DNA of 55,400 nucleotides from the NCBI GenBank assembly GCA_035651995.1, contig DASRER010000033.1, forward strand, positions 1 through 55,400. The letters are read 5' to 3'. Numbering within the stretch: position 1 is the stretch's first letter; the number at the start of each line of letters is the position of its first letter. The notes under the pieces were generated by a model. That model made no database searches. It was not told the origin of the DNA and saw only the letters and a program-made list of their open reading frames with translations. The translations under genes and the position numbers were made by a program. The stretch is from Terriglobales bacterium. GTDB lineage: Bacteria; Acidobacteriota; Terriglobia; Terriglobales; Acidobacteriaceae. Below are positions 1-55,400 of this stretch, in pieces.

Positions 1-34
1 TCGGCTCTCGGCTCTCGGCTCTCGGCTCTCGGCT
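1..34. repeat. 7-bp tandem repeat (TCGGCTC)
   Basis: Almost five perfect copies of TCGGCTC open the window, downstream of ftsA and presumably just upstream of ftsZ. It belongs to the low-complexity intergenic sequence seen at many gene borders here. No function can be assigned. Confidence 0.9.
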
Positions 35-81
35 AGAGACTACTTCGATTTTGATTTTTTGATTTCTACTTTTTTTCGTCT

Positions 82-117
82 TTCTGCGTCCCTCTGCGTC
101 CTCAGCGTCCTCTGCGT
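82..117. repeat. Dispersed repeat family B (CTCTGCGTCC type)
   Basis: This is a run of CTCTGCGTCC/TCAGCGTCC units. A near-identical copy lies at 6058-6084 and an inverted copy at 5948-5975. It starts a few bases after the ftsA stop codon, so it sits in the ftsA-ftsZ spacer. Confidence 0.85.
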
Positions 118-124
118 TGAAGTC

Positions 125-1342
125 CTACGGTTTCCTCGCGAAGAGCGACTTCAGCTTCGCCCCGATTCCCTGCTCCTGCGCGCCCCTCGCCACCCGCGAG
201 CGCTGCGCGTACGTCGCCATGCCGAGCACGGTGGCGTACTCCGGCTCGGCCAGCGTTTCCGGCATGCGTCCCAGCGCGGCCGGCGCCGCCAGGCGCGCCG
301 GCTTGCGCAGCACGTCTTCCGCAATCTCGGTCATCGAATTCAGCCGCGCGCCGCCGCCGGTGAGCACCAGACCCGCACCGCACAACTCGAAGACGCCGGC
401 ATGGCGCAGGTTGTCGCGCAGCATCTCGAACAGCTCGCGGGCGCGCGGCTCCAGCACCTCGCCCAGCAGGCGCTGCGGCATCAGCCGCGACGGACGATCA
501 CCCACCGCGGGCACTTCAATCTCGTTGGCTTCCGGGATGCGCGTCACCACGGCGCAACCGAACATGCGCTTGATCTTTTCCGCGTCAACGAGCGGCGTGC
601 GCAGCCCGACGGCCACATCGCTGGTGAAGTGGTCGCCGCCGATGGGAATCACCGCCGTGTGCACCACCACGCCGTTGTGGCAGACGACCACGTCGGTCGA
701 ACCTGCGCCAATATCGGCCAGGCAAACGCCCAGCTCGCGCTCATCGGCGCGCAGCACGGATTCCGCCGACGCCAGCGCCTCAAAAATAGTGTCGTCCACG
801 TGAATGCCCGCGCGATTCAGGGCCGTGACCACATTCTGCGAGGCGCTGTCGGCGGCGGTGGCCACGTGGACCTTCACCTCCAGCCGCGTGGCCATCATGC
901 CCAGCGGATCGCGGATGCCGGTCTGCTCGTCGAGCAGGAATTCCTGCGGCAGCAGGTGCAGGACCTTGCGGTCGGGCGGCAGGGTGATGGCGCGGGCGCG
1001 TTCCACCGCCTGGCGGACGTCGTCGCGCGTGATCTCGCGAGCGCGCGAGCCCAGCACCACGCCGCCGCGGCTGTTCACGCCGCGTATGTGCGCGCCCGCG
1101 ATCCCGGTGACGCCGTGCTCCACTTCCACGCCGGCCGCCTCTTCCGCCGCCACCATCGCCCGCTGGATGGCGGCGATGGCTTTTTCCAGGTCCACGATCA
1201 CGCCCTTGCGCGAGCCGCGCGACTCGGCCACTCCGTGGCCCAGATAGCGCAGGCCGGATTCGCCGCTCTCGGCTACCAGCACGCACGTCTTGGCGCTGCC
1301 CACGTCAATGGCTGCGAGAACGTTCTCCGGCTGCTTCCCCAT
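125..1342 (-). CDS. ftsA: Cell division protein FtsA
   Basis: FtsA is the actin-like ATPase that tethers FtsZ filaments to the inner membrane and recruits later divisome proteins. The 405-aa length is normal for the family. The phosphate-1 loop AAIDVGSAKT lies at residues 10-19, followed by the 1C domain and the second nucleotide motifs DIGAGSTD and LTGGGA. The C-terminus GIGAKLKSLFARKP reads as the amphipathic membrane-targeting helix. It is the last dcw gene in the window, 87 nt after ftsQ, and ftsZ is expected just past position 1. The ATG start at 1342 begins MGKQPENVLA. Repeat DNA begins four bases after the stop. Confidence 0.95.
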   Translation of the reverse strand: MGKQPENVLAAIDVGSAKTCVLVAESGESGLRYLGHGVAESRGSRKGVIVDLEKAIAAIQRAMVAAEEAAGVEVEHGVTGIAGAHIRGVNSRGGVVLGSRAREITRDDVRQAVERARAITLPPDRKVLHLLPQEFLLDEQTGIRDPLGMMATRLEVKVHVATAADSASQNVVTALNRAGIHVDDTIFEALASAESVLRADERELGVCLADIGAGSTDVVVCHNGVVVHTAVIPIGGDHFTSDVAVGLRTPLVDAEKIKRMFGCAVVTRIPEANEIEVPAVGDRPSRLMPQRLLGEVLEPRARELFEMLRDNLRHAGVFELCGAGLVLTGGGARLNSMTEIAEDVLRKPARLAAPAALGRMPETLAEPEYATVLGMATYAQRSRVARGAQEQGIGAKLKSLFARKP

Positions 1343-1429
1343 GGCCCCCTGCGCCGCGCCGCTCTGGCTCGGGCGGCTTCACTGCTTCATCCTGTTGTGG
1401 CTGGCTGGAATTGCGGTTGATGATGGCGC

Positions 1430-2491
1430 CTACCGCTTCCCTTTGGGCGGTGGCGCCTTGCCGTCGGCTGCGATCTTGATGGCCTGTCGCTGCGCGCCGG
1501 CGTCGGGATTGACAATGACCTGCCGTTCGTAGCGCAGGTCCACCGAGCTCAGCTTCTGGAACTGCGCCCGCCACTGCTGCACATGCGCCTTGTAGATCTT
1601 GAAGCGCTCCAGGAAATTGGCGTCGCCCAGGTGCACGAACACCGCGCCATCGTCGTCGGGCACGGTCACCCGCACGTCCGCCGGATCGCTTAGGTCCATT
1701 TCGCTGATGTCCTGCGAGTAGCGCGCGCCTTCCGAATCAAGTTCGCGCATCACCCGGGTGAAAATCCTCATGCGCGCCGCGCGCGTGGAGAGCGGCTCGT
1801 TCGCGCCCATGCCCACCAGCACCGGAAACGAGTACTTCTTCTGCGAGCGGGCGGGCAACTCCATGAGCACGCCGCCCGCGTCAATGAGCTGGATGCGCGA
1901 GCCCACTTGCGCGAACGCCACCGGCGTCCGCTCGCGAATCTTCACGCTGATGCGGTGCGGCAGCAGGCGCATTACCGTGGCCGATTCGACCCACGGAATC
2001 TCTTCCAGTTGGCGCCGCCGCTCGGCCAGCGGCACAAAGAAGATGTTACGGCCAAGGTCGGCGGCGAATACTTCCATGACCTGCGGCTTCGAGACGTTTT
2101 CCAGGCCCGCGAGCTGCACGTCGTCGCTGGACTCCATGCGGAAGCGCCATGAGTGCGTGCCGTAGCTGTAGAGTTGGTAGCCACCCCAGGCCAGCACGGT
2201 GGCGCAGGCCAGCGCGATGACGCCCTGGCGCAGCCGGTTCGCTGCCTTGCGCGGCAGCGGCCCGCGGCGCACCGGAACGCGCTTCTGTCCGCGCAGAAAT
2301 GGTGACTCTTCCTCGACCTCCAGGTCGAGTAGCCGCGGATCGAAGTCGTCATCTTCGACGGCCGCGCGCGAACCGCCGCGCTCCGCTTCCTCGTCGGAAT
2401 AGGCCGTCCCGGCCCCGGAATGGCCCGCGCCGGCTCCGCGCTTGCCGCGCCAGGGAGCCGAATCGGTTGGATATCCGTCGTTCCGCGCCAT
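1430..2491 (-). CDS. ftsQ: Cell division protein FtsQ
   Basis: FtsQ is a bitopic divisome protein that links FtsB/FtsL and early to late division proteins. A long, charged, low-complexity cytoplasmic tail (about 80 residues) precedes one membrane segment near residues 90-111. A POTRA domain follows (about 120-190, containing RNIFFVPLAERR and IPWVESATV), then the FtsQ beta domain to about residue 330. The reading frame is open to a TTG at 2494, but the adjacent ATG at 2491 is the more likely start. A TATAGT hexamer at about 2531-2536 could be a -10 for a separate ftsQA(Z) transcript, but I see no good -35. At 353 aa it is long because of the N-terminal tail. Confidence 0.92.
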   Translation of the reverse strand: MARNDGYPTDSAPWRGKRGAGAGHSGAGTAYSDEEAERGGSRAAVEDDDFDPRLLDLEVEEESPFLRGQKRVPVRRGPLPRKAANRLRQGVIALACATVLAWGGYQLYSYGTHSWRFRMESSDDVQLAGLENVSKPQVMEVFAADLGRNIFFVPLAERRRQLEEIPWVESATVMRLLPHRISVKIRERTPVAFAQVGSRIQLIDAGGVLMELPARSQKKYSFPVLVGMGANEPLSTRAARMRIFTRVMRELDSEGARYSQDISEMDLSDPADVRVTVPDDDGAVFVHLGDANFLERFKIYKAHVQQWRAQFQKLSSVDLRYERQVIVNPDAGAQRQAIKIAADGKAPPPKGKR

Positions 2492-2630
2492 CAATGCCTG
2501 TTTTTGGTCGAGAGAACGCCCGCGAGCACACTATAGCTTGGAATTGTGGAATTGCGGAGTGTGAAGTTGGGCTCCGGCGCTGCCACACCGCAGAAACGCA
2601 GCTTGCTACGCCCACGGCGACCAGCCGAGA

Positions 2631-3173
2631 CTAGCTGATCGGCGTGGCCGGGGGCCGCGGCGCCCGTGGCACGGCCATGCGGTACTGCAACCGCCATGAG
2701 CGCCGTTCGGCGCGAATCAGCGAATCGATCTGGGAGCGGCTCATGAATCGGGTTTTGACCGGAATGTACTTCAGGCTAGCGAGTTGGCTCCCATCGATGT
2801 GAAGGGCCGCCGGCAGCACCGTGGCTGCGTACGCCAGGGCAGGTTCAGGCACGGAAATGTGGGGAAGCTGCTTCACCGGAGCAGCGACCCGCGCAGGCTC
2901 GCGACGGCAAGTGGTTACTGCGCCGGAAGCTTGCGCCCCCGGAGCCGGATTCGCAACCTGCTGAGCGCTCTGCTGGCCGGCGGCGGCGTCATCGGCGTGG
3001 CGGGCGCGCTCCATCCACTGCGCCGCGCTCTCCGGCTGCCCCAGCATGGCTTCCACATAGGCGATGCCGGCCAGCATGCGCGGGCTCCGGATGCTCAGGT
3101 CCGGAGCCGGAACGGCCATCGCCAATCCCAGCGCCGCCCACGCCCCCACCGCCAATTTCAAGCCCGATTGCAT
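2631..3173 (-). CDS. Secreted protein of unknown function in the dcw cluster
   Basis: I do not recognise this 180-aa protein. It begins MQSGLKLAVGAWAALGLAMA, which reads as a signal peptide or N-terminal anchor. An Ala/Gln-rich low-complexity middle (about 55-95) follows, then a more ordered C-terminal part containing MSRSQIDSLIRAERRSW. It sits between the TPR gene and ftsQ, where many bacteria carry murB and ddl; it resembles neither. A promoter-like pair lies 20-50 bp upstream, so it may be transcribed apart from the mur genes. The start is the ATG at 3173, preceded by GAGGCG. Codon use is less biased than in its neighbours, so it could be fast-evolving. Confidence 0.6.
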   Translation of the reverse strand: MQSGLKLAVGAWAALGLAMAVPAPDLSIRSPRMLAGIAYVEAMLGQPESAAQWMERARHADDAAAGQQSAQQVANPAPGAQASGAVTTCRREPARVAAPVKQLPHISVPEPALAYAATVLPAALHIDGSQLASLKYIPVKTRFMSRSQIDSLIRAERRSWRLQYRMAVPRAPRPPATPIS

Positions 3174-3193
3174 CGCCTCATTGCCTTCCGCCT

Positions 3194-3223
3194 ATAAGAC
3201 GAACGAGCTGGGCGTTTGTTAAC
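3194..3223 (-). promoter_or_regulatory. Putative promoter upstream of the 180-aa secreted protein
   Basis: On the minus strand TTAACA (3222-3217) is followed after 17 nt by TCTTAT (3199-3194), a passable sigma-70 pair. The same bases also read AAC, 16 nt, CGTC, a spacing typical of ECF sigma factors. Which reading applies cannot be settled from sequence. Confidence 0.35.
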
Positions 3224-3292
3224 GGCGCTCGGAAATTTTTCTGTGGGATGGGAATTCAGTCAGCTCGCATCTGACCGGCAGCTCAGGCGATT

Positions 3293-3350
3293 GCTGAATG
3301 CAAGGGCTGAATGCAAGGGCTGAATGCTGCGTGCTGACTGCTGAATGCTG
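3293..3350. repeat. Dispersed repeat family C (GCTGAATGC type)
   Basis: GGGCTGAATGCAA and GCTGAATGCTG units are repeated in tandem just downstream of the TPR gene stop codon. The same type recurs at 33604-33640 and 33669-33703. Confidence 0.8.
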
Positions 3351-3355
3351 TCTTC

Positions 3356-4423
3356 TCACCTCAGCCGCTTCAAATCCGCCTGCGCCGCTTCGAGCTTGGG
3401 ATCCATTTTCGTCGCGATCTCCACCTCTTTATAGGCGTCGGCTTTGTGGCCCTGCTTCTCCAGCGCCAGGCCGAGCCTCCAGTGGGCGGCCGCGAGCTTG
3501 GGCTGGCCGGGCTCGGGCTCCTGGGTGAGGTATTTGCGGAAGTAGCGTTCGGCGCGCGCATAGTCGCTGCCGCTGGCATCCGTCACGATCACGCGTCCGG
3601 CCTGGTAGTACGGCACCAGGTTGTCGGGGACGTTTTTCTCCGCCAGCGCAAGCGTCGTGTCCAGGTCCGGCCAGCGCTTCTGGCTGGCATAGACGACGGC
3701 CAGCAGCGTGTACGCGTTGCTGCGCGTGGGGTCCAGCTTCTCCAGGTCGCGCGAGCACTTCTCCGCCTCGGCCCAGCGTGACTTGCTCGTCAGGTAACTG
3801 CACCAGGTGATGGCGGTCTCGTAGTTGTTCGGGTTGGCGTCGTGCTGCTTCCGGTACAGGTCGGGCAGCTTGTCCACCTGCTTTTCTTTTTCGGCAAGTT
3901 CGGCCAGCGCCATGTAGCCGCGCACCGCGTCAATCTTCATGACTTCCTGAGCTTCGGCGCGCGCCTTGTTTTTGTCGCCGCCCACGATGCCGGGCGCGTC
4001 CCAGTAATAGATCATGTAAACGTAGTGCGCCTGCCCGTGCTTCGGGTCGATGGCCAGCGCCGCATCGAGTTCCTTGCGGACGTTGCGCGCCAGGCCAATC
4101 TGTTTGAAGAAGCTCGCCTTGCCCGCCTGCTCGCCGTAGACGCGAGCCAGCCAGTAGTGCGCGTCGGCGCTCTTGGGATCGAGCTCGACCGCCTTCTTCG
4201 CGAGACCCTCGGCGCCTTCCAGGTCGCCGTAAATCATGCGGACGCGCGCCTTCAGGCGCAGCGCGTGCGCATCGTTCGGGTTCTTCTGCAGCGCGGCGTC
4301 AACCGCTGCGGCGGCGCGCTTCCAGTGGCCGCCATCAACCAATTGGTCGAGTTGATCGGCGGCGCGCGCGCCGATGGCAAGCGTGATCAGCAACGCCAGG
4401 AATTTCGTTGCGCGAAGGTGCAC
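3356..4423 (-). CDS. Secreted TPR-repeat protein
   Basis: Tetratricopeptide repeats fill most of the protein: HWKRAAAAVDAALQKNPND, DLEGAEGLAKKAVELDPKS and later pairs, ending in HKADAYKEVEIATKMDPKLE. Such solenoids bind partner proteins, and nothing enzymatic is visible. I place the start at the GTG at 4423 (VHLRATKFLALLITLAIGARA, a clean signal peptide), because GGAGG lies four bases upstream. The longer ATG frame from 4531 would translate dispersed repeat DNA. The resulting length is 355 aa. Its place directly after murC, within the cluster, suggests a role in envelope assembly or division, but that is inference. Confidence 0.75.
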   Translation of the reverse strand: MHLRATKFLALLITLAIGARAADQLDQLVDGGHWKRAAAAVDAALQKNPNDAHALRLKARVRMIYGDLEGAEGLAKKAVELDPKSADAHYWLARVYGEQAGKASFFKQIGLARNVRKELDAALAIDPKHGQAHYVYMIYYWDAPGIVGGDKNKARAEAQEVMKIDAVRGYMALAELAEKEKQVDKLPDLYRKQHDANPNNYETAITWCSYLTSKSRWAEAEKCSRDLEKLDPTRSNAYTLLAVVYASQKRWPDLDTTLALAEKNVPDNLVPYYQAGRVIVTDASGSDYARAERYFRKYLTQEPEPGQPKLAAAHWRLGLALEKQGHKADAYKEVEIATKMDPKLEAAQADLKRLR

Positions 4424-4446
4424 AAATCCTCCCAACAGCAGCTCCA

Positions 4447-4528
4447 GAGTTTCACGTTTCAAGTTTCGAACTTCCAGTTTCGCAGCTTGCTGCACAAAGA
4501 CTCGAAACCTGAAACTTTCCTCGCAGTT
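4447..4528. repeat. Dispersed repeat family D (GTTTCAAGTTTCGA type)
   Basis: GTTTCA, AAGTTTCGAA and TCGAAACCTGAAACTTTC units make an imperfect inverted repeat between murC and the TPR gene. A better-formed copy is at 41174-41247. Confidence 0.75.
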
Positions 4529-5934
4529 CACTTGTCGTGAGCGCCCGCGGCAGCGCGCGCTCCCAGCTTTTCCAGCACCATGGGGCCAATTTGCGAGACG
4601 TTGCCGGCGCCGAGCGTGAGCACCAGGTCGCCCGGCGAAGCGGCGGCCGCGGCCGCCTCGGCTGCCTCGGTGAAGCTGGTCACGTAGCGAGCACGCCCCG
4701 CAGCATTCGTCACGGCTTCGGCCACGCGCTCGCCGGTAACGCCGGCAATCGGCTGTTCACTGGCGGCGTAGATGTCGAGCACGAACACTTCGTCGGCGTC
4801 GCCGAACGCGCGCCCGAATTCCTCGAGCAGCGCCTGGGTTCGCGTGTAGCGATGTGGCTGGAAGATGACCAGAACGCGCTGGTAGCCGCATTGCCGCGCC
4901 GCGGCCAGCGTGGCGCGAATCTCGGTGGGATGATGGCCGTAATCGTCCACCACGGTGACGCCGCTCGCCTCGCCGCGCATCTGGAAACGGCGATCAACGC
5001 CGCGGAAAGTCTCCAGCCCCGCGCGCACGTCGTCGAGCTTCAGGTCGAGCCCCACGCCGACGGCCACCGCCGCCGCCGCGTTCAGGACGTTGTGCGCGCC
5101 GGGAACGTGCAGCCGGAATTCACCAAGATCGCTTCCCTGGTAGCGCACGCGAAAACGGCTGAGGCAATCGGAGCCGCGCGATTGCAGCCCTGTGTCGAGC
5201 ACGCGAAAATCGGTTCCCTCGGCCGTGCCGTAGGTCACCACTCGGCGCGAGACGCGAGGCAGCAGCGCGCGCAGCCGCGCATCGTCAACACAGGCAATCA
5301 CCGTGCCGTAAAACGGCACGCGGTCCATGAACTCGACGAAGGTCTGCTCCACGTCGTCCATGTCGCGATAGCAATCCATGTGCTCGCGGTCGATGTTGGT
5401 CACCACCGAGATGATCGGCGAGAGCTTCAGGAACGAGCGGTCGCTCTCGTCGGCCTCGGCGACCAGGTACTGCGATTTGCCCAGGCGCGCATTCGAGCCC
5501 ATCGCGTCCACGCGCCCGCCTACGACGACCGTCGGATCGAGGCCGCCCGCGGCAAGGACGGCTGCGGTCATCGAAGTTGTCGTCGTCTTCCCGTGCATGC
5601 CCGCGATGGCGATGCCGTATTTCAGCCGCATCAGCTCGGCCAGCATCTCGCCGCGCTGGATGATCGGAACTTTCAGGCGATGCGCTTCAACAATCTCCGG
5701 ATTGCTCGCCGAGATAGCGGAACTCGCGACCACGACCTCGGCGCCACGCACATTCTCGGCGCGATGTCCTTCTTGGATCGTCGCCCCCATCTTCGCCAGC
5801 CGCCCGGTCAGCGGGTTCAGCTTCAAATCGGAGCCGGAAACGCGAAAGCCGAGGTTCAGCAGGACCTCGGCAATGCCGCTCATCCCGATGCCGCCGATGC
5901 CGACAAAATGCACGCGTTGGATCTTGGCAAACAT
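4528..5934 (-). CDS. murC: UDP-N-acetylmuramate--L-alanine ligase (MurC)
   Basis: MurC adds L-alanine to UDP-MurNAc with ATP, the first amino-acid step of peptidoglycan precursor synthesis in the cytoplasm. The N-terminal Rossmann motif GIGGIGMSGIAE sits at about residues 12-23. The ATP loop GMHGKTTTTSM follows near residue 113, and the Mur ligase C-terminal domain carries DYGHHPTEI, diagnostic for MurC. The length of 468 aa is typical. The ATG start at 5934 is preceded by AAGGA. murG is upstream across a 134-bp spacer filled with inverted copies of repeat family B, and the TPR gene is downstream. Confidence 0.96.
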   Translation of the reverse strand: MFAKIQRVHFVGIGGIGMSGIAEVLLNLGFRVSGSDLKLNPLTGRLAKMGATIQEGHRAENVRGAEVVVASSAISASNPEIVEAHRLKVPIIQRGEMLAELMRLKYGIAIAGMHGKTTTTSMTAAVLAAGGLDPTVVVGGRVDAMGSNARLGKSQYLVAEADESDRSFLKLSPIISVVTNIDREHMDCYRDMDDVEQTFVEFMDRVPFYGTVIACVDDARLRALLPRVSRRVVTYGTAEGTDFRVLDTGLQSRGSDCLSRFRVRYQGSDLGEFRLHVPGAHNVLNAAAAVAVGVGLDLKLDDVRAGLETFRGVDRRFQMRGEASGVTVVDDYGHHPTEIRATLAAARQCGYQRVLVIFQPHRYTRTQALLEEFGRAFGDADEVFVLDIYAASEQPIAGVTGERVAEAVTNAAGRARYVTSFTEAAEAAAAAASPGDLVLTLGAGNVSQIGPMVLEKLGARAAAGAHDK

Positions 5935-5947
5935 TCCTTAAACCCAA

Positions 5948-6084
5948 ACCGCAGAGGACGCGGAGGACGCAGAGGCTTCAATCTTAACTGCTTCCAATTC
6001 GCTATTAGTGATGGACCGAATACGCAGTCCCTAAAAACAAACACCAAAGCCCTTGTTCCTCTGCGTCCTCAGCGTCCTCTGCGG
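5948..6084. repeat. Inverted pair of family B repeats in the murG-murC spacer
   Basis: The 5948-5975 copy (GCAGAGGACGCGGAGGACGC) and the 6058-6084 copy (CTCTGCGTCCTCAGCGTCC) are near reverse complements about 80 bp apart, so the transcript could fold them together. The second copy contains the murG stop codon. Confidence 0.8.
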
Positions 6085-7151
6085 TTTGCCGTTATGTTTT
6101 TCGCGAGCTGTGCAATCGCCCGCGCCGCATCGGGCCGCGACAGCGCTCGCGCCGCGGCGCTCATTTGTCGCAATCGCGCCCGATCGGCGAACAGGCCGGC
6201 AATCGTTTCGGCCAGGCGGGCCGGCGTCAGCTCCGATTCAGGCAGCACTACCGCTGCATCCTTTGACGCCAGCGCTTCGGCGTTGCGCCGCTGGTGGTCG
6301 TCGGCAGCCCGGGGAAACGGAATGAAGATGGCCGCCCTCCCTGCCGCTGCGACCTCGGCCACCGTGCTGGCTCCGGAGCGGCACACGAGCAGGTCGGCGC
6401 GATCATAGGCCCTGGCCATGTCCTCTATATAAGGACGGACGTCGGCTTCCACGCCCTGAGCCGCGTACGCCGAGCGCACTGTCTCGAATTCCCGCTCGCC
6501 GCTCTGGTGCGTGATCGCCAGCTCCGGCACGCGGCGCCGCAGTTCCGGCAGGGCCTCGCATATCGCCCTGTTGATGGCGTGCGCGCCCTGGCTGCCGCCG
6601 AACACCAGCAGCGACGGCCCTTCCGCCTCGCCCCGAGGCGGTACCTGAAAAAACGCCGCACGCACCGGGACGCCAGTCACGTGGCACTTTCCGCCCCCGA
6701 ACCAGCGGCAGCTCTCTTCAAACTGCACCGCTGCCGCCGTGACCCAGCGCGCCACGCGCCGATTGGCGAAGCCGGGCATGAGGTTCGGCTCGAAGGCGAT
6801 CGTGGGAACGCCGCGCAGGATCGCCGCCAGCATGGCGGGGCCAGAGGCGTATCCGCCCACGCCAATCGCCACGTCGGGTCGGAACGCGCGCAGGATGCGA
6901 CGCGAGGCCAGTATCGCCCGCGGCAGGTCGGAGACTGTCCGCAGGCGCCGCGCGAAACTGACCCTGTTCAGCGGGCCAACTTCGACGAGCCGCAACTCAA
7001 ATCCGGCTTGTGGGACAAGACGCGTTTCGATGCCGCGCGAGGTGCCGATGAAGATGACTTCGGCCGCGAATTGCGACTTGAGTTCCTGTGCAATGGCCAG
7101 CGCGGGGATGACGTGCCCGCCGGTTCCGCCGCCCGCCAGGATCACGCGCAT
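6069..7151 (-). CDS. murG: Lipid II synthase MurG
   Basis: MurG transfers GlcNAc from UDP-GlcNAc to lipid I on the inner face of the membrane, giving lipid II. The glycine-rich loop GGGTGGH is at residues 7-13. [21 protein letters not shown] and SGASTVAEV, all family hallmarks, follow in order. The 360-aa length is normal. The ATG start is one base after the ftsW stop, so the two are probably translated together. The last residues (RRGR and stop) are encoded by the family B repeat, so the native C-terminus was replaced or extended by the repeat. Confidence 0.95.
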
Positions 7152-7152
7152 A

Positions 7153-8244
7153 TCAGTCCGCGTGCTGGGTGATGTTCAGCAGCACCCCGATGGACGCCAG
7201 CGTAATAAACAACGATGAACCGCCATACGAGACCAGCGGCAGCGGAATTCCCTTCGTCGGCAGCATGCCCAGCACCACGCTGATGTTGAACATGGCCTGC
7301 ACCACCACCATCGCCGTAATGCCGGTGGCTAGATAACGTCCGAATGGGTCCTGCGTGAGCACGGCCGCGCGCACGCCGCGATACATGAACACGGCGAACA
7401 GCGCGACCACGACCACGCTGCCCACCAGCCCCCACTCTTCCGCCAGCACGGAGAAGATGAAGTCCGTGTGCGGCTCCGGCAGATAGAAGAGTTTCTGCTT
7501 TCCTTCCATCAGTCCCTGTCCCATCACGCCGCCGGTCGACACCGCGATCAGCGACTGAATGATGTGAAAGCCGCGTCCCTGCGGGTCCGAGTAAGGATCC
7601 AGGAAGGCGAGAATCCGCTGGTAACGCCAGCCCACGCGGAAGATCAGCAGATACAGCACGGGAAGGCCCGCTACCGCCGAATAAGCGAAGTAGCGCCAGT
7701 TCATGCCAGCGATATAAAGGATCGCGCCCGTGATGGCGATGCATGCCATGGCCGTGCCCAGGTCCGGCTGCTTCACGATGAGCGCGGCAAACAGCAGGCT
7801 CGGCGCCACCGCGGGCAGCAGCGTCGCGCGCCAGTCGTCCATCGACTTGGTCCGCGTCTCGAGGAAATACGCGAGAAATAAAATGATGACCGGCTTGGCC
7901 AGTTCCGACGGCTGGAACGAGAAGCTGCCCAGGTGGAACCACCGGTGCGTGTTGTGCGAGCGATCGAGGAAAAAGACGCCGATCAGCAGCACCGTCGTGA
8001 CCGCCAGCGACGAAAAGACAACCGCCGGGTGCTTGTACTGGCGGTAATCCACCTTCATCGCCAGCAACATCACCGTCAGCCCGGCGACGGCCCATGCCAG
8101 CTGGCGCAGGAAAAACGTGTACGGCGAACCGAAGCGCTCCTTGGCCACCACCGCCGAGGCGCTGAACACCATCACCAGCCCCACCAGCACCAGCATGAGG
8201 GTGACGGCAAACAACGTTTTGTCGACGCTGACCCGTTTCGCCAT
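7153..8244 (-). CDS. ftsW: Peptidoglycan glycosyltransferase FtsW
   Basis: FtsW is the SEDS-family septal glycan polymerase, working with FtsI. The 363-aa protein is a multi-spanning membrane protein. SEDS landmarks are visible: [17 protein letters not shown], the large extracellular loop with [38 protein letters not shown], and SYGGSS near the end. Placement between murD and murG supports FtsW rather than RodA. The gene follows murD after an 84-bp spacer with TTGTTATTTGTTATTG repeats. The start [12 protein letters not shown] is at an ATG. Confidence 0.94.
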
Positions 8245-8245
8245 T

Positions 8246-8277
8246 TGTCAATTGCTATTTGTTATTTGTTATTGACT
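8246..8277. repeat. AT-rich short repeat in the murD-ftsW spacer
   Basis: TTGCTATTTGTTATTTGTTATTG is a tandem of TTTGTTA-like units. It stands out as AT-rich in a GC-rich cluster and directly precedes the ftsW start on the minus strand. No function is evident. Confidence 0.6.
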
Positions 8278-8328
8278 GAGGTCCTTCTTGCTTTCACCAG
8301 CGTGCATGCCGGGACGGTTTCAATCGCC

Positions 8329-9708
8329 TTACGCCACTCCCTGCTGCTTGCTCTCCCGCGCCGCAAGCGTCGCGACCAACTCTTTGAACACGCGCCCGCG
8401 ATGCTCGTAGTTCTCGAACTGGTCGAAGCTGGCGCAGGCGGGCGCCAGCAGCACGATGTCGCCCGCGGCCGCGCCTTCCGACGCGCGGCGCACCGCCGTC
8501 TCCAGCGTCTGCGCCTGCACGATGGGCGCCGCGCCCGCGATCTGCGATTCGATCTTCTGCGCCGCCGCGCCAATGGTGTACACGCGCTTCACGCGCTCGC
8601 GAATCAGCGGCCCCAGTACCGAGTAGTCGCTGCCCTTGTCTTTTCCCCCGAGAACCAAATGCACTCCCGAAGAAAAGGACTCCAGCGCCTTGATGGTGGC
8701 GTCCACATTGGTCGCCTTGGAGTCGTTGTAGTAGTCCACGCCGTTCACGCGCGCCACTAACTCCAGCCGGTGCTCCACTGCCTTGAATTCGCGCACCGCG
8801 CCGCGGATGCCTTCGGCCTCCACACCGGCCAGCACGCCCATGGCGGCCGCCGCCAGCACGTTCTCCAGGTTGTGCGCGCCCTTCAGCGGAACCTCTGTTA
8901 CCGGCATCACCGCACGCTCGCCCCTTTTGTCACGCCACACAATCTGTCCGTCGCGCACGAAGGCGCCCGCCTCGACGTCTTTTGTCCGGCTGAACCAGTA
9001 CACGCGCGAGCGCAAGCCGGAAGCCATTGCTGCACATGTCGCATCGTCAGCGTTGAGTATTGCGAAGTCTTCAGCGGTCTGCTTTTCAAAGACGCGTGCC
9101 TTCGCAGCCGCGTACGCCTCAAACGTCCGATGCCGATCCAGATGGTCCGGCGTGACGTTCAACACTGCGGCGATGTGCGCCCGGAAAGTCTCAATCGTCT
9201 CCAGCTGAAAGCTGGACACCTCCAGCACCGTCCAGCCATCGGCCGTCGAGCGCTCGACCAGCGAAATTGCCGGCGTCCCGATGTTGCCGCCCACCAGCGT
9301 CGGCTTCCCCCCGCGCCCAATCACCTGGCCGGCAAGCGTGGTGGTCGTCGTTTTCCCGTTAGAACCGGTGATGGCGACGATTCGTCCCTTCAAAAACCGC
9401 GCCGCCAGCTCCACCTCGCCGATGATCGGCACACCCAGCGCCCGCGCCTGCTGGAGCGGCGCCGCGTCGTAGGGCACCCCGGGGCTGACGACGATCAGGT
9501 CCTGGTCCTGGAAGGTGCGCTCGCCGTGCCCGCCGGTTTCCACCGTGATCCCGCGGTCGAGCAGCGACGGGATTTCGCCCCGCAGTTCGGCCGCCGGCTT
9601 GGCGTCCGAGACGGTGACGCGCGCGCCGCGGTCTTGCAAAAAACTGGCCGAGGCCACGCCGGAGCGCCCCAATCCGACCACCAGCACGCGCTTGCCGCTC
9701 AACTCCAT
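8329..9708 (-). CDS. murD: UDP-N-acetylmuramoylalanine--D-glutamate ligase (MurD)
   Basis: MurD adds D-glutamate to UDP-MurNAc-L-Ala. The N-terminal motif VLVVGLGRSGVAS is followed by ATP loop GSNGKTTTTTLAG and the central ligase signature LDRHRTFEAYAAAK. NDSKATN, a MurD hallmark, lies in the C-terminal part. The length is about 459 aa from the ATG at 9708; the frame stays open to a TTG at 9720, which I consider less likely. Upstream on the opposite strand lies the M16 peptidase, so murD must have its own promoter, or transcription reads through from mraY against that gene. Confidence 0.95.
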   Translation of the reverse strand: MELSGKRVLVVGLGRSGVASASFLQDRGARVTVSDAKPAAELRGEIPSLLDRGITVETGGHGERTFQDQDLIVVSPGVPYDAAPLQQARALGVPIIGEVELAARFLKGRIVAITGSNGKTTTTTLAGQVIGRGGKPTLVGGNIGTPAISLVERSTADGWTVLEVSSFQLETIETFRAHIAAVLNVTPDHLDRHRTFEAYAAAKARVFEKQTAEDFAILNADDATCAAMASGLRSRVYWFSRTKDVEAGAFVRDGQIVWRDKRGERAVMPVTEVPLKGAHNLENVLAAAAMGVLAGVEAEGIRGAVREFKAVEHRLELVARVNGVDYYNDSKATNVDATIKALESFSSGVHLVLGGKDKGSDYSVLGPLIRERVKRVYTIGAAAQKIESQIAGAAPIVQAQTLETAVRRASEGAAAGDIVLLAPACASFDQFENYEHRGRVFKELVATLAARESKQQGVA

Positions 9709-9901
9709 CGGGGAAGGCAATCTGGGCCCATTGTGCCACGAACACCCTGTGGATTATGTCTTTAGACACCGTCATTGAGCGCCGGGAACCTTATTCCTCA
9801 CCGCCCTGCGACGCCTGACGCCGCTCGCTCACCACTGCGCCTTCAATTCGTCCAGGCAGCCGGTGTATCCTGCCCTGCCCACATTTCAGGGGTCTCCCGC
9901 C

Positions 9902-12900
9902 ATGCGATTGATCTGCGTTCTGCTGCTGTGCCTGGTTGCCGCCTCCGCGTTCGCCGCCGATTCGGCGGTCAGCTATCAGAACCTGCGCCAGGGCCAGGTG
10001 GTCCACGGCTTCGAAGCGGTCGCTGTTTATCTCAACGACGCCGACCAGCCCATGGGCGCGCGCTTCAAGCATCGCGCCACCGGATTCACGCTCGACCTGC
10101 TGCAAATCCAGACCGTCCCGCAGGCCATGGTGTGGGCTGAAACCGTGCCCACCTCCGACATGGGCGAGCCGCACACGCAGGAGCACCTGCTGCTGCTCAA
10201 GGGCAATCGCGGACGCACGCTGAGCGCGAACCAGGGCATGTCGCTGATCGTGGAGAACGCCTACACCGAGCAGTGGCACACGCGCTACGTCTTCAACACC
10301 GCCGCCGGCCCCGACGTCTTCTTCGACGAACTCCAGGACACGCTCGACGCGCTCCTCCACCCCGACTACACCGACGAGGAAATCCGCCGCGAAGTGCGCA
10401 ACTTCGGCGTCACCGAGCGTGCCGACAAGTCGCTGTGGCTGGAAGAAAAGGGTTCCGTCTACAACGAGATGGTTTCCTCGTTCGCGCGCCCGGGATCGCG
10501 CCTCCGCCGGCAGCTTCAGGCGATGGTCTACGGCCCGCAGCATCCGCTGGCGCTCTCATCCGGCGGATGGCCGCCCGCGCTGCGCCAGATGCAGCCCGGG
10601 CACATCCGCAAATTTCACGCCGACCACTACGTGCTCTGGAACATGGGCGTGATCGCCTCACTGCCGAAATCGGTTTCACTCAACGAAGCGCTCCGCCGGA
10701 CGTCGGCCATCCTGAACGCATTTCCCGCCAGCGACCATCGCAAGACGGGCATCGTGACCGGCGCCACCATGCCCGCGCCGCAGCCCGCCGAGGCGGGCAG
10801 CGTCGCGGTGGCCGAGTATCCAAGTGCCAACGAGCAGGAGCCAGGCCTCGTGTTCTTTTCCTGGCCCGCTGAGCGCAATCTCGATGAGCGCGAAGAAGTG
10901 CTCGCCAATCTCTTCCTTGAAACCATCGCCGGCGACGCCGACACCAACCTCTACAAGCGCCTGGTGGACACGCGCACGCGCGAGCTCGATACCGGCGCCA
11001 CCTCCGTTAACGCATTCATGACGCGCGACCAGGGAATGCCCGTCAGCATCGTTATGGGCAACGTGCGGCAGGAGTTCATCAATCCCGAAGGCTTGCAGAA
11101 AATCCGCACGCTCGTGCTCAAGGAACTCGATCGCGTTGCCGCCTGGCCCGATGGATCGCCCGAGCTGGCCGAGTTCAACAGCCGGCTGCGCTCGCGCATC
11201 ACCGAAACGCGTCGCGACCTGAACAAGCAGATGAACACGCCGCCGCGCTTCGGCATTCGCAGCGTCAACAGCCAGTGGCCCGACCATCTGGCCATGATCA
11301 ACGCCACGCCCGGCTTCCGGAAGTCGCTCACGCTCAAGCCTGACATCGCTTTCGTCGAGCAGCAACTCGCCGGCGCCCGGAACATCTGGCGCACATACCT
11401 GCCCAAGTGGAAGCTCGCGGGTGTCACGCCGTACGTGGCCGGTTCGCGCCCGAGCAGCAGGCTCCTGCAACAGGAGCTGCGCGAGCGCAACGAGCGCGCT
11501 GCCGCCGAAGTGGAGCGTCTGAAGACGGTCTACAGCGTGACCGACGCGCAGGAAGCCGTGCGCCGCTACCAGGCCGACTACGACAAGAACTCGGCGGAGC
11601 TGGAAACCATCGCGCAGAAGACGCCCATGCCGCCGTTCATCAAAAAGCCGCCGCTCACGCTCGACGACGACCTCGATTACAGCGTCTCCAAGCTCCCCGG
11701 CGGCATTGACCTGGTCACATCGCGCTTCGACAACATGACCGGCGCCACCGTCGGCCTGGCGCTCAACGTGCGCGGCGTTGCGCCCGAGCGGCTGGTCTAC
11801 CTCTCGCTGCTGCCGGAACTGCTCACGCGCACCGGCGTGCTCCGCGACGGAAAGCCCGTCAGCTTCGAGCAGATGTCCGACGAGCTCCGCAAGCAGGTCC
11901 TTTCCCTCGACGCCAGGTTCACTACCAGCGTCCGCACCGGACGCGTGGAGCTGGAAGTGCTCGGCGCCGGCAACGACATGGCCGAGTCGCGGCGCGCGCT
12001 CGAGTGGATGCGCGACGTCCTCACCGCTCCCAACTGGACCGAGCAGAACCTGTCGCGCATCAGCGACGTGGTGGACCAGCAGCTCTCGCGCCTGCGCCGC
12101 GTGATGTTCGGCGCGGAAGAAAGCTGGGTCAACAATCCCGCCAACGCGCTGCTCACGGAAAACAATCCAGCGCGGCTCAGCGCGGCCTCATTCCTCACGC
12201 AGGAACACAACGCGCACCGCCTTCGCTGGCTGCTGAAAGGGGCCGGCAACGACGCCGAGCGCGCCGCCATCACCAGCTTCCTCAACAATCTCTCGGGCGC
12301 GGCATCTCAGGGCGATCGCAAGTCGCTGAAGGCGATGCTGGCCGCGATGCAGGGTAAGCCCGCCGACGTCTCAGCGTCGCTTAAACCGCACGTCGACGCC
12401 TTCAATGCGCTGCCCGGCGCCGCCAAGTCCAACGCCGCCGCTGCGGCACGCGATCTCGACGTCCTGCTCTCCGACCTGCCGGAAAACAGCCTGCAGCAGG
12501 ACTGGGCGTATCTCTGCCGCCAAATGCTCCACGATCTGCTCGTGCCACCCGCCAAAACCCTGGCCGAACTGAACGCGCTGCGCCGCGACATCCTCAAGAC
12601 CGGCAACGCGCGCATGTTTCTGGTGGGTGGCCCGCAGGCCGAGAAGCAGCTCAGCGCCGGGATCAATCAGCTCGTCGCCCACCTTTCCGTCGCGCCTGCC
12701 GACGCGCCCCGCGCCGGCTCCAGCGGCCTGATCACCGACCGCGTGCATCAGCGCCAGGCCGATGCCAGCCTGCTGTACTCCGGATTGATGGCGCCCAGCC
12801 TGCAAGGCGGCGTGGTGCTGCATTCCATTCCGGGCGTGACCTACGACACGACCGACCGCGAGCAGCTCCTCGACTATCTCGCCTCGCGCATCTACGGCGG

Positions 12901-13492
12901 CGCCGGCGCCCACGGCGTCTTCATCAAGACGGTCAGCTCCGGCATGGCGTACAGCAACGGCCTGCGCGGCAGCGTGGCCGATGGCCGCGTGGGCTACTAC
13001 GCCGAGCGCACGCCGGAGATTCCGCAGACCATCAGGTTCGTGATCGACATCGTGAAGCAGCCGCCGCACGACCAGCGCCTGGTCGAGTACGCCGTGGCGC
13101 AGGTCTTCCAGGCCACGCGCGCGCCCGCGTTGTTTGAAGACCGCGGCGAGGGCATCGCCGCCGACCTGGCCGACGGCGTTACGCCGGCGAAAGTCCGCGC
13201 GCTGCGCCAGGCCGTGCTCGCGCTGCGCAACGAGCCCGGCATCGCCGACAAGCTCTTCGCTCGCGCCGCCGCCGTTTACGGACGCATGCTGCCCGGCATG
13301 GGCGTGAAGACGTCAACCGTGCCCGGCGCCAGCTACTTCGTCATCGGCGCCGAAAAGCAGCTCAACGCCTACCAGTCTTACCTGTCGCAGGTCGAAGGCC
13401 CGCAGACGAAGCTGCAGCCGCTCTACCCGCGCGACTTCTGGCAGCCGGCGACGTTCAGCGAGGCGGCAGACTCAGGCGGCGGGGACAAGTAA
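9902..13492 (+). CDS. Secreted M16 family zinc metallopeptidase
   Basis: The protein starts with a signal peptide (MRLICVLLLCLVAASAFA) at the ATG at 9902. The inverted zinc motif HTQEH at residues 91-95 is the HxxEH of pitrilysin-type (M16) peptidases. The downstream glutamate region SVYNEM matches the third-ligand region of the presequence-protease branch (M16C). At 1196 aa it has the four-domain single-chain form, somewhat longer than usual for PreP. It probably degrades peptides in the periplasm. It lies head to head with murD and converges on mraY, interrupting the dcw cluster. Its position there says nothing definite about a wall function. Confidence 0.88.
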   Translation: MRLICVLLLCLVAASAFAADSAVSYQNLRQGQVVHGFEAVAVYLNDADQPMGARFKHRATGFTLDLLQIQTVPQAMVWAETVPTSDMGEPHTQEHLLLLKGNRGRTLSANQGMSLIVENAYTEQWHTRYVFNTAAGPDVFFDELQDTLDALLHPDYTDEEIRREVRNFGVTERADKSLWLEEKGSVYNEMVSSFARPGSRLRRQLQAMVYGPQHPLALSSGGWPPALRQMQPGHIRKFHADHYVLWNMGVIASLPKSVSLNEALRRTSAILNAFPASDHRKTGIVTGATMPAPQPAEAGSVAVAEYPSANEQEPGLVFFSWPAERNLDEREEVLANLFLETIAGDADTNLYKRLVDTRTRELDTGATSVNAFMTRDQGMPVSIVMGNVRQEFINPEGLQKIRTLVLKELDRVAAWPDGSPELAEFNSRLRSRITETRRDLNKQMNTPPRFGIRSVNSQWPDHLAMINATPGFRKSLTLKPDIAFVEQQLAGARNIWRTYLPKWKLAGVTPYVAGSRPSSRLLQQELRERNERAAAEVERLKTVYSVTDAQEAVRRYQADYDKNSAELETIAQKTPMPPFIKKPPLTLDDDLDYSVSKLPGGIDLVTSRFDNMTGATVGLALNVRGVAPERLVYLSLLPELLTRTGVLRDGKPVSFEQMSDELRKQVLSLDARFTTSVRTGRVELEVLGAGNDMAESRRALEWMRDVLTAPNWTEQNLSRISDVVDQQLSRLRRVMFGAEESWVNNPANALLTENNPARLSAASFLTQEHNAHRLRWLLKGAGNDAERAAITSFLNNLSGAASQGDRKSLKAMLAAMQGKPADVSASLKPHVDAFNALPGAAKSNAAAAARDLDVLLSDLPENSLQQDWAYLCRQMLHDLLVPPAKTLAELNALRRDILKTGNARMFLVGGPQAEKQLSAGINQLVAHLSVAPADAPRAGSSGLITDRVHQRQADASLLYSGLMAPSLQGGVVLHSIPGVTYDTTDREQLLDYLASRIYGGAGAHGVFIKTVSSGMAYSNGLRGSVADGRVGYYAERTPEIPQTIRFVIDIVKQPPHDQRLVEYAVAQVFQATRAPALFEDRGEGIAADLADGVTPAKVRALRQAVLALRNEPGIADKLFARAAAVYGRMLPGMGVKTSTVPGASYFVIGAEKQLNAYQSYLSQVEGPQTKLQPLYPRDFWQPATFSEAADSGGGDK

Positions 13493-13497
13493 CACCG

Positions 13498-13567
13498 CTG
13501 CTGGCTGCTCGCTCTTCGCTGCTGGTCAGAGCGTACGACCAGCAGCTAGCAGCCGGCAGCTAGTAGC
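13498..13567. terminator. Inverted repeat (family E) between convergent M16 gene and mraY
   Basis: CTGCTGGTC and GACCAGCAG form a 9-bp stem with a 9-nt loop (about 13522-13548), flanked by further CTGCTGGCTGC-like units that extend the pairing. Its place between two convergent stop codons fits a bidirectional terminator, although there is no T-run. Related units occur at 30137-30173 and 44349-44380. Confidence 0.5.
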
Positions 13568-13571
13568 AGGT

Positions 13572-14705
13572 TCAACGCAGCTTCAGCGTCGTCAGCGCGA
13601 ACAGCGCGAACACCAGCGAGGCGATCCAGAAGCGCACGATGATCTTCGACTCGCTCCAGCCCAGCAGCTCGAAGTGATGGTGCAGCGGCGCCATCTTGAA
13701 AATCCGCTTCTTGCGCAGCTTGTACGACGCCACTTGCAGGATCACCGACAGCGCTTCGATCACGAAAATCCCCCCAATAAACGGCAGCAGCAGCTCCTGC
13801 TTGATGATCACCGCCACCGTGCCGATGGCGCCGCCCAGGGCGAGCGAGCCCACGTCGCCCATGAAGATTTCTGCCGGGTGCGCGTTGTACCAGAGGAACC
13901 CGATGGCCGCCCCCACCATCGCGCCGCAGAAGATGGTTAACTCGCCCACTTGCGGCATGCGCGAGAGTTCCAGGTAGTCGGCGAACACGGCGTGCCCGCT
14001 CACGTACGTCAGCACCGTCAGCGCGCCCGCGGCGATGACCGTGCAGCCGATCGCCAGTCCGTCCAGCCCGTCCGTCAGGTTCACCGCGTTCGATGAGCCA
14101 ACGATGATCAGCGACACGAACGCGATGAACGGCAGAAATGCCAGCGCGTACAGATAGCCGTGTTCGAGCGCGTTGATGACCAGGTCAGGCCGGAACTGTT
14201 TGAAGAACGGCACGATCAGGTGCGTGGAATATTCGCCGCGCGCGGTGAACAGCATGAGCACCACGGCGATCACGAACGCCGTCAGAAACTGCAGCAGCAG
14301 CTTGGTGCGTCCGGTCAGGCCGAGGTTCCGCCGGTGCACGACTTTCTGGTAGTCGTCGGCAAAGCCGATTCCGGCGAATGCCAGCGTGGAAAGCACCGCG
14401 ATCCAGACGTAGCGATTGCGCAGGTCGGCCCACAGGATGGTCGGCGCCAGGATCGAGATCACAATGAGCACGCCGCCCATCGTCGGCGTGCCGGCTTTCT
14501 TCTGGTGCGCTTTCGGACCTTCTTCGCGGATGAACTGGCCGATCTGGAACTCACGCAGCCGGCGGATGACCGCCGGGCCCACGATGAGCGCCATGAACAA
14601 CGCCGTCAGCGAAGCAAACGCGGTGCGGAACGTAAGAAATCGGAAGAGCCGAAAAGGAGTGAAGCCGAGGTGGAAAATCTTTTCGTAGAGCAGCCAGTAG
14701 AGCAA
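13572..14705 (-). CDS. mraY: Phospho-N-acetylmuramoyl-pentapeptide-transferase MraY
   Basis: MraY moves phospho-MurNAc-pentapeptide onto undecaprenyl phosphate, forming lipid I in the membrane. The 377-aa protein has about ten membrane segments and carries the family signatures [32 protein letters not shown] and [13 protein letters not shown]. The start codon is a TTG at 14705 (MLYWLLYEK), with GAGGTC about 10 bases upstream; no nearby ATG fits. murF lies 89 bp upstream. Downstream the M16 gene converges, so the cluster transcript probably stops or pauses here. Confidence 0.95.
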
Positions 14706-14794
14706 TCGTCCGCGACCTCACTGATTCCGTTTGCCTGATCCGGTTCGCTACACCAACGATGACGCCCCACGTTCGCGACGCGCCGTTTGCGGCG

Positions 14795-16183
14795 CTAACG
14801 TCGGGTCGTACTCTTTCCCTGCGCCGCTCGCCACGCGTCAAGCGCCTTCTCTAATTTGACACCGCGCGACGCCTTCAGCAGCACCGCGTCGCCCGGCCTC
14901 ACGTTGGCTGCCAGCCACGCGCCCGCCTGCTCCGGCGTGTCCACGAACTCGGCCGCCACGCCCGCCGCCCTGGCCGCATCCACGATCTCGCGCGCCATAC
15001 CGCGCACGCCGAGCACGAAGTCGAGCTTTTGCCCCGCCATGTGCTCGCCCGCCGCCCGATGCAGGCTCGGACCCTCCGGCCCAAGCTCGAGCATTTCGCC
15101 CGCCACCGCGATGCGCCGCTTGGCCGCGACGGCGGCGAGCGCGTCCACCATGGCTGCCAGCGCTTTCGGATTTGAATTGTAGCAATCGTTCAAGACCGTG
15201 GCCCCTGACAACTCCAGCACCTCCCCGCGTTTTTCTGCGGGCGCGAGCGTGGCCAGCCGGCCGGCGGCCTCCGAAGGCGTCAGCCCGCGGTCCATGCCCA
15301 CCGCGGCCGCTGCCAGCGCGTTGTAGATGTTGTGCTCGCCCACCAGCGGGAGGCGCACCGGCTCGGTGCATCCGCCGGCCACCAGGCTGAACTCCGATCC
15401 GCTGCCGCCGCGCACAATGACGTTCTCGGCGCGAACGTCCGCCGGCCTATGAATGCCAAACGTCGTGACCCGGCCCTTGAAGTCGCGGCCGAATTGGGAA
15501 ACGTACTCGTCGTCGGCGTTGAGCACGGCCGTGCCATTCGGCGGCAGCGATTCGATCAGCTCGTACTTGGCGCGCGCGATGTCGCCGACCGAATTGAAAA
15601 ACTCCAGGTGCACGGGCCCCACGTTGGTCACAACGCCCGCATTCGGCTGCGCCAACTTGGCCAGCGCGGTGATCTCGCCGGCGTGCGACATGCCAAGCTC
15701 CATCACCGCCAGCTCGTGCTCCGGCTCCAGCCGCAGCAGTTGCAGCGGCAGTCCGAAGTGATTGTTCAGATTTCCTTCCGACTTGAGCACGCGGAAGCGC
15801 GACGCGAGCACGTGCGCGATCGCTTCTTTCGTTGTGGTCTTCCCTGCCGAGCCGGTAACGGCGATGACGGGCCTTCCCCAGATGCGGCGCACGCCCGCGC
15901 CCAGGCACTGCAAAGCGGCGAGCGTGTCGGAGACGAGCAGCAGCTTCCCGCGCTCGGCAAAGCGGGCCGCGTGGCCTTTTTGAATCACGGCGGCAACCGC
16001 GCCCGCTCCGAGCGCCTGTTCCACGAAGTCGTGGCCATCGAAACGTTCGCCCTTGATCGCGACGAACAGCTCGCCCGGGCGGACGGTGCGCGAGTCAATC
16101 GAATAGCCCTCAGCTATAGCTTCGCCGATGAACTCGCCTTCCGCCGAGGTGAGGTCGGCCACGCGCCAGAGCGGCAGCTTCAC
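14795..16183 (-). CDS. murF: UDP-MurNAc-tripeptide--D-Ala-D-Ala ligase (MurF)
   Basis: MurF adds D-alanyl-D-alanine to the UDP-MurNAc-tripeptide. The order is N-terminal uridine-binding domain (SIDSRTVRPGELFVA), ATP loop GSAGKTTTKEAIAHVL, then the central domain with LGMSHAGEI and the C-terminal NDCYNSNPKAL signature. The 462-aa length is typical. The start is a GTG that overlaps the murE stop (GTGA), so the two are translationally coupled. No murB or ddl gene follows. Confidence 0.95.
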   Translation of the reverse strand: MKLPLWRVADLTSAEGEFIGEAIAEGYSIDSRTVRPGELFVAIKGERFDGHDFVEQALGAGAVAAVIQKGHAARFAERGKLLLVSDTLAALQCLGAGVRRIWGRPVIAVTGSAGKTTTKEAIAHVLASRFRVLKSEGNLNNHFGLPLQLLRLEPEHELAVMELGMSHAGEITALAKLAQPNAGVVTNVGPVHLEFFNSVGDIARAKYELIESLPPNGTAVLNADDEYVSQFGRDFKGRVTTFGIHRPADVRAENVIVRGGSGSEFSLVAGGCTEPVRLPLVGEHNIYNALAAAAVGMDRGLTPSEAAGRLATLAPAEKRGEVLELSGATVLNDCYNSNPKALAAMVDALAAVAAKRRIAVAGEMLELGPEGPSLHRAAGEHMAGQKLDFVLGVRGMAREIVDAARAAGVAAEFVDTPEQAGAWLAANVRPGDAVLLKASRGVKLEKALDAWRAAQGKSTTRR

Positions 16184-17700
16184 GATTGGCTCCGCGCCGG
16201 CGCGGCGGCGCCGTGGCCGAGCGCCTCCAGCGCCTCGCGCGCCTCCGTCACGTCGTCAAACGGCGCCGTACCGGCGCGCGTTACCTGCACTTTTTCGTGG
16301 CCCTTGCCTGCCAGCAGCACGATGTCGCCCGGCTTGGCCTCCGCAATCGCCAGCCGGATCGCGGCGCGCCGGTCCGGCTCCACCTTATATTTGACACCGG
16401 AGCGCTGCACGCCGGGCACCGCCTCGTCAATGATCGCCATCGGGTCTTCGCTGCGCGGGTTGTCGCTGGTCACGATCACCAGGTCGCTGCCCGCGCCGGC
16501 AGCGTGCCCCATGAGCGGGCGCTTGGCGCGGTCGCGGTCGCCCCCGCACCCGAACACGGTGATCACCCGGCCCGAGTGCGCCATGCGTCCAATGAAATCG
16601 CGCGCCACCGTGAGCAGGTTCTTGAGCGCGTCGTCGGTGTGGGCGTAGTCAACCACCACCGTGAACGGCTGGCCCAGGTCAACCCGCTCGAAGCGCCCCG
16701 GAACACGCTCCAGCGCAGCCACGCCCGCCTGGATCTGCTCCGGCGTGCAGCCGCGCGCAAACGCCGCCGCCGCCGCTGCCACGATGTTGAACACGTTCAC
16801 CCGCCCGATGAGCGCCGACTCAATGCGCACGCCGCCGCCGGGAGCGACGAGATCAAATCGCGTACTGCGCGGTGAAAGCTGAAGCTGCACCGCGCGGAAG
16901 TCACCGCTGAATAGCCCATAGCTATGGACCTTGGAGCCGCGCTCGCGGGCAAAACCCACCAGCCGCGCGCCGTAGGGATCGTCGGTATTGACCACGGCGT
17001 GCACCGGCGGCTCCGTTCCCGTCCCCTCGAACAGTGCGCGCTTGGCCAGGAAGTACTGTTCGAGATCGGTGTGATAGTCGAGGTGGTCGCGCGTGAGATT
17101 GGTGAACACCGCGACATGAAACGGCATGCCCCACACCCGCCCCTGCGCCAGCGCATGCGACGATACTTCCATCACCGCTTCCGTCGCGCCCGAGCGCAGG
17201 CCCTTGTCGAGCATGCGGTTGATTTCCAGCGACTCGGGCGTAGTATGCGGCGCGGCGAAGACTTCGCCCGCCACGTGATACTCGATGGTGCCGATCAGCA
17301 CCGACCCGCGCCCCGCCGCTTTCAGAATGGATTCCAGCAGGAACGTGGTCGTGGTCTTGCCGTTCGTTCCGGTGATTCCGTTCAGCGCCAGCTTGCGCGC
17401 CGGACTGCCGTAAAGCCGCGCGCCCATCTCCGCCAGCGCGCGGCGTCCGTGCTCCACGCGCGCCCAGCCCACTCCCTCGCGCGGCGGCGTCTGCGCCGAA
17501 TCGGTCACCACCGCGGCAGCCCCGTTCGCGACGGCCGCGTCAATGTAGCGGTTGCCGTCGGTCGTCTCGCCGCGCATGGCGACAAACACGTTGCCCGGGC
17601 GCACGCGCCGCGAATCGTGTTCCAGCCCGGTGATCTCGGGATTGGGTCCGGCTACGGCAGACTTCGCCGCCGCCTCGCCCAACAACTCAAGGAATCTCAT
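16180..17700 (-). CDS. murE: UDP-MurNAc-dipeptide--diaminopimelate ligase (MurE)
   Basis: MurE adds the third stem-peptide residue. ATP loop GTNGKTTTTFLLES is present. The C-terminal substrate motif DNPRSEDP (DNPR) is the version associated with meso-diaminopimelate rather than lysine, so the cell wall should be of the DAP type. The length of 506 aa is normal and the ATG start MRFLELLGEAA is clear. It overlaps murF by four bases. Its upstream neighbour is a divergent MFS gene, so a promoter for murE-murF-mraY should lie in 17701-17815. Confidence 0.95.
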   Translation of the reverse strand: MRFLELLGEAAAKSAVAGPNPEITGLEHDSRRVRPGNVFVAMRGETTDGNRYIDAAVANGAAAVVTDSAQTPPREGVGWARVEHGRRALAEMGARLYGSPARKLALNGITGTNGKTTTTFLLESILKAAGRGSVLIGTIEYHVAGEVFAAPHTTPESLEINRMLDKGLRSGATEAVMEVSSHALAQGRVWGMPFHVAVFTNLTRDHLDYHTDLEQYFLAKRALFEGTGTEPPVHAVVNTDDPYGARLVGFARERGSKVHSYGLFSGDFRAVQLQLSPRSTRFDLVAPGGGVRIESALIGRVNVFNIVAAAAAAFARGCTPEQIQAGVAALERVPGRFERVDLGQPFTVVVDYAHTDDALKNLLTVARDFIGRMAHSGRVITVFGCGGDRDRAKRPLMGHAAGAGSDLVIVTSDNPRSEDPMAIIDEAVPGVQRSGVKYKVEPDRRAAIRLAIAEAKPGDIVLLAGKGHEKVQVTRAGTAPFDDVTEAREALEALGHGAAAPARSQS

Positions 17701-17815
17701 TGCTCGCGATTATAAGCTGCCGCTGTTTTCCGCCCCGCGACTCTGGTGCTGCTACCTTCGTTCCCCGTCCCTTCCAGGTTGCAATCGCCGCTCGGGTGGC
17801 GCAGAATGCCTCGCC

Positions 17816-19075
17816 TTGGAGCGCGCATCGTCACTCCCGGCCAGCCTGCGCTCCTTTGCGCCCACCCTGTTCCTGCTGGCGCTCTCGGTCCTCATTAATT
17901 ATGTGGACCGCGGCAACCTCTCGCTCGCCGCGCCGCTGCTCAAAGACGAGCTGCGTATCTCCGCCTCTCAGCTCGGCATCCTGCTCTCCGCGTTTTTCTG
18001 GACCTACACGCTCATGCACCTGGTGAGCGGCTGGCTCGTGGACCGTTTCGACGCCACGCTCGTCATCGCCGCCGGGTTCCTTGCCTGGACGCTGGCCACC
18101 GCTGCCACCGGCCTGGTCCAGGGCTTCGCCATGCTGATGGTCATGCGCTTCGCGCTCGGCGTGGGCGAATCGGTGGCATTCCCGGCCTGCTCCAAGATCC
18201 TCGCGCAGCATGTCCCGGAGTCTTTTCGCGGACTGGCCAACGCGATTGTGATCGCGGGCATGAAGTGTGGCCCGGCCGTGGGCACGTTCGTCGCCGGATC
18301 GCTCATGGCCTGGTATGGATGGCGCCCTGTCTTCGTGTGGATAGGCCTCGCCGGCCTGCTCTGGCTGCCCGCCTGGATGCGCTGGCGTCCCCGTCGCCCC
18401 GTGTTTGGCGGCACGCCGCTGCGGATTCGCACCATCGACATTTTGCGCCAGGGCTCCTTCTGGGGCGTTTCCGCCGGTCAGTTCGCCGCCAACTACGCGC
18501 TTTATCTGCTGGTCACGTGGCTGCCGTTTTACCTGGTGCACGAACGCGGGCTCACCATGCAGGTGATGGCGCGCACCGCCGCTCTTCTTTACCTCACCGA
18601 CGCCGCAGCCGCGATCATCACCGGATTCACGACCGACTTCTTCATCGCGCGCGGTAACTCGCCCACCCTGGTGCGCAAGGCCGCCATCGCTACCGGCCAC
18701 ATTACAGCCGCGATGGCTCTGGTCCTCGCCGGCATCGCCGGCGACCAAACCTATATGGCCTTGCTCGCGGTCGCGGCGATCGGATGCGGCATCACCAGCT
18801 CCGGCCTCTACGCCTTTTCGCAGGCGCTCGCCGGACCGCAGGTGGCCGGCCGCTGGACGGGCCTGCAGAACGGCCTCGCCAATTTCGCCGGCGTTGTCGG
18901 GCCGGCCCTGACCGGCTTCGTGGTTGACTGGACGGGACGCTTCCAGACCGCGTTCGTGATCACCGCAGTTGTTTCCGTGCTCGGCGCAGCCTGCTGGGTC
19001 TTCGGCGTCGGCAAGCTGGAACAGGTCGCCTGGGTGGAAACTCTGCAAGCACGAGGCGTTGCCCCGGCCCGCTGA
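17816..19075 (+). CDS. Major facilitator superfamily transporter (anion:cation symporter type)
   Basis: Twelve membrane segments and the early motif NYVDRGNLSLAAPLLKDEL, followed by GWLVDRFDA in loop 2-3, resemble the ACS branch of MFS (tartrate, glucarate, galactonate and similar organic anion carriers). The substrate cannot be told. The start is uncertain: the frame is open far upstream into murE antisense DNA, and the TTG at 17816 begins the first homologous-looking residues, giving 419 aa. TGCTACCTT at 17747-17755 could be an extended -10. The gene sits on the opposite strand between murE and ftsI and converges on ftsI, so it looks inserted. Confidence 0.82.
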   Translation: MERASSLPASLRSFAPTLFLLALSVLINYVDRGNLSLAAPLLKDELRISASQLGILLSAFFWTYTLMHLVSGWLVDRFDATLVIAAGFLAWTLATAATGLVQGFAMLMVMRFALGVGESVAFPACSKILAQHVPESFRGLANAIVIAGMKCGPAVGTFVAGSLMAWYGWRPVFVWIGLAGLLWLPAWMRWRPRRPVFGGTPLRIRTIDILRQGSFWGVSAGQFAANYALYLLVTWLPFYLVHERGLTMQVMARTAALLYLTDAAAAIITGFTTDFFIARGNSPTLVRKAAIATGHITAAMALVLAGIAGDQTYMALLAVAAIGCGITSSGLYAFSQALAGPQVAGRWTGLQNGLANFAGVVGPALTGFVVDWTGRFQTAFVITAVVSVLGAACWVFGVGKLEQVAWVETLQARGVAPAR

Positions 19076-19141
19076 GCGATGGCGCGCCCCAGCTCTGTCT
19101 TCTCCTGGCAGACGTGGGACAACTACTCCGTCCCTCTGCCG

Positions 19142-21343
19142 CTATCGCCCGAACCTGACCGCCACATGCGCGCCCGCCGGAATCCTGCTGCCCGCCGGCG
19201 GTGACTGCTCGCGCGCCACGCCGCTGCCGAGCGCGTCCACTTCCAGGCCCTCGGCCTGGGCCAACTCGATCACCTGTCTCAGCGGTTTGCCCACAAACTG
19301 CGGCACCACCGTCCCGCCCTCAACGTCGAGCACCACCGTGCCGGTGTCCGCGGCCTTGATCTGGGCCGGCGTGAGCTTGGGTTCGAGCGGCTCCGTGTTG
19401 CGCGCCGGCTGCGGACGCGCCTTCTCCGGCTTGAACGACGCCGCCACCAGCCTGGCCGGCGCGGCCGGCGCCGCGACCGGTTGCGCCAGCTTCGACTGCA
19501 CCGACGCGTCGTCGTCATCGCCCTGCCCGCCGAAATCGAGCGACGCCGACAGCCGGTCCGGCGAGCTCTCCTCCAGGTCGGCGTCGCGTACGCGGGCGCG
19601 CAGGGTACTCTGTCTCGGCGCGCGCAAATCGAGATCGTGTTGCACATTCATGTAGGCGAGCACGTCCTGCGCGATGCGCGCGAACACCGGCGCGGCAATC
19701 TGTCCGCCCTGGTGCAGGCCGCTGGCGGAGTCGAGGATCACCACGATTGTCACCGCCGGATCGCTCGCCGGCGCATAGCCGCCGAACGACGCCACGTATT
19801 TGGTCTTGGAATAAGCGCCGGTGGCCGGATCAACCTTCTGCGCCGTGCCCGTTTTGCCCGCCGCGCTGTAGCCCTCGAGCTGCGCCTTGGGCCCGGTGCC
19901 GTACTGCACCACCGCCTCCAGCATGCGGCGCATTTTTGCCGCCGTCTCCGGCGAGATCACTCGCCGCTCCGTCGGCGGCTTGTACGCGGCGGGCGCGACC
20001 ACGGCGGGCGCGTTCGCCGACGCCGGCTGCGCCGCCGGCGGACGTCCGTTCAGCAGGATGTGCGGCGGCGTCCACACCCCGTTGTTGGCAATCGTCGAAA
20101 TCAGCGCCGCCAGCTGAACCGCCGACACGCCAATCTCCTGACCCATCGAAATCGCGCCGATGGAAACTTTCGACCAGCGGGTCACCGGCTTCGTCATTCC
20201 GCGCGTTTCGCCCGGCAATTCGATGCCGGTCTGCGAGCCGAATCCGAAGGCGCGAATGTACTGGTCAAAGCGCTCGTTGCCCAGCCGCAGCCCGATCTTG
20301 ATCGCGCCCACGTCGCTGGAATTGGCGATCACCTGCTCGATGGTGAGATTGCCGTACGCCTTGTGGTCGCGGATGCGCAATCCACCAATGACAATGGACC
20401 CCATCTGGCAGTCCACCACTTCGTCGGGCCGCGTCAGCTTCTCTTCCAGCGCCGCCGCGATGGTCACGATCTTGAACGTCGAGCCGGGCTCGTAGATGTC
20501 GCTCACCGCGCGGTTCTTCATCTGCGCCGGCGAGATGCCGCGGAAATTATTCGGATTGAACGTGGGCCGGTTCGCCAGCGCCAGGATTTCGCCGTTGCGC
20601 GGGTTCTGCACGATGACCGTGCCGGCCTCCGAGCGCGTCTCGCGCATGGCGCGGTCCAGTTCCCGCTCCGCGATGTACTGGATCTTTTCGTCGATGGTGA
20701 GCGTCAGGTTCTGGCCGGGTTCGGGCTGATGCTCCACGCGGCCGAACCAGCGTCCACGGGCGTCGCGCTGGATGAGCATCTTGCCCTGTTCGCCGCGGAG
20801 CTGCGCGTCGAAGGCGCGCTCGATCCCGCCCAGGCCTTCGTCATCCATGCCCACGTAGCCCACCACCTGCGCCGCCAGCTCGCGCTTGGGATAAAACCGC
20901 TTCGGTTCCTTCGTGAAGTAGATCCCGCGCAGGTTCAGCGCGCGCACGCGGTCGGCCGTCGGCGGATCGAGCTTGCGCGCCACCCAGGCGAAGGCGCGCG
21001 ACGACTTCATGCGCGCCAGGATGTCGCTCGAATCCTGGCCCACGATCTTGCCCAGCAGGGCGGCGGTGCTTTCCGGGTCGGGAATTTCGCTCGGGACGGC
21101 GAACACCGAGTCCACCATCACCGACATGGCCAGCTCGTGCCCGGCGCGATCGAAGACAACGCCGCGCCGCGCCGCGACTTCCACCGTCCGCAATTGCTGG
21201 CGCGCGGCCCGCTGCTGGAAGTCGCCGTACTCAACCACCTGCAACTGCGCCAGCCGCAGCGATATCGCCACCGCCCAGAACCCAACGGCTGCGCCAAAAA
21301 TGTAGAGCCGCTTGCGGGCTGTGTCTTTGTTCGGAGTGGTCAT
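19142..21343 (-). CDS. ftsI: Septal transpeptidase FtsI (PBP3) with C-terminal PASTA domain
   Basis: FtsI cross-links septal peptidoglycan together with FtsW. A membrane anchor lies at about residues 13-32. The dimerisation domain with RRGVVFDRAG follows, then the transpeptidase domain with STFK (catalytic Ser288, Lys291), SSD in place of the usual SxN, and KTGT (K497). A linker rich in Ala/Pro leads to one PASTA domain (about 665-733) containing VPQFVGKPL. The length is 733 aa. The ATG start lies at the edge of a dispersed repeat, and no Shine-Dalgarno sequence is visible. The region around the start is tandemly duplicated upstream. Confidence 0.94.
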   Translation of the reverse strand: MTTPNKDTARKRLYIFGAAVGFWAVAISLRLAQLQVVEYGDFQQRAARQQLRTVEVAARRGVVFDRAGHELAMSVMVDSVFAVPSEIPDPESTAALLGKIVGQDSSDILARMKSSRAFAWVARKLDPPTADRVRALNLRGIYFTKEPKRFYPKRELAAQVVGYVGMDDEGLGGIERAFDAQLRGEQGKMLIQRDARGRWFGRVEHQPEPGQNLTLTIDEKIQYIAERELDRAMRETRSEAGTVIVQNPRNGEILALANRPTFNPNNFRGISPAQMKNRAVSDIYEPGSTFKIVTIAAALEEKLTRPDEVVDCQMGSIVIGGLRIRDHKAYGNLTIEQVIANSSDVGAIKIGLRLGNERFDQYIRAFGFGSQTGIELPGETRGMTKPVTRWSKVSIGAISMGQEIGVSAVQLAALISTIANNGVWTPPHILLNGRPPAAQPASANAPAVVAPAAYKPPTERRVISPETAAKMRRMLEAVVQYGTGPKAQLEGYSAAGKTGTAQKVDPATGAYSKTKYVASFGGYAPASDPAVTIVVILDSASGLHQGGQIAAPVFARIAQDVLAYMNVQHDLDLRAPRQSTLRARVRDADLEESSPDRLSASLDFGGQGDDDDASVQSKLAQPVAAPAAPARLVAASFKPEKARPQPARNTEPLEPKLTPAQIKAADTGTVVLDVEGGTVVPQFVGKPLRQVIELAQAEGLEVDALGSGVAREQSPPAGSRIPAGAHVAVRFGR

Positions 21344-21581
21344 GCTGAGCGAGCGCGAAGCGCGAGTCGAAGCATCCCTGCCTCACTACTGCCGCCGCTG
21401 ACACAACAAAAAAGCCGAGCCGCGGCCGCCATTCGATGAATGTAGAGCCGCTTGCGGGCTGTGTCTTTGTTCGGAGTGGTCATGCTGAGCGAGCGCGAAG
21501 CGCGAGTCGAAGCATCCCTGCCTCACCACTGCCGCCGCTGACACAACAAAGCCGGCCCGAGCCGCGGCCGCCATTCGATGA
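21300..21581. repeat. 140-bp tandem duplication across the ftsI start
   Basis: Copy 1 is 21300-21439 and copy 2 is 21440-21581. The first 110 bases differ at one position only (CCTCACTACT versus CCTCACCACT), then there is a small indel near 21411/21551 and identity again to CATTCGATGA. Each copy holds the first 14 ftsI codons and a repeat-family sequence CATGCTGAGCGAGCGCGAAG. The high identity implies a recent event. Confidence 0.95.
21340..21483 (-). other. Mini-ORF formed by the duplicated ftsI start (47 codons)
   Basis: The duplicated ftsI start at 21483 opens a 47-codon frame. It repeats the first 15 FtsI residues (MTTPNKDTARKRLYI), continues through repeat DNA, and stops with a TGA that overlaps the real ftsI ATG (ATGA). 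It is most likely a by-product of the duplication, but it could act as a leader ORF delivering ribosomes to ftsI. Confidence 0.45.
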
Positions 21582-21585
21582 TTGA

Positions 21586-21660
21586 TAACCCCAGCACACG
21601 CTATGGACCGGCGGTGCTGGGGTTAATCGGTTTGCAACCCTGTTGAAGCTGAAAACCGAT
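21586..21660. other. Two tandem inverted repeats between ftsL and ftsI
   Basis: Stem 1 pairs 21586-21597 with 21614-21625 (12 bp, 16-nt loop; arms TAACCCCAGCAC and GTGCTGGGGTTA). Stem 2 pairs ATCGGTTT (21626-21633) with AAACCGAT (21653-21660). Neither is followed by a good T-run on the minus strand, so an RNA-processing or attenuation hairpin is as likely as a terminator. Together with the duplication this makes a 348-bp gap inside the cluster with no convincing gene. Confidence 0.7.
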
Positions 21661-21691
21661 CTCGATGACGGGATACGCCCGCCACAAATTG

Positions 21692-22201
21692 TTAACGCAG
21701 CGTGGCGACTTCCGCCGCCGGCGGTGTGTAGCGCGCCAGCACCGGCCCGCCTGCTTCCTGCTGCGAGTTGTCGATGCGCTGCACCTGTCCGACCTCGGGC
21801 GATTGCAGGCCCATGCGCCGCGCCAGCACGTCGATGCGCTCCGGATCGCGCAGCGCCGCTTCTTCCAGCCGCAATTCGCGATTCAATTCCACCAGGCTTT
21901 CGCGCTGCGCCTTCTGCTGCTCGATGCGGTATCCGTACTCCACCGCGCTGAAGTGCTGCCAGGCGTAGAACATCACCATCAGGAACAGCAGCGAGCACGA
22001 CGCGGCAAACATCATCATGTCGCGCGTGCGGCGCGGGTCGGCGACCTTCACCAGGCGCGAGTTGTCGATGACTTTTTCGAAGTAGATCTCCGGCATGCCG
22101 CGCGTCACCGCCACGCGGCGCGGCGCCACTTCGGTGGCCGGCTTGATGCGCGACCAGACGCGCGCCGCCGGTACTGCCCAGTTCAGAGCCCCGGCTGCCA
22201 T
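21692..22201 (-). CDS. ftsL: FtsL-like divisome protein
   Basis: FtsL is a small bitopic protein that, with FtsB and FtsQ, activates FtsWI. This 169-aa protein has a cytoplasmic part of about 60 residues, one membrane segment (MMMFAASCSLLFLMVMFYAW, about 62-81), a coiled coil (IEQQKAQRESLVELNREL), and the typical ending DPERIDVLARRMGL. A Pro/Ala-rich tail follows. The position between rsmH and ftsI supports the call. The start ATG directly follows the TAA of the 51-aa ORF. The N-terminal domain is longer than in most FtsL proteins. Confidence 0.85.
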   Translation of the reverse strand: MAAGALNWAVPAARVWSRIKPATEVAPRRVAVTRGMPEIYFEKVIDNSRLVKVADPRRTRDMMMFAASCSLLFLMVMFYAWQHFSAVEYGYRIEQQKAQRESLVELNRELRLEEAALRDPERIDVLARRMGLQSPEVGQVQRIDNSQQEAGGPVLARYTPPAAEVATLR

Positions 22202-22357
22202 TTACGCCACTCCGGCAACTGCTTCTCGCTGCGGAAGCTCGTAGACCGCGATCGATTCCATCTCGGCGAGCTGCGCTTCCAGCTCCAACTGGTGGACGTG
22301 CTCTTCAGCCCGCTCCACCGCGACCATCAGTTCGTCAATCAGTGTTCCCCGATGCAT
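22202..22357 (-). CDS. 51-aa small protein between rsmH and ftsL
   Basis: I do not recognise a family. The sequence MHRGTLIDELMVAVERAE continues as an acidic, Glu/Leu-rich stretch that should be a helix or short coiled coil (about residues 6-40). GGAGG lies seven bases before the ATG at 22357, the strongest ribosome-binding site in this part of the cluster. The TAA stop abuts the ftsL ATG, so the two genes should be translationally coupled. It has no membrane segment. The frame extends further upstream, but that part is arginine-rich and looks non-coding. Confidence 0.6.
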   Translation of the reverse strand: MHRGTLIDELMVAVERAEEHVHQLELEAQLAEMESIAVYELPQREAVAGVA

Positions 22358-22669
22358 CCCTGCACCTCCGCCCCGCCAACCTTTTCCGGGACGGCGCCGG
22401 AAAGAAGGATTGGTTCCCGGCCGCAGCCGGCGGACCCGGGGAGGGTCCGTTTTCGCCCTAGTACAGGTTCGCAGTGCCGTCCCGAAACTTGAGCCGTTTG
22501 CGCGGCCTCTGGGCCGCGCGGCGAAATCCCGAGCGAATGCGAGGGATCTCAACCGGCTCCATAACTTCCCCCCGGCCTCGGCCGGGGCCCCGGTTGGTTG
22601 TCCGGGGGAACTTGCTTTGGTGCCCCACCTTCGCGCCGCGTTCTTTGCCTGGCTAACGTGGCGAAGCCC
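22358..22669 (-). other. 312-bp structured leader between rsmH and the 51-aa ORF
   Basis: I see no gene here. The stretch is rich in possible hairpins: GCGCGGCC...GGCCGCGC near 22500-22522, CCCCGGCCTCGGCCGGGG near 22571-22588, and GGACCC...GGGTCC near 22430-22450. A repeat-like GAGATCCCTCGCATTCGCTC lies between them on the minus strand. It ends at the ribosome-binding site of the 51-aa ORF. Confidence 0.45.
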
Positions 22670-23611
22670 CTAAACTCTCTCCGCCGCTCGCAGCTTGGCG
22701 CTGCGCGAGCGCGGGTTCCGCGCCACTTCTTCCTCGTCGGCGGTTACCGGCTTTTTCGTCAGCAGCCGGTACCAACCCTGGTGCGCGCCGTGGCGCAGCG
22801 CGTCTTTCACAATGCGATCTTCCAGCGAGTGGAAACTGATCACCACCAGCCTCCCGCCCGGGCCCAGGACGCGCGGCGCCGCGCCCTCACTCAGCAGCGC
22901 CTGCAAGTCGTCCAGCTCTCGGTTTACCCAAATTCGGATTGCTTGGAAGGTCCGCGTCGCGGGATGAATCTGCCGGCGATTCATTGGCCGGGCCGCGGCC
23001 GATACCACCTGCGCTAAATGCGCCGTACTGCGTATCGGCCGCGCCCGACGAATGGCTCTGGCGATTCTCCGCGACCTCCTTTCCTCACCGAATTCGTAAA
23101 TCAGATCGGCAAGCTCGCGCTCACCGAGCCGATTTACCGCTTGATCGGCGGTGCGCTCGCTGCGCGTGTCCATGCGCATGTCGAGCGGCCCTTCCGCCTG
23201 AAAACTGAATCCCCGCTCCGCCTCTCTGAGCTGCATCGAGCTCAGCCCCAGGTCGGCCAGCAGTCCGTCGGCTGAATCGCTTGCGAGATCCGCGACTTCC
23301 GCGAAGCTCGCCTGCTTCAGCTCGATCTGCGGCCACTCGCCCGCCAGTTCCGCGGGCGGCTGTAGGCGTTGGCGGGCGATGGCCAGCGCTGCTGAGTCCT
23401 TATCGAAGCCAATCAAACGTCCCCGTGCGCCCAGGCGTCTTGCGATTTCGTACGCGTGCCCGCCCAAACCCACCGTGGCGTCGATATAGGTCCCACCGCG
23501 CTTTACGGCCAGAAATTCGATCGCCGTTTTTAAAAGAACCGAAGCATGGCCTTGCCCACCATGCCCGCCCTGCTCGAGGGCGCCGTGCCCACTTCCAATC
23601 TCGTCTGCCAT
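22670..23611 (-). CDS. rsmH: 16S rRNA (cytosine-N4)-methyltransferase RsmH (MraW)
   Basis: RsmH methylates N4 of C1402 in 16S rRNA using S-adenosylmethionine. The N-terminal HASVLL is the family's H-x-x-VLL motif. The SAM-binding region DATVGLGGHAYEIA is followed by GFDKDSAALAIA, the DGLLADLGLSSMQL signature and ISFHSLEDRIVK. Its 313-aa length is normal. The gene follows mraZ by 34 bp and is almost certainly in the same transcript. Confidence 0.96.
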   Translation of the reverse strand: MADEIGSGHGALEQGGHGGQGHASVLLKTAIEFLAVKRGGTYIDATVGLGGHAYEIARRLGARGRLIGFDKDSAALAIARQRLQPPAELAGEWPQIELKQASFAEVADLASDSADGLLADLGLSSMQLREAERGFSFQAEGPLDMRMDTRSERTADQAVNRLGERELADLIYEFGEERRSRRIARAIRRARPIRSTAHLAQVVSAAARPMNRRQIHPATRTFQAIRIWVNRELDDLQALLSEGAAPRVLGPGGRLVVISFHSLEDRIVKDALRHGAHQGWYRLLTKKPVTADEEEVARNPRSRSAKLRAAERV

Positions 23612-23645
23612 TCACGCCGCCCTGCTCCGCGGCGTCCGCCGTTCG

Positions 23646-24086
23646 CTAGATCCCCAGATCGTCCAGAGTCTTCTCATCCTCGGCCGTGAACGGGTTCTCA
23701 GCGATCTCCTTGCGGAAGGCCTCCATGTTGCGCACTTCCAGATAGCTCAACTGGCCCAGCACCGCCGCTTCGCCCTTCAGTTCGGCCGCATCGCGCAGCA
23801 GCGCCGGAATCAGCAGCCGACCCTGCCCGTCCATTTCCACCACCTGCCCGTAGTAGTTCGTCCGGTTGAGGAATTTCTTCTTGGTGGGATTGAAGGTGGA
23901 GAGCCGGTTCAGCTTCTCCTCGATGCGCTGCCACTCCTCGAAGGGATACACCAAGGCACTTTTGCCATCCAGGCTGGTGATGTAGAACTGATTGCCGTAT
24001 TTCTCGTCCACCACGCGCTTGAACTCGGCCGGCACCTTCAGCCTGCCCTTTTCGTCTACGCGGGTTGGATGGTTGCCGCGAAACAT
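23646..24086 (-). CDS. mraZ: Transcriptional regulator MraZ
   Basis: MraZ is an AbrB-like (SpoVT/MraZ double-psi barrel) DNA-binding protein that represses the dcw cluster, including its own gene. Both half-domains carry the expected signature: DEKGRLKVPAEFK near residues 11-23 and DGQGRLLIPALLRD near 85-98. The 146-aa length is typical. The start MFRGNHPTRV has GGCAGGA a few bases upstream. It is the first gene of the cluster, and its cognate operator can be read about 220 bp upstream. Confidence 0.96.
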   Translation of the reverse strand: MFRGNHPTRVDEKGRLKVPAEFKRVVDEKYGNQFYITSLDGKSALVYPFEEWQRIEEKLNRLSTFNPTKKKFLNRTNYYGQVVEMDGQGRLLIPALLRDAAELKGEAAVLGQLSYLEVRNMEAFRKEIAENPFTAEDEKTLDDLGI

Positions 24087-24307
24087 GCGTCCTGCCTCGG
24101 TGCGGGGCCTTGGGTGCTAGAAACTTGGGTCCTGAGGTCTTCGGTCCTAAACTCTTGATTCCGGCTGCTACTGCCGCAGCCAGGGAGGTCAAAGCGGTCA
24201 AAACTTCGGTGCTTTCGGGCTCGCTGGTGCGGTTTGTCGGCTTTTTATCCGCCATTTGGCTGGCGCTCCACTTCGGTAGCGCTTCCCCCACCGGACACCC
24301 TGTAACC

Positions 24308-24334
24308 ACCACTTTGGACCACTTTCGACCACAT
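24308..24334 (-). promoter_or_regulatory. MraZ operator: three GTGGT boxes at 10-bp spacing
   Basis: On the minus strand GTGGT occurs at 24332-24328, 24322-24318 and 24312-24308. Two copies have the full form AAAGTGGT, and the third is ATGTGGT. The family's known operators are direct repeats of this kind (TGGG or AAAGTGG with a 10-bp period). The boxes start immediately after the -10 hexamer, so a bound MraZ ring would cover the transcription start. Autorepression is inferred. Confidence 0.85.
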
Positions 24335-24360
24335 CCTACGCCTAATCCGTTTGCTGTCAA
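24333..24360 (-). promoter_or_regulatory. mraZ / dcw cluster promoter
   Basis: Perfect -35 TTGACA (24360-24355), 16-bp spacer, -10 TAGGAT (24338-24333). The start of transcription should fall near 24326, giving a 5' leader of about 240 nt before mraZ. It is the best sigma-70 promoter I can read in the window. Confidence 0.8.
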
Positions 24361-24703
24361 TAAAAATCTTTAAGGTGGCCGCCCTACCCTTCCCTACCCC
24401 CGGCAAAGCGCAAGGAATCGCATCGCCAAGATTCGCGGCCACCAGCGGCGGGGTTTACTAACTTGGTTCAAGTCGGCCTAAGTCGAGGCTGAGCAGCGGA
24501 TTTCCACCGAAACGCTCGATTTCGACAACTTGGTGTCTAGGCGCGGCAGGGAGAGGGGAGCTGCCGACTAACAATTTTGGAAGGGGAATTGATTTTCCCG
24601 AAACGGAACTACTTTTGCTCAGAAAATTTCATGGTGTCGAGCAACCAGCAACTCGCGTTGTGTTCTAATCGCGCACGGCTCAACCTAGATTCCGAGGTGC
24701 AGA
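24361..24703. other. Divergent spacer between mraZ and the 874-aa secreted gene
   Basis: No gene is seen. TGTTCTAAT at 24661-24669 reads as an extended -10 (TG-N-TCTAAT) for the plus-strand gene at 24704, without a clear -35. The gene's ribosome-binding site GAGGTG lies six bases before its ATG. The rest shows no strong structure. Confidence 0.4.
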
Positions 24704-27328
24704 ATGCGCGATTCCCGCCACCTCCTCGCCCCCCTGATCCTGCGGTGTTCAGCCTTGTTTGTCCTAACGGCAGTTGCAGTCGCCGCGGACGCCCCAGCAT
24801 CGAAGCCGAAGTCGCCTCCGGATAAACCGCAGAAGCTCATTGCGCCCTACTGGACGCTCGAACCCGGCTGGCATACCTCACTTGAAATCCGCAACAACTA
24901 CGCTGCCCGCCCGCTAACCGTCACGCCCATCCTCCGCACCGCAAGCGGCGAGCAGCTGACGCTCGACGCGATTGACCTCAAACCCAGCGAGGGCCGCCGA
25001 ATTGACCTGGCGCTGGCGACCGTGAAGTATCCGCCCTTGCTCGGCGACCGCGCCTATGGTTCTGTCGTGCTGCAATTCACCTCAGCCATGGCATTCAACG
25101 TGTATGCGGCCACCATGGTGCACATGCCGGGCAAGGCCATCGCCTACCACTTCGACGCCACCGACGAGCTCTCGGGCTTCGGAGCCGGCACATACGAAGG
25201 CATCTGGTGGATGCCGAGCACAACCGCCCACGGGCAGATGATGATTTCCAATACATCCGACCAGCCCGTAAACGCGAACGTAACGTGGTTCGATTCCAAC
25301 GGGGCTACGCAGAGCACGCCGCTTGGCCTGGCAGCCGGCCAATCCCGCCGCCTCGACGTGCGCGACGCCATCACGCGCGGCAACCTCGCCGGCGATCACG
25401 GCGGCCTTCGCATTCAACTCGACGCCAAAGCTGGCTCGGTCTTCCTCGGCCACATCCTGTACGACGAAACCGCCAACTTCGGCGGTACGGTCAAGATGTT
25501 CGAGAAGTACAAATTCCACTCCAAGGCCACGACCAACACCATCCGCGCGCCCATGATTGCGCTCACCGAACCCGACGCGGCGCTGAATTTTCCCGCCGGG
25601 ACCAAGCTCAACCCAACCGTATTCGTTCGGAACACGACGGCAGCCCCGAAGGACGTATCTCTGATGATTCGTTGGTTTGAGGGCGACAAGTCCGCCGCGG
25701 TCACCGTGCCATTAGGGCCGCTGGCAGCCAATGAAACCCGGGCCCTGAGTCTGCGGCAATTGCAAAACGACGGCGTCTTGCCCTCCTCAGCGCACTTCGC
25801 CGCCGTCCACTTCACCTACCAGGGCGACACCGGCGATTTGGTCGCGCTCGCCGCCTCCTACGACGACACTCTCCGCTATGGCGCGCAGTCACCCTTCGGC
25901 GACATGGTTTCCCATATGCTCGTGGGCACCCTCTGGACAGCCGATGTGCTCCACAACAGCATCATTACTGTAGGCAATGCCGGCACGAACCCAGCGGAAG
26001 TGGCGATAACACTGGTTTCGGCGGACGGAACTTTTCGTTACGAGCTTCCACACGCCATGCTGAGCGCTAGCGAGCAGACTTGGGTCAACATCGGCCAGCT
26101 CGTCAACAATCACGTTCCCGACCGCAAGGGCAAGGTGTTCCCCGACGGCACCACCTCCGGTACGTACGAGATCGAAGACGTGAAGAACCTGCCGAACGGC
26201 TATCTTTACGAAGGCAAGCTGGTGATGGACAAGACATACGGCCACGTCGGCTACGGTTGCGCCCAGTGCTGCGGATATAACCAGCCAACCGAAACTGAAG
26301 ATCCTCTCCTCGGCCCTTTGCCAAACGGCAATGACCAAAAAGTTTGGGCCACCAACTGCGTCGGGACACCGAACGATGTCACGCCGTGGACTTACCAATG
26401 GTTCACATACGATGCCAATGTCGCCACAGTGAGCGAGGGCGGCCACGTGATAACCGGTGCCCCGGGCTTCACCATTGTGACCTCATACGCAGACCTCGAA
26501 GCTCCAGGCGGGCACATTTGCCCAATTGAGACGAGGACAACCGATGCACAGATTGTGGTGAATGGCTTCGACCTGAGTCCTGCGCAAAGCATCGTCGACG
26601 GGAACAGTAGTCAGTTCACCATCAGCGTAACCGGTGGAAGCCCAATCGCCTACGCTTGGTCTTTCACAGCCCCCGCCGGGGCTGGCAATAATCCAAACGT
26701 GACCTTTGGCTCGCCTGCGGCGCTCCAGACAGACACCGACGGGCACTGGTTCGCTCTACCCAATACTGCCTGCGGTGCTGGTTACAACGCCCAGTACACC
26801 ATTAATGCGAAGGTCACATTCGATGACAATCAAGAAATAAACAAGAACACCACACTTACTGTATCGATACCTTCAACAGCGGCATTCGTTGACCCCAACG
26901 TTGCGAATATTTCTGGTTCTCCCGATGACGCCCAAGACCCGACTACTCACAAATGGACCATCACAGGCACAGGTACAATGGCTCGCGTAGTGCCCGTATC
27001 GGCCACGTATAACATTCCGGCCACGAGCCAGTTCCGCCACAAGGCCGAGATCCACGAAGGAGTGCACTTGGCAAACTGGATCCAGGGAGCAGGGCACCTC
27101 TTTGGGGACCTGTTCCTCGTTGCCGACCTTTATAACCAAATCAAGGACCTAACAGGGGATACAGAATTTGATTTACTCGACCAAGTTCGCCAGGTGAAGG
27201 TGGCCTACATAAACGATCAGCGCTCGACCGTGCAGGGTCGGTTGTCCCAGGACGAGCAGCAGGCTTACTCCGCCTCCGATCCGGTACCGCCGCAATACAA
27301 GTACCAAGGGAGCTGTGGAGGATTATGA
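24704..27328 (+). CDS. Large secreted beta-rich protein with C-terminal HEGVH motif
   Basis: I do not know this family by name. A signal peptide (about 1-28) precedes four repeating modules of about 100 residues (about 48-150, 165-275, 300-400 and 410-500), each with the pattern 'N, beta strand, G, beta strand, L-x-ai'. Compare TVTPILRTASGEQ, ANVTWFDSNGATQ, LMIRWFEGDKSAA and ITLVSADGTFRYE. A Cys-containing segment (GYGCAQCCGY) and an Ig/PKD-like segment (AYAWSFTAPAGAG) follow. Near the end HEGVH (residues 784-788) has the HExxH spacing of zincin proteases, but no third ligand is certain. The last codons overlap the next gene's start (ATGA). Confidence 0.7.
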   Translation: MRDSRHLLAPLILRCSALFVLTAVAVAADAPASKPKSPPDKPQKLIAPYWTLEPGWHTSLEIRNNYAARPLTVTPILRTASGEQLTLDAIDLKPSEGRRIDLALATVKYPPLLGDRAYGSVVLQFTSAMAFNVYAATMVHMPGKAIAYHFDATDELSGFGAGTYEGIWWMPSTTAHGQMMISNTSDQPVNANVTWFDSNGATQSTPLGLAAGQSRRLDVRDAITRGNLAGDHGGLRIQLDAKAGSVFLGHILYDETANFGGTVKMFEKYKFHSKATTNTIRAPMIALTEPDAALNFPAGTKLNPTVFVRNTTAAPKDVSLMIRWFEGDKSAAVTVPLGPLAANETRALSLRQLQNDGVLPSSAHFAAVHFTYQGDTGDLVALAASYDDTLRYGAQSPFGDMVSHMLVGTLWTADVLHNSIITVGNAGTNPAEVAITLVSADGTFRYELPHAMLSASEQTWVNIGQLVNNHVPDRKGKVFPDGTTSGTYEIEDVKNLPNGYLYEGKLVMDKTYGHVGYGCAQCCGYNQPTETEDPLLGPLPNGNDQKVWATNCVGTPNDVTPWTYQWFTYDANVATVSEGGHVITGAPGFTIVTSYADLEAPGGHICPIETRTTDAQIVVNGFDLSPAQSIVDGNSSQFTISVTGGSPIAYAWSFTAPAGAGNNPNVTFGSPAALQTDTDGHWFALPNTACGAGYNAQYTINAKVTFDDNQEINKNTTLTVSIPSTAAFVDPNVANISGSPDDAQDPTTHKWTITGTGTMARVVPVSATYNIPATSQFRHKAEIHEGVHLANWIQGAGHLFGDLFLVADLYNQIKDLTGDTEFDLLDQVRQVKVAYINDQRSTVQGRLSQDEQQAYSASDPVPPQYKYQGSCGGL

Positions 27329-28074
27329 TTCTCAGCAAACTGTGTCGCCGTGGAGTTCTCGGCATAATGGCTACAGGGTGGCTTTGCGCCGCCCTTGGAC
27401 AACTCGATAGTCCGGCAATAAAGCCAGAGAATGATGTTAGGCAGTTGTACAGCCGAGCGGCGTCATGTCAGGCGGTTGTTATTGGCAAGGCCGTTAAATC
27501 GCGGATTGTGTCTAAACGAATTGCACGGAATGACTTGGCGGCAATGCGTGCTTCAGTCAATAATCCAGTTGACGGTCAGCTGTTTGAAGTGGAGATAGAA
27601 CGGATCGTGTGCCATCAGTCCGACTTGGTGCCTAGGGCCCGAACGTCGTTGCAGAGTTCCCCACTCGAGTCAATCCAGGTTGCGTATATTTTTGTGCCCG
27701 AAGACGAGCCGCATTCTCAAAGTGGGTACCGGCAGGAGTACCTGCTAAAAGGCGAGCGGTATCTTCTTTTCTTAGTAGAGGCACCGAGAGATCTCCAGGT
27801 TAAATGGACCGCTGAGTTGGAGCTCGACCCAGAGTTGCGATATTTTCGTACTCTCGAGTACTCGCGAGGCGCAGTTCCACTCCCAGCACAGGCCGTCAGC
27901 CCAAACTACGCAACGCAGTCGCCGGTCCTTGAAAGGCTCGACAAGCTCTGTTCGGCGACAAAGGCTGCCACAAAGGGCAATCTTGATCCGCTAAAAGCTC
28001 TAAGGAATTCCGATGATAGCGCGCTGAAAGAGGCGGCATCGGAGGCGTTGCAACGGTTTACGGAGAATCCCTAG
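27325..28074 (+). CDS. Secreted protein with NTR/TIMP-like layout, coupled to the HEGVH protein
   Basis: The 249-aa protein has an N-terminal hydrophobic segment (GVLGIMATGWLCAALG) and then an OB-fold-like pattern. This is CQAVVIGKAV as first strand, a long insertion, LFEVEIERIV as second strand, IQVAYIFVPE, and YLLKGERYLLFLVEAP as the closing strand. That order and the GxxYLLFL ending recall the netrin/TIMP-type domain, but the similarity is by eye only. The C-terminus resembles a short HEAT-like helical pair (LKALRNSDDSALKEAA). It starts inside the preceding stop codon (ATGA). GC content is visibly lower than in the dcw genes. Confidence 0.6.
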   Translation: MILSKLCRRGVLGIMATGWLCAALGQLDSPAIKPENDVRQLYSRAASCQAVVIGKAVKSRIVSKRIARNDLAAMRASVNNPVDGQLFEVEIERIVCHQSDLVPRARTSLQSSPLESIQVAYIFVPEDEPHSQSGYRQEYLLKGERYLLFLVEAPRDLQVKWTAELELDPELRYFRTLEYSRGAVPLPAQAVSPNYATQSPVLERLDKLCSATKAATKGNLDPLKALRNSDDSALKEAASEALQRFTENP

Positions 28075-28110
28075 GAGAACGGAGTCTGGCAGGAGAAGGG
28101 AGTCTGAACC

Positions 28111-28166
28111 GGTGCCACCTCCTTTGCGGAGCGGCTTTCGCGTCGCAAGATACAAAGGGTGGGCGC
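28111..28166. repeat. Dispersed repeat family G (CCTTTGCGGAGC...CAAAGGGTGGG)
   Basis: TCCTTTGCGGAGC and ACAAAGGGTGGGCG frame a short variable centre. The copy at 29690-29736 has the same ends with a perfect hairpin. This copy lies downstream of the 249-aa gene and could serve as its transcript end. Confidence 0.7.
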
Positions 28167-28227
28167 CGTTGCGCTGACCACGCGTTTCGGGCGAACATGA
28201 ACTGCCGCGAACCTACACGCGGACCAT

Positions 28228-28269
28228 ATACTAATGTCGTTATACTAATGTCGTTATACTAATGTCGTT
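28228..28269. repeat. Three perfect copies of a 14-bp tandem repeat
   Basis: ATACTAATGTCGTT occurs at 28228-28241, 28242-28255 and 28256-28269. Because 14 is not a multiple of three, each copy shifts the minus-strand reading frame. The array ends the truncated secreted gene at 28240. Confidence 0.95.
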
Positions 28270-28485
28270 CACCTCACCTGTCGTAAAACCCGCGCCGATC
28301 CAGACTTTTATCGTCGTGTTGCTTGCCCAGTATGCGTTCTTGCCGTTTGATTGCTCGGTGGGCGGTGGCGTGAGGTTCGTTTGCGCATGCACGCCGCGGA
28401 GGTGAAACAGCGGCCATAGGGCTGGAATGAATAGCGCTGCTGCAATCGCGGCGTGTGGCAGGAGCGACCCCAGCCAGCGCTTCAT
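28240..28485 (-). pseudogene. 5' fragment of a secreted protein, truncated in the 14-bp repeat
   Basis: The 81 codons encode a signal sequence (ALFIPALWPLFHLRGVHA) and about 45 residues of mature protein containing NTTIKVWIGAGFTTGEVNDI. That segment resembles the N-terminal start of secreted matrixin-like proteases, where such a strand and helix precede a HExxH domain. Translation then enters the triple repeat and stops. No continuation is found downstream in any frame. The start overlaps the stop of the 240-aa gene (ATGA), so it is the second gene of a pair. A short functional peptide is possible but less likely. Confidence 0.6.
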
Positions 28486-29204
28486 TGGCGAGCCCTCTCC
28501 CGTTCGGCTGCAAGCGAGACGGCATCTTGCACTAATTGTAGGAAAGCGGGACGACTCCGAAAGTCTTGTGCAAACTTCCCCGGATGCGTCTTTGCGGGAA
28601 TTGCCCGATCGCCAGAAATGAGAAAACTCTTGTCGGCGAAAGCCTTGAAAGTCCCCGTGTTCGGAATCTGGTACAAGAAAAATAAATATTGCTCGCCGAG
28701 ACGAAAGAGACGAAACTCGGGGTCGATTGCCCGGACCGGGTGGCCGTTGACCGTCGTAACGCCGCCTGCGCGTGCGACCACAATAATATTTCCGGAAAAT
28801 ACTTGGCCGGTAACATCCTTAAGGACTTGCTCGATGCGCACCTCGTAATCGGAAAAAACGAAGGAGTGATCCGCCGTGAGCGCCGAATGACGTTTCAGAG
28901 GCGTCGCCAGGACAACGAGGTCAGCATTCGCGGCTTTCGTGGCGAGCCAACTGCGGACACTTCCATCGGGCATACCCGTCAGGGGCCGGTCACCAACTGT
29001 TCGAGTGACGACGACTAAGTCCTTATTTTGATTTTCCGGCAGGGCAACCTGCCGCTCAAGGGAAGGGCTGCCACCATATTCCATGAAGTGCGTCGAATCG
29101 GCGGCCAGAACTTCCGGAGTGACTTGCGAACGCAAGTCCTGTGCAGGCCCTGGAAGTAGGTTCCCAAACAAGACTAGGAATATAAGTACGAGAACTCGAT
29201 TCAT
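28482..29204 (-). CDS. Secreted protein with NTR/TIMP-like layout (second copy)
   Basis: The 240-aa protein begins with a signal peptide (MNRVLVLIFLVLFGNLLPGPA). The mature part has the same order of elements as the 249-aa protein at 27325: ADLVVLATPL, then VFSDYEVRIEQVLKD, GNIIVVARAGG, and FRLGEQYLFFLYQIP. Both look like variants of an OB-fold domain of netrin/TIMP type, judged by eye. The first 60 residues have no counterpart. It is coupled by ATGA to the truncated secreted gene, mirroring the pair on the other strand but in opposite gene order. GGAGGA lies upstream of the ATG. Confidence 0.65.
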   Translation of the reverse strand: MNRVLVLIFLVLFGNLLPGPAQDLRSQVTPEVLAADSTHFMEYGGSPSLERQVALPENQNKDLVVVTRTVGDRPLTGMPDGSVRSWLATKAANADLVVLATPLKRHSALTADHSFVFSDYEVRIEQVLKDVTGQVFSGNIIVVARAGGVTTVNGHPVRAIDPEFRLFRLGEQYLFFLYQIPNTGTFKAFADKSFLISGDRAIPAKTHPGKFAQDFRSRPAFLQLVQDAVSLAAERERARQ

Positions 29205-29362
29205 TCCTATCCTCCTTTTCCCGGGCGCACGGACCTCGTGCTATTCTACCCTGACATGAGACGTGCCCGGCTATATCCAAATGTTCCCGACTTAGTCAAG
29301 TATCCAGATGACGAGAGGTGCTTGGCCAGTGTTTGCGTCCGCTATCCAGTTGATCGCGATCT

Positions 29363-29619
29363 TTAGCTGGATTGCTGCTTTAGACGGGAAAGCATTTCCA
29401 TGTAGCGGTTGAAGCATGGCGAACAGAAGTCAGGTGTTCGCTGACCATTGCGTCGCGGGCCTCGACGGGATGTTCGGCCATGCGCTGTAGGTCGGACTCC
29501 GGTGGGCAGCCAAACCGCTGAGGGTCGGGGAACGATTCTGAGAGGTAGGACTTAGCAAAGCCAAAAAAATCGGCTTCGTTAAACTCTTCACTAAATTTAG
29601 GTCCGTCTTTTCCTGTCAT
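29363..29619 (-). pseudogene. Frameshifted small Cys-containing protein (zinc-finger/anti-sigma-like)
   Basis: From the ATG at 29619 the frame reads FAKSYLSESFPDPQRFGCPP and later AEHPVEARDAMVSEHLTS, then becomes nonsense and stops at 29380. Moving to another frame at about 29425-29427 gives CSPCFNRYMEMLSRLKQQSS and a stop at 29363. The joined protein, with GCP early and HLTSCSPCF late, has the H-x3-C-x2-C spacing of zf-HC2-type anti-sigma-like domains. One missing base would explain the break. I read it as a pseudogene; a sequencing error or programmed frameshift cannot be excluded. Confidence 0.65.
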
Positions 29620-29689
29620 CGGTCTGCTGGCTTCCGTTTCCTCATTCTGGTCGGGCCGGCATTCACTGACGATGCTCCAGATCCGCGGG

Positions 29690-29736
29690 GTGCCCCATCC
29701 TTTGCGGAGCGCGTTTTGCTCCGCAAAGGGTGGGCG
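29690..29736. repeat. Dispersed repeat family G, hairpin copy
   Basis: CCCCATCCTTTGCGGAGC, a 7-nt loop, and GCTCCGCAAAGGGTGGG form a perfect 10-bp stem with further partial pairing outside. It shares its ends with the copy at 28111-28166. Confidence 0.8.
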
Positions 29737-29887
29737 GCGCTCACGTCTGCTCGCGCATTGGGCTATAACAAGAGTTCGAACCCAGTGGAATTCCTGTCAA
29801 GTCCCCGCACAGCTTCAATTCCGCGCAACCCCCTGCAATCATTCCGACTAAACTTTAGCGCCGCCTTCCCATTCTCCCTGCCCAAAC

Positions 29888-29896
29888 TGCTACCCT
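29888..29896 (+). promoter_or_regulatory. Extended -10 element directly before a terminator
   Basis: TGCTACCCT matches the TGCTAnnnT form seen before mlaE (39520) and mqnA (45633). A start near 29903 would precede the terminator hairpin by only a few bases. No -35 is evident. Confidence 0.35.
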
Positions 29897-29905
29897 GAAA
29901 GCAGG

Positions 29906-29928
29906 CCCGCGCACACGCGCGGGTTTTT
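29906..29928 (+). terminator. Rho-independent terminator
   Basis: CCCGCGC (29906-29912), loop ACAC, GCGCGGG (29917-29923), then TTTTT. No plus-strand gene precedes it within 1.8 kb, so it would end a small RNA or an aborted transcript. Confidence 0.8.
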
Positions 29929-30092
29929 CGTTCTTTGACAAAGTCGGCGGCTAAGTCCTTTAGACAACGGATCTTGCGTGTAACTCCTTTAGATGAACGG
30001 ACCACCGGCGGATCCCTACCGTTAACCTCATGATTCCATTCAATGGCAGGGGGAGGGGTGAGAGGTATATGTCCGGTCTGTTCGACTTCGTA

Positions 30093-30114
30093 GAGACGTA
30101 GCTTGCTACGTCTC
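30093..30114. repeat. Perfect palindrome GAGACGTAGC-TT-GCTACGTCTC
   Basis: Ten-bp arms with a two-base centre. A shorter relative, CGCAGCTTGCTACG, lies at 2597-2610 between ftsQ and the secreted unknown, so it belongs to a dispersed family. Confidence 0.85.
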
Positions 30115-30176
30115 CCGGCTTCGACTCGAGTGTGTGCTCTTGGCCAGCAGCCAGTAGCCAGCAGCCGGCAGCGCCT

Positions 30177-30581
30177 TTACTGCACGCTGCCGGACGCAGC
30201 TTTCACCAGGCGCGCCGCGGCCGCGCGCGCGATCTCGTCATCGGTGGTCTCGCATTCGAAGATCTGGTCCGCGCCGCTGTTGATCGCGTTCTTCAGCGCC
30301 TCCAGCGACCTCTCCGGCGCCAGCACGGCCACGAACGCGCCCGGGAAGATCATGCGGAAGACCGCCGCCAGCGACCAGCCGTCGGCGTGCTCTGAGATGG
30401 TGGCGGAGACGATCGCGGCATCGAACACGTGCTGGCTGAGCATCAGCAGCGCGGTCGGCAGGTCGCGCGCCACCACCGTGCGCATGCCCGCCTCGACGCA
30501 CGCGTTGTGCAGCGCGGTGGCACGCTCCAGGCTGGGATGCACCACCAGCGCCAGTCCCCGATGCTGCGCGGTGGCGGTCAT
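30177..30581 (-). CDS. Receiver-like domain protein lacking the phosphoacceptor aspartate
   Basis: The 134-aa protein has the size and strand-helix rhythm of a response-regulator receiver (LALVVHPSLERATAL, DAAIVSATI, GAFVAVLAPERSLEAL, GADQIFE). The acidic pair after strand 1 is replaced by HP, and the Asp expected at the end of strand 3 is a Ser (IVSAT). It therefore cannot be phosphorylated in the usual way and is best called a pseudo-receiver. It starts inside the stop codon of the true receiver gene (ATGA), so the two are made together. Confidence 0.7.
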   Translation of the reverse strand: MTATAQHRGLALVVHPSLERATALHNACVEAGMRTVVARDLPTALLMLSQHVFDAAIVSATISEHADGWSLAAVFRMIFPGAFVAVLAPERSLEALKNAINSGADQIFECETTDDEIARAAAARLVKAASGSVQ

Positions 30582-30994
30582 TTGCTTCCTCGCGCCGCCG
30601 CGCGCCTCGAGATCAGGCGCCGCAACGCGCCGATCAGCTCTTCCAGGTCCACCGGCTTCGTGGCCAGGTAGTCCACGCGCAGCTCCAGCGCCTGCGTCGC
30701 GTTCTCGACGTTGGCATAACCGGTGCAGATGACGATTACCGGCCGCGGATCGAGCGTCTGCGCGCTGCGCACGACCTCCAGGCCGATGTCGTCGCGCTCC
30801 ATGTTCAGGTCGGTAATGACGGCGTCATAGCGATGGCCGTTGGCAAACAGCATGAGGGCTTCGGCGCAACTGTAGGCTGCGACCACGCTGTAGCCCTCGC
30901 GCTCGAAGATCAGCTTCAGCGTCAGGGTGACGCTGGGCTCGTCATCCACGATCAGCAGCGACCGGCTTCCGTTGATGGCTCCGGGCGGTTTCAT
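30578..30994 (-). CDS. Single-domain response regulator (receiver)
   Basis: The protein is a stand-alone CheY-like receiver. The acidic pair DDE lies in LLIVDDEPS, the phosphoacceptor Asp in AVITDLNME, the conserved Thr/Ser position in VIVICTGYA, and the Lys in LATKPVD. No output domain follows. I chose the ATG at 30994 (MKPPGAINGSRSLLIVDDE, 138 aa); the frame extends to 31036, adding 14 unrelated residues. The gene is translationally coupled to the pseudo-receiver downstream. Its kinase is not next to it. Confidence 0.82.
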   Translation of the reverse strand: MKPPGAINGSRSLLIVDDEPSVTLTLKLIFEREGYSVVAAYSCAEALMLFANGHRYDAVITDLNMERDDIGLEVVRSAQTLDPRPVIVICTGYANVENATQALELRVDYLATKPVDLEELIGALRRLISRRAAARGSK

Positions 30995-31184
30995 CAGCTC
31001 GGAAAACTCAGATGCAGGATGGCCGCTTCCGGTCAACTCGCCGGGAAAAATTCACATCCAAGAACTCGGACGTGGACTTGGGGGCCGCCCCAGGAAACCA
31101 TCGGCCCGCACCATCGCTCGACAAAGCTGGTTTTCGCGAAACGCGCAATGAAACGCGGAGCGAGTGGTGTGCCCCGCCGATTGT

Positions 31185-32588
31185 TCATCTGTCCATGAAC
31201 ACGAAGTACGAGCACGCCCACAACGCCGTCGGAATCGAGCCGCGCGGGCGCGCGGTGACGATCACGTTGTAGTCATCGGTGCCCGCCGGAATTTTTTCCA
31301 TCATGGATTCGCCGGCCGCCGGCTCCGCCAGCGCAAGGTGCCGCAGGAATCCGTAAACGTCCTGTCCCGCGGCGCAGCCCTGCGCCATGAACTCCAGCTC
31401 GGTGTTCTCGGCTGCGAAGTGCCACGCCAGCGACGCTGCCAGCATCACGCCGCGCTCGTAGGCGGCCTCGGAGACCGCGCCCGGAGCGGGATTGTCGAAG
31501 ACAATCCGCAGCCGCCGCTCGTCTTCGCGGGTGAACTCGCGGACCTTGAGCGCGCCGCTGCGCGCGCTCGCCTTCCAGTCCACGTGCCGCGCCGAGTCCT
31601 CGGGCATGTATTCGCGGATGCGGTACAGGTCGTGCCCGCGCCCGCTGACGAACGCTTCGAACTCGCCGGTGATCATGGGCAGGATCTCGAGCAGCTCGTC
31701 GGTTTCCTCCACCGAAGGATAGACAACGATCTCGCGTTCCAGCGTTACCCGTCGCGTCTTCACCAGGAAGGAAAACGGAAAACGCGTGGCGACGCCGAGC
31801 GCGTCCTGCCGGTAGCGCCCGCGGCGCGCGAAGTTCAGTTCCACGTCGGCGCTGCCCACCGCGCCCGGCGCGATGTAGGGAAAGTAGACCGCGCCGTCGA
31901 AAATGCGCGGGCCCGCGGGCGGCGCTTCCACCACGCGCCACTGCAGGTCGGGAATGCGCACCCACTGCCGCTCCGGCGGGCGCTTCGGCGGAAACGCAAA
32001 CACGCCCGGGACCCAGCGGCGGCGCAGCCGCGTCCCCGGCCGCTTGGGCGGCGCGATAGTAACGGAAAACGCCGGCGCAACTCTCCGGCGATTGCGCAGC
32101 TTGAACCGCGCCCACACCGCGCGCCGCGCGAACACGTGCTGCGGCAGCGCGATGTCGAGTTCCAACCCGCGCAGCAGCGCCGCCGAGGCGATGCCGGAAA
32201 TCAGGATCGATGCCAGCATGGCGGCGACAACGATGAACAGCAGGTTGTTGCCGGTGTTCAGCGCCGCCACGCCGACGACCAGCACCAGAATCAGATAACC
32301 GGCGCCTTCGCGGGTCACGTCGTAGTCGAACGCGTCGCGCATGCGCGCCACCACCACGCGCCGCGCCAGGTAAGGCACGCTGATCACCGCCACCAGCCCC
32401 GCCAGCAGCAGGGCCGCCGAGGCCAGCAGCGCCGTGGCCAGCACGTTGCCCGCGTATCGGAACACGGTGGAGAAGACCGCGGCAGTGAACGCCAGCGCTA
32501 GTCCGCCGATGGCGGCGAAAAAGCGCACCCAGGCTTCGCGATCAATCTTCGCGAGCGCAGCTCTCAACCGTGATGCTGGCGACGCCAC
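31185..32588 (-). CDS. DUF58 domain membrane protein
   Basis: Two pairs of membrane segments in the first 150 residues are followed by the DUF58 (vWA-like) region. Its signature YMPEDSARHVDWKASARSG lies near residue 330 and is followed by LKVREFTRED. Such proteins are usually encoded beside MoxR ATPases and transglutaminase-like proteins; none is adjacent here. The function is unknown. The start is the GTG at 32588 (467 aa), and the C-terminus ends at a single hydrophobic stretch (ALWACSYFVF). Confidence 0.85.
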   Translation of the reverse strand: MASPASRLRAALAKIDREAWVRFFAAIGGLALAFTAAVFSTVFRYAGNVLATALLASAALLLAGLVAVISVPYLARRVVVARMRDAFDYDVTREGAGYLILVLVVGVAALNTGNNLLFIVVAAMLASILISGIASAALLRGLELDIALPQHVFARRAVWARFKLRNRRRVAPAFSVTIAPPKRPGTRLRRRWVPGVFAFPPKRPPERQWVRIPDLQWRVVEAPPAGPRIFDGAVYFPYIAPGAVGSADVELNFARRGRYRQDALGVATRFPFSFLVKTRRVTLEREIVVYPSVEETDELLEILPMITGEFEAFVSGRGHDLYRIREYMPEDSARHVDWKASARSGALKVREFTREDERRLRIVFDNPAPGAVSEAAYERGVMLAASLAWHFAAENTELEFMAQGCAAGQDVYGFLRHLALAEPAAGESMMEKIPAGTDDYNVIVTARPRGSIPTALWACSYFVFMDR

Positions 32589-32632
32589 GGCCGCAGGCTA
32601 GCACTGCGCCCAGGCCGGAGCAACGCACCGTT

Positions 32633-32923
32633 TCACTCCGGCTTGGAATCGGCCTTTTGTTCGGGCTTGGCTCCGCTCGGCCCGATGCGCCGCAGCCATG
32701 CCTGCGCGCGTCCACCCGCGCGGTCGGCCCGCCGCGCCGCGCTGGGAAATTTTTCGCGCAGTCGCCGCAGCAGGTGGTGCGCCCACACGTACTCGGTGGA
32801 GAGAATCAGCAGCCCGATCACGATGAACAGGATTCCCTGCAGGATGGGGAGAACCAGTCCCGCCACGCCAAGGAGCAGAAAGGCCCACCCCAGGGCGATG
32901 GTGGCGATGCGTTTGGCGGTCAT
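32633..32923 (-). CDS. Small membrane protein, PGPGW-like
   Basis: The 96-aa protein has a hydrophobic hairpin, GWAFLLLGVAGLVLPILQG and ILFIVIGLLILSTEY, followed by a basic tail (HHLLRRLREKFPSAARRA). This layout matches the PGPGW family of putative transmembrane proteins, whose function is unknown. It lies 44 bp upstream of the DUF58 gene and 51 bp after the DedA gene, so the three are probably co-transcribed. Confidence 0.7.
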   Translation of the reverse strand: MTAKRIATIALGWAFLLLGVAGLVLPILQGILFIVIGLLILSTEYVWAHHLLRRLREKFPSAARRADRAGGRAQAWLRRIGPSGAKPEQKADSKPE

Positions 32924-32974
32924 GCTCGGCCGGCACTCACAGGATAGCAGCGCTTCAGGCGCCCGTGCGCGGCG

Positions 32975-33601
32975 CTATTCCGGCTCGGCCGCCTCGTCCT
33001 GCATGCGCCGCCGGTAGGCGCGAACCGTCCAGTAGATGAGCACCACCGCCGCCACGGCGATGATCGCGTTGGCGCGGCCCATCAGCCGCTCCAGCCTCTC
33101 GAACTGTCCGCCGAATAAGTAACCGAGGCCCGATATTACGCTGACCCAGACCACCGCGCCGAGAAAATTGAAAATGGCGAACTTCCGCCAGTGCATCCGC
33201 AGAACGCCCGCCAGCGGTCCGGCGATGATCCGCATTCCGAAAATGAAGCGCGCGAAGAACACGGTGACCGCGCCGTGTTTGGCGAACAAGCGCTCGCCCA
33301 TCGCGATCGTGCGGTTGCGGATCCGGAAAAAATGCCGGTAGCGCTCCAGCAGCTTGCGGCCGCCGCGGTGTCCGATGGCATACCCGATGTTGTCGCCCAC
33401 CGTGCATGCGCAGATGCCGGCCACAATCACCACCGGCAGGTGCAGCTTGTTCTCCGACCATGCCAGGAAGCTGGCGAACAGCAGCACGGTCTCGCCCGGC
33501 ACCGGGATGCCCATGTTCTCCAGCAGCAGGGCAATCACCACGGCCCAGTAGCCGAACTCGGCGAAGAACGCGCGCAGATGCGCGAAGAGCCAGCTATCCA
33601 T
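32975..33601 (-). CDS. DedA family (VTT/SNARE-associated) membrane protein
   Basis: DedA proteins are membrane proteins linked to undecaprenyl-phosphate or phosphatidylethanolamine flipping. This 208-aa protein has the early helix motif LLENMGIPVPGETVLLFASF, the central VGDNIGYAIGHRGG, and the signature FFARFIFGMRIIAGPLAGV with both conserved arginines. The length is typical. A second, more divergent DedA-like gene is at 47770. Confidence 0.92.
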   Translation of the reverse strand: MDSWLFAHLRAFFAEFGYWAVVIALLLENMGIPVPGETVLLFASFLAWSENKLHLPVVIVAGICACTVGDNIGYAIGHRGGRKLLERYRHFFRIRNRTIAMGERLFAKHGAVTVFFARFIFGMRIIAGPLAGVLRMHWRKFAIFNFLGAVVWVSVISGLGYLFGGQFERLERLMGRANAIIAVAAVVLIYWTVRAYRRRMQDEAAEPE

Positions 33602-33603
33602 GG

Positions 33604-33703
33604 CAGCACACAGCAGTCAGCAATCAGCACTCAGCCAATGCAGGCCCGAGCTTCAAGATACAGCTTCAGGGCTGAATGCCGAGTGCTGAATGCTGAGCGC
33701 TGG
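33604..33703. repeat. Family C repeats at the hydrolase 3' end
   Basis: GCAGTCAGCAATCAGCACTCAGC and CAGGGCTGAATGCCGAGTGCTGAATGCTGAGC are imperfect inverted partners about 30 bp apart. The second copy encodes the last residues of the hydrolase. Confidence 0.75.
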
Positions 33704-34580
33704 TTAGGAATGAGATGACTGCCGCATTGAAGTTGTCCGGCGCTTCCTCATACGGCAGATGCCCAACGCCGGGCAGAAGCACGGTGCGCGTGTTCGGCAA
33801 TCGCTTCGCCAGTTCCGCGGCCGACGAAGCCATCACCGCCGGATCGCGCTCGCCCCACAGCACCAGCGTTGGAAGATGCGCAATCTGGGGGAGCGCGCGC
33901 TCCAGCTCGTCCAGGTCCTGATGCCAGGTTCGCAGGATGCGCAGTGTGTGCTCCACCGACCCGGGCGGGCGCAGATAGCTCGCGTACGTTTCCGCCGTCC
34001 CCGGAGGGATGCGTCGCGGGTCGCCGTAAACGCGGCGCAGGAAGAATCCGCGCAGCGGCGGCGCCAGTATCTTCAGGCACGGAACCGTCACGAACTGCGG
34101 CAGCAGGTTCAGCGCGGCGATACGGCCGCGTGGTCCGCGCGACCACGGATTCACCGCCGCCACCAGCAGCAGCCTTTGAATCCGCTTGTCGCCTGCCGCA
34201 TCCATCGCGGCTGCCTTCATCGCGACGGCTCCGCCGTGCGACGTGCCCAGCAGATCAAAGCGTTCCACGCCGCAGGCGGCGCAGAAATTCAGCAGCCACT
34301 TCGCCAGGCCCCGCAGCGAGCAGTCCATCGGAAGGCGTTGCGATTCGCCCGCCCCCGGCAGGTCGAGCGCAAACACGGTACGTATGCGCGCCAGTTCGGG
34401 CAAATTGAAGCGCCAGGAGAAAGCCGATGCGATCAGCCCATGCACCAGCACCAGCGGCGGACCATCGCCGCCGTGCAGATAGCGCACCCGCACGCCGTCC
34501 ACGGTGATCCACCGTTCAGCGAGACCAGCCGCCACAGCGGAGGCGCTGTATACCGTGGCGTGTTGGAGCCTGGTGTTCAA
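33666..34580 (-). CDS. Alpha/beta hydrolase
   Basis: The protein has a standard alpha/beta hydrolase fold with oxyanion region LVHGLIASAFSW, nucleophile elbow GTSHGG (Ser114), acid in LVLWGERDPAV and catalytic His in LLPGVGHLPYEE. The substrate is unknown. The frame begins with a TTG at 34580 and no better start is visible, so the first 20 residues are uncertain. The C-terminal SAQHSALGIQP and the stop are encoded by the family C repeat. Confidence 0.88.
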   Translation of the reverse strand: MNTRLQHATVYSASAVAAGLAERWITVDGVRVRYLHGGDGPPLVLVHGLIASAFSWRFNLPELARIRTVFALDLPGAGESQRLPMDCSLRGLAKWLLNFCAACGVERFDLLGTSHGGAVAMKAAAMDAAGDKRIQRLLLVAAVNPWSRGPRGRIAALNLLPQFVTVPCLKILAPPLRGFFLRRVYGDPRRIPPGTAETYASYLRPPGSVEHTLRILRTWHQDLDELERALPQIAHLPTLVLWGERDPAVMASSAAELAKRLPNTRTVLLPGVGHLPYEEAPDNFNAAVISFLTSAQHSALGIQP

Positions 34581-34729
34581 GAAGGAAATCGCCGGTAGCG
34601 AGACGACGGTTTAGTGACGCCCATCTTCACTGTCTACCATTCACTATCCACTTTCCACCGCTTTTTGCAGGCAACCGAACCGCACCTGCTTGATTCCAAT
34701 CTGAGCGAATCGCCTCTGTCGCTTCTGTT

Positions 34730-34757
34730 GGGGAGCCTGTGCAGGCTCCCCGTTTTT
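34730..34757 (+). terminator. Rho-independent terminator in the divergent spacer
   Basis: GGGGAGCCTG, two-base loop, CAGGCTCCCC (34730-34751), then G and TTTTT. It is a textbook hairpin with a 10-bp stem. It could end a small RNA starting within the spacer. Confidence 0.8.
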
Positions 34758-34972
34758 GTTGGCCGATCGGCGACGCCATCCTGTTCCAAGCGGGGCGCAC
34801 AGGTCTGGCGCTTTTTCCGTAAGGCGCGCGCCGAAAAGCGCCATCCTACGCCGTTCGGAATATCCACTTCCGCCCGCCCCGCATCTTACAACCTATTCAG
34901 AACAAAGCAGTTCTGGATACAGCCTTCCAGATTGGCCTACCAAAAATGGTAGCCGTTCGCGTAAGTCGCTTC

Positions 34973-34978
34973 TATAAT
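34973..34978 (+). promoter_or_regulatory. TATAAT -10 for the histidine kinase operon
   Basis: A perfect TATAAT lies 41 bp before the ATG at 35019. The -35 region (about 34950-34955) shows no good match, so an activator may be needed. Confidence 0.45.
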
Positions 34979-35018
34979 TGCGTAACGCGCAGTTCCGAAA
35001 GCACTTAGACGATCCCAT

Positions 35019-37932
<2,914 letters not shown>

Positions 37933-37940
<8 letters not shown>

Positions 37941-39375
37941 AGCTGTTGCCTCTACGCCGCTACGCAGCTCGCCACCGCTGGAAGGCGGGGCGCGCACGGG
38001 CGCCATTTTGATCATTGACGACGAAGCCGCCATTCGCGAGTCGCTGCAGACGCTGCTCGAACTGGAAGGCTACCGCGTGGAAGTTGCCGGCGACGGCGAC
38101 GAAGGCCTCGCCCGCCTCGGCAACGAACCCTTCGACGTGGTCCTGCTGGACTACGCGCTTCCCGGCCGCAACGGTCTCAAGGTGCTCACTGAAATCCGCG
38201 AGCGCGACCCGCAGATGGCCGTCATCATGGTCACCGCCTTCGGCACGGTGGAGAACGCGGTGAAGGCCATGCAGGGCGGCGCCGTCAACTTCATCCAGAA
38301 GCCCTGGGACAACGAAAAACTGCTCGCCGACGTGGGCGCGGCCATCGCGCACCGCCGCATCGAAGAGGAAAACGTACAGCTCAAGCGCGCCCTCAAGCAG
38401 CGCTACAACTTCGAAAACATCGTCGGCAAGTCCGACACCATGCTGCGCATCTTCGACCTGGTGAGCCAGGTGGCGCCCTCGCGCTCTACCGTGCTCATCC
38501 AGGGCGAGAGCGGCACCGGAAAAGAGCTGATCGCGAAAGCGATCCACATGAACTCGCCCCGCAAGGACCGCGCTTTCGTCCCGGTCAACACCGGTTCGAT
38601 GCCCGCCGACCTGCTCGAGTCCACCCTGTTTGGTCACGTGAAAGGCGCGTTCACCAGCGCGGTCGCATCGAAGAAGGGCCTGTTCGAGATCGCCGACCGC
38701 GGCACGCTGTTCCTCGACGAAATCGGCGCCATGAGCCTGGAGACGCAGGCAAAAATCCTCCGCGTGCTCCAGGACCGAAAGTTCATGCACCTGGGCGGCG
38801 TGCAGGAAATCCAGGTGGACGTGCGCATCATCGCCGCCACCAACGTGGACCTGCGGCAACTGGTGCGCGAGGGCCGCTTCCGCGACGACCTCTACTATCG
38901 CCTGAACGTCATCACACTCGACCTGCCGCCGCTGCGCAACCGCCGCGAGGACATCACACTCCTCGTCGATCACTTCCTGCGCAAGTTCTCCACCGAAAAC
39001 GACAAGCCGATGCGGCAGATGTCGGTCGAAGCGCTGCGTCCGCTGCTCGACTACGCCTGGCCGGGCAACGTACGCGAACTGGAGAACGTGGTCGAGCGCG
39101 CCGTGGTGCTCTCCAACGGCCCCGTCATCGGCCCTGACCTGCTGCCCGACCATATCGCGGGCCGAGGCGCGGCGCAGCAGCTCATCGAGCACCGGCCCGA
39201 CGCCTCGCTGTTCGACATCATGGAAGAGTGCGAGCGCCGCATCATCGCCGATATGCTCGAGCGCTGCAATTGGAACCAGACCGAGGCCGCCGAGCAGTTC
39301 CACGTCCCGCTCTCGACGCTGAACCAGAAGATCAAGCGCCTGAACATCGAAATCCGCAAGAAATCGAAGGACTAA
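37933..39375 (+). CDS. Sigma-54-dependent response regulator (NtrC family)
   Basis: The regulator contains a receiver (about 17-135, phosphoacceptor in VVLLDYALPG, Lys in IQKPW), an AAA+ domain with Walker A GESGTGKE, and a Fis-type helix-turn-helix (NWNQTEAAEQFHVPLSTLNQ). The sigma-54 contact loop reads GAFTSA (residues 238-243) instead of the usual GAFTGA. The length is 480 aa. It should activate RNA polymerase holding sigma-54 after phosphorylation by the kinase encoded just upstream. The targets are unknown; I did not find an obvious -24/-12 promoter before the mlaE-like gene. Confidence 0.93.
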
Positions 39376-39519
39376 TGCTCCAAGCGCTCACCTCGATTCT
39401 GCGGGGTCTGAGGTTCTGGGGATTGATCCTGCAATCTTGAAGCGCCGTCTTGGGCCCGTGTTCTTGGCGGGCTCAGGACCTCTGTAGTCTCTTTCGGCGG
39501 TCAAAGTTCCCCGGGCGCT

Positions 39520-39528
39520 TGCTACACT
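39520..39528 (+). promoter_or_regulatory. Extended -10 promoter close to the mlaE start
   Basis: TGCTACACT (TG-N-TACACT) ends 11 bases before the ATG at 39540, so transcription would start about five bases before the start codon. The mRNA would be almost leaderless. Confidence 0.5.
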
Positions 39529-39539
39529 ATTCGGCACTC

Positions 39540-40319
39540 ATGCCGCTGGAGCTGGTTTCTCCCGCAGAAATCGCGAAGGAAAAAGTACTCGCCGTGCAGG
39601 AGTACGCGGAGCTTGCCTGGCGCTCCGTCACCAACCTGTTCCGGCAGCCGCGCTACGTGGCCGACATGCTGCTCCAGGCCGACAACATCGGCGTCGGCTC
39701 GCTGCCCATCGTCATCCTGACCGGGTTCTTCACGGGCGCCGTGCTGGCGCTGAACACCTCGAGCACCCTGGAAAAATTCGGATCGCTCTCGCTCACCGGC
39801 CAGCTCGTCTCGGTATCCATGGTGCGCGAACTCGGCCCGGTGCTCACCGGCCTGCTGGTGGCCGGACGCAACGCCAGCGGCATGGCCAGCGAACTCGGCT
39901 CTATGAAGGTGACCGAGCAGATCGACGCCATGCGCGCGCTGGGCACCGACCCGTACAAGAAGCTGGTCACGCCGCGCGTTGCCGCGACCGTGGTGATGCT
40001 TTTCTTCCTGAGCATCATCTCCGACCTGGTGGGCCTGTGCGGCGGCTGGTTCATCAGCTACGCGCTGCTCGGCCTTGACAGCTATCAGTACTGGACTACC
40101 TCGTACCAGACGCTCGCTTATGCCGACGTGATCATGGGGCTGGTGAAGCCGATCTTCTTCGGCTTTCTCATCTCCACCGTCGGCTGCTACTACGGCATGT
40201 CCACCACCGGCGGCACGCAGGGCGTGGGGCGCTCGACCACCCAGGCGGTGGTCGCCGCGTCGGTGCTCATCCTGGTGGTCGACTTCTTCCTGACGCGCTT
40301 CCTCATGGTGGTGCTGTAA
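39540..40319 (+). CDS. mlaE: MlaE-type phospholipid ABC transporter permease
   Basis: MlaE is the inner-membrane permease of lipid-trafficking ABC systems that work with MCE-domain proteins between the two membranes. The 259-aa protein has five or so helices and the family motif region VRELGPVLTGLLVAGRNAS, followed by MKVTEQIDAMRALGTDP. I start at the ATG at 39540 (MPLELVSPAEIAKEK); the frame extends upstream through unrelated codons. The ATPase gene follows three bases after the stop. No MCE (MlaD) gene is in the window. Confidence 0.92.
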   Translation: MPLELVSPAEIAKEKVLAVQEYAELAWRSVTNLFRQPRYVADMLLQADNIGVGSLPIVILTGFFTGAVLALNTSSTLEKFGSLSLTGQLVSVSMVRELGPVLTGLLVAGRNASGMASELGSMKVTEQIDAMRALGTDPYKKLVTPRVAATVVMLFFLSIISDLVGLCGGWFISYALLGLDSYQYWTTSYQTLAYADVIMGLVKPIFFGFLISTVGCYYGMSTTGGTQGVGRSTTQAVVAASVLILVVDFFLTRFLMVVL

Positions 40320-40322
40320 GCG

Positions 40323-41171
40323 ATGTCGTCCATCACCCATCCGGCCGATCTGCCCGCCCCGGCGCCGTTTCCCGCCGAAGACAAGGCCATCGTCTTCGAT
40401 GACGTGGCGATTTCGTTCGAAGAAAACGAAGTGCTGAAGAGCATTTCCTTCGCGCTCACTCGCGGCGAGACGAAAGTCCTGCTGGGCATTGCCGGCTCCG
40501 GCAAGAGCACCATCCTCAAGCTGGCGCTGGGGCTGCTTCGCCCCGACCGCGGACGCATCTGGGTGCTCGGCCAGGAAGTGACGGCCATGACCGAACAGGA
40601 CCTATTCGCCCTCCGCAGCCGCGTGGGCATGGTCTTTCAGGAGAGCGCGCTCTTCGATTCACTCACCGTGCGGGAGAACGTGGGCTACCGCCTGATGGAA
40701 GACCACAGCTTGAGCGCCGGGGAAGTGGAGCAGCGCGTGGCGGAGGCGCTGCGATTCGTCGAGCTGGAGCACACGCTCGACATGTTTCCGTCCGAACTCT
40801 CCGGCGGCATGCGGCGCCGCGTGGCCATCGCGCGCGCCATCGTCACGCGGCCGGAGGTCATTCTCTACGACTCGCCCACCGGCGGGCTCGATCCCATCAC
40901 GTCAACCACCATCATCGAGCTCATCCTGAAACAGCGCGACGTCTACAAGACCACCGCGCTCATGGTCACGCACCGCCTGCAGGACGCGTTCGTGATGGCC
41001 ACAAACTGCTTCGACACGAAACAGAACAAGATGGTGCCCATCGGCCGGGACTCCACCACGGACGTGGAGACGACATTCCTGGTCCTGCGCGACGGCTGCG
41101 TAATCTTCGACGGCGCCGCGGAACAGCTGGTGGAGACGCGGGACGAGTACATCAGGGAATACATCGCGTAA
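40323..41171 (+). CDS. mlaF: MlaF-type ABC transporter ATP-binding protein
   Basis: This is the ATPase partner of the MlaE-like permease. Walker A is GIAGSGKST, the ABC signature LSGGMRRRVAIARAI, Walker B VILYDSPTGGLDP, and the switch His is in MVTHRLQDAF. The length of 282 aa includes about 20 extra N-terminal residues (Pro/Ala-rich). The pair mlaE-mlaF follows the two-component genes on the same strand. After the stop lies a family D palindrome shared with the convergent gene at 41249. Confidence 0.94.
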   Translation: MSSITHPADLPAPAPFPAEDKAIVFDDVAISFEENEVLKSISFALTRGETKVLLGIAGSGKSTILKLALGLLRPDRGRIWVLGQEVTAMTEQDLFALRSRVGMVFQESALFDSLTVRENVGYRLMEDHSLSAGEVEQRVAEALRFVELEHTLDMFPSELSGGMRRRVAIARAIVTRPEVILYDSPTGGLDPITSTTIIELILKQRDVYKTTALMVTHRLQDAFVMATNCFDTKQNKMVPIGRDSTTDVETTFLVLRDGCVIFDGAAEQLVETRDEYIREYIA

Positions 41172-41173
41172 CT

Positions 41174-41247
41174 GCAGTTTCAAGGTTGCAAGTTTCGAGT
41201 TGCACCGCGCCTTATCTCGAAACTTGAAACCCGAAACTTGAAACTCC
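41174..41247. terminator. Family D inverted repeat between convergent genes
   Basis: GTTTCAAG...AAGTTTCGAG on the left and CTCGAAACTTGAAACCCGAAACTTGAAAC on the right form a long imperfect hairpin filling almost the whole 77-bp spacer between two stop codons. It probably serves as a bidirectional terminator or RNA 3'-end structure. Confidence 0.55.
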
Positions 41248-41248
41248 C

Positions 41249-41695
41249 TTATCTTCCCGCTCCCATCCGCTTTTCGCGTACCAGGGCCACGTTGCGCGCC
41301 ACGGCTTCCAGCTTCCTGCGCGCCTGCGGTGTGCGCTCCGCAACTTTCTCTATGTTCAGCATGGCGGTCGGAAAACGCTCGCGGATCTGCTTCAGGAACG
41401 GCTTGATTTTGGCGTAGTAGAAAAACATCTCGCCGGCATTTTCCACGAACAGCGCCTCGTTGAGCGTGCCGAAGACCACCAGCGACGCCGCCATGTCCCA
41501 GTAACCGAGCACCTGGCGAATGAAGGCGTTGTTGGGATCAGCGGGATTGCTGAGGAGCGCGATGACATCGTCGGCGCTGGCAGGCCAGAATTCGCCGCCC
41601 ATGTAGCGGCGCGCATTGCGCATAACCGCTTCGCGGCGCAGGTCATACAGCTTCAGGATCAGGTCGGCATCGGTGGGTGTGGGCTTCTTAGCCAT
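41249..41695 (-). CDS. Conserved-looking cytoplasmic protein of unknown function
   Basis: The 148-aa protein has no membrane segment or signal peptide. It is helical and rich in aromatic residues, with YDLRREAVMRNARRYMGGEF near the start and EALFVENAGEMFFYYAKIKP in the middle. I do not recognise a family with confidence. The start is the ATG at 41695, preceded by GGGAGAAATC; the frame to 41743 adds residues from upstream spacer. It lies downstream of topA. Confidence 0.72.
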   Translation of the reverse strand: MAKKPTPTDADLILKLYDLRREAVMRNARRYMGGEFWPASADDVIALLSNPADPNNAFIRQVLGYWDMAASLVVFGTLNEALFVENAGEMFFYYAKIKPFLKQIRERFPTAMLNIEKVAERTPQARRKLEAVARNVALVREKRMGAGR

Positions 41696-41770
41696 GATTT
41701 CTCCCGGCAAAAGCAATGTGCGCGCCCTCGGCGCGCACTTCACTATACCAATTTCCGGGACTATAGCAGC

Positions 41771-44254
41771 TTATGAAGCCGCGACGGCCTCCAGCGGACG
41801 CGAGTAGTCGCACTCCCCCTTCGGGCAGGCAATCACCAGCCCTGATTTCAGGTTCTTCTCCACCAGGTACTCGCTGCCGCATTGCGGGCACTTCTCCGCG
41901 ATCGGCTTGTGCGCCGAGGTGAACTTGCACTTCGGATAATTCGAGCAGCCGTAGAAGCTGTTCCCGCGCTTGCGTGCTTTCTTCTCCACCAGGTCTCCGT
42001 CCTTGCACTCCGGACATTTCACCCCGATGAAGTTCTGCTTGATGTACTTGCACTCCGGATACCCGGAGCACGACACGAACTCACCGTAGCGCCCGTGGCG
42101 CAGCACCATGTTGCGCCCGCACTTGGGACAGGTTTCTTCCAGCGGAATGTCCGGAACTTTCTTGCCCTGGTCCAGGCGGCGCGTGGTCTTGCAGTCCGGA
42201 TACCCGGTGCACGCCATGAACTGTCCGAAGCGTCCGCGCTTCAGGACCATCGGACGCCCGCAGTTCTCGCAGTATTCCTCCTGCGACGTCTCCTGCATGT
42301 CGGCCGAGTCAAGGTCGGGCAAGTCAATCGGGTTTTCTCTCGTGAACGTGCAGCTGTTGGGATCGTTCTTGTCGTACGACGAGCACGCGTAAAACGACCC
42401 GTGTTTGCCCCACTTGATCACCAGCGGCGAGCCGCACCGTTCGCATTTCTCCTCGGTGGGCTTCTCCATCCGCTTGATGTTCTCCATGTGCTTGCGGGCA
42501 TAGTTCAGGTCTTTCTCGAATTTCTTGTAAAACTCGCCCAGCGCGTCGGTCCACTGCTCCTTGCCTTCCTCGATGTCGTCCAGCTCTTCTTCCAAACGCG
42601 CGGTGTATTGCAGGTCGAAGATGTCGGGGAAGTTCTCCACCAGCAGATCGGTGACGACCAGCCCGATCTCGGTCGGCACGAACTTGCCCCCGACTTTCTG
42701 CACGTACTGCCGCTCCTGGATGGTTGTGAGGATCGCCGCGTAGGTGGACGGACGCCCGATGCCGCGCTCTTCCAGTTCCTTCACCAGCGACGCCTCGTTG
42801 TAGCGCGGCGGTGGCTCGGTGAAGTGCTGCTCCGGCTTCAGCTCGCGCAACGCGAGCTTCTGTCCCGCTTCCAGCGGAGGCAGCTTGTGACGGAGCGCCT
42901 CATCTTCCTCGTCCTTGCCTTCCTTCGACTCCTCATAAACCTTGAGGAAGCCTTCGAACTTCAGGACGGAACCGGTAACCCGGAACGGATACGCGTCACC
43001 ATTGGTGCGCGCCTCGATGTCCACCACCGTCTGGTCGAAGACGGCGGGCGTCATCTGCGACGCCACGAAGCGCTGCCAGATGAGCTTGTAGACCTTGTAC
43101 TCGTCGTCCTTCAGATATTGCCGGATCGAATCCGGATGCCGCGCAACCGAAGTCGGCCGGATCGCCTCGTGCGCCTCCTGCGCCGCCTTGCGCGACTTGT
43201 AGAAGTTCGGCTGCTCGGGCACGAATGCGGCGCCGAACTGCTGCGGAATGAATTCGCGCACTTCGGCAAGCGCATCTTTGCTCACGTTCACCGAATCGGT
43301 GCGCATGTAGGTGATCAGGCCGACCGAGCCTTCTTCGCCGAGTTCCACGCCTTCGTACAGGCGCTGCGCCAGCATCATGGTGCGCTTCACGCTGAAGCGC
43401 AGCTTGCGTGACGAATCCTGCTGCAGCTTCGACGTGGTGAACGGCGGCGCCGGACTGCGGCGGCGCTCCTTCTTCTCGACGCCGGTGACGGTCCACTCGG
43501 CCTTTTCCAGCGCCGCGTTCAGGCGCTCGGCCGTGGCCGCGTCGGGGACCACGTTCTTTTCGGGATTGGCGCCCACCAGGTGCGCGTCGAATGCCGGCGG
43601 CTTGCCGGCGGCAAGGTGCGCGTCCAGCGTCCAGTACTCGGTCTTCTGGAACGCCTTGATTTCGCGCTCGCGCTCCACGATGAGGCGCAGCGCGACGGTC
43701 TGCACCCGGCCCGCGCTCAGCCCGCGGCGGACCTTGTCCCACAGCAGCGGCGAAATCTGGTAGCCCACCAGCCGATCGAGGACGCGGCGGGTTTGCTGCG
43801 CGTCCACCAGGTTGCGGTCAATCGTGCGCGGATGCTCGAACGCCTCCCGCACCGCCCGCTGCGTGATCTCATTGAACGTGACGCGATGGATCTCGCGTCC
43901 GTTGGCCGCCGCCTTCTTCGCTTTTTTCTTCTTCGATCCGTTGCCGCCCAGTTCGTCGGCCAGGTGCGCGGCAATGGCTTCGCCTTCGCGGTCCGGATCG
44001 GGCGCCAGATAGATGGCATCGGCGCCCTCGGCCAGCTTCTTCAGCTTGGCAAGGACCTTTTCCTTGCCGGGAATAACGACGTAGTCCGTTTCAAAATCGT
44101 TTTCAATGTCCACGCCGAGGTTGCTCTTGGGCAGGTCCTTGACGTGCCCCAGCGACGCCTCAACCGTGAAGCCCCTGCCAAGATATTTCTGGATGGTCTT
44201 CGCCTTGGCCGGCGATTCGACGATGACTAAACCCTTTGACAAAATCTTCGACAA
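41771..44254 (-). CDS. topA: DNA topoisomerase I (TopA)
   Basis: TopA relaxes negative supercoils by single-strand cleavage. The TOPRIM domain opens with LVIVESPAKAKTIQKYLG and contains PDPDREGEAIAAHL. The catalytic Tyr is in SVGLITYMRTDS. The C-terminus carries five Cys-rich zinc ribbons, starting with CERCGSP, CENCGRP, CPKCGRN, CPECKDG and CPQCGSE. At 827 aa it is a full-length bacterial type IA enzyme. The start codon is a TTG with GAGGGA just upstream. dprA lies 160 bp upstream on the same strand, a common neighbour. Confidence 0.96.
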   Translation of the reverse strand: MSKILSKGLVIVESPAKAKTIQKYLGRGFTVEASLGHVKDLPKSNLGVDIENDFETDYVVIPGKEKVLAKLKKLAEGADAIYLAPDPDREGEAIAAHLADELGGNGSKKKKAKKAAANGREIHRVTFNEITQRAVREAFEHPRTIDRNLVDAQQTRRVLDRLVGYQISPLLWDKVRRGLSAGRVQTVALRLIVEREREIKAFQKTEYWTLDAHLAAGKPPAFDAHLVGANPEKNVVPDAATAERLNAALEKAEWTVTGVEKKERRRSPAPPFTTSKLQQDSSRKLRFSVKRTMMLAQRLYEGVELGEEGSVGLITYMRTDSVNVSKDALAEVREFIPQQFGAAFVPEQPNFYKSRKAAQEAHEAIRPTSVARHPDSIRQYLKDDEYKVYKLIWQRFVASQMTPAVFDQTVVDIEARTNGDAYPFRVTGSVLKFEGFLKVYEESKEGKDEEDEALRHKLPPLEAGQKLALRELKPEQHFTEPPPRYNEASLVKELEERGIGRPSTYAAILTTIQERQYVQKVGGKFVPTEIGLVVTDLLVENFPDIFDLQYTARLEEELDDIEEGKEQWTDALGEFYKKFEKDLNYARKHMENIKRMEKPTEEKCERCGSPLVIKWGKHGSFYACSSYDKNDPNSCTFTRENPIDLPDLDSADMQETSQEEYCENCGRPMVLKRGRFGQFMACTGYPDCKTTRRLDQGKKVPDIPLEETCPKCGRNMVLRHGRYGEFVSCSGYPECKYIKQNFIGVKCPECKDGDLVEKKARKRGNSFYGCSNYPKCKFTSAHKPIAEKCPQCGSEYLVEKNLKSGLVIACPKGECDYSRPLEAVAAS

Positions 44255-44348
44255 TATTCCCTCTCTGGTTCCCTTAAGAACGACAAACTAGCACGGAAGT
44301 TGCAAGCGTGGCGAATCGCGGTACTCGTTTCAACAACAAGCGCGCCCT

Positions 44349-44380
44349 TGGCTGCTGGCTCTTGGCTCTTCGCTTGAAGC
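44349..44380. repeat. Family E repeat downstream of dprA
   Basis: TTGGCTGCTGGCTCTTGGCTCTTCGC is a run of GGCTGCT/GGCTCTT units, the same type as at 13498-13567 and 30137-30173. It occupies the dprA-topA spacer, which holds no gene. Confidence 0.7.
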
Positions 44381-44414
44381 ACTTGCAGCGAGCGAACGGG
44401 TTGAAGGAGCGCTT

Positions 44415-45569
44415 TCAGAACGCCTTGACGTAATTCTTGCCCGGCAATTGACGGATTTTCCCCGCCAGCTCCAGCTCAAACAGCGCCGCAAAAATCTCCG
44501 ACGACGAGAGCTGCGTCTCGAGTGCCTGCACGATCTCGTCAATGTGGGTTGACTCGTCCGCTTTCAGGAGGCGAAAGACACTGCGTTCGTGATCACTTAA
44601 CGGTTCGTCGCTGAATAGAGATGCGGCAGCCCCCCGTTCGGTTTCAGCGCCCTCCGCCGGGGTCAGTGCAAGTCGCACATCCGGCGGGAGTTCCTCCCAA
44701 ACGTCTTCCCATGTCGCGGTCAGCTTGGCGCCCTGCTTGATGAGCGTGTTCGGCCCCCATGAGGTCTTGTTGGTCACGTTCCCCGGCACCGCGTACAGGT
44801 CGCGGTTCTGCTCCAGCGCCATGCGCGCCGTGATGCGCGTGCCGCTGTACTCGCCCGCCTCGACGACCAGCACGCCGAGGGCGAGCCCGCTGATGATCCG
44901 GTTGCGAATGGGAAAATTCTGCGGCGCGGCAAACGTGCCCAGAGCAAATTCGCTGACCAGCGCGCCGCCGATTTCGAGCAGGCTCTCGGCCAGGGGCTTG
45001 TTCTCGCGTGGATAAACCACGTCAACGCCGGTGCCCAGCACGGCCACGGTCTTCCCCTTGGCGTTGACCGCGCCCCGGTGGGCCGCCGAGTCTACCCCGC
45101 GCGCCAGCCCACTAATAATGATGAGGCCGCGGGCCGAAAGGTCGCAGGCCAGCCGTTCGGCCATGCCCACTCCGTAGGGGGTGGGGTGCCTGGTCCCGAC
45201 CACCGCAATTCCCGGCTGCGCCAGCGCTTCCACGTTGCCGCGGACGTACAAAACCAGCGGCGGGTCGTAGATTTGCCGCAGGCGCGCCGGATACGCGGCG
45301 TCATCGAGGCCAACGACCTGCGCCCCGGCCGACGCCGCCCGCACCAGCTCTTCCTGCGCCGCCTGCATCGCCTTGCCGTTGAAGATCGCCTGTGCCGACG
45401 CCGCATGCAGCCCGGCTGCTTCCAACTCGGTCAGCGATGCGTGAAACACACTGGCCACCCCGCCCAGCGACTCGGCCAGTCTCTTCGCGCGCGCCGGCCC
45501 TAGTTGCGGCGCCTGCGCCAGCGCCAGCCAGTACAGCATCTTTTCCGGAGAACCCGCGGGAGTCGACAT
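44415..45569 (-). CDS. dprA: DNA processing protein DprA
   Basis: DprA binds incoming single-stranded DNA during natural transformation and loads RecA. An N-terminal SAM/HhH-like part (MLYWLALAQAPQLGPARAKR) precedes the Rossmann-like DprA core with GTRHPTPYG, SGLARGVDSAAH, VLGTGVDVVYPREN and FPIRNRIISGL. A C-terminal winged-helix domain (about 310-380) follows. The length is 384 aa. The ATG start is clear. It is divergent from mqnA. DprA is widespread, so this alone does not prove competence. Confidence 0.95.
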   Translation of the reverse strand: MSTPAGSPEKMLYWLALAQAPQLGPARAKRLAESLGGVASVFHASLTELEAAGLHAASAQAIFNGKAMQAAQEELVRAASAGAQVVGLDDAAYPARLRQIYDPPLVLYVRGNVEALAQPGIAVVGTRHPTPYGVGMAERLACDLSARGLIIISGLARGVDSAAHRGAVNAKGKTVAVLGTGVDVVYPRENKPLAESLLEIGGALVSEFALGTFAAPQNFPIRNRIISGLALGVLVVEAGEYSGTRITARMALEQNRDLYAVPGNVTNKTSWGPNTLIKQGAKLTATWEDVWEELPPDVRLALTPAEGAETERGAAASLFSDEPLSDHERSVFRLLKADESTHIDEIVQALETQLSSSEIFAALFELELAGKIRQLPGKNYVKAF

Positions 45570-45632
45570 GAGGCGTGCCTTTTACACGCCTGCGGGTAGA
45601 AGTGCAAGCGCAGTCATGCGTCGCGCGCCGCC

Positions 45633-45641
45633 TGCTAGAAT
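45633..45641 (+). promoter_or_regulatory. Extended -10 promoter close to the mqnA start
   Basis: TGCTAGAAT (TG-N-TAGAAT) ends 10 bases before the ATG at 45652. As for mlaE, the transcript would carry a leader of only a few bases. Confidence 0.5.
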
Positions 45642-45651
45642 TCCCTCGCCC

Positions 45652-46509
45652 ATGCCCCGCCCGCGCGTCTCGGCGATCTCGTTTCTCAACACCGCGCCGC
45701 TGATGTGGGACTTCGAGCGTACCCCGCTTGGCCGCGAATACGACATCAGCTACACGATTCCCTCACTGTGCGCCGAGGCGCTGCGCTCCGGCGCGGCCGA
45801 CATTGGCCTGATCCCCGCGGTGACGTATTTCAGCATTCCCAACCTGGTCATTCTGCCCGACGTCTGCATCGCGGCGAAAGATGCGGTGCGCAGCATCCTG
45901 CTCATCGCGCGCAAGCCGCTGGAGGAAGTCGAAACCGTGGCCGCCGACGTCAGCTCGCGGACATCGGTCGTGCTCTGCGACCTGCTCTTGCGCCGCTGGT
46001 TCCCGGCGAACGCCAAGGGCGCGCCGCGCGAGTTCACGCGCGCCGAGCCTGATCTCGACGCCATGCTCGCCGCGCACGACGCCGCGCTGCTCATCGGCGA
46101 CTCGGCCCTGCGCGTAGACGCCACGCGCTACGGCGTGTTCGATCTTGCCGCCGAGTGGCGCCGCATGACCGGTAAGCCCTTCGTCTTCGCCTTCTGGGCG
46201 GTTCGGGCCGAGGCCCTGCAGCCCAACATGCCCGCGCACTTCCGCCTCTCGCGCGACCACGGCCTCCAGCCCGCCAGCATTGATGTGCTGGCGCGCGAGT
46301 GGGCGCCACGCGTCGGCATTTCGGAAGAAGCCGTGCGCGGATACTTGACCGAAAGCATCAGCTTCCAGCTCGATGCGGAAAACCTAGCCGGCCTGCACCT
46401 GTTCCTGCGCTACGCCGCCGAAGAGCGCCTGCTCCCCCCTGCGCCAGAGTTGGGTTTTCTTGGGCTTGCAAACAGCGATTCGCCAGCGGTGCACCGCGGG
46501 AAGTACTAG
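45652..46509 (+). CDS. mqnA: Chorismate dehydratase MqnA (futalosine pathway)
   Basis: MqnA dehydrates chorismate to 3-[(1-carboxyvinyl)oxy]benzoate, the entry step of futalosine-dependent menaquinone synthesis. The N-terminus RPRVSAISFLNTAPLMWDFE matches the family's opening. The fold is that of periplasmic binding-like enzymes, with SGAADIGLIPAVTYF and LLIGDSALR further on. The length is 285 aa from the ATG at 45652; upstream codons in the same frame are spacer. mqnC lies 2 kb downstream on the same strand with two unrelated genes between. Confidence 0.9.
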   Translation: MPRPRVSAISFLNTAPLMWDFERTPLGREYDISYTIPSLCAEALRSGAADIGLIPAVTYFSIPNLVILPDVCIAAKDAVRSILLIARKPLEEVETVAADVSSRTSVVLCDLLLRRWFPANAKGAPREFTRAEPDLDAMLAAHDAALLIGDSALRVDATRYGVFDLAAEWRRMTGKPFVFAFWAVRAEALQPNMPAHFRLSRDHGLQPASIDVLAREWAPRVGISEEAVRGYLTESISFQLDAENLAGLHLFLRYAAEERLLPPAPELGFLGLANSDSPAVHRGKY

Positions 46510-46587
46510 GAGCGCACTGCCGACTAACGAATCGCCCTTCAGGACGGCGCTTGAATCCGCCAAATTGTGACGCATGATTGCGCTTTC

Positions 46588-46602
46588 TTTTTTTTGGGGG
46601 GG
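46588..46602 (+). repeat. T8G7 homopolymer tract
   Basis: Eight T followed directly by seven G lie about 45 bp before the start of the Cys-rich secreted gene. Such tracts can change length by slippage, which could alter leader or promoter spacing. Confidence 0.8.
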
Positions 46603-46645
46603 AGGTATGTTCCCGCCTCCGGACACCGATCTGGAGGCGAAAGAT

Positions 46646-47656
46646 ATGGTGCCAAAGGGAAGTTTCAGATGGACTTACATTTGGGCCGCACCGGCGCTGG
46701 TCATACTGGTGCCGTGCATCTGTTGGAGCCAGGACGATGCCGCCGGCAAGCCCGCGTGCACAGCAACTTGGGATTGCCCACAGAATGGGCTTTCGGCGAG
46801 CTGCGAATGTAACGCCGCCGACAACACCGAATCCTGCTCATATCACGGTGGCAGCTGCCAAACTGTCGGATCCTGCTGCAAACAGAGTGTTACGAACGGA
46901 ATCAACTGCTCAGAGATGTCATGCAGCGGAAGGCCGGGAAACCAAACACAATTGCGACCGAAGAGTTGGATTGGATGTACATCAGTCGCCAGCATTCGAA
47001 ATAGCGTCCCGAGCACGCTGTTGCTCGCCAGCCTATCAGCACAGCCCGCGACTGGGGTTCCCGAATCCTTTGGCATCGTCAAGATTTCCAATCCGACAAA
47101 CGCTCCGCTCGGAATCTCAGACATCCGCTACTCTCTCTCTCCTCAGGAGCTCAACAAAGTCTCTGTTTCGGTAGAGAACTTGGGCGATCAGAAGGTCGTC
47201 GCTTATGAGCTATGGTGGGACATCTATAGCGGCGATTCGGTACGCCGGATTCCTGTGTACGCCGACAATTGGATCTCGCCAACGGGCTTGCTCGCTCCGC
47301 GGGCCTCAATTCGTGAGCCAGTAAGATTCTCCGTAGGTGGCAAGGATGTCATCCAGCGCGTCGTCGTTACAGTTGCTTATCTTGAGTTGGGAGACGGGAG
47401 TCGCTTTGGCCCAGATGCAAAGGACTTTAACAACTATCTCGTTGCAAAACGTACCCGTATCATTGAGGTGTACGGTCGCGCACTCGCGGCGCTTCAGTCG
47501 GGAGGTGAAGTTGCCCTCCGGTCGTTTCTCCGGCCGTCAATCTCAGACGATGCGTTTCAGGGTACCGCCAAGCAGCGACTGCTCGAAGCTATCGGGAGTG
47601 GGGGCCTAGTCAGCTTCAACGCAGAAGTCAGTCGCGTGCGCAACCTCCGACCCTGA
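46646..47656 (+). CDS. Cys-rich secreted or membrane-anchored protein of unknown function
   Basis: I do not recognise the family. The start is the ATG at 46646, with GGAGG eight bases upstream. A hydrophobic segment (WAAPALVILVPCICW) acts as signal or anchor. A Cys-rich region of about 60 residues follows with ten cysteines (for example SCCKQSV), then a beta-rich domain with IVKISNPTNAPLGISDIRYS and YELWWDIYSG, and a helical end. The length is 336 aa. GC content is lower than in the flanking genes, suggesting acquisition. A terminator follows 12 bases after the stop. Confidence 0.65.
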   Translation: MVPKGSFRWTYIWAAPALVILVPCICWSQDDAAGKPACTATWDCPQNGLSASCECNAADNTESCSYHGGSCQTVGSCCKQSVTNGINCSEMSCSGRPGNQTQLRPKSWIGCTSVASIRNSVPSTLLLASLSAQPATGVPESFGIVKISNPTNAPLGISDIRYSLSPQELNKVSVSVENLGDQKVVAYELWWDIYSGDSVRRIPVYADNWISPTGLLAPRASIREPVRFSVGGKDVIQRVVVTVAYLELGDGSRFGPDAKDFNNYLVAKRTRIIEVYGRALAALQSGGEVALRSFLRPSISDDAFQGTAKQRLLEAIGSGGLVSFNAEVSRVRNLRP

Positions 47657-47667
47657 GCAATGCACCT

Positions 47668-47705
47668 ATGCGGTGGGAGGAAGTTCCTTCCCACCGCATT
47701 CTTTC
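47668..47705 (+). terminator. Rho-independent terminator after the Cys-rich gene
   Basis: ATGCGGTGGGA (47668-47678) pairs with TCCCACCGCAT (47689-47699), with further GGAA/TTCC pairing inside the loop, and is followed by TCTTTCT. It is a clear hairpin with a moderate T-run. Confidence 0.8.
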
Positions 47706-47769
47706 TGATCCTGCATCCAACCTCAGGTGGTCCCGATGCGCTCCGGGGTGTGCATCGGTCCCGGCGGCC

Positions 47770-48408
47770 ATGACGGAATTCGCTGTTCTCAAATTCAATC
47801 TGCGCTGGCTGGTTCACCTCGGTGGACCGGGCCTGATCCTGATCGGCATCGTCGATCAGTCTTTTGTCCCGCTGCCGGGCAGCCTCGACTTCGCCACCAT
47901 CGTCCTCACCGCCGGAAACCCGAAATGGTGGCCCTACTACTGGTTCATGGCGACGGCCGCGGCGCTGTTGGGCGCATGGATCACCTATCGCATCAGCCGC
48001 AAAGGCGGCCAGGAGGCGCTGGAGAAACGCCTGCCCCACAGCAAAGTCGAGAAGCTCGTTAAGGGATTCGAGAAGGGCGGCTTCTGGGCATTGTTCATCG
48101 GCGCGCTGCTCCCGCCGCCGTTGCCCATGGTTCCGCTCGTGGTCGGCGCCGGCGCATTGCAGTATCCGCGGCGCAAATTCCTGCTCGCGCTCGGCTCCGG
48201 CCGAGTGCTGCGTTACGGAATCATCGTCTGGCTCGCGCAGCACTACGGACGCCACATCATCCGCGTCCTCCGGCAGAACGAAATACTCGTGATTGTGTCG
48301 TTCGTGATTTTCTCGGTCGGCGCCGCGCTCATCGGATGGCTCTGGACGCGCCATCAGAAACGCAAAGAAGTCGCACAGCGCGGCGCGCCGGAGCAGGCTG
48401 CCGCCTGA
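47770..48408 (+). CDS. DedA/VTT-like membrane protein (divergent)
   Basis: The 212-aa membrane protein has the VTT-domain outline: VDQSFVPLPGSLDFATIVLT near the start, AALLGAWITYRISRKGGQEA, and FWALFIGALLPPPLPMVPLV in place of the usual arginine-containing helix. The length and topology match DedA-family proteins, but the second signature is diverged. I start at the ATG at 47770; the frame reaches back to 47668 through the terminator. A basic tail ends the protein. Confidence 0.78.
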   Translation: MTEFAVLKFNLRWLVHLGGPGLILIGIVDQSFVPLPGSLDFATIVLTAGNPKWWPYYWFMATAAALLGAWITYRISRKGGQEALEKRLPHSKVEKLVKGFEKGGFWALFIGALLPPPLPMVPLVVGAGALQYPRRKFLLALGSGRVLRYGIIVWLAQHYGRHIIRVLRQNEILVIVSFVIFSVGAALIGWLWTRHQKRKEVAQRGAPEQAAA

Positions 48409-48431
48409 GAATCGCCTCCCGGCCCGTTGAT

Positions 48432-48461
48432 TTGCGATGATGCGGGCCGCGCTCTTACAAT
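48432..48461 (+). promoter_or_regulatory. Putative mqnC promoter
   Basis: TTGCGA (48432-48437), 18-bp spacer, TACAAT (48456-48461). A start near 48468 fits any of the three candidate mqnC start codons. Confidence 0.5.
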
Positions 48462-48510
48462 CGAAGGTTGTATCGGACCAATGTTCCATGGCCCGATGAC
48501 CCGATATTCA

Positions 48511-49557
48511 ATGTCTCTCACCCACGCCCAGGCCCTCGACCTGTTCCGCTCCGATGACCTCATCGGCATCGGCATGGAAGCCGACGCGCTTCGCCGCAAG
48601 CTGCACCCTGAGGGCGTGGTCACCTACATCATCGACCGCAACATCAACTACACCAACCTGTGCACCGAGTACTGCACCTTCTGCGCGTTCTACGCGCCGA
48701 TCAAGGGCCCCGGCGCTGCGAAGGGGTACGTGCTCGACTTCGACGTGATCTACGACAAGATCCGCGAGACGGTCGAACTCGGCGGCACCGGCGTGCTCAT
48801 GCAGGGCGGGCTGCATCCCGGTCTGAAGCTGGAGTGGTACGAAGACCTGCTGCGCGGCATCAAGCAGCGCTTCCCGCAGGTGTGGCTGCATTGCTTCTCG
48901 GCCTCGGAGATCATCCACTTCGCCGAGCTGAACGGGCTCACCATCCGCGACACCATCATGCGCCTGCGCGATGCCGGCCTCGACTCCATCCCCGGCGGCG
49001 GCGCCGAGATCCTGGACGACGGCGTGCGCCATCGCATCAGCCGTCTGAAGTGCAACACCAGCGAGTGGATTGACGTGCATCGCACCGCCCATTCGCTCGG
49101 CATGCGGACCACAGCGACCATGATGTTCGGCTGCGGCGAGACGCTCGAGCAGCGCATGAATCACCTCGAGATCGTGCGCCGCATTCAGGAGGACACGGGC
49201 GGATTCACGGCGTTCATCCCGTGGACCTTCCAGCGCGAGAACACCAGCCTCGGCCGCTTCATCAAAGAGGAAGCGACGGCCGTGGAGTACCTGCAGACGC
49301 TGGCGATTTCGCGCATTTATCTCGACAATTTCGAGAACGTGCAATCGTCATGGGTCACGCAAGGGCTCAAGACTTGCCAGCTCGGCTTGCGCTTCGGCGG
49401 CAACGACGTCGGTAGCATCATGATCGAAGAGAACGTTGTCTCGGCCGCGGGCGCCCATCATTGCTCCACCGAAGAAGAGCTCCGCCGCCTGATTCGCGAC
49501 GCCGGCTTCATCCCCAAGCAGCGCGACACCCTGTATCGCACCTATTTTCTGAATTAA
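48511..49557 (+). CDS. mqnC: Cyclic dehypoxanthine futalosine synthase MqnC (radical SAM)
   Basis: MqnC is a radical SAM enzyme that cyclises dehypoxanthine futalosine in menaquinone synthesis. The cluster motif CTEYCTFC has Cys51, Cys55 and Cys58 (C-x3-C-x2-C). LMQGGLHPGLKLEWYEDLL and FIPWTFQRENTSL are characteristic of the MqnC/CofH group. I use the ATG at 48511 (MSLTHAQALDLF, 348 aa); ATGs at 48481 and 48496 are also possible, and none has a good ribosome-binding site. With mqnA it indicates futalosine-type menaquinone synthesis. mqnB, mqnD and mqnE are not in the window. Confidence 0.93.
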   Translation: MSLTHAQALDLFRSDDLIGIGMEADALRRKLHPEGVVTYIIDRNINYTNLCTEYCTFCAFYAPIKGPGAAKGYVLDFDVIYDKIRETVELGGTGVLMQGGLHPGLKLEWYEDLLRGIKQRFPQVWLHCFSASEIIHFAELNGLTIRDTIMRLRDAGLDSIPGGGAEILDDGVRHRISRLKCNTSEWIDVHRTAHSLGMRTTATMMFGCGETLEQRMNHLEIVRRIQEDTGGFTAFIPWTFQRENTSLGRFIKEEATAVEYLQTLAISRIYLDNFENVQSSWVTQGLKTCQLGLRFGGNDVGSIMIEENVVSAAGAHHCSTEEELRRLIRDAGFIPKQRDTLYRTYFLN

Positions 49558-49617
49558 CTTCGGTTATTAAACTGGGTACTCCTAGCCAGGTCTGTTCTGA
49601 AAACGGAACAAAATCTC

Positions 49618-49646
49618 TTGAAGACCAACATTTTTCGCAGTAAATT
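49618..49646 (+). promoter_or_regulatory. Putative promoter of the 60-aa membrane protein
   Basis: TTGAAG (49618-49623), 17-bp spacer, TAAATT (49641-49646). The ATG at 49653 is only six bases after the -10, so the mRNA would be leaderless. Confidence 0.45.
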
Positions 49647-49652
49647 CAGGTC

Positions 49653-49835
49653 ATGACGACATGGATTCTTAATCTGGTTTTCGGAAGTTGGAACAGTATC
49701 TCTGTGGAAGTGATGATTTTTCTGGCCGCGATCTGGCTGGCAGCCGTTGTGATTAAGGTCGGGCAGGTGCTTCGGAGCAAGTTTGAACGTGTGCCGGAAA
49801 CCAACCCGATCGTCGCGGATGCGCGCGTTTGGTGA
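49653..49835 (+). CDS. 60-aa membrane protein of unknown function
   Basis: The small protein has one or two hydrophobic segments (WILNLVFGSW and VMIFLAAIWLAAVVIKVGQV) and a short charged tail (RSKFERVPETNP). No family is recognised. Support comes from the well-placed promoter-like sequence and an open frame with ordinary codons. It could be non-coding. It converges on the ADOP gene. Confidence 0.45.
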   Translation: MTTWILNLVFGSWNSISVEVMIFLAAIWLAAVVIKVGQVLRSKFERVPETNPIVADARVW

Positions 49836-49903
49836 ACTCCACTCTCGCGCCTCCGCCGGCTCTCCGGTGCCGCGGCCTTCGACCTGGAACTGAATGCGGG
49901 TCG

Positions 49904-52405
49904 CTACTCGTAGCGGAGCGCCAGGATCGGGTCGATCCGGCTGGCGCGATGCGCTGGAATCCATCCGGCTGCGGCTGCCACGAGCGACAACAGGAGAACC
50001 GCCGCGCCACCGATCCAGGGATCCCCTGGCTCCACTCCATAGAGCTGACCGGCCACATACCGTCCCAGGCCGGCCGCCGCCGGTAGCCCGATCCCGAGGC
50101 CGATCGTCAACAGCAGCAGCACTTCCTTCATCACCAGCCAGATGACCGCGCCTCGCTGCGCCCCGAGCGCCATCCGCAAACCCATCTCTTTCGTGCGCCG
50201 GGCCACCGCGAACGCCATCACGCCATATAAGCCGACCGATGCGAGCAGCGTTGCTAACAAACCGAATCCTGCCGAGAGGAGCGCGATCAGCCGCTCGGTC
50301 AACAGCGTTTCATCGAGCTGCGCCGCCAGAGTCTTCACCTCGTATACCGGCAAAGATTCATCCAGCTTCTTTACCTCGTTCCGCAGAGCAGCATACGCAC
50401 CAGGCGCACTCATGGCCGTGCGCACGTAAAACGTCACTCCGCCATTGCCCCATTGTGGAATAAATACCTGGCGGCGAACTCCTTCGCGAGGACCTTCATA
50501 AAGCGAGTCCGCGGCAACGCCAATAATCTCTATATCGAGCTTCGAACGCGGGCCGCCTTGTCCGATATGACGCCCTACGGCGCTCCGCCCTTTGAAGAAA
50601 TGCCGGGCGAACTGCTGATTGACGATGGCGACCTTGGCATTCTCCTTGACGTCGCGCTGGTCGAAGTCGCGCCCCTCCAGAATCGGGATTCCCATCGTTT
50701 GAAAGTATCCCGGCGAGAGCGCGTTCATAAAAGCCTGCATGTCCTCGCCGTCTTTGGCCTGGTAGCCTTCCACCAACGTCCCGTTGTCCCACTCGTCGCC
50801 GTGCAGCAGGGCTACCGTGGCCACGGCCGCCGAGCGCACACCGGGCAAAGCCCGGATGTTTTGCAGTAGCTCGCGGTAGAAGTGCACGGCGCGCGGTTTG
50901 TCGTATCCGTTCAGCGCCGGATTCACCTGAAACGTCACCAGGTTGTCGAGTTCGCGAAAGCCCGTGTCCTTGGCTTTCAGGTTTTGTAAGCTGCGCACGA
51001 ATAATCCAGCGCCGAACAACAGCAGGAAGCTCAGCGCTACTTGCGCGGTCACCAGTCCTTTGCGCAGGAACAGCGACCCGCCGGATCCGGCAATCGATCC
51101 CACCGCATCCTTGAGTGTATGGGCCAGGTCCGGCCGGCTGGCGCGCAACGCCGGTACCAGACCGAACACGAGTGCAGTGAGAAACGTCAGCGCCAGCGCG
51201 AAAAGCAGGATTCGCAGATCGGGGGTGGAACGAATCAGCAGCGGATTCCCTTCCGCCGGCACCAACGCCACCAGGCCGCGGGTCATGACGATCGCCAGCG
51301 CCACGCCCATAATCCCGCCGGTAGCGGATAAGAAAAGGCTCTCGACGAGCAACTGCCGCACTAACGCCCAGCGGGATGCACCCATCGACAGCCGCACGGC
51401 GATCTCTTTCTGACGGGCAAAGGCGCGGGCAATCAGGAGATTTGCCACATTGGCGCACGCGATCAGCAGCACCAGACCCACCATCGACATCAGTACGACC
51501 AGTGCCGTGGAGAAGTGATTCCGCAGGTCCGAATACCCGGTCGCGGCCTTCTCGAGGTGGACGGTGCCGCGCAGGAATTGTGTCCGCGAGTAGGAACTCC
51601 AGTTCCTCGCTCCGGGCAGCGTGGTTTCGTATTGACGAATCTGCGTGAACAGGGTCTGCAGGGGCGCCCGCGCCGATTCCACCGTGTACCCCGGTTTGAG
51701 CCGCGCAAAGACTTGCACCCAGCGTGCGCGCCGGTCGCCTGCATCAAACCACGTCCATTCCGGCAGGATGGCCGGCTTCATCAGCACCGGAACCCGGATC
51801 TGCGGCGAGCGCGATGGGTCCAGGCCGGCAAATCCGGCGGCCGAGACGCCCACGATCGTCATCGGATAATTGTTGACCAGAATTTTCTTGCCGACGACCG
51901 TGGGATTCTTTACAAATCGGCTGGCCCAGTAATCGTAGCTCAAGACCACGACCGGATGCCCGTTGTAGACGCGGTCGTCCGCCTCGGAACTGAAGACGCG
52001 GCCAATCGCTGCATTCACACCCAACATGGTGAAATAATTGCCCGACACCATCTCCGCATCGACCCGCTCCGTTTGATTGTCTACGCTGATCGAGGTGTTT
52101 ACCAGCCGACGGCAGAGGACCTCCGAGAACGGCGCCGCCTTCTGCTGAAAATCCTGATAAATCGGGTAGGAATGCATGCGCCGCCCCATGTTACTGCCAT
52201 TGTGGGCTCCCTGCTGATAGAGCATCACCAGTTGCTCGGGATTCTTCACCGGCAGCAGCCGCAGCATGAGTTGATCCATCAGCGTGAAAATGGCGGTATT
52301 GGCGCCAATGCCTAACGCCAGCGATAACACTGCCACCGCGGCAAACAACGGGCTGCGGCGCATGGCGCGCAGAGCGAAACGCAGATCCTGGGCGACTCTG
52401 GCCAT
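49904..52405 (-). CDS. ADOP-type ABC transporter permease (MacB/FtsX family)
   Basis: The protein is a duplicated MacB-like permease. RFALRAMRRSPLFAAVAVLS and SLALGIGANTAIFTLMD open the first half, with a periplasmic MacB-PCD domain and three helices near residues 280-420. A second copy of PCD plus helices follows, ending WIPAHRASRIDPILALRYE. The layout and N-terminal signature are those of the acidobacterial duplicated orphan permeases, which are usually found without an ATPase; none is adjacent here. The ATG at 52405 gives 833 aa; a TTG at 52429 is an alternative. The substrate is unknown. Confidence 0.9.
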   Translation of the reverse strand: MARVAQDLRFALRAMRRSPLFAAVAVLSLALGIGANTAIFTLMDQLMLRLLPVKNPEQLVMLYQQGAHNGSNMGRRMHSYPIYQDFQQKAAPFSEVLCRRLVNTSISVDNQTERVDAEMVSGNYFTMLGVNAAIGRVFSSEADDRVYNGHPVVVLSYDYWASRFVKNPTVVGKKILVNNYPMTIVGVSAAGFAGLDPSRSPQIRVPVLMKPAILPEWTWFDAGDRRARWVQVFARLKPGYTVESARAPLQTLFTQIRQYETTLPGARNWSSYSRTQFLRGTVHLEKAATGYSDLRNHFSTALVVLMSMVGLVLLIACANVANLLIARAFARQKEIAVRLSMGASRWALVRQLLVESLFLSATGGIMGVALAIVMTRGLVALVPAEGNPLLIRSTPDLRILLFALALTFLTALVFGLVPALRASRPDLAHTLKDAVGSIAGSGGSLFLRKGLVTAQVALSFLLLFGAGLFVRSLQNLKAKDTGFRELDNLVTFQVNPALNGYDKPRAVHFYRELLQNIRALPGVRSAAVATVALLHGDEWDNGTLVEGYQAKDGEDMQAFMNALSPGYFQTMGIPILEGRDFDQRDVKENAKVAIVNQQFARHFFKGRSAVGRHIGQGGPRSKLDIEIIGVAADSLYEGPREGVRRQVFIPQWGNGGVTFYVRTAMSAPGAYAALRNEVKKLDESLPVYEVKTLAAQLDETLLTERLIALLSAGFGLLATLLASVGLYGVMAFAVARRTKEMGLRMALGAQRGAVIWLVMKEVLLLLTIGLGIGLPAAAGLGRYVAGQLYGVEPGDPWIGGAAVLLLSLVAAAAGWIPAHRASRIDPILALRYE

Positions 52406-52436
52406 ATCGGCATTAGACGGTGCAGCCAAGCCGTGG

Positions 52437-53117
52437 TTAGCGGAGCAGTGCTTCGGCGGCGATTTGCCGCAAATCCTCGACCAGTATATCCGGGTTGTGT
52501 GCCGCCAACTCCTCCCTCGACGTCAACCCTGTGCACACCGCGATCGAACGGATGCCGTTTGCCTTGGCCGCGATAATATCCGCGGGCGCATCGCCGATCA
52601 GCGACACCGGCGTCTGCGGCGCGATCTGATGCTCTACGCGCGCCCGTTCGATCGCCGCCTTCGCCAAGCCCGCGCGATCCTTCGCCATCTCGCCAAATGC
52701 GCCATAACGAAAGTAACCGTCGAGTCCAGCGCGCTGTAGCTTACGCCAGCCGATCGGAGCCAGGTTGCCGGTCACCAGCGCCAACAGCACTTCACGACTC
52801 TGCAATTCGTCGAGCAACTCGCGGGCGCCCGGACAGGTCTTGTCGCGGATATCCGGTACGCTGTGCAAATAAAACTCCGGCGCGCGCTCGATTACCTCCG
52901 GAAGCGCTTCGCGGATTGCCGCCGGTTCCATGCCTGCATTCAGCATCATCAGGGTCAGGATGTCCGGATCGAGCATGCCCTGCACCGGAATGCTGTCGGT
53001 AGTGGTCTCGACGCCGGTCACGGCGCGCACCGCATCGACCAGCGCCTGCCGGTGATGCGGCCCCGCGCGCCGCACCAGTGTGCCATCGATGTCGAACAGG
53101 ACAAGAGCCCGCGCCAT
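52437..53117 (-). CDS. HAD family hydrolase (phosphoglycolate phosphatase-like)
   Basis: Motif I is DIDGTLV (Asp9, Asp11), followed by a helical cap domain (about 18-90), motif II LVTGN and motif III/IV in SLIGDAPADIIAAKANG. The 226-aa length and the cap type resemble phosphoglycolate phosphatase and related phosphatases. The substrate cannot be told. It ends 32 bp before the ADOP gene and is probably co-transcribed with it. Confidence 0.88.
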   Translation of the reverse strand: MARALVLFDIDGTLVRRAGPHHRQALVDAVRAVTGVETTTDSIPVQGMLDPDILTLMMLNAGMEPAAIREALPEVIERAPEFYLHSVPDIRDKTCPGARELLDELQSREVLLALVTGNLAPIGWRKLQRAGLDGYFRYGAFGEMAKDRAGLAKAAIERARVEHQIAPQTPVSLIGDAPADIIAAKANGIRSIAVCTGLTSREELAAHNPDILVEDLRQIAAEALLR

Positions 53118-53286
53118 CTAGTCTCCTCTCCTGTGGAAGAATTGCTGGCAGTGGTTGTGTGGCGGGCAATCCTGCCCGCAGCCGCCTTTTACCCTGCCGG
53201 ACTGGCCTGAAAGCCGGTCCGCGTTTAAGATTGGCCGCCCCACCGCGAGCGGTTCAGACTCGGGAAAGGCCAGGGCGAGCATTACA

Positions 53287-55400
53287 CTAATTCGCCGCCT
53301 TGGACGACGCCAGGTAGATCGCATTCAGCAGGAACTTGAACGTGCCGTATGGCTGACCGCGAAACTGCGGCCTGAACCCGAACAACACCGCCTGCCCGCG
53401 ACCATACTTCACTTCGACCAGCGCTGCCTTGCCGGCGATCTCCTTCTTTCCGGAAAGCCAGCCACTGGCGAGCACGTTGCTCTCGGCGAAGCGCGCGACC
53501 GCATGCGCCTCTTTGTCCGGGGCGTCGAACGCCTCGCCGCCCGTCGAAAAGGCGATCACTTCCTTGGGCATCCCGAACGCCAGCGGCTGCGTGTTGTCGA
53601 CGCTCAGCCGCAGCAGCGAGCCCGGGCAATAGAAATCCGGCCGGGCGCCGGCCGCCTGCGCGTCGCCTTCGGGCGATGCACTCCCGGCCGGCCGCAGTGC
53701 ATTGCGGATCGAAATCTGAAAGAACTGCACCGGCACCTCGGTTGCCTGATCGAGCGCGATCAGAGTGCCGCCCGCCCGCACGAACTGCTCAATCTGTTCC
53801 ACACCTTTCAATCCGATACCGCCCGTATACTGGGGACGCTGTCTTCCGTTCTCCCGCCCCGCGCGCGTGTCCGACGTCCCGCCGTGCATAATCGATGCCG
53901 CCGTTTGTTGCGCCAGGATGATGCTGTCGAAACGCGTGCGCAGGTCCGAACCGTCGAAATCCTTGTTGCGCAGTTCCGTGTACTTGATCTTGTAATGATC
54001 GAGCAGCCACTCGGTCCAGCCGGTATCAGCGTTGGCGAGCCACGGTACATAAAGTGCCACCCGCGGGATATGCAACTCGTACGCGGATTTGTCGCCGCCC
54101 GTCACGATTGCGCCGTCGGCTGTCCAGCCCATCCGCTCGCCTTTTTCCAGCCTCGTCGCGGTCTCCAGAAACGAAGCGTTCTCGCGATGGTCGAGAGCGT
54201 GTGCCGGCGCCTCTGGAATGCGAGCGAGCGGTTCCAGATCCGCCTCGAACCGATCTACGATGCGATCGAGCACCACCCCCATCTGCATGCTCAGCGTCCA
54301 TCCCGCGATATCGTACGGACGCTTGGTAGGCCCGCCCGTGCCCGTACGCAGTTCGGGATACTTCTGCGGCTCTACCAGATCCATCAGGTATGGCCGGAAT
54401 GGCTGGCCGGCCCGCAGCACGAACGTGCCCTCCGGATACGACTTGCCGCCCGCCTGAAACGCCGCCCGCGCGCGCTCGACGGCAACGCCTGATGCCGCCA
54501 GCCGTTCCAGAAATTCCAGCGCGGTTGGTTGATCCCACTGCTTGGGTGAAACGACATAAGCGTACGGATTGCCTCGATTCCCCTCATCGATCTCGGCGCG
54601 CGCCATCTGCCACGCCTTAAGCAGGAAATCAGACCGGCGCATTGCGGCGTGCGTCAGGATGGCGTAATCCGCGGTGAGCATGTAATCGATCGCGTTGCGC
54701 ACGCTCCACCGGCCGCCGCGCCACGGCATCTCGTAGAAGATGGTGGGTTCGTGCGTGGGATATCCGTTAGGAAACGAGTGCGGCAGCGAACTCTCCCGAT
54801 AAGTCCGCGGCGAAGCGAAGCTCGTGCCCGCCACTTCCGTGAGAATCCCGTGCATATTGTGGAAAGCCGGCACGGATCGCAGGCCGCCGTTCCACCAGCC
54901 GTCGTAGCCCCAATAAGAAAGGATGCCCGGCTTGTTTTCGCGCGCGAACCGCTCCTTCATCGTCATACCGATGACGTTGATCCCCTCCATCACCGCCGCC
55001 GGGATGTTCGGATTCAGCGGCTCGGCATACGGCGGTATGAAAATGCGCGCGGGGAACGGCGGCGACTGGTGCTGGTTGTACAGAATCTGCGGAAACCATT
55101 CCTGAAACAGCAGTCGCGTGACGTTCCGCGTCTCCTGCAGATTCAGCATGAACCAGTCGCGATTGTTGTCGTGCCCCGCGTATTTCTGATACAGCCAAGG
55201 CAGGGGAGCCTGCTCGTATGCCGTGCCCACATTCCCCGTGTACCAGTGCGCGATCCAGTCGAGCCCGTCCGGATTAATCACGGGGATTTGCAGCAGGATC
55301 ACGTTCTGACGGATCGCCCGCGTTTCGGCATCCTCGCCCGTCACCATTCGCCACGCAAGTTCAGGCGCATGCTGCGCGGGCGCCACTTCACTGGCGTGCA
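53287..55400 (-). CDS. M14 family zinc carboxypeptidase, 5' end outside the window
   Basis: The open frame continues past the window end. The first visible codons encode HASE, the HxxE zinc-ligand motif of M14 peptidases, so the start of the gene lies beyond 55400. INPDGLDW, NNRDWFMLN (substrate-binding Asn/Arg) and NQHQS (third zinc ligand) follow. The C-terminal half contains a glutamine-amidotransferase-like (ThuA-type) domain with LYVPWLANADTGWTEWLL and FVRAGGTLIALDQ. It is likely secreted, but the signal peptide is not in view. At least 704 residues are present. Confidence 0.88.
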   Translation of the reverse strand, partial: HASEVAPAQHAPELAWRMVTGEDAETRAIRQNVILLQIPVINPDGLDWIAHWYTGNVGTAYEQAPLPWLYQKYAGHDNNRDWFMLNLQETRNVTRLLFQEWFPQILYNQHQSPPFPARIFIPPYAEPLNPNIPAAVMEGINVIGMTMKERFARENKPGILSYWGYDGWWNGGLRSVPAFHNMHGILTEVAGTSFASPRTYRESSLPHSFPNGYPTHEPTIFYEMPWRGGRWSVRNAIDYMLTADYAILTHAAMRRSDFLLKAWQMARAEIDEGNRGNPYAYVVSPKQWDQPTALEFLERLAASGVAVERARAAFQAGGKSYPEGTFVLRAGQPFRPYLMDLVEPQKYPELRTGTGGPTKRPYDIAGWTLSMQMGVVLDRIVDRFEADLEPLARIPEAPAHALDHRENASFLETATRLEKGERMGWTADGAIVTGGDKSAYELHIPRVALYVPWLANADTGWTEWLLDHYKIKYTELRNKDFDGSDLRTRFDSIILAQQTAASIMHGGTSDTRAGRENGRQRPQYTGGIGLKGVEQIEQFVRAGGTLIALDQATEVPVQFFQISIRNALRPAGSASPEGDAQAAGARPDFYCPGSLLRLSVDNTQPLAFGMPKEVIAFSTGGEAFDAPDKEAHAVARFAESNVLASGWLSGKKEIAGKAALVEVKYGRGQAVLFGFRPQFRGQPYGTFKFLLNAIYLASSKAAN

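What the first reader, a model, noticed from the sequence alone, without database searches (positions are those of the whole stretch)
24704..28074. Possible secreted protease-inhibitor pair: HEGVH protein coupled to an NTR/TIMP-like protein
The 874-aa secreted protein has four beta modules and a C-terminal HExxH motif. It is coupled by ATGA to a secreted protein whose strand pattern (CQAVVIGKAV ... LFEVEIERIV ... GERYLLFL) recalls netrin/TIMP domains, which inhibit metalloproteases in animals. If both guesses hold, this is an undescribed bacterial metalloprotease-inhibitor module.
Basis: inference. Interest (0 to 1): 0.6.

Follow-up and report, generated by a model that had tools for sequence, protein, structure and literature searches.

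The report
Bacterial metalloprotease tip with TIMP-fold partner
In a probable acidobacterium, a gene for a secreted protein ending in a likely zinc-protease domain overlaps a gene for a secreted protein whose predicted fold weakly resembles the animal protease inhibitors called TIMPs, and the two sit together in every related locus found, which suggests a bacterial enzyme-inhibitor pair that I found no description of.

Summary
P0001 (24704-27325), a secreted modular protein, has HEGVH at 784-788; P0002 (27325-28071) overlaps it by ATGA. Neither reaches a Pfam or NCBIfam cut-off. The HExxH half of the C-terminus occurs in eight loci found, one a remnant. HExxH and a downstream Glu (E851, ExxA) are invariant in the seven retaining that half, as in gluzincin-type zinc peptidases. 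In 8 of 8 the next gene encodes a P0002 relative; one locus was found from the protease side alone, after the pattern was seen in seven. The tip sits on at least three unrelated N-terminal parts. Tip GC3 is below that of its own N-terminal part in 6 of 6 loci, but also at the 3' end of 3 of 6 tip-less stalk genes, so composition only hints at a moving cassette. One partner's model is weak (pLDDT 49), yet 42 of 47 listed structural matches are TIMP/NTR folds. TIMP's profile and Cys-x-Cys are absent. NTR-like genes also occur beside stalks with other tips, and one partner stands alone. Best reading: a secreted metallopeptidase effector with a cognate NTR-fold inhibitor/immunity protein. Pairing is shown; catalysis, binding and inhibition are inferred.

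The parts
24704..27325 (+). P0001, 874-aa secreted modular protein (stop codon 27326-27328): N-terminal hydrophobic export signal, beta-module stalk, Cys motif, beta region, C-terminal HExxH domain
   Evidence: ORF; relatives of the protein in 24 of 200 family genomes, the window's own included; no Pfam or NCBIfam match over a cut-off and no PDB sequence match
24704..26575 (+). stalk of P0001 (residues 1-624), GC3 0.758
   Evidence: relatives keep it while their C-termini differ; GC3
26576..27325 (+). C-terminal unit, here called the tip (residues 625-874): beta region plus HExxH domain, GC3 0.616
   Evidence: alignments A4 and A6; GC3
27053..27067 (+). HEGVH, residues 784-788; predicted zinc ligands H784 and H788, catalytic E785
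   Evidence: invariant in 7 of 7 domains that keep this half; position
27254..27256 (+). E851 in SQDEQQA (ExxA), candidate third zinc ligand
   Evidence: invariant in 7 of 7; position
27325..28071 (+). P0002, 249-aa secreted partner, NTR/TIMP-like fold proposed, GC3 0.550
   Evidence: ORF; next gene in 8 of 8 loci; fold inferred from a weak model of its L060 relative; GC3
27325..27328 (+). ATGA start/stop overlap (possible translational coupling)
   Evidence: sequence
28485..29204 (-). P0003, 240-aa secreted protein with an NTR-like strand pattern, convergent with P0002; possible distant paralogue
   Evidence: E 0.035 to 0.1 with four of six partner profiles, 1.7 with one and not listed with one

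Best explanation
P0001 is an exported, modular surface or extracellular protein whose C-terminal tip is a minimal gluzincin-type zinc metallopeptidase (HExxH ... ExxA). P0002 is its cognate, co-exported, NTR/TIMP-fold partner, probably translated with it through ATGA. It binds the tip in the envelope and keeps the enzyme inactive until the stalk protein has left the cell, or protects the cell against the tip displayed by its kin, as in an effector-immunity pair. Tip and partner are found together on different stalks. Shown: gene pairing, conservation of the motif residues, the same tip on unrelated N-terminal parts, and NTR-like matches of one weak model. Inferred: zinc binding, proteolysis, binding of the pair, inhibition, joint transfer of tip and partner, and any target in rivals or the environment.
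For: Partner next to the tip, same strand, in 8 of 8 loci. The eighth, L089, came from a protease-only search; its neighbour scored E 4.2e-21 with a partner profile that did not contain it. HExxH and E851 are invariant in 7 of 7. The linkage follows the tip, not the stalk: window, L042 and L057 share the stalk (window vs L042 1.5e-36, window vs L057 2.8e-6, L042 vs L057 2e-26), while the N-terminal parts of L060 (PKD), L066 (IPT/TIG) and L065 show no significant similarity to it. Partners diverge more (12-34% identity) than tips (29-40%) over six pairs; PMC6899460 says the same of T6SS immunity proteins (passages). Partners persist without a working protease: L067 has only a remnant and G835/L073 none. 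Partner fold: Foldseek ranks 1 and 2 are TIMP-2; 42 of 47 VIA rows are TIMP, agrin NtA, C3/C4/C5, PCOLCE or meteorin NTR domains. Weak support: tip GC3 below that of its N-terminal part in 6 of 6 loci, partner in 5 of 6.
Against: The partner model is weak (pLDDT 49.3, pTM 0.47; best Foldseek E 0.043, best VIA Z 4.7) and is of the L060 partner, not of P0002. The protease model failed. There is no TIMP Cys-x-Cys and no Pfam TIMP match over the cut-off in 141 genomes. NTR-like/HEAT genes also follow stalks with other tips (L045, L047), and one partner stands without a protease (L073), so the partner type is not reserved for proteases. The GC3 control is mixed: tip-less stalk genes also fall at their 3' end in 3 of 6 cases, and the neighbour P0003 is as low (0.567). 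No known toxin or toxin-trafficking domain was recognised. Several tip genes are damaged or incomplete: L042 frameshifted, L089 without the beta half in frame, L067 a remnant.
Confidence: 0.43

Rival explanations
1. The partner is a non-inhibitory companion: an NTR-fold binding module that anchors, matures or enhances the protease (as PCOLCE enhances a metalloprotease in animals, recalled), or guides it to a substrate.
For: NTR domains among the matches include proteins that are not protease inhibitors (C3/C5, agrin, PCOLCE; roles recalled). The L060 partner has a C-terminal hydrophobic segment and a sub-threshold HEAT match (E 0.0059). TIMP's inhibitory Cys-x-Cys is absent.
Against: Partners persist where the protease is a remnant or absent (L067; L073), which fits immunity better than a companion; partners diverge faster than tips.
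Confidence: 0.25
2. General envelope biology: these bacteria make secreted stalk proteins with exchangeable tips, some beside a small secreted NTR-like or HEAT-repeat protein; the protease tip is one case and the partner serves the stalk system.
For: NTR-like plus HEAT genes downstream of non-protease stalks in L045 (second gene down) and L047 (next gene), a HEAT-only gene in L053, an NTR/HEAT array in L073.
Against: The partner is next to the tip in 8 of 8 loci, including L060, L065 and L066, whose N-terminal parts are not this stalk. Only 2 of 10 non-protease stalk loci inspected have an NTR-like gene downstream, and these score 0.0013 (L045) or above 1 (L047) with the partner profile A5.
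Confidence: 0.23
3. The HExxH domain is a degenerate or non-proteolytic metal-binding domain and the pairing has another meaning.
For: No known peptidase profile matches over a cut-off; the model does not confirm a site.
Against: Both His, the Glu between them and the downstream Glu are invariant in 7 of 7 at 29-40% pairwise identity among the six full-length tips, the expected pattern for a catalytic site.
Confidence: 0.09

Closest known systems
VgrG2b C-terminal domain / PA0261 (Tpe-Tpi metallopeptidase effector-immunity pairs), PMC6899460 (passages read)
   Same: C-terminal HExxH metallopeptidase; the small extracytoplasmic partner gene lies next to it throughout; partners poorly conserved and variously anchored
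   Different: No VgrG or other T6SS part recognised here; Sec-type export signal and stalk; partner NTR-like; no killing shown
Polymorphic toxin systems with metallopeptidase tips (Tox-MPTase1-5), PMC3482391 (passages read)
   Same: One tip on different N-terminal parts, different tips on one stalk, partner gene next door; an Imm-HEAT family of immunity proteins is listed there
   Different: No Tox-MPTase match and no RHS, PAAR, VgrG or other trafficking domain over a Pfam cut-off; the table passages shown give no immunity partner for Tox-MPTase1-5, and the held part of the text has no 'netrin'
Animal TIMPs / NTR-domain proteins
   Same: Weak but dominant structural matches of the partner model; partner of a likely metallopeptidase
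   Different: No Pfam TIMP match, no Cys-x-Cys, bacterial
Serralysin-type proteases and their periplasmic inhibitor Inh/AprI (recalled, not tested directly)
   Same: Secreted zinc protease with a neighbouring exported inhibitor
   Different: Different protease and inhibitor families as far as recalled; no Inh profile among the Pfam matches

Membership tests
Gluzincin-type zinc metallopeptidase | HExxH motif | tested here: met
   Invariant in 7 of 7 domains that keep this half
Gluzincin-type zinc metallopeptidase | Downstream Glu as third zinc ligand | tested here: inconclusive
   E851 invariant in 7 of 7; geometry not testable, model pLDDT 39.5
Gluzincin-type zinc metallopeptidase | Peptidase activity | not testable with these tools
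   No assay
NTR-fold superfamily (partner) | NTR OB-like barrel | tested here: inconclusive
   42 of 47 VIA rows are NTR/TIMP domains, best Z 4.7; Foldseek ranks 1-2 are TIMP-2, best E 0.043, TM 0.20-0.26; model is of the L060 relative, pLDDT 49.3
TIMP (Pfam PF00965) | Match to the TIMP profile | tested here: not met
   None of the 7 partners scanned; 0 of 141 genomes over the cut-off, no match at E 0.1 in the window genome
TIMP (Pfam PF00965) | Mature N-terminal Cys-x-Cys that chelates the enzyme's zinc (feature recalled) | tested here: not met
   No Cys-x-Cys anywhere in 9 of 9 partner sequences (Cys positions)
Polymorphic toxin / effector-immunity system | Same tip on different N-terminal parts and different tips on one stalk | tested here: met
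Polymorphic toxin / effector-immunity system | Partner gene immediately downstream of the tip | tested here: met
   8 of 8 loci found
Polymorphic toxin / effector-immunity system | Recognised toxin or trafficking domain | tested here: not met
   None among matches over a cut-off in P0001, P0004 and the L060, L065 and L066 proteins or the six tips
Polymorphic toxin / effector-immunity system | Toxicity neutralised by the partner | not testable with these tools
   No assay
Tpe-Tpi (VgrG2b) effector-immunity pairs | Delivery on a T6SS spike (VgrG or similar part) | tested here: not met
   No VgrG/PAAR/Hcp match in P0001

The most novel reading that the evidence does not exclude
Bacteria have their own TIMP-fold inhibitors: an NTR-barrel protein that blocks a metallopeptidase tip encoded next to it, by a mechanism without TIMP's N-terminal Cys-x-Cys, spread as a tip-plus-inhibitor cassette.
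Probability: 0.4. Interest if true: 0.78.

Novelty: new variant of a known kind. Interest (0 to 1): 0.6.

Why it matters
In the papers I could search, TIMP/NTR inhibition of metalloproteases is described only for animals. A bacterial NTR-fold partner genetically tied to a metallopeptidase would show that this fold was paired with zinc proteases in bacteria too, give a small testable enzyme-inhibitor pair, and suggest a role for one branch of the secreted NTR-like/HEAT proteins of these bacteria.

Tried and rejected
Family searches: no match over a curated cut-off for P0001, P0002 or P0003 in Pfam or NCBIfam, nothing meaningful in PHROGs (two matches at E 0.08-0.1) and nothing in PADLOC for the five proteins tried. 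Members of the two alignments gave only weak Pfam matches. Among relatives, NCBIfam and Pfam recognise an anchor-type repeat/IPT-TIG domain in L066, a PKD domain in L060 and HEAT repeats in L045, L047, L053 and L073. PDB sequences: none for P0001 and P0002; weak rows with the alignments (a designed repeat protein, mite allergens, a Photorhabdus protein, a ribosomal protein) taken as chance. Plasmids and viral contigs with the tip: no relative. TIMP profile: sub-threshold fragments in 10 of 141 genomes, none over the cut-off.

Structure: the tip model (3 rows, pLDDT 39.5) gave phage-tail and other matches at Z 3.9 or less that I discard. The partner model's matches in the viral library are noise. 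The 42 NTR rows repeat about eleven proteins (agrin, TIMP-1/2/3, C3, C4, C5, cobra venom factor, PCOLCE1, meteorin, meteorin-like); that the complement ranges are their NTR domains is recalled.

Dropped or qualified before counting: G581 (E 3.9e-4) matches only the beta part, in a PKD-like repeat protein whose fetched part shows no HExxH. L042 and L059 are the same contig, counted once. L067 keeps only the last ~50 residues of the tip and counts in the 8-of-8 pairing but not in the motif count. L089's frame holds the HExxH half (profile positions 123-246) but not the beta half, and it runs into an overlapping upstream frame, so that gene may be truncated; it counts in both. L074 is cut by a contig edge.

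Weak points of the homology: the L057 partner scored only 0.014 in its leave-one-out search, behind an NTR-like/HEAT gene at 0.0042; a profile of the four closest partners alone finds L060 at 0.13 and neither L065 nor L057 within E 10. A Mantel test on six pairs gave r 0.48, reached by 23 of 720 permutations; suggestive only.

Composition: I first took the GC3 drop as strong evidence for a cassette. The control run afterwards shows a drop over the last 250 codons in 3 of 6 tip-less stalk frames too, a rise in the other 3, and no drop in three other window genes, so I lowered this line to a hint and the main odds from 0.45 to 0.43.

Papers: one search found none; one unrelated paper; six, two and six (five listed), none about bacterial NTR proteins as far as titles and abstract starts show; (passages of PMC10755359) treats metazoan TIMPs, with no 'bacteri' in its text. 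Searches (15 of 32 listed; two papers) gave the polymorphic-toxin and T6SS literature. Only PMC3482391, PMC6899460 and PMC10755359 were opened, and only passages were seen. Most subscription journals are not held.
Full report
What is there. The window lies in a 3.66-Mb, 48-contig assembly. One genome of the same family (G197) holds a contig of the same length and sequence as JAICYU010000046.1, titled Acidobacteriales bacterium, so the organism is taken to be an acidobacterium. P0001 (24704-27325, 874 aa) begins with a hydrophobic export signal and ends with an HEGVH-containing region. P0002 (27325-28071, 249 aa) also begins with a hydrophobic segment and overlaps P0001 by ATGA. Neither has a Pfam or NCBIfam match over a cut-off or a PDB sequence match.

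Stalk and tip are separate. Relatives of P0001 occur in 24 of 200 family genomes, the window's own included. Of the 12 loci fetched, only L042 has an ORF matching the tip region; ten others whose C-termini were printed end differently and L049 is cut by its contig. Searches with the tip: 3 of 396 phylum genomes at E <= 0.001 (window, G604, and G581, which matches only the beta part and is dropped); 4 of 349 class genomes (window, G793, G848 and the remnant in G903); 1 of 11 (G604 itself); 2 of 101 (G793, G903 again); 2 of 150 (G848 again, and the new G984). A scan of genome contigs gave L059 (the same contig as L042) and L060, a MAG titled HyVt-354 whose phylum I could not establish. Total: eight distinct loci, namely window, L042/L059, L057 (G604), L060, L065 (G793), L066 (G848), L089 (G984) and the remnant L067 (G903). 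Occurrence is rare and patchy. L042's gene is split by a frameshift, and in L089 only the HExxH half is in frame.

The tip looks like a zinc peptidase. In the seven that keep the HExxH half, 16 residues are invariant: P764, S775, Q776, F777, K780, H784, E785, H788, G795, T820, E851, A854, S858, P863, Y865 and Y867. HExxH followed 63 residues later by ExxA is the pattern of gluzincins (recalled; the link to that clan is by motif only). The AlphaFold model of the tip, with three sequences, is not usable (pLDDT 39.5, pTM 0.25), although it does place HExxH and E851 on two separate helices. Zinc geometry is untested.

The partner always follows. The next gene downstream on the same strand encodes a relative of P0002 in 8 of 8 loci: window (4-nt overlap), L042, L057 (25-nt gap), L060 (26-nt gap), L065, L066 and the remnant locus L067, and L089. 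L089 is a real test: it was found with the tip profile only after the pattern had been seen in seven loci, and its neighbour then scored E 4.2e-21 with a partner profile made without it. Leave-one-out profiles recover the L060 partner at 9.4e-6, L065 at 3.6e-4 and L057 at 0.014 among 1168 ORFs. The first two are convincing; the last is weak, behind an NTR-like/HEAT gene at 0.0042. A Cys pair, C96 and C209 of P0002, is present together in 5 of 9 partner sequences and absent together in 4 of 9, never single, which suggests a disulfide and supports the alignment.

The partner's fold. I modelled the N-terminal part of the L060 partner with P0003, P0002 and the L059 partner as further rows (alignment A13). 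Confidence is low (pLDDT 49.3, pTM 0.47). Even so, Foldseek's first two PDB matches of 238 are TIMP-2 (E 0.043 and 0.17, TM 0.20-0.26), and 42 of the 47 rows listed by VIA-align are NTR-fold domains: agrin NtA (best, Z 4.7, rmsd 4.0 over 97 residues), TIMP-1/2/3, C3/C4/C5, PCOLCE1 and meteorins, about eleven distinct proteins. The other five rows are TFIIA, two Sec12 entries, DDB1 and a phycobilisome chain. No single Z proves a fold; that almost all rows are one fold is the evidence. VIA is a second look at Foldseek's own list, not an independent search. TIMP membership is not met: no profile match and no Cys-x-Cys.

Does tip plus partner move as a cassette? The window, L042 and L057 share one stalk (E 1.5e-36 window-L042, 2.8e-6 window-L057, 2e-26 L042-L057); the N-terminal parts of L060, L065 and L066 show no significant similarity to it, and L060 has a PKD and L066 an IPT/TIG domain there. 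So one tip, with its partner, sits on unrelated N-terminal parts. In L060 the gene upstream has a similar PKD domain (by eye) but a coiled-coil C-terminus. GC3 of the tip is below that of the N-terminal part of its gene in 6 of 6 loci and GC3 of the partner in 5 of 6 (L042 is the exception); in the window the values are 0.758, 0.616 and 0.550, against 0.72-0.92 in seven other window genes, but P0003 is low too, 0.567. A control weakens this line: in tip-less stalk frames the last 250 codons are lower in 3 of 6 and higher in 3 of 6. Pairwise identity over six pairs is 29-40% between tips and 12-34% between partners. Exchangeable tips with fast-diverging neighbours are how effector-immunity pairs behave; PMC6899460 (passages) reports invariable neighbourhood and poor conservation of the immunity protein for one metallopeptidase family.

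Against exclusivity. A partner with no tip lies in G835 (L073), where one search finds no tip in the genome; beside it are a secreted NTR-like/HEAT gene and a HEAT gene. NTR-like/HEAT genes follow stalks with other tips in L045 (second gene down) and L047 (next gene), and a HEAT-only gene does in L053. Of ten non-protease stalk loci inspected, two have such an NTR-like gene; with profile A5 these score 0.0013 (L045) and above 1 (L047), so calling L047 NTR-like rests on the eye. In class samples of 349 genomes drawn by the same rule, the tip was found in 4 and the partner in 5. Orphan partners fit an immunity gene kept after loss of the effector, but also a partner with a wider role.

Mechanism. 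I commit to a secreted metallopeptidase effector with a cognate NTR-fold inhibitor or immunity protein (0.43). Steps shown: the pair, the conserved motif residues, the same tip on different N-terminal parts. Steps inferred: activity, complex, inhibition, joint transfer, and target. It would work like a TIMP-MMP or Tpe-Tpi pair, but it is filed under neither.

Noticed in passing
window 28485-29204 (-): P0003, a second secreted protein with an NTR-like strand pattern, convergent with P0002, also with low GC3 (0.567); E 0.035-0.1 with four of six partner profiles, 1.7 with one, not listed with one.
   Followed up: partly
L045:1150-2379 (-), L047:5213-6286 (+), L073:3306-4439 (+): Secreted proteins with an N-terminal NTR-like pattern (by eye) followed by HEAT repeats, two of them downstream of P0001-type stalks with non-HExxH tips: possibly a large unannotated family.
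   Followed up: partly
L066:6154-6786 (-), L089:5095-5673 (-): Related secreted ~200-aa genes (22.7% identity, E 6.6e-9) upstream of the protease gene in both loci, overlapping its frame; no Pfam match for the L066 one. Possibly a third member in these two loci.
   Followed up: partly
L060:1-936 (+): Upstream neighbour with a similar PKD domain but a coiled-coil C-terminus, as if a tip had been swapped after duplication.
   Followed up: no
L042:4762-7561, L044, L048, L053: Several stalk-family genes are broken by frameshifts or stops, suggesting frequent decay or assembly errors.
   Followed up: no
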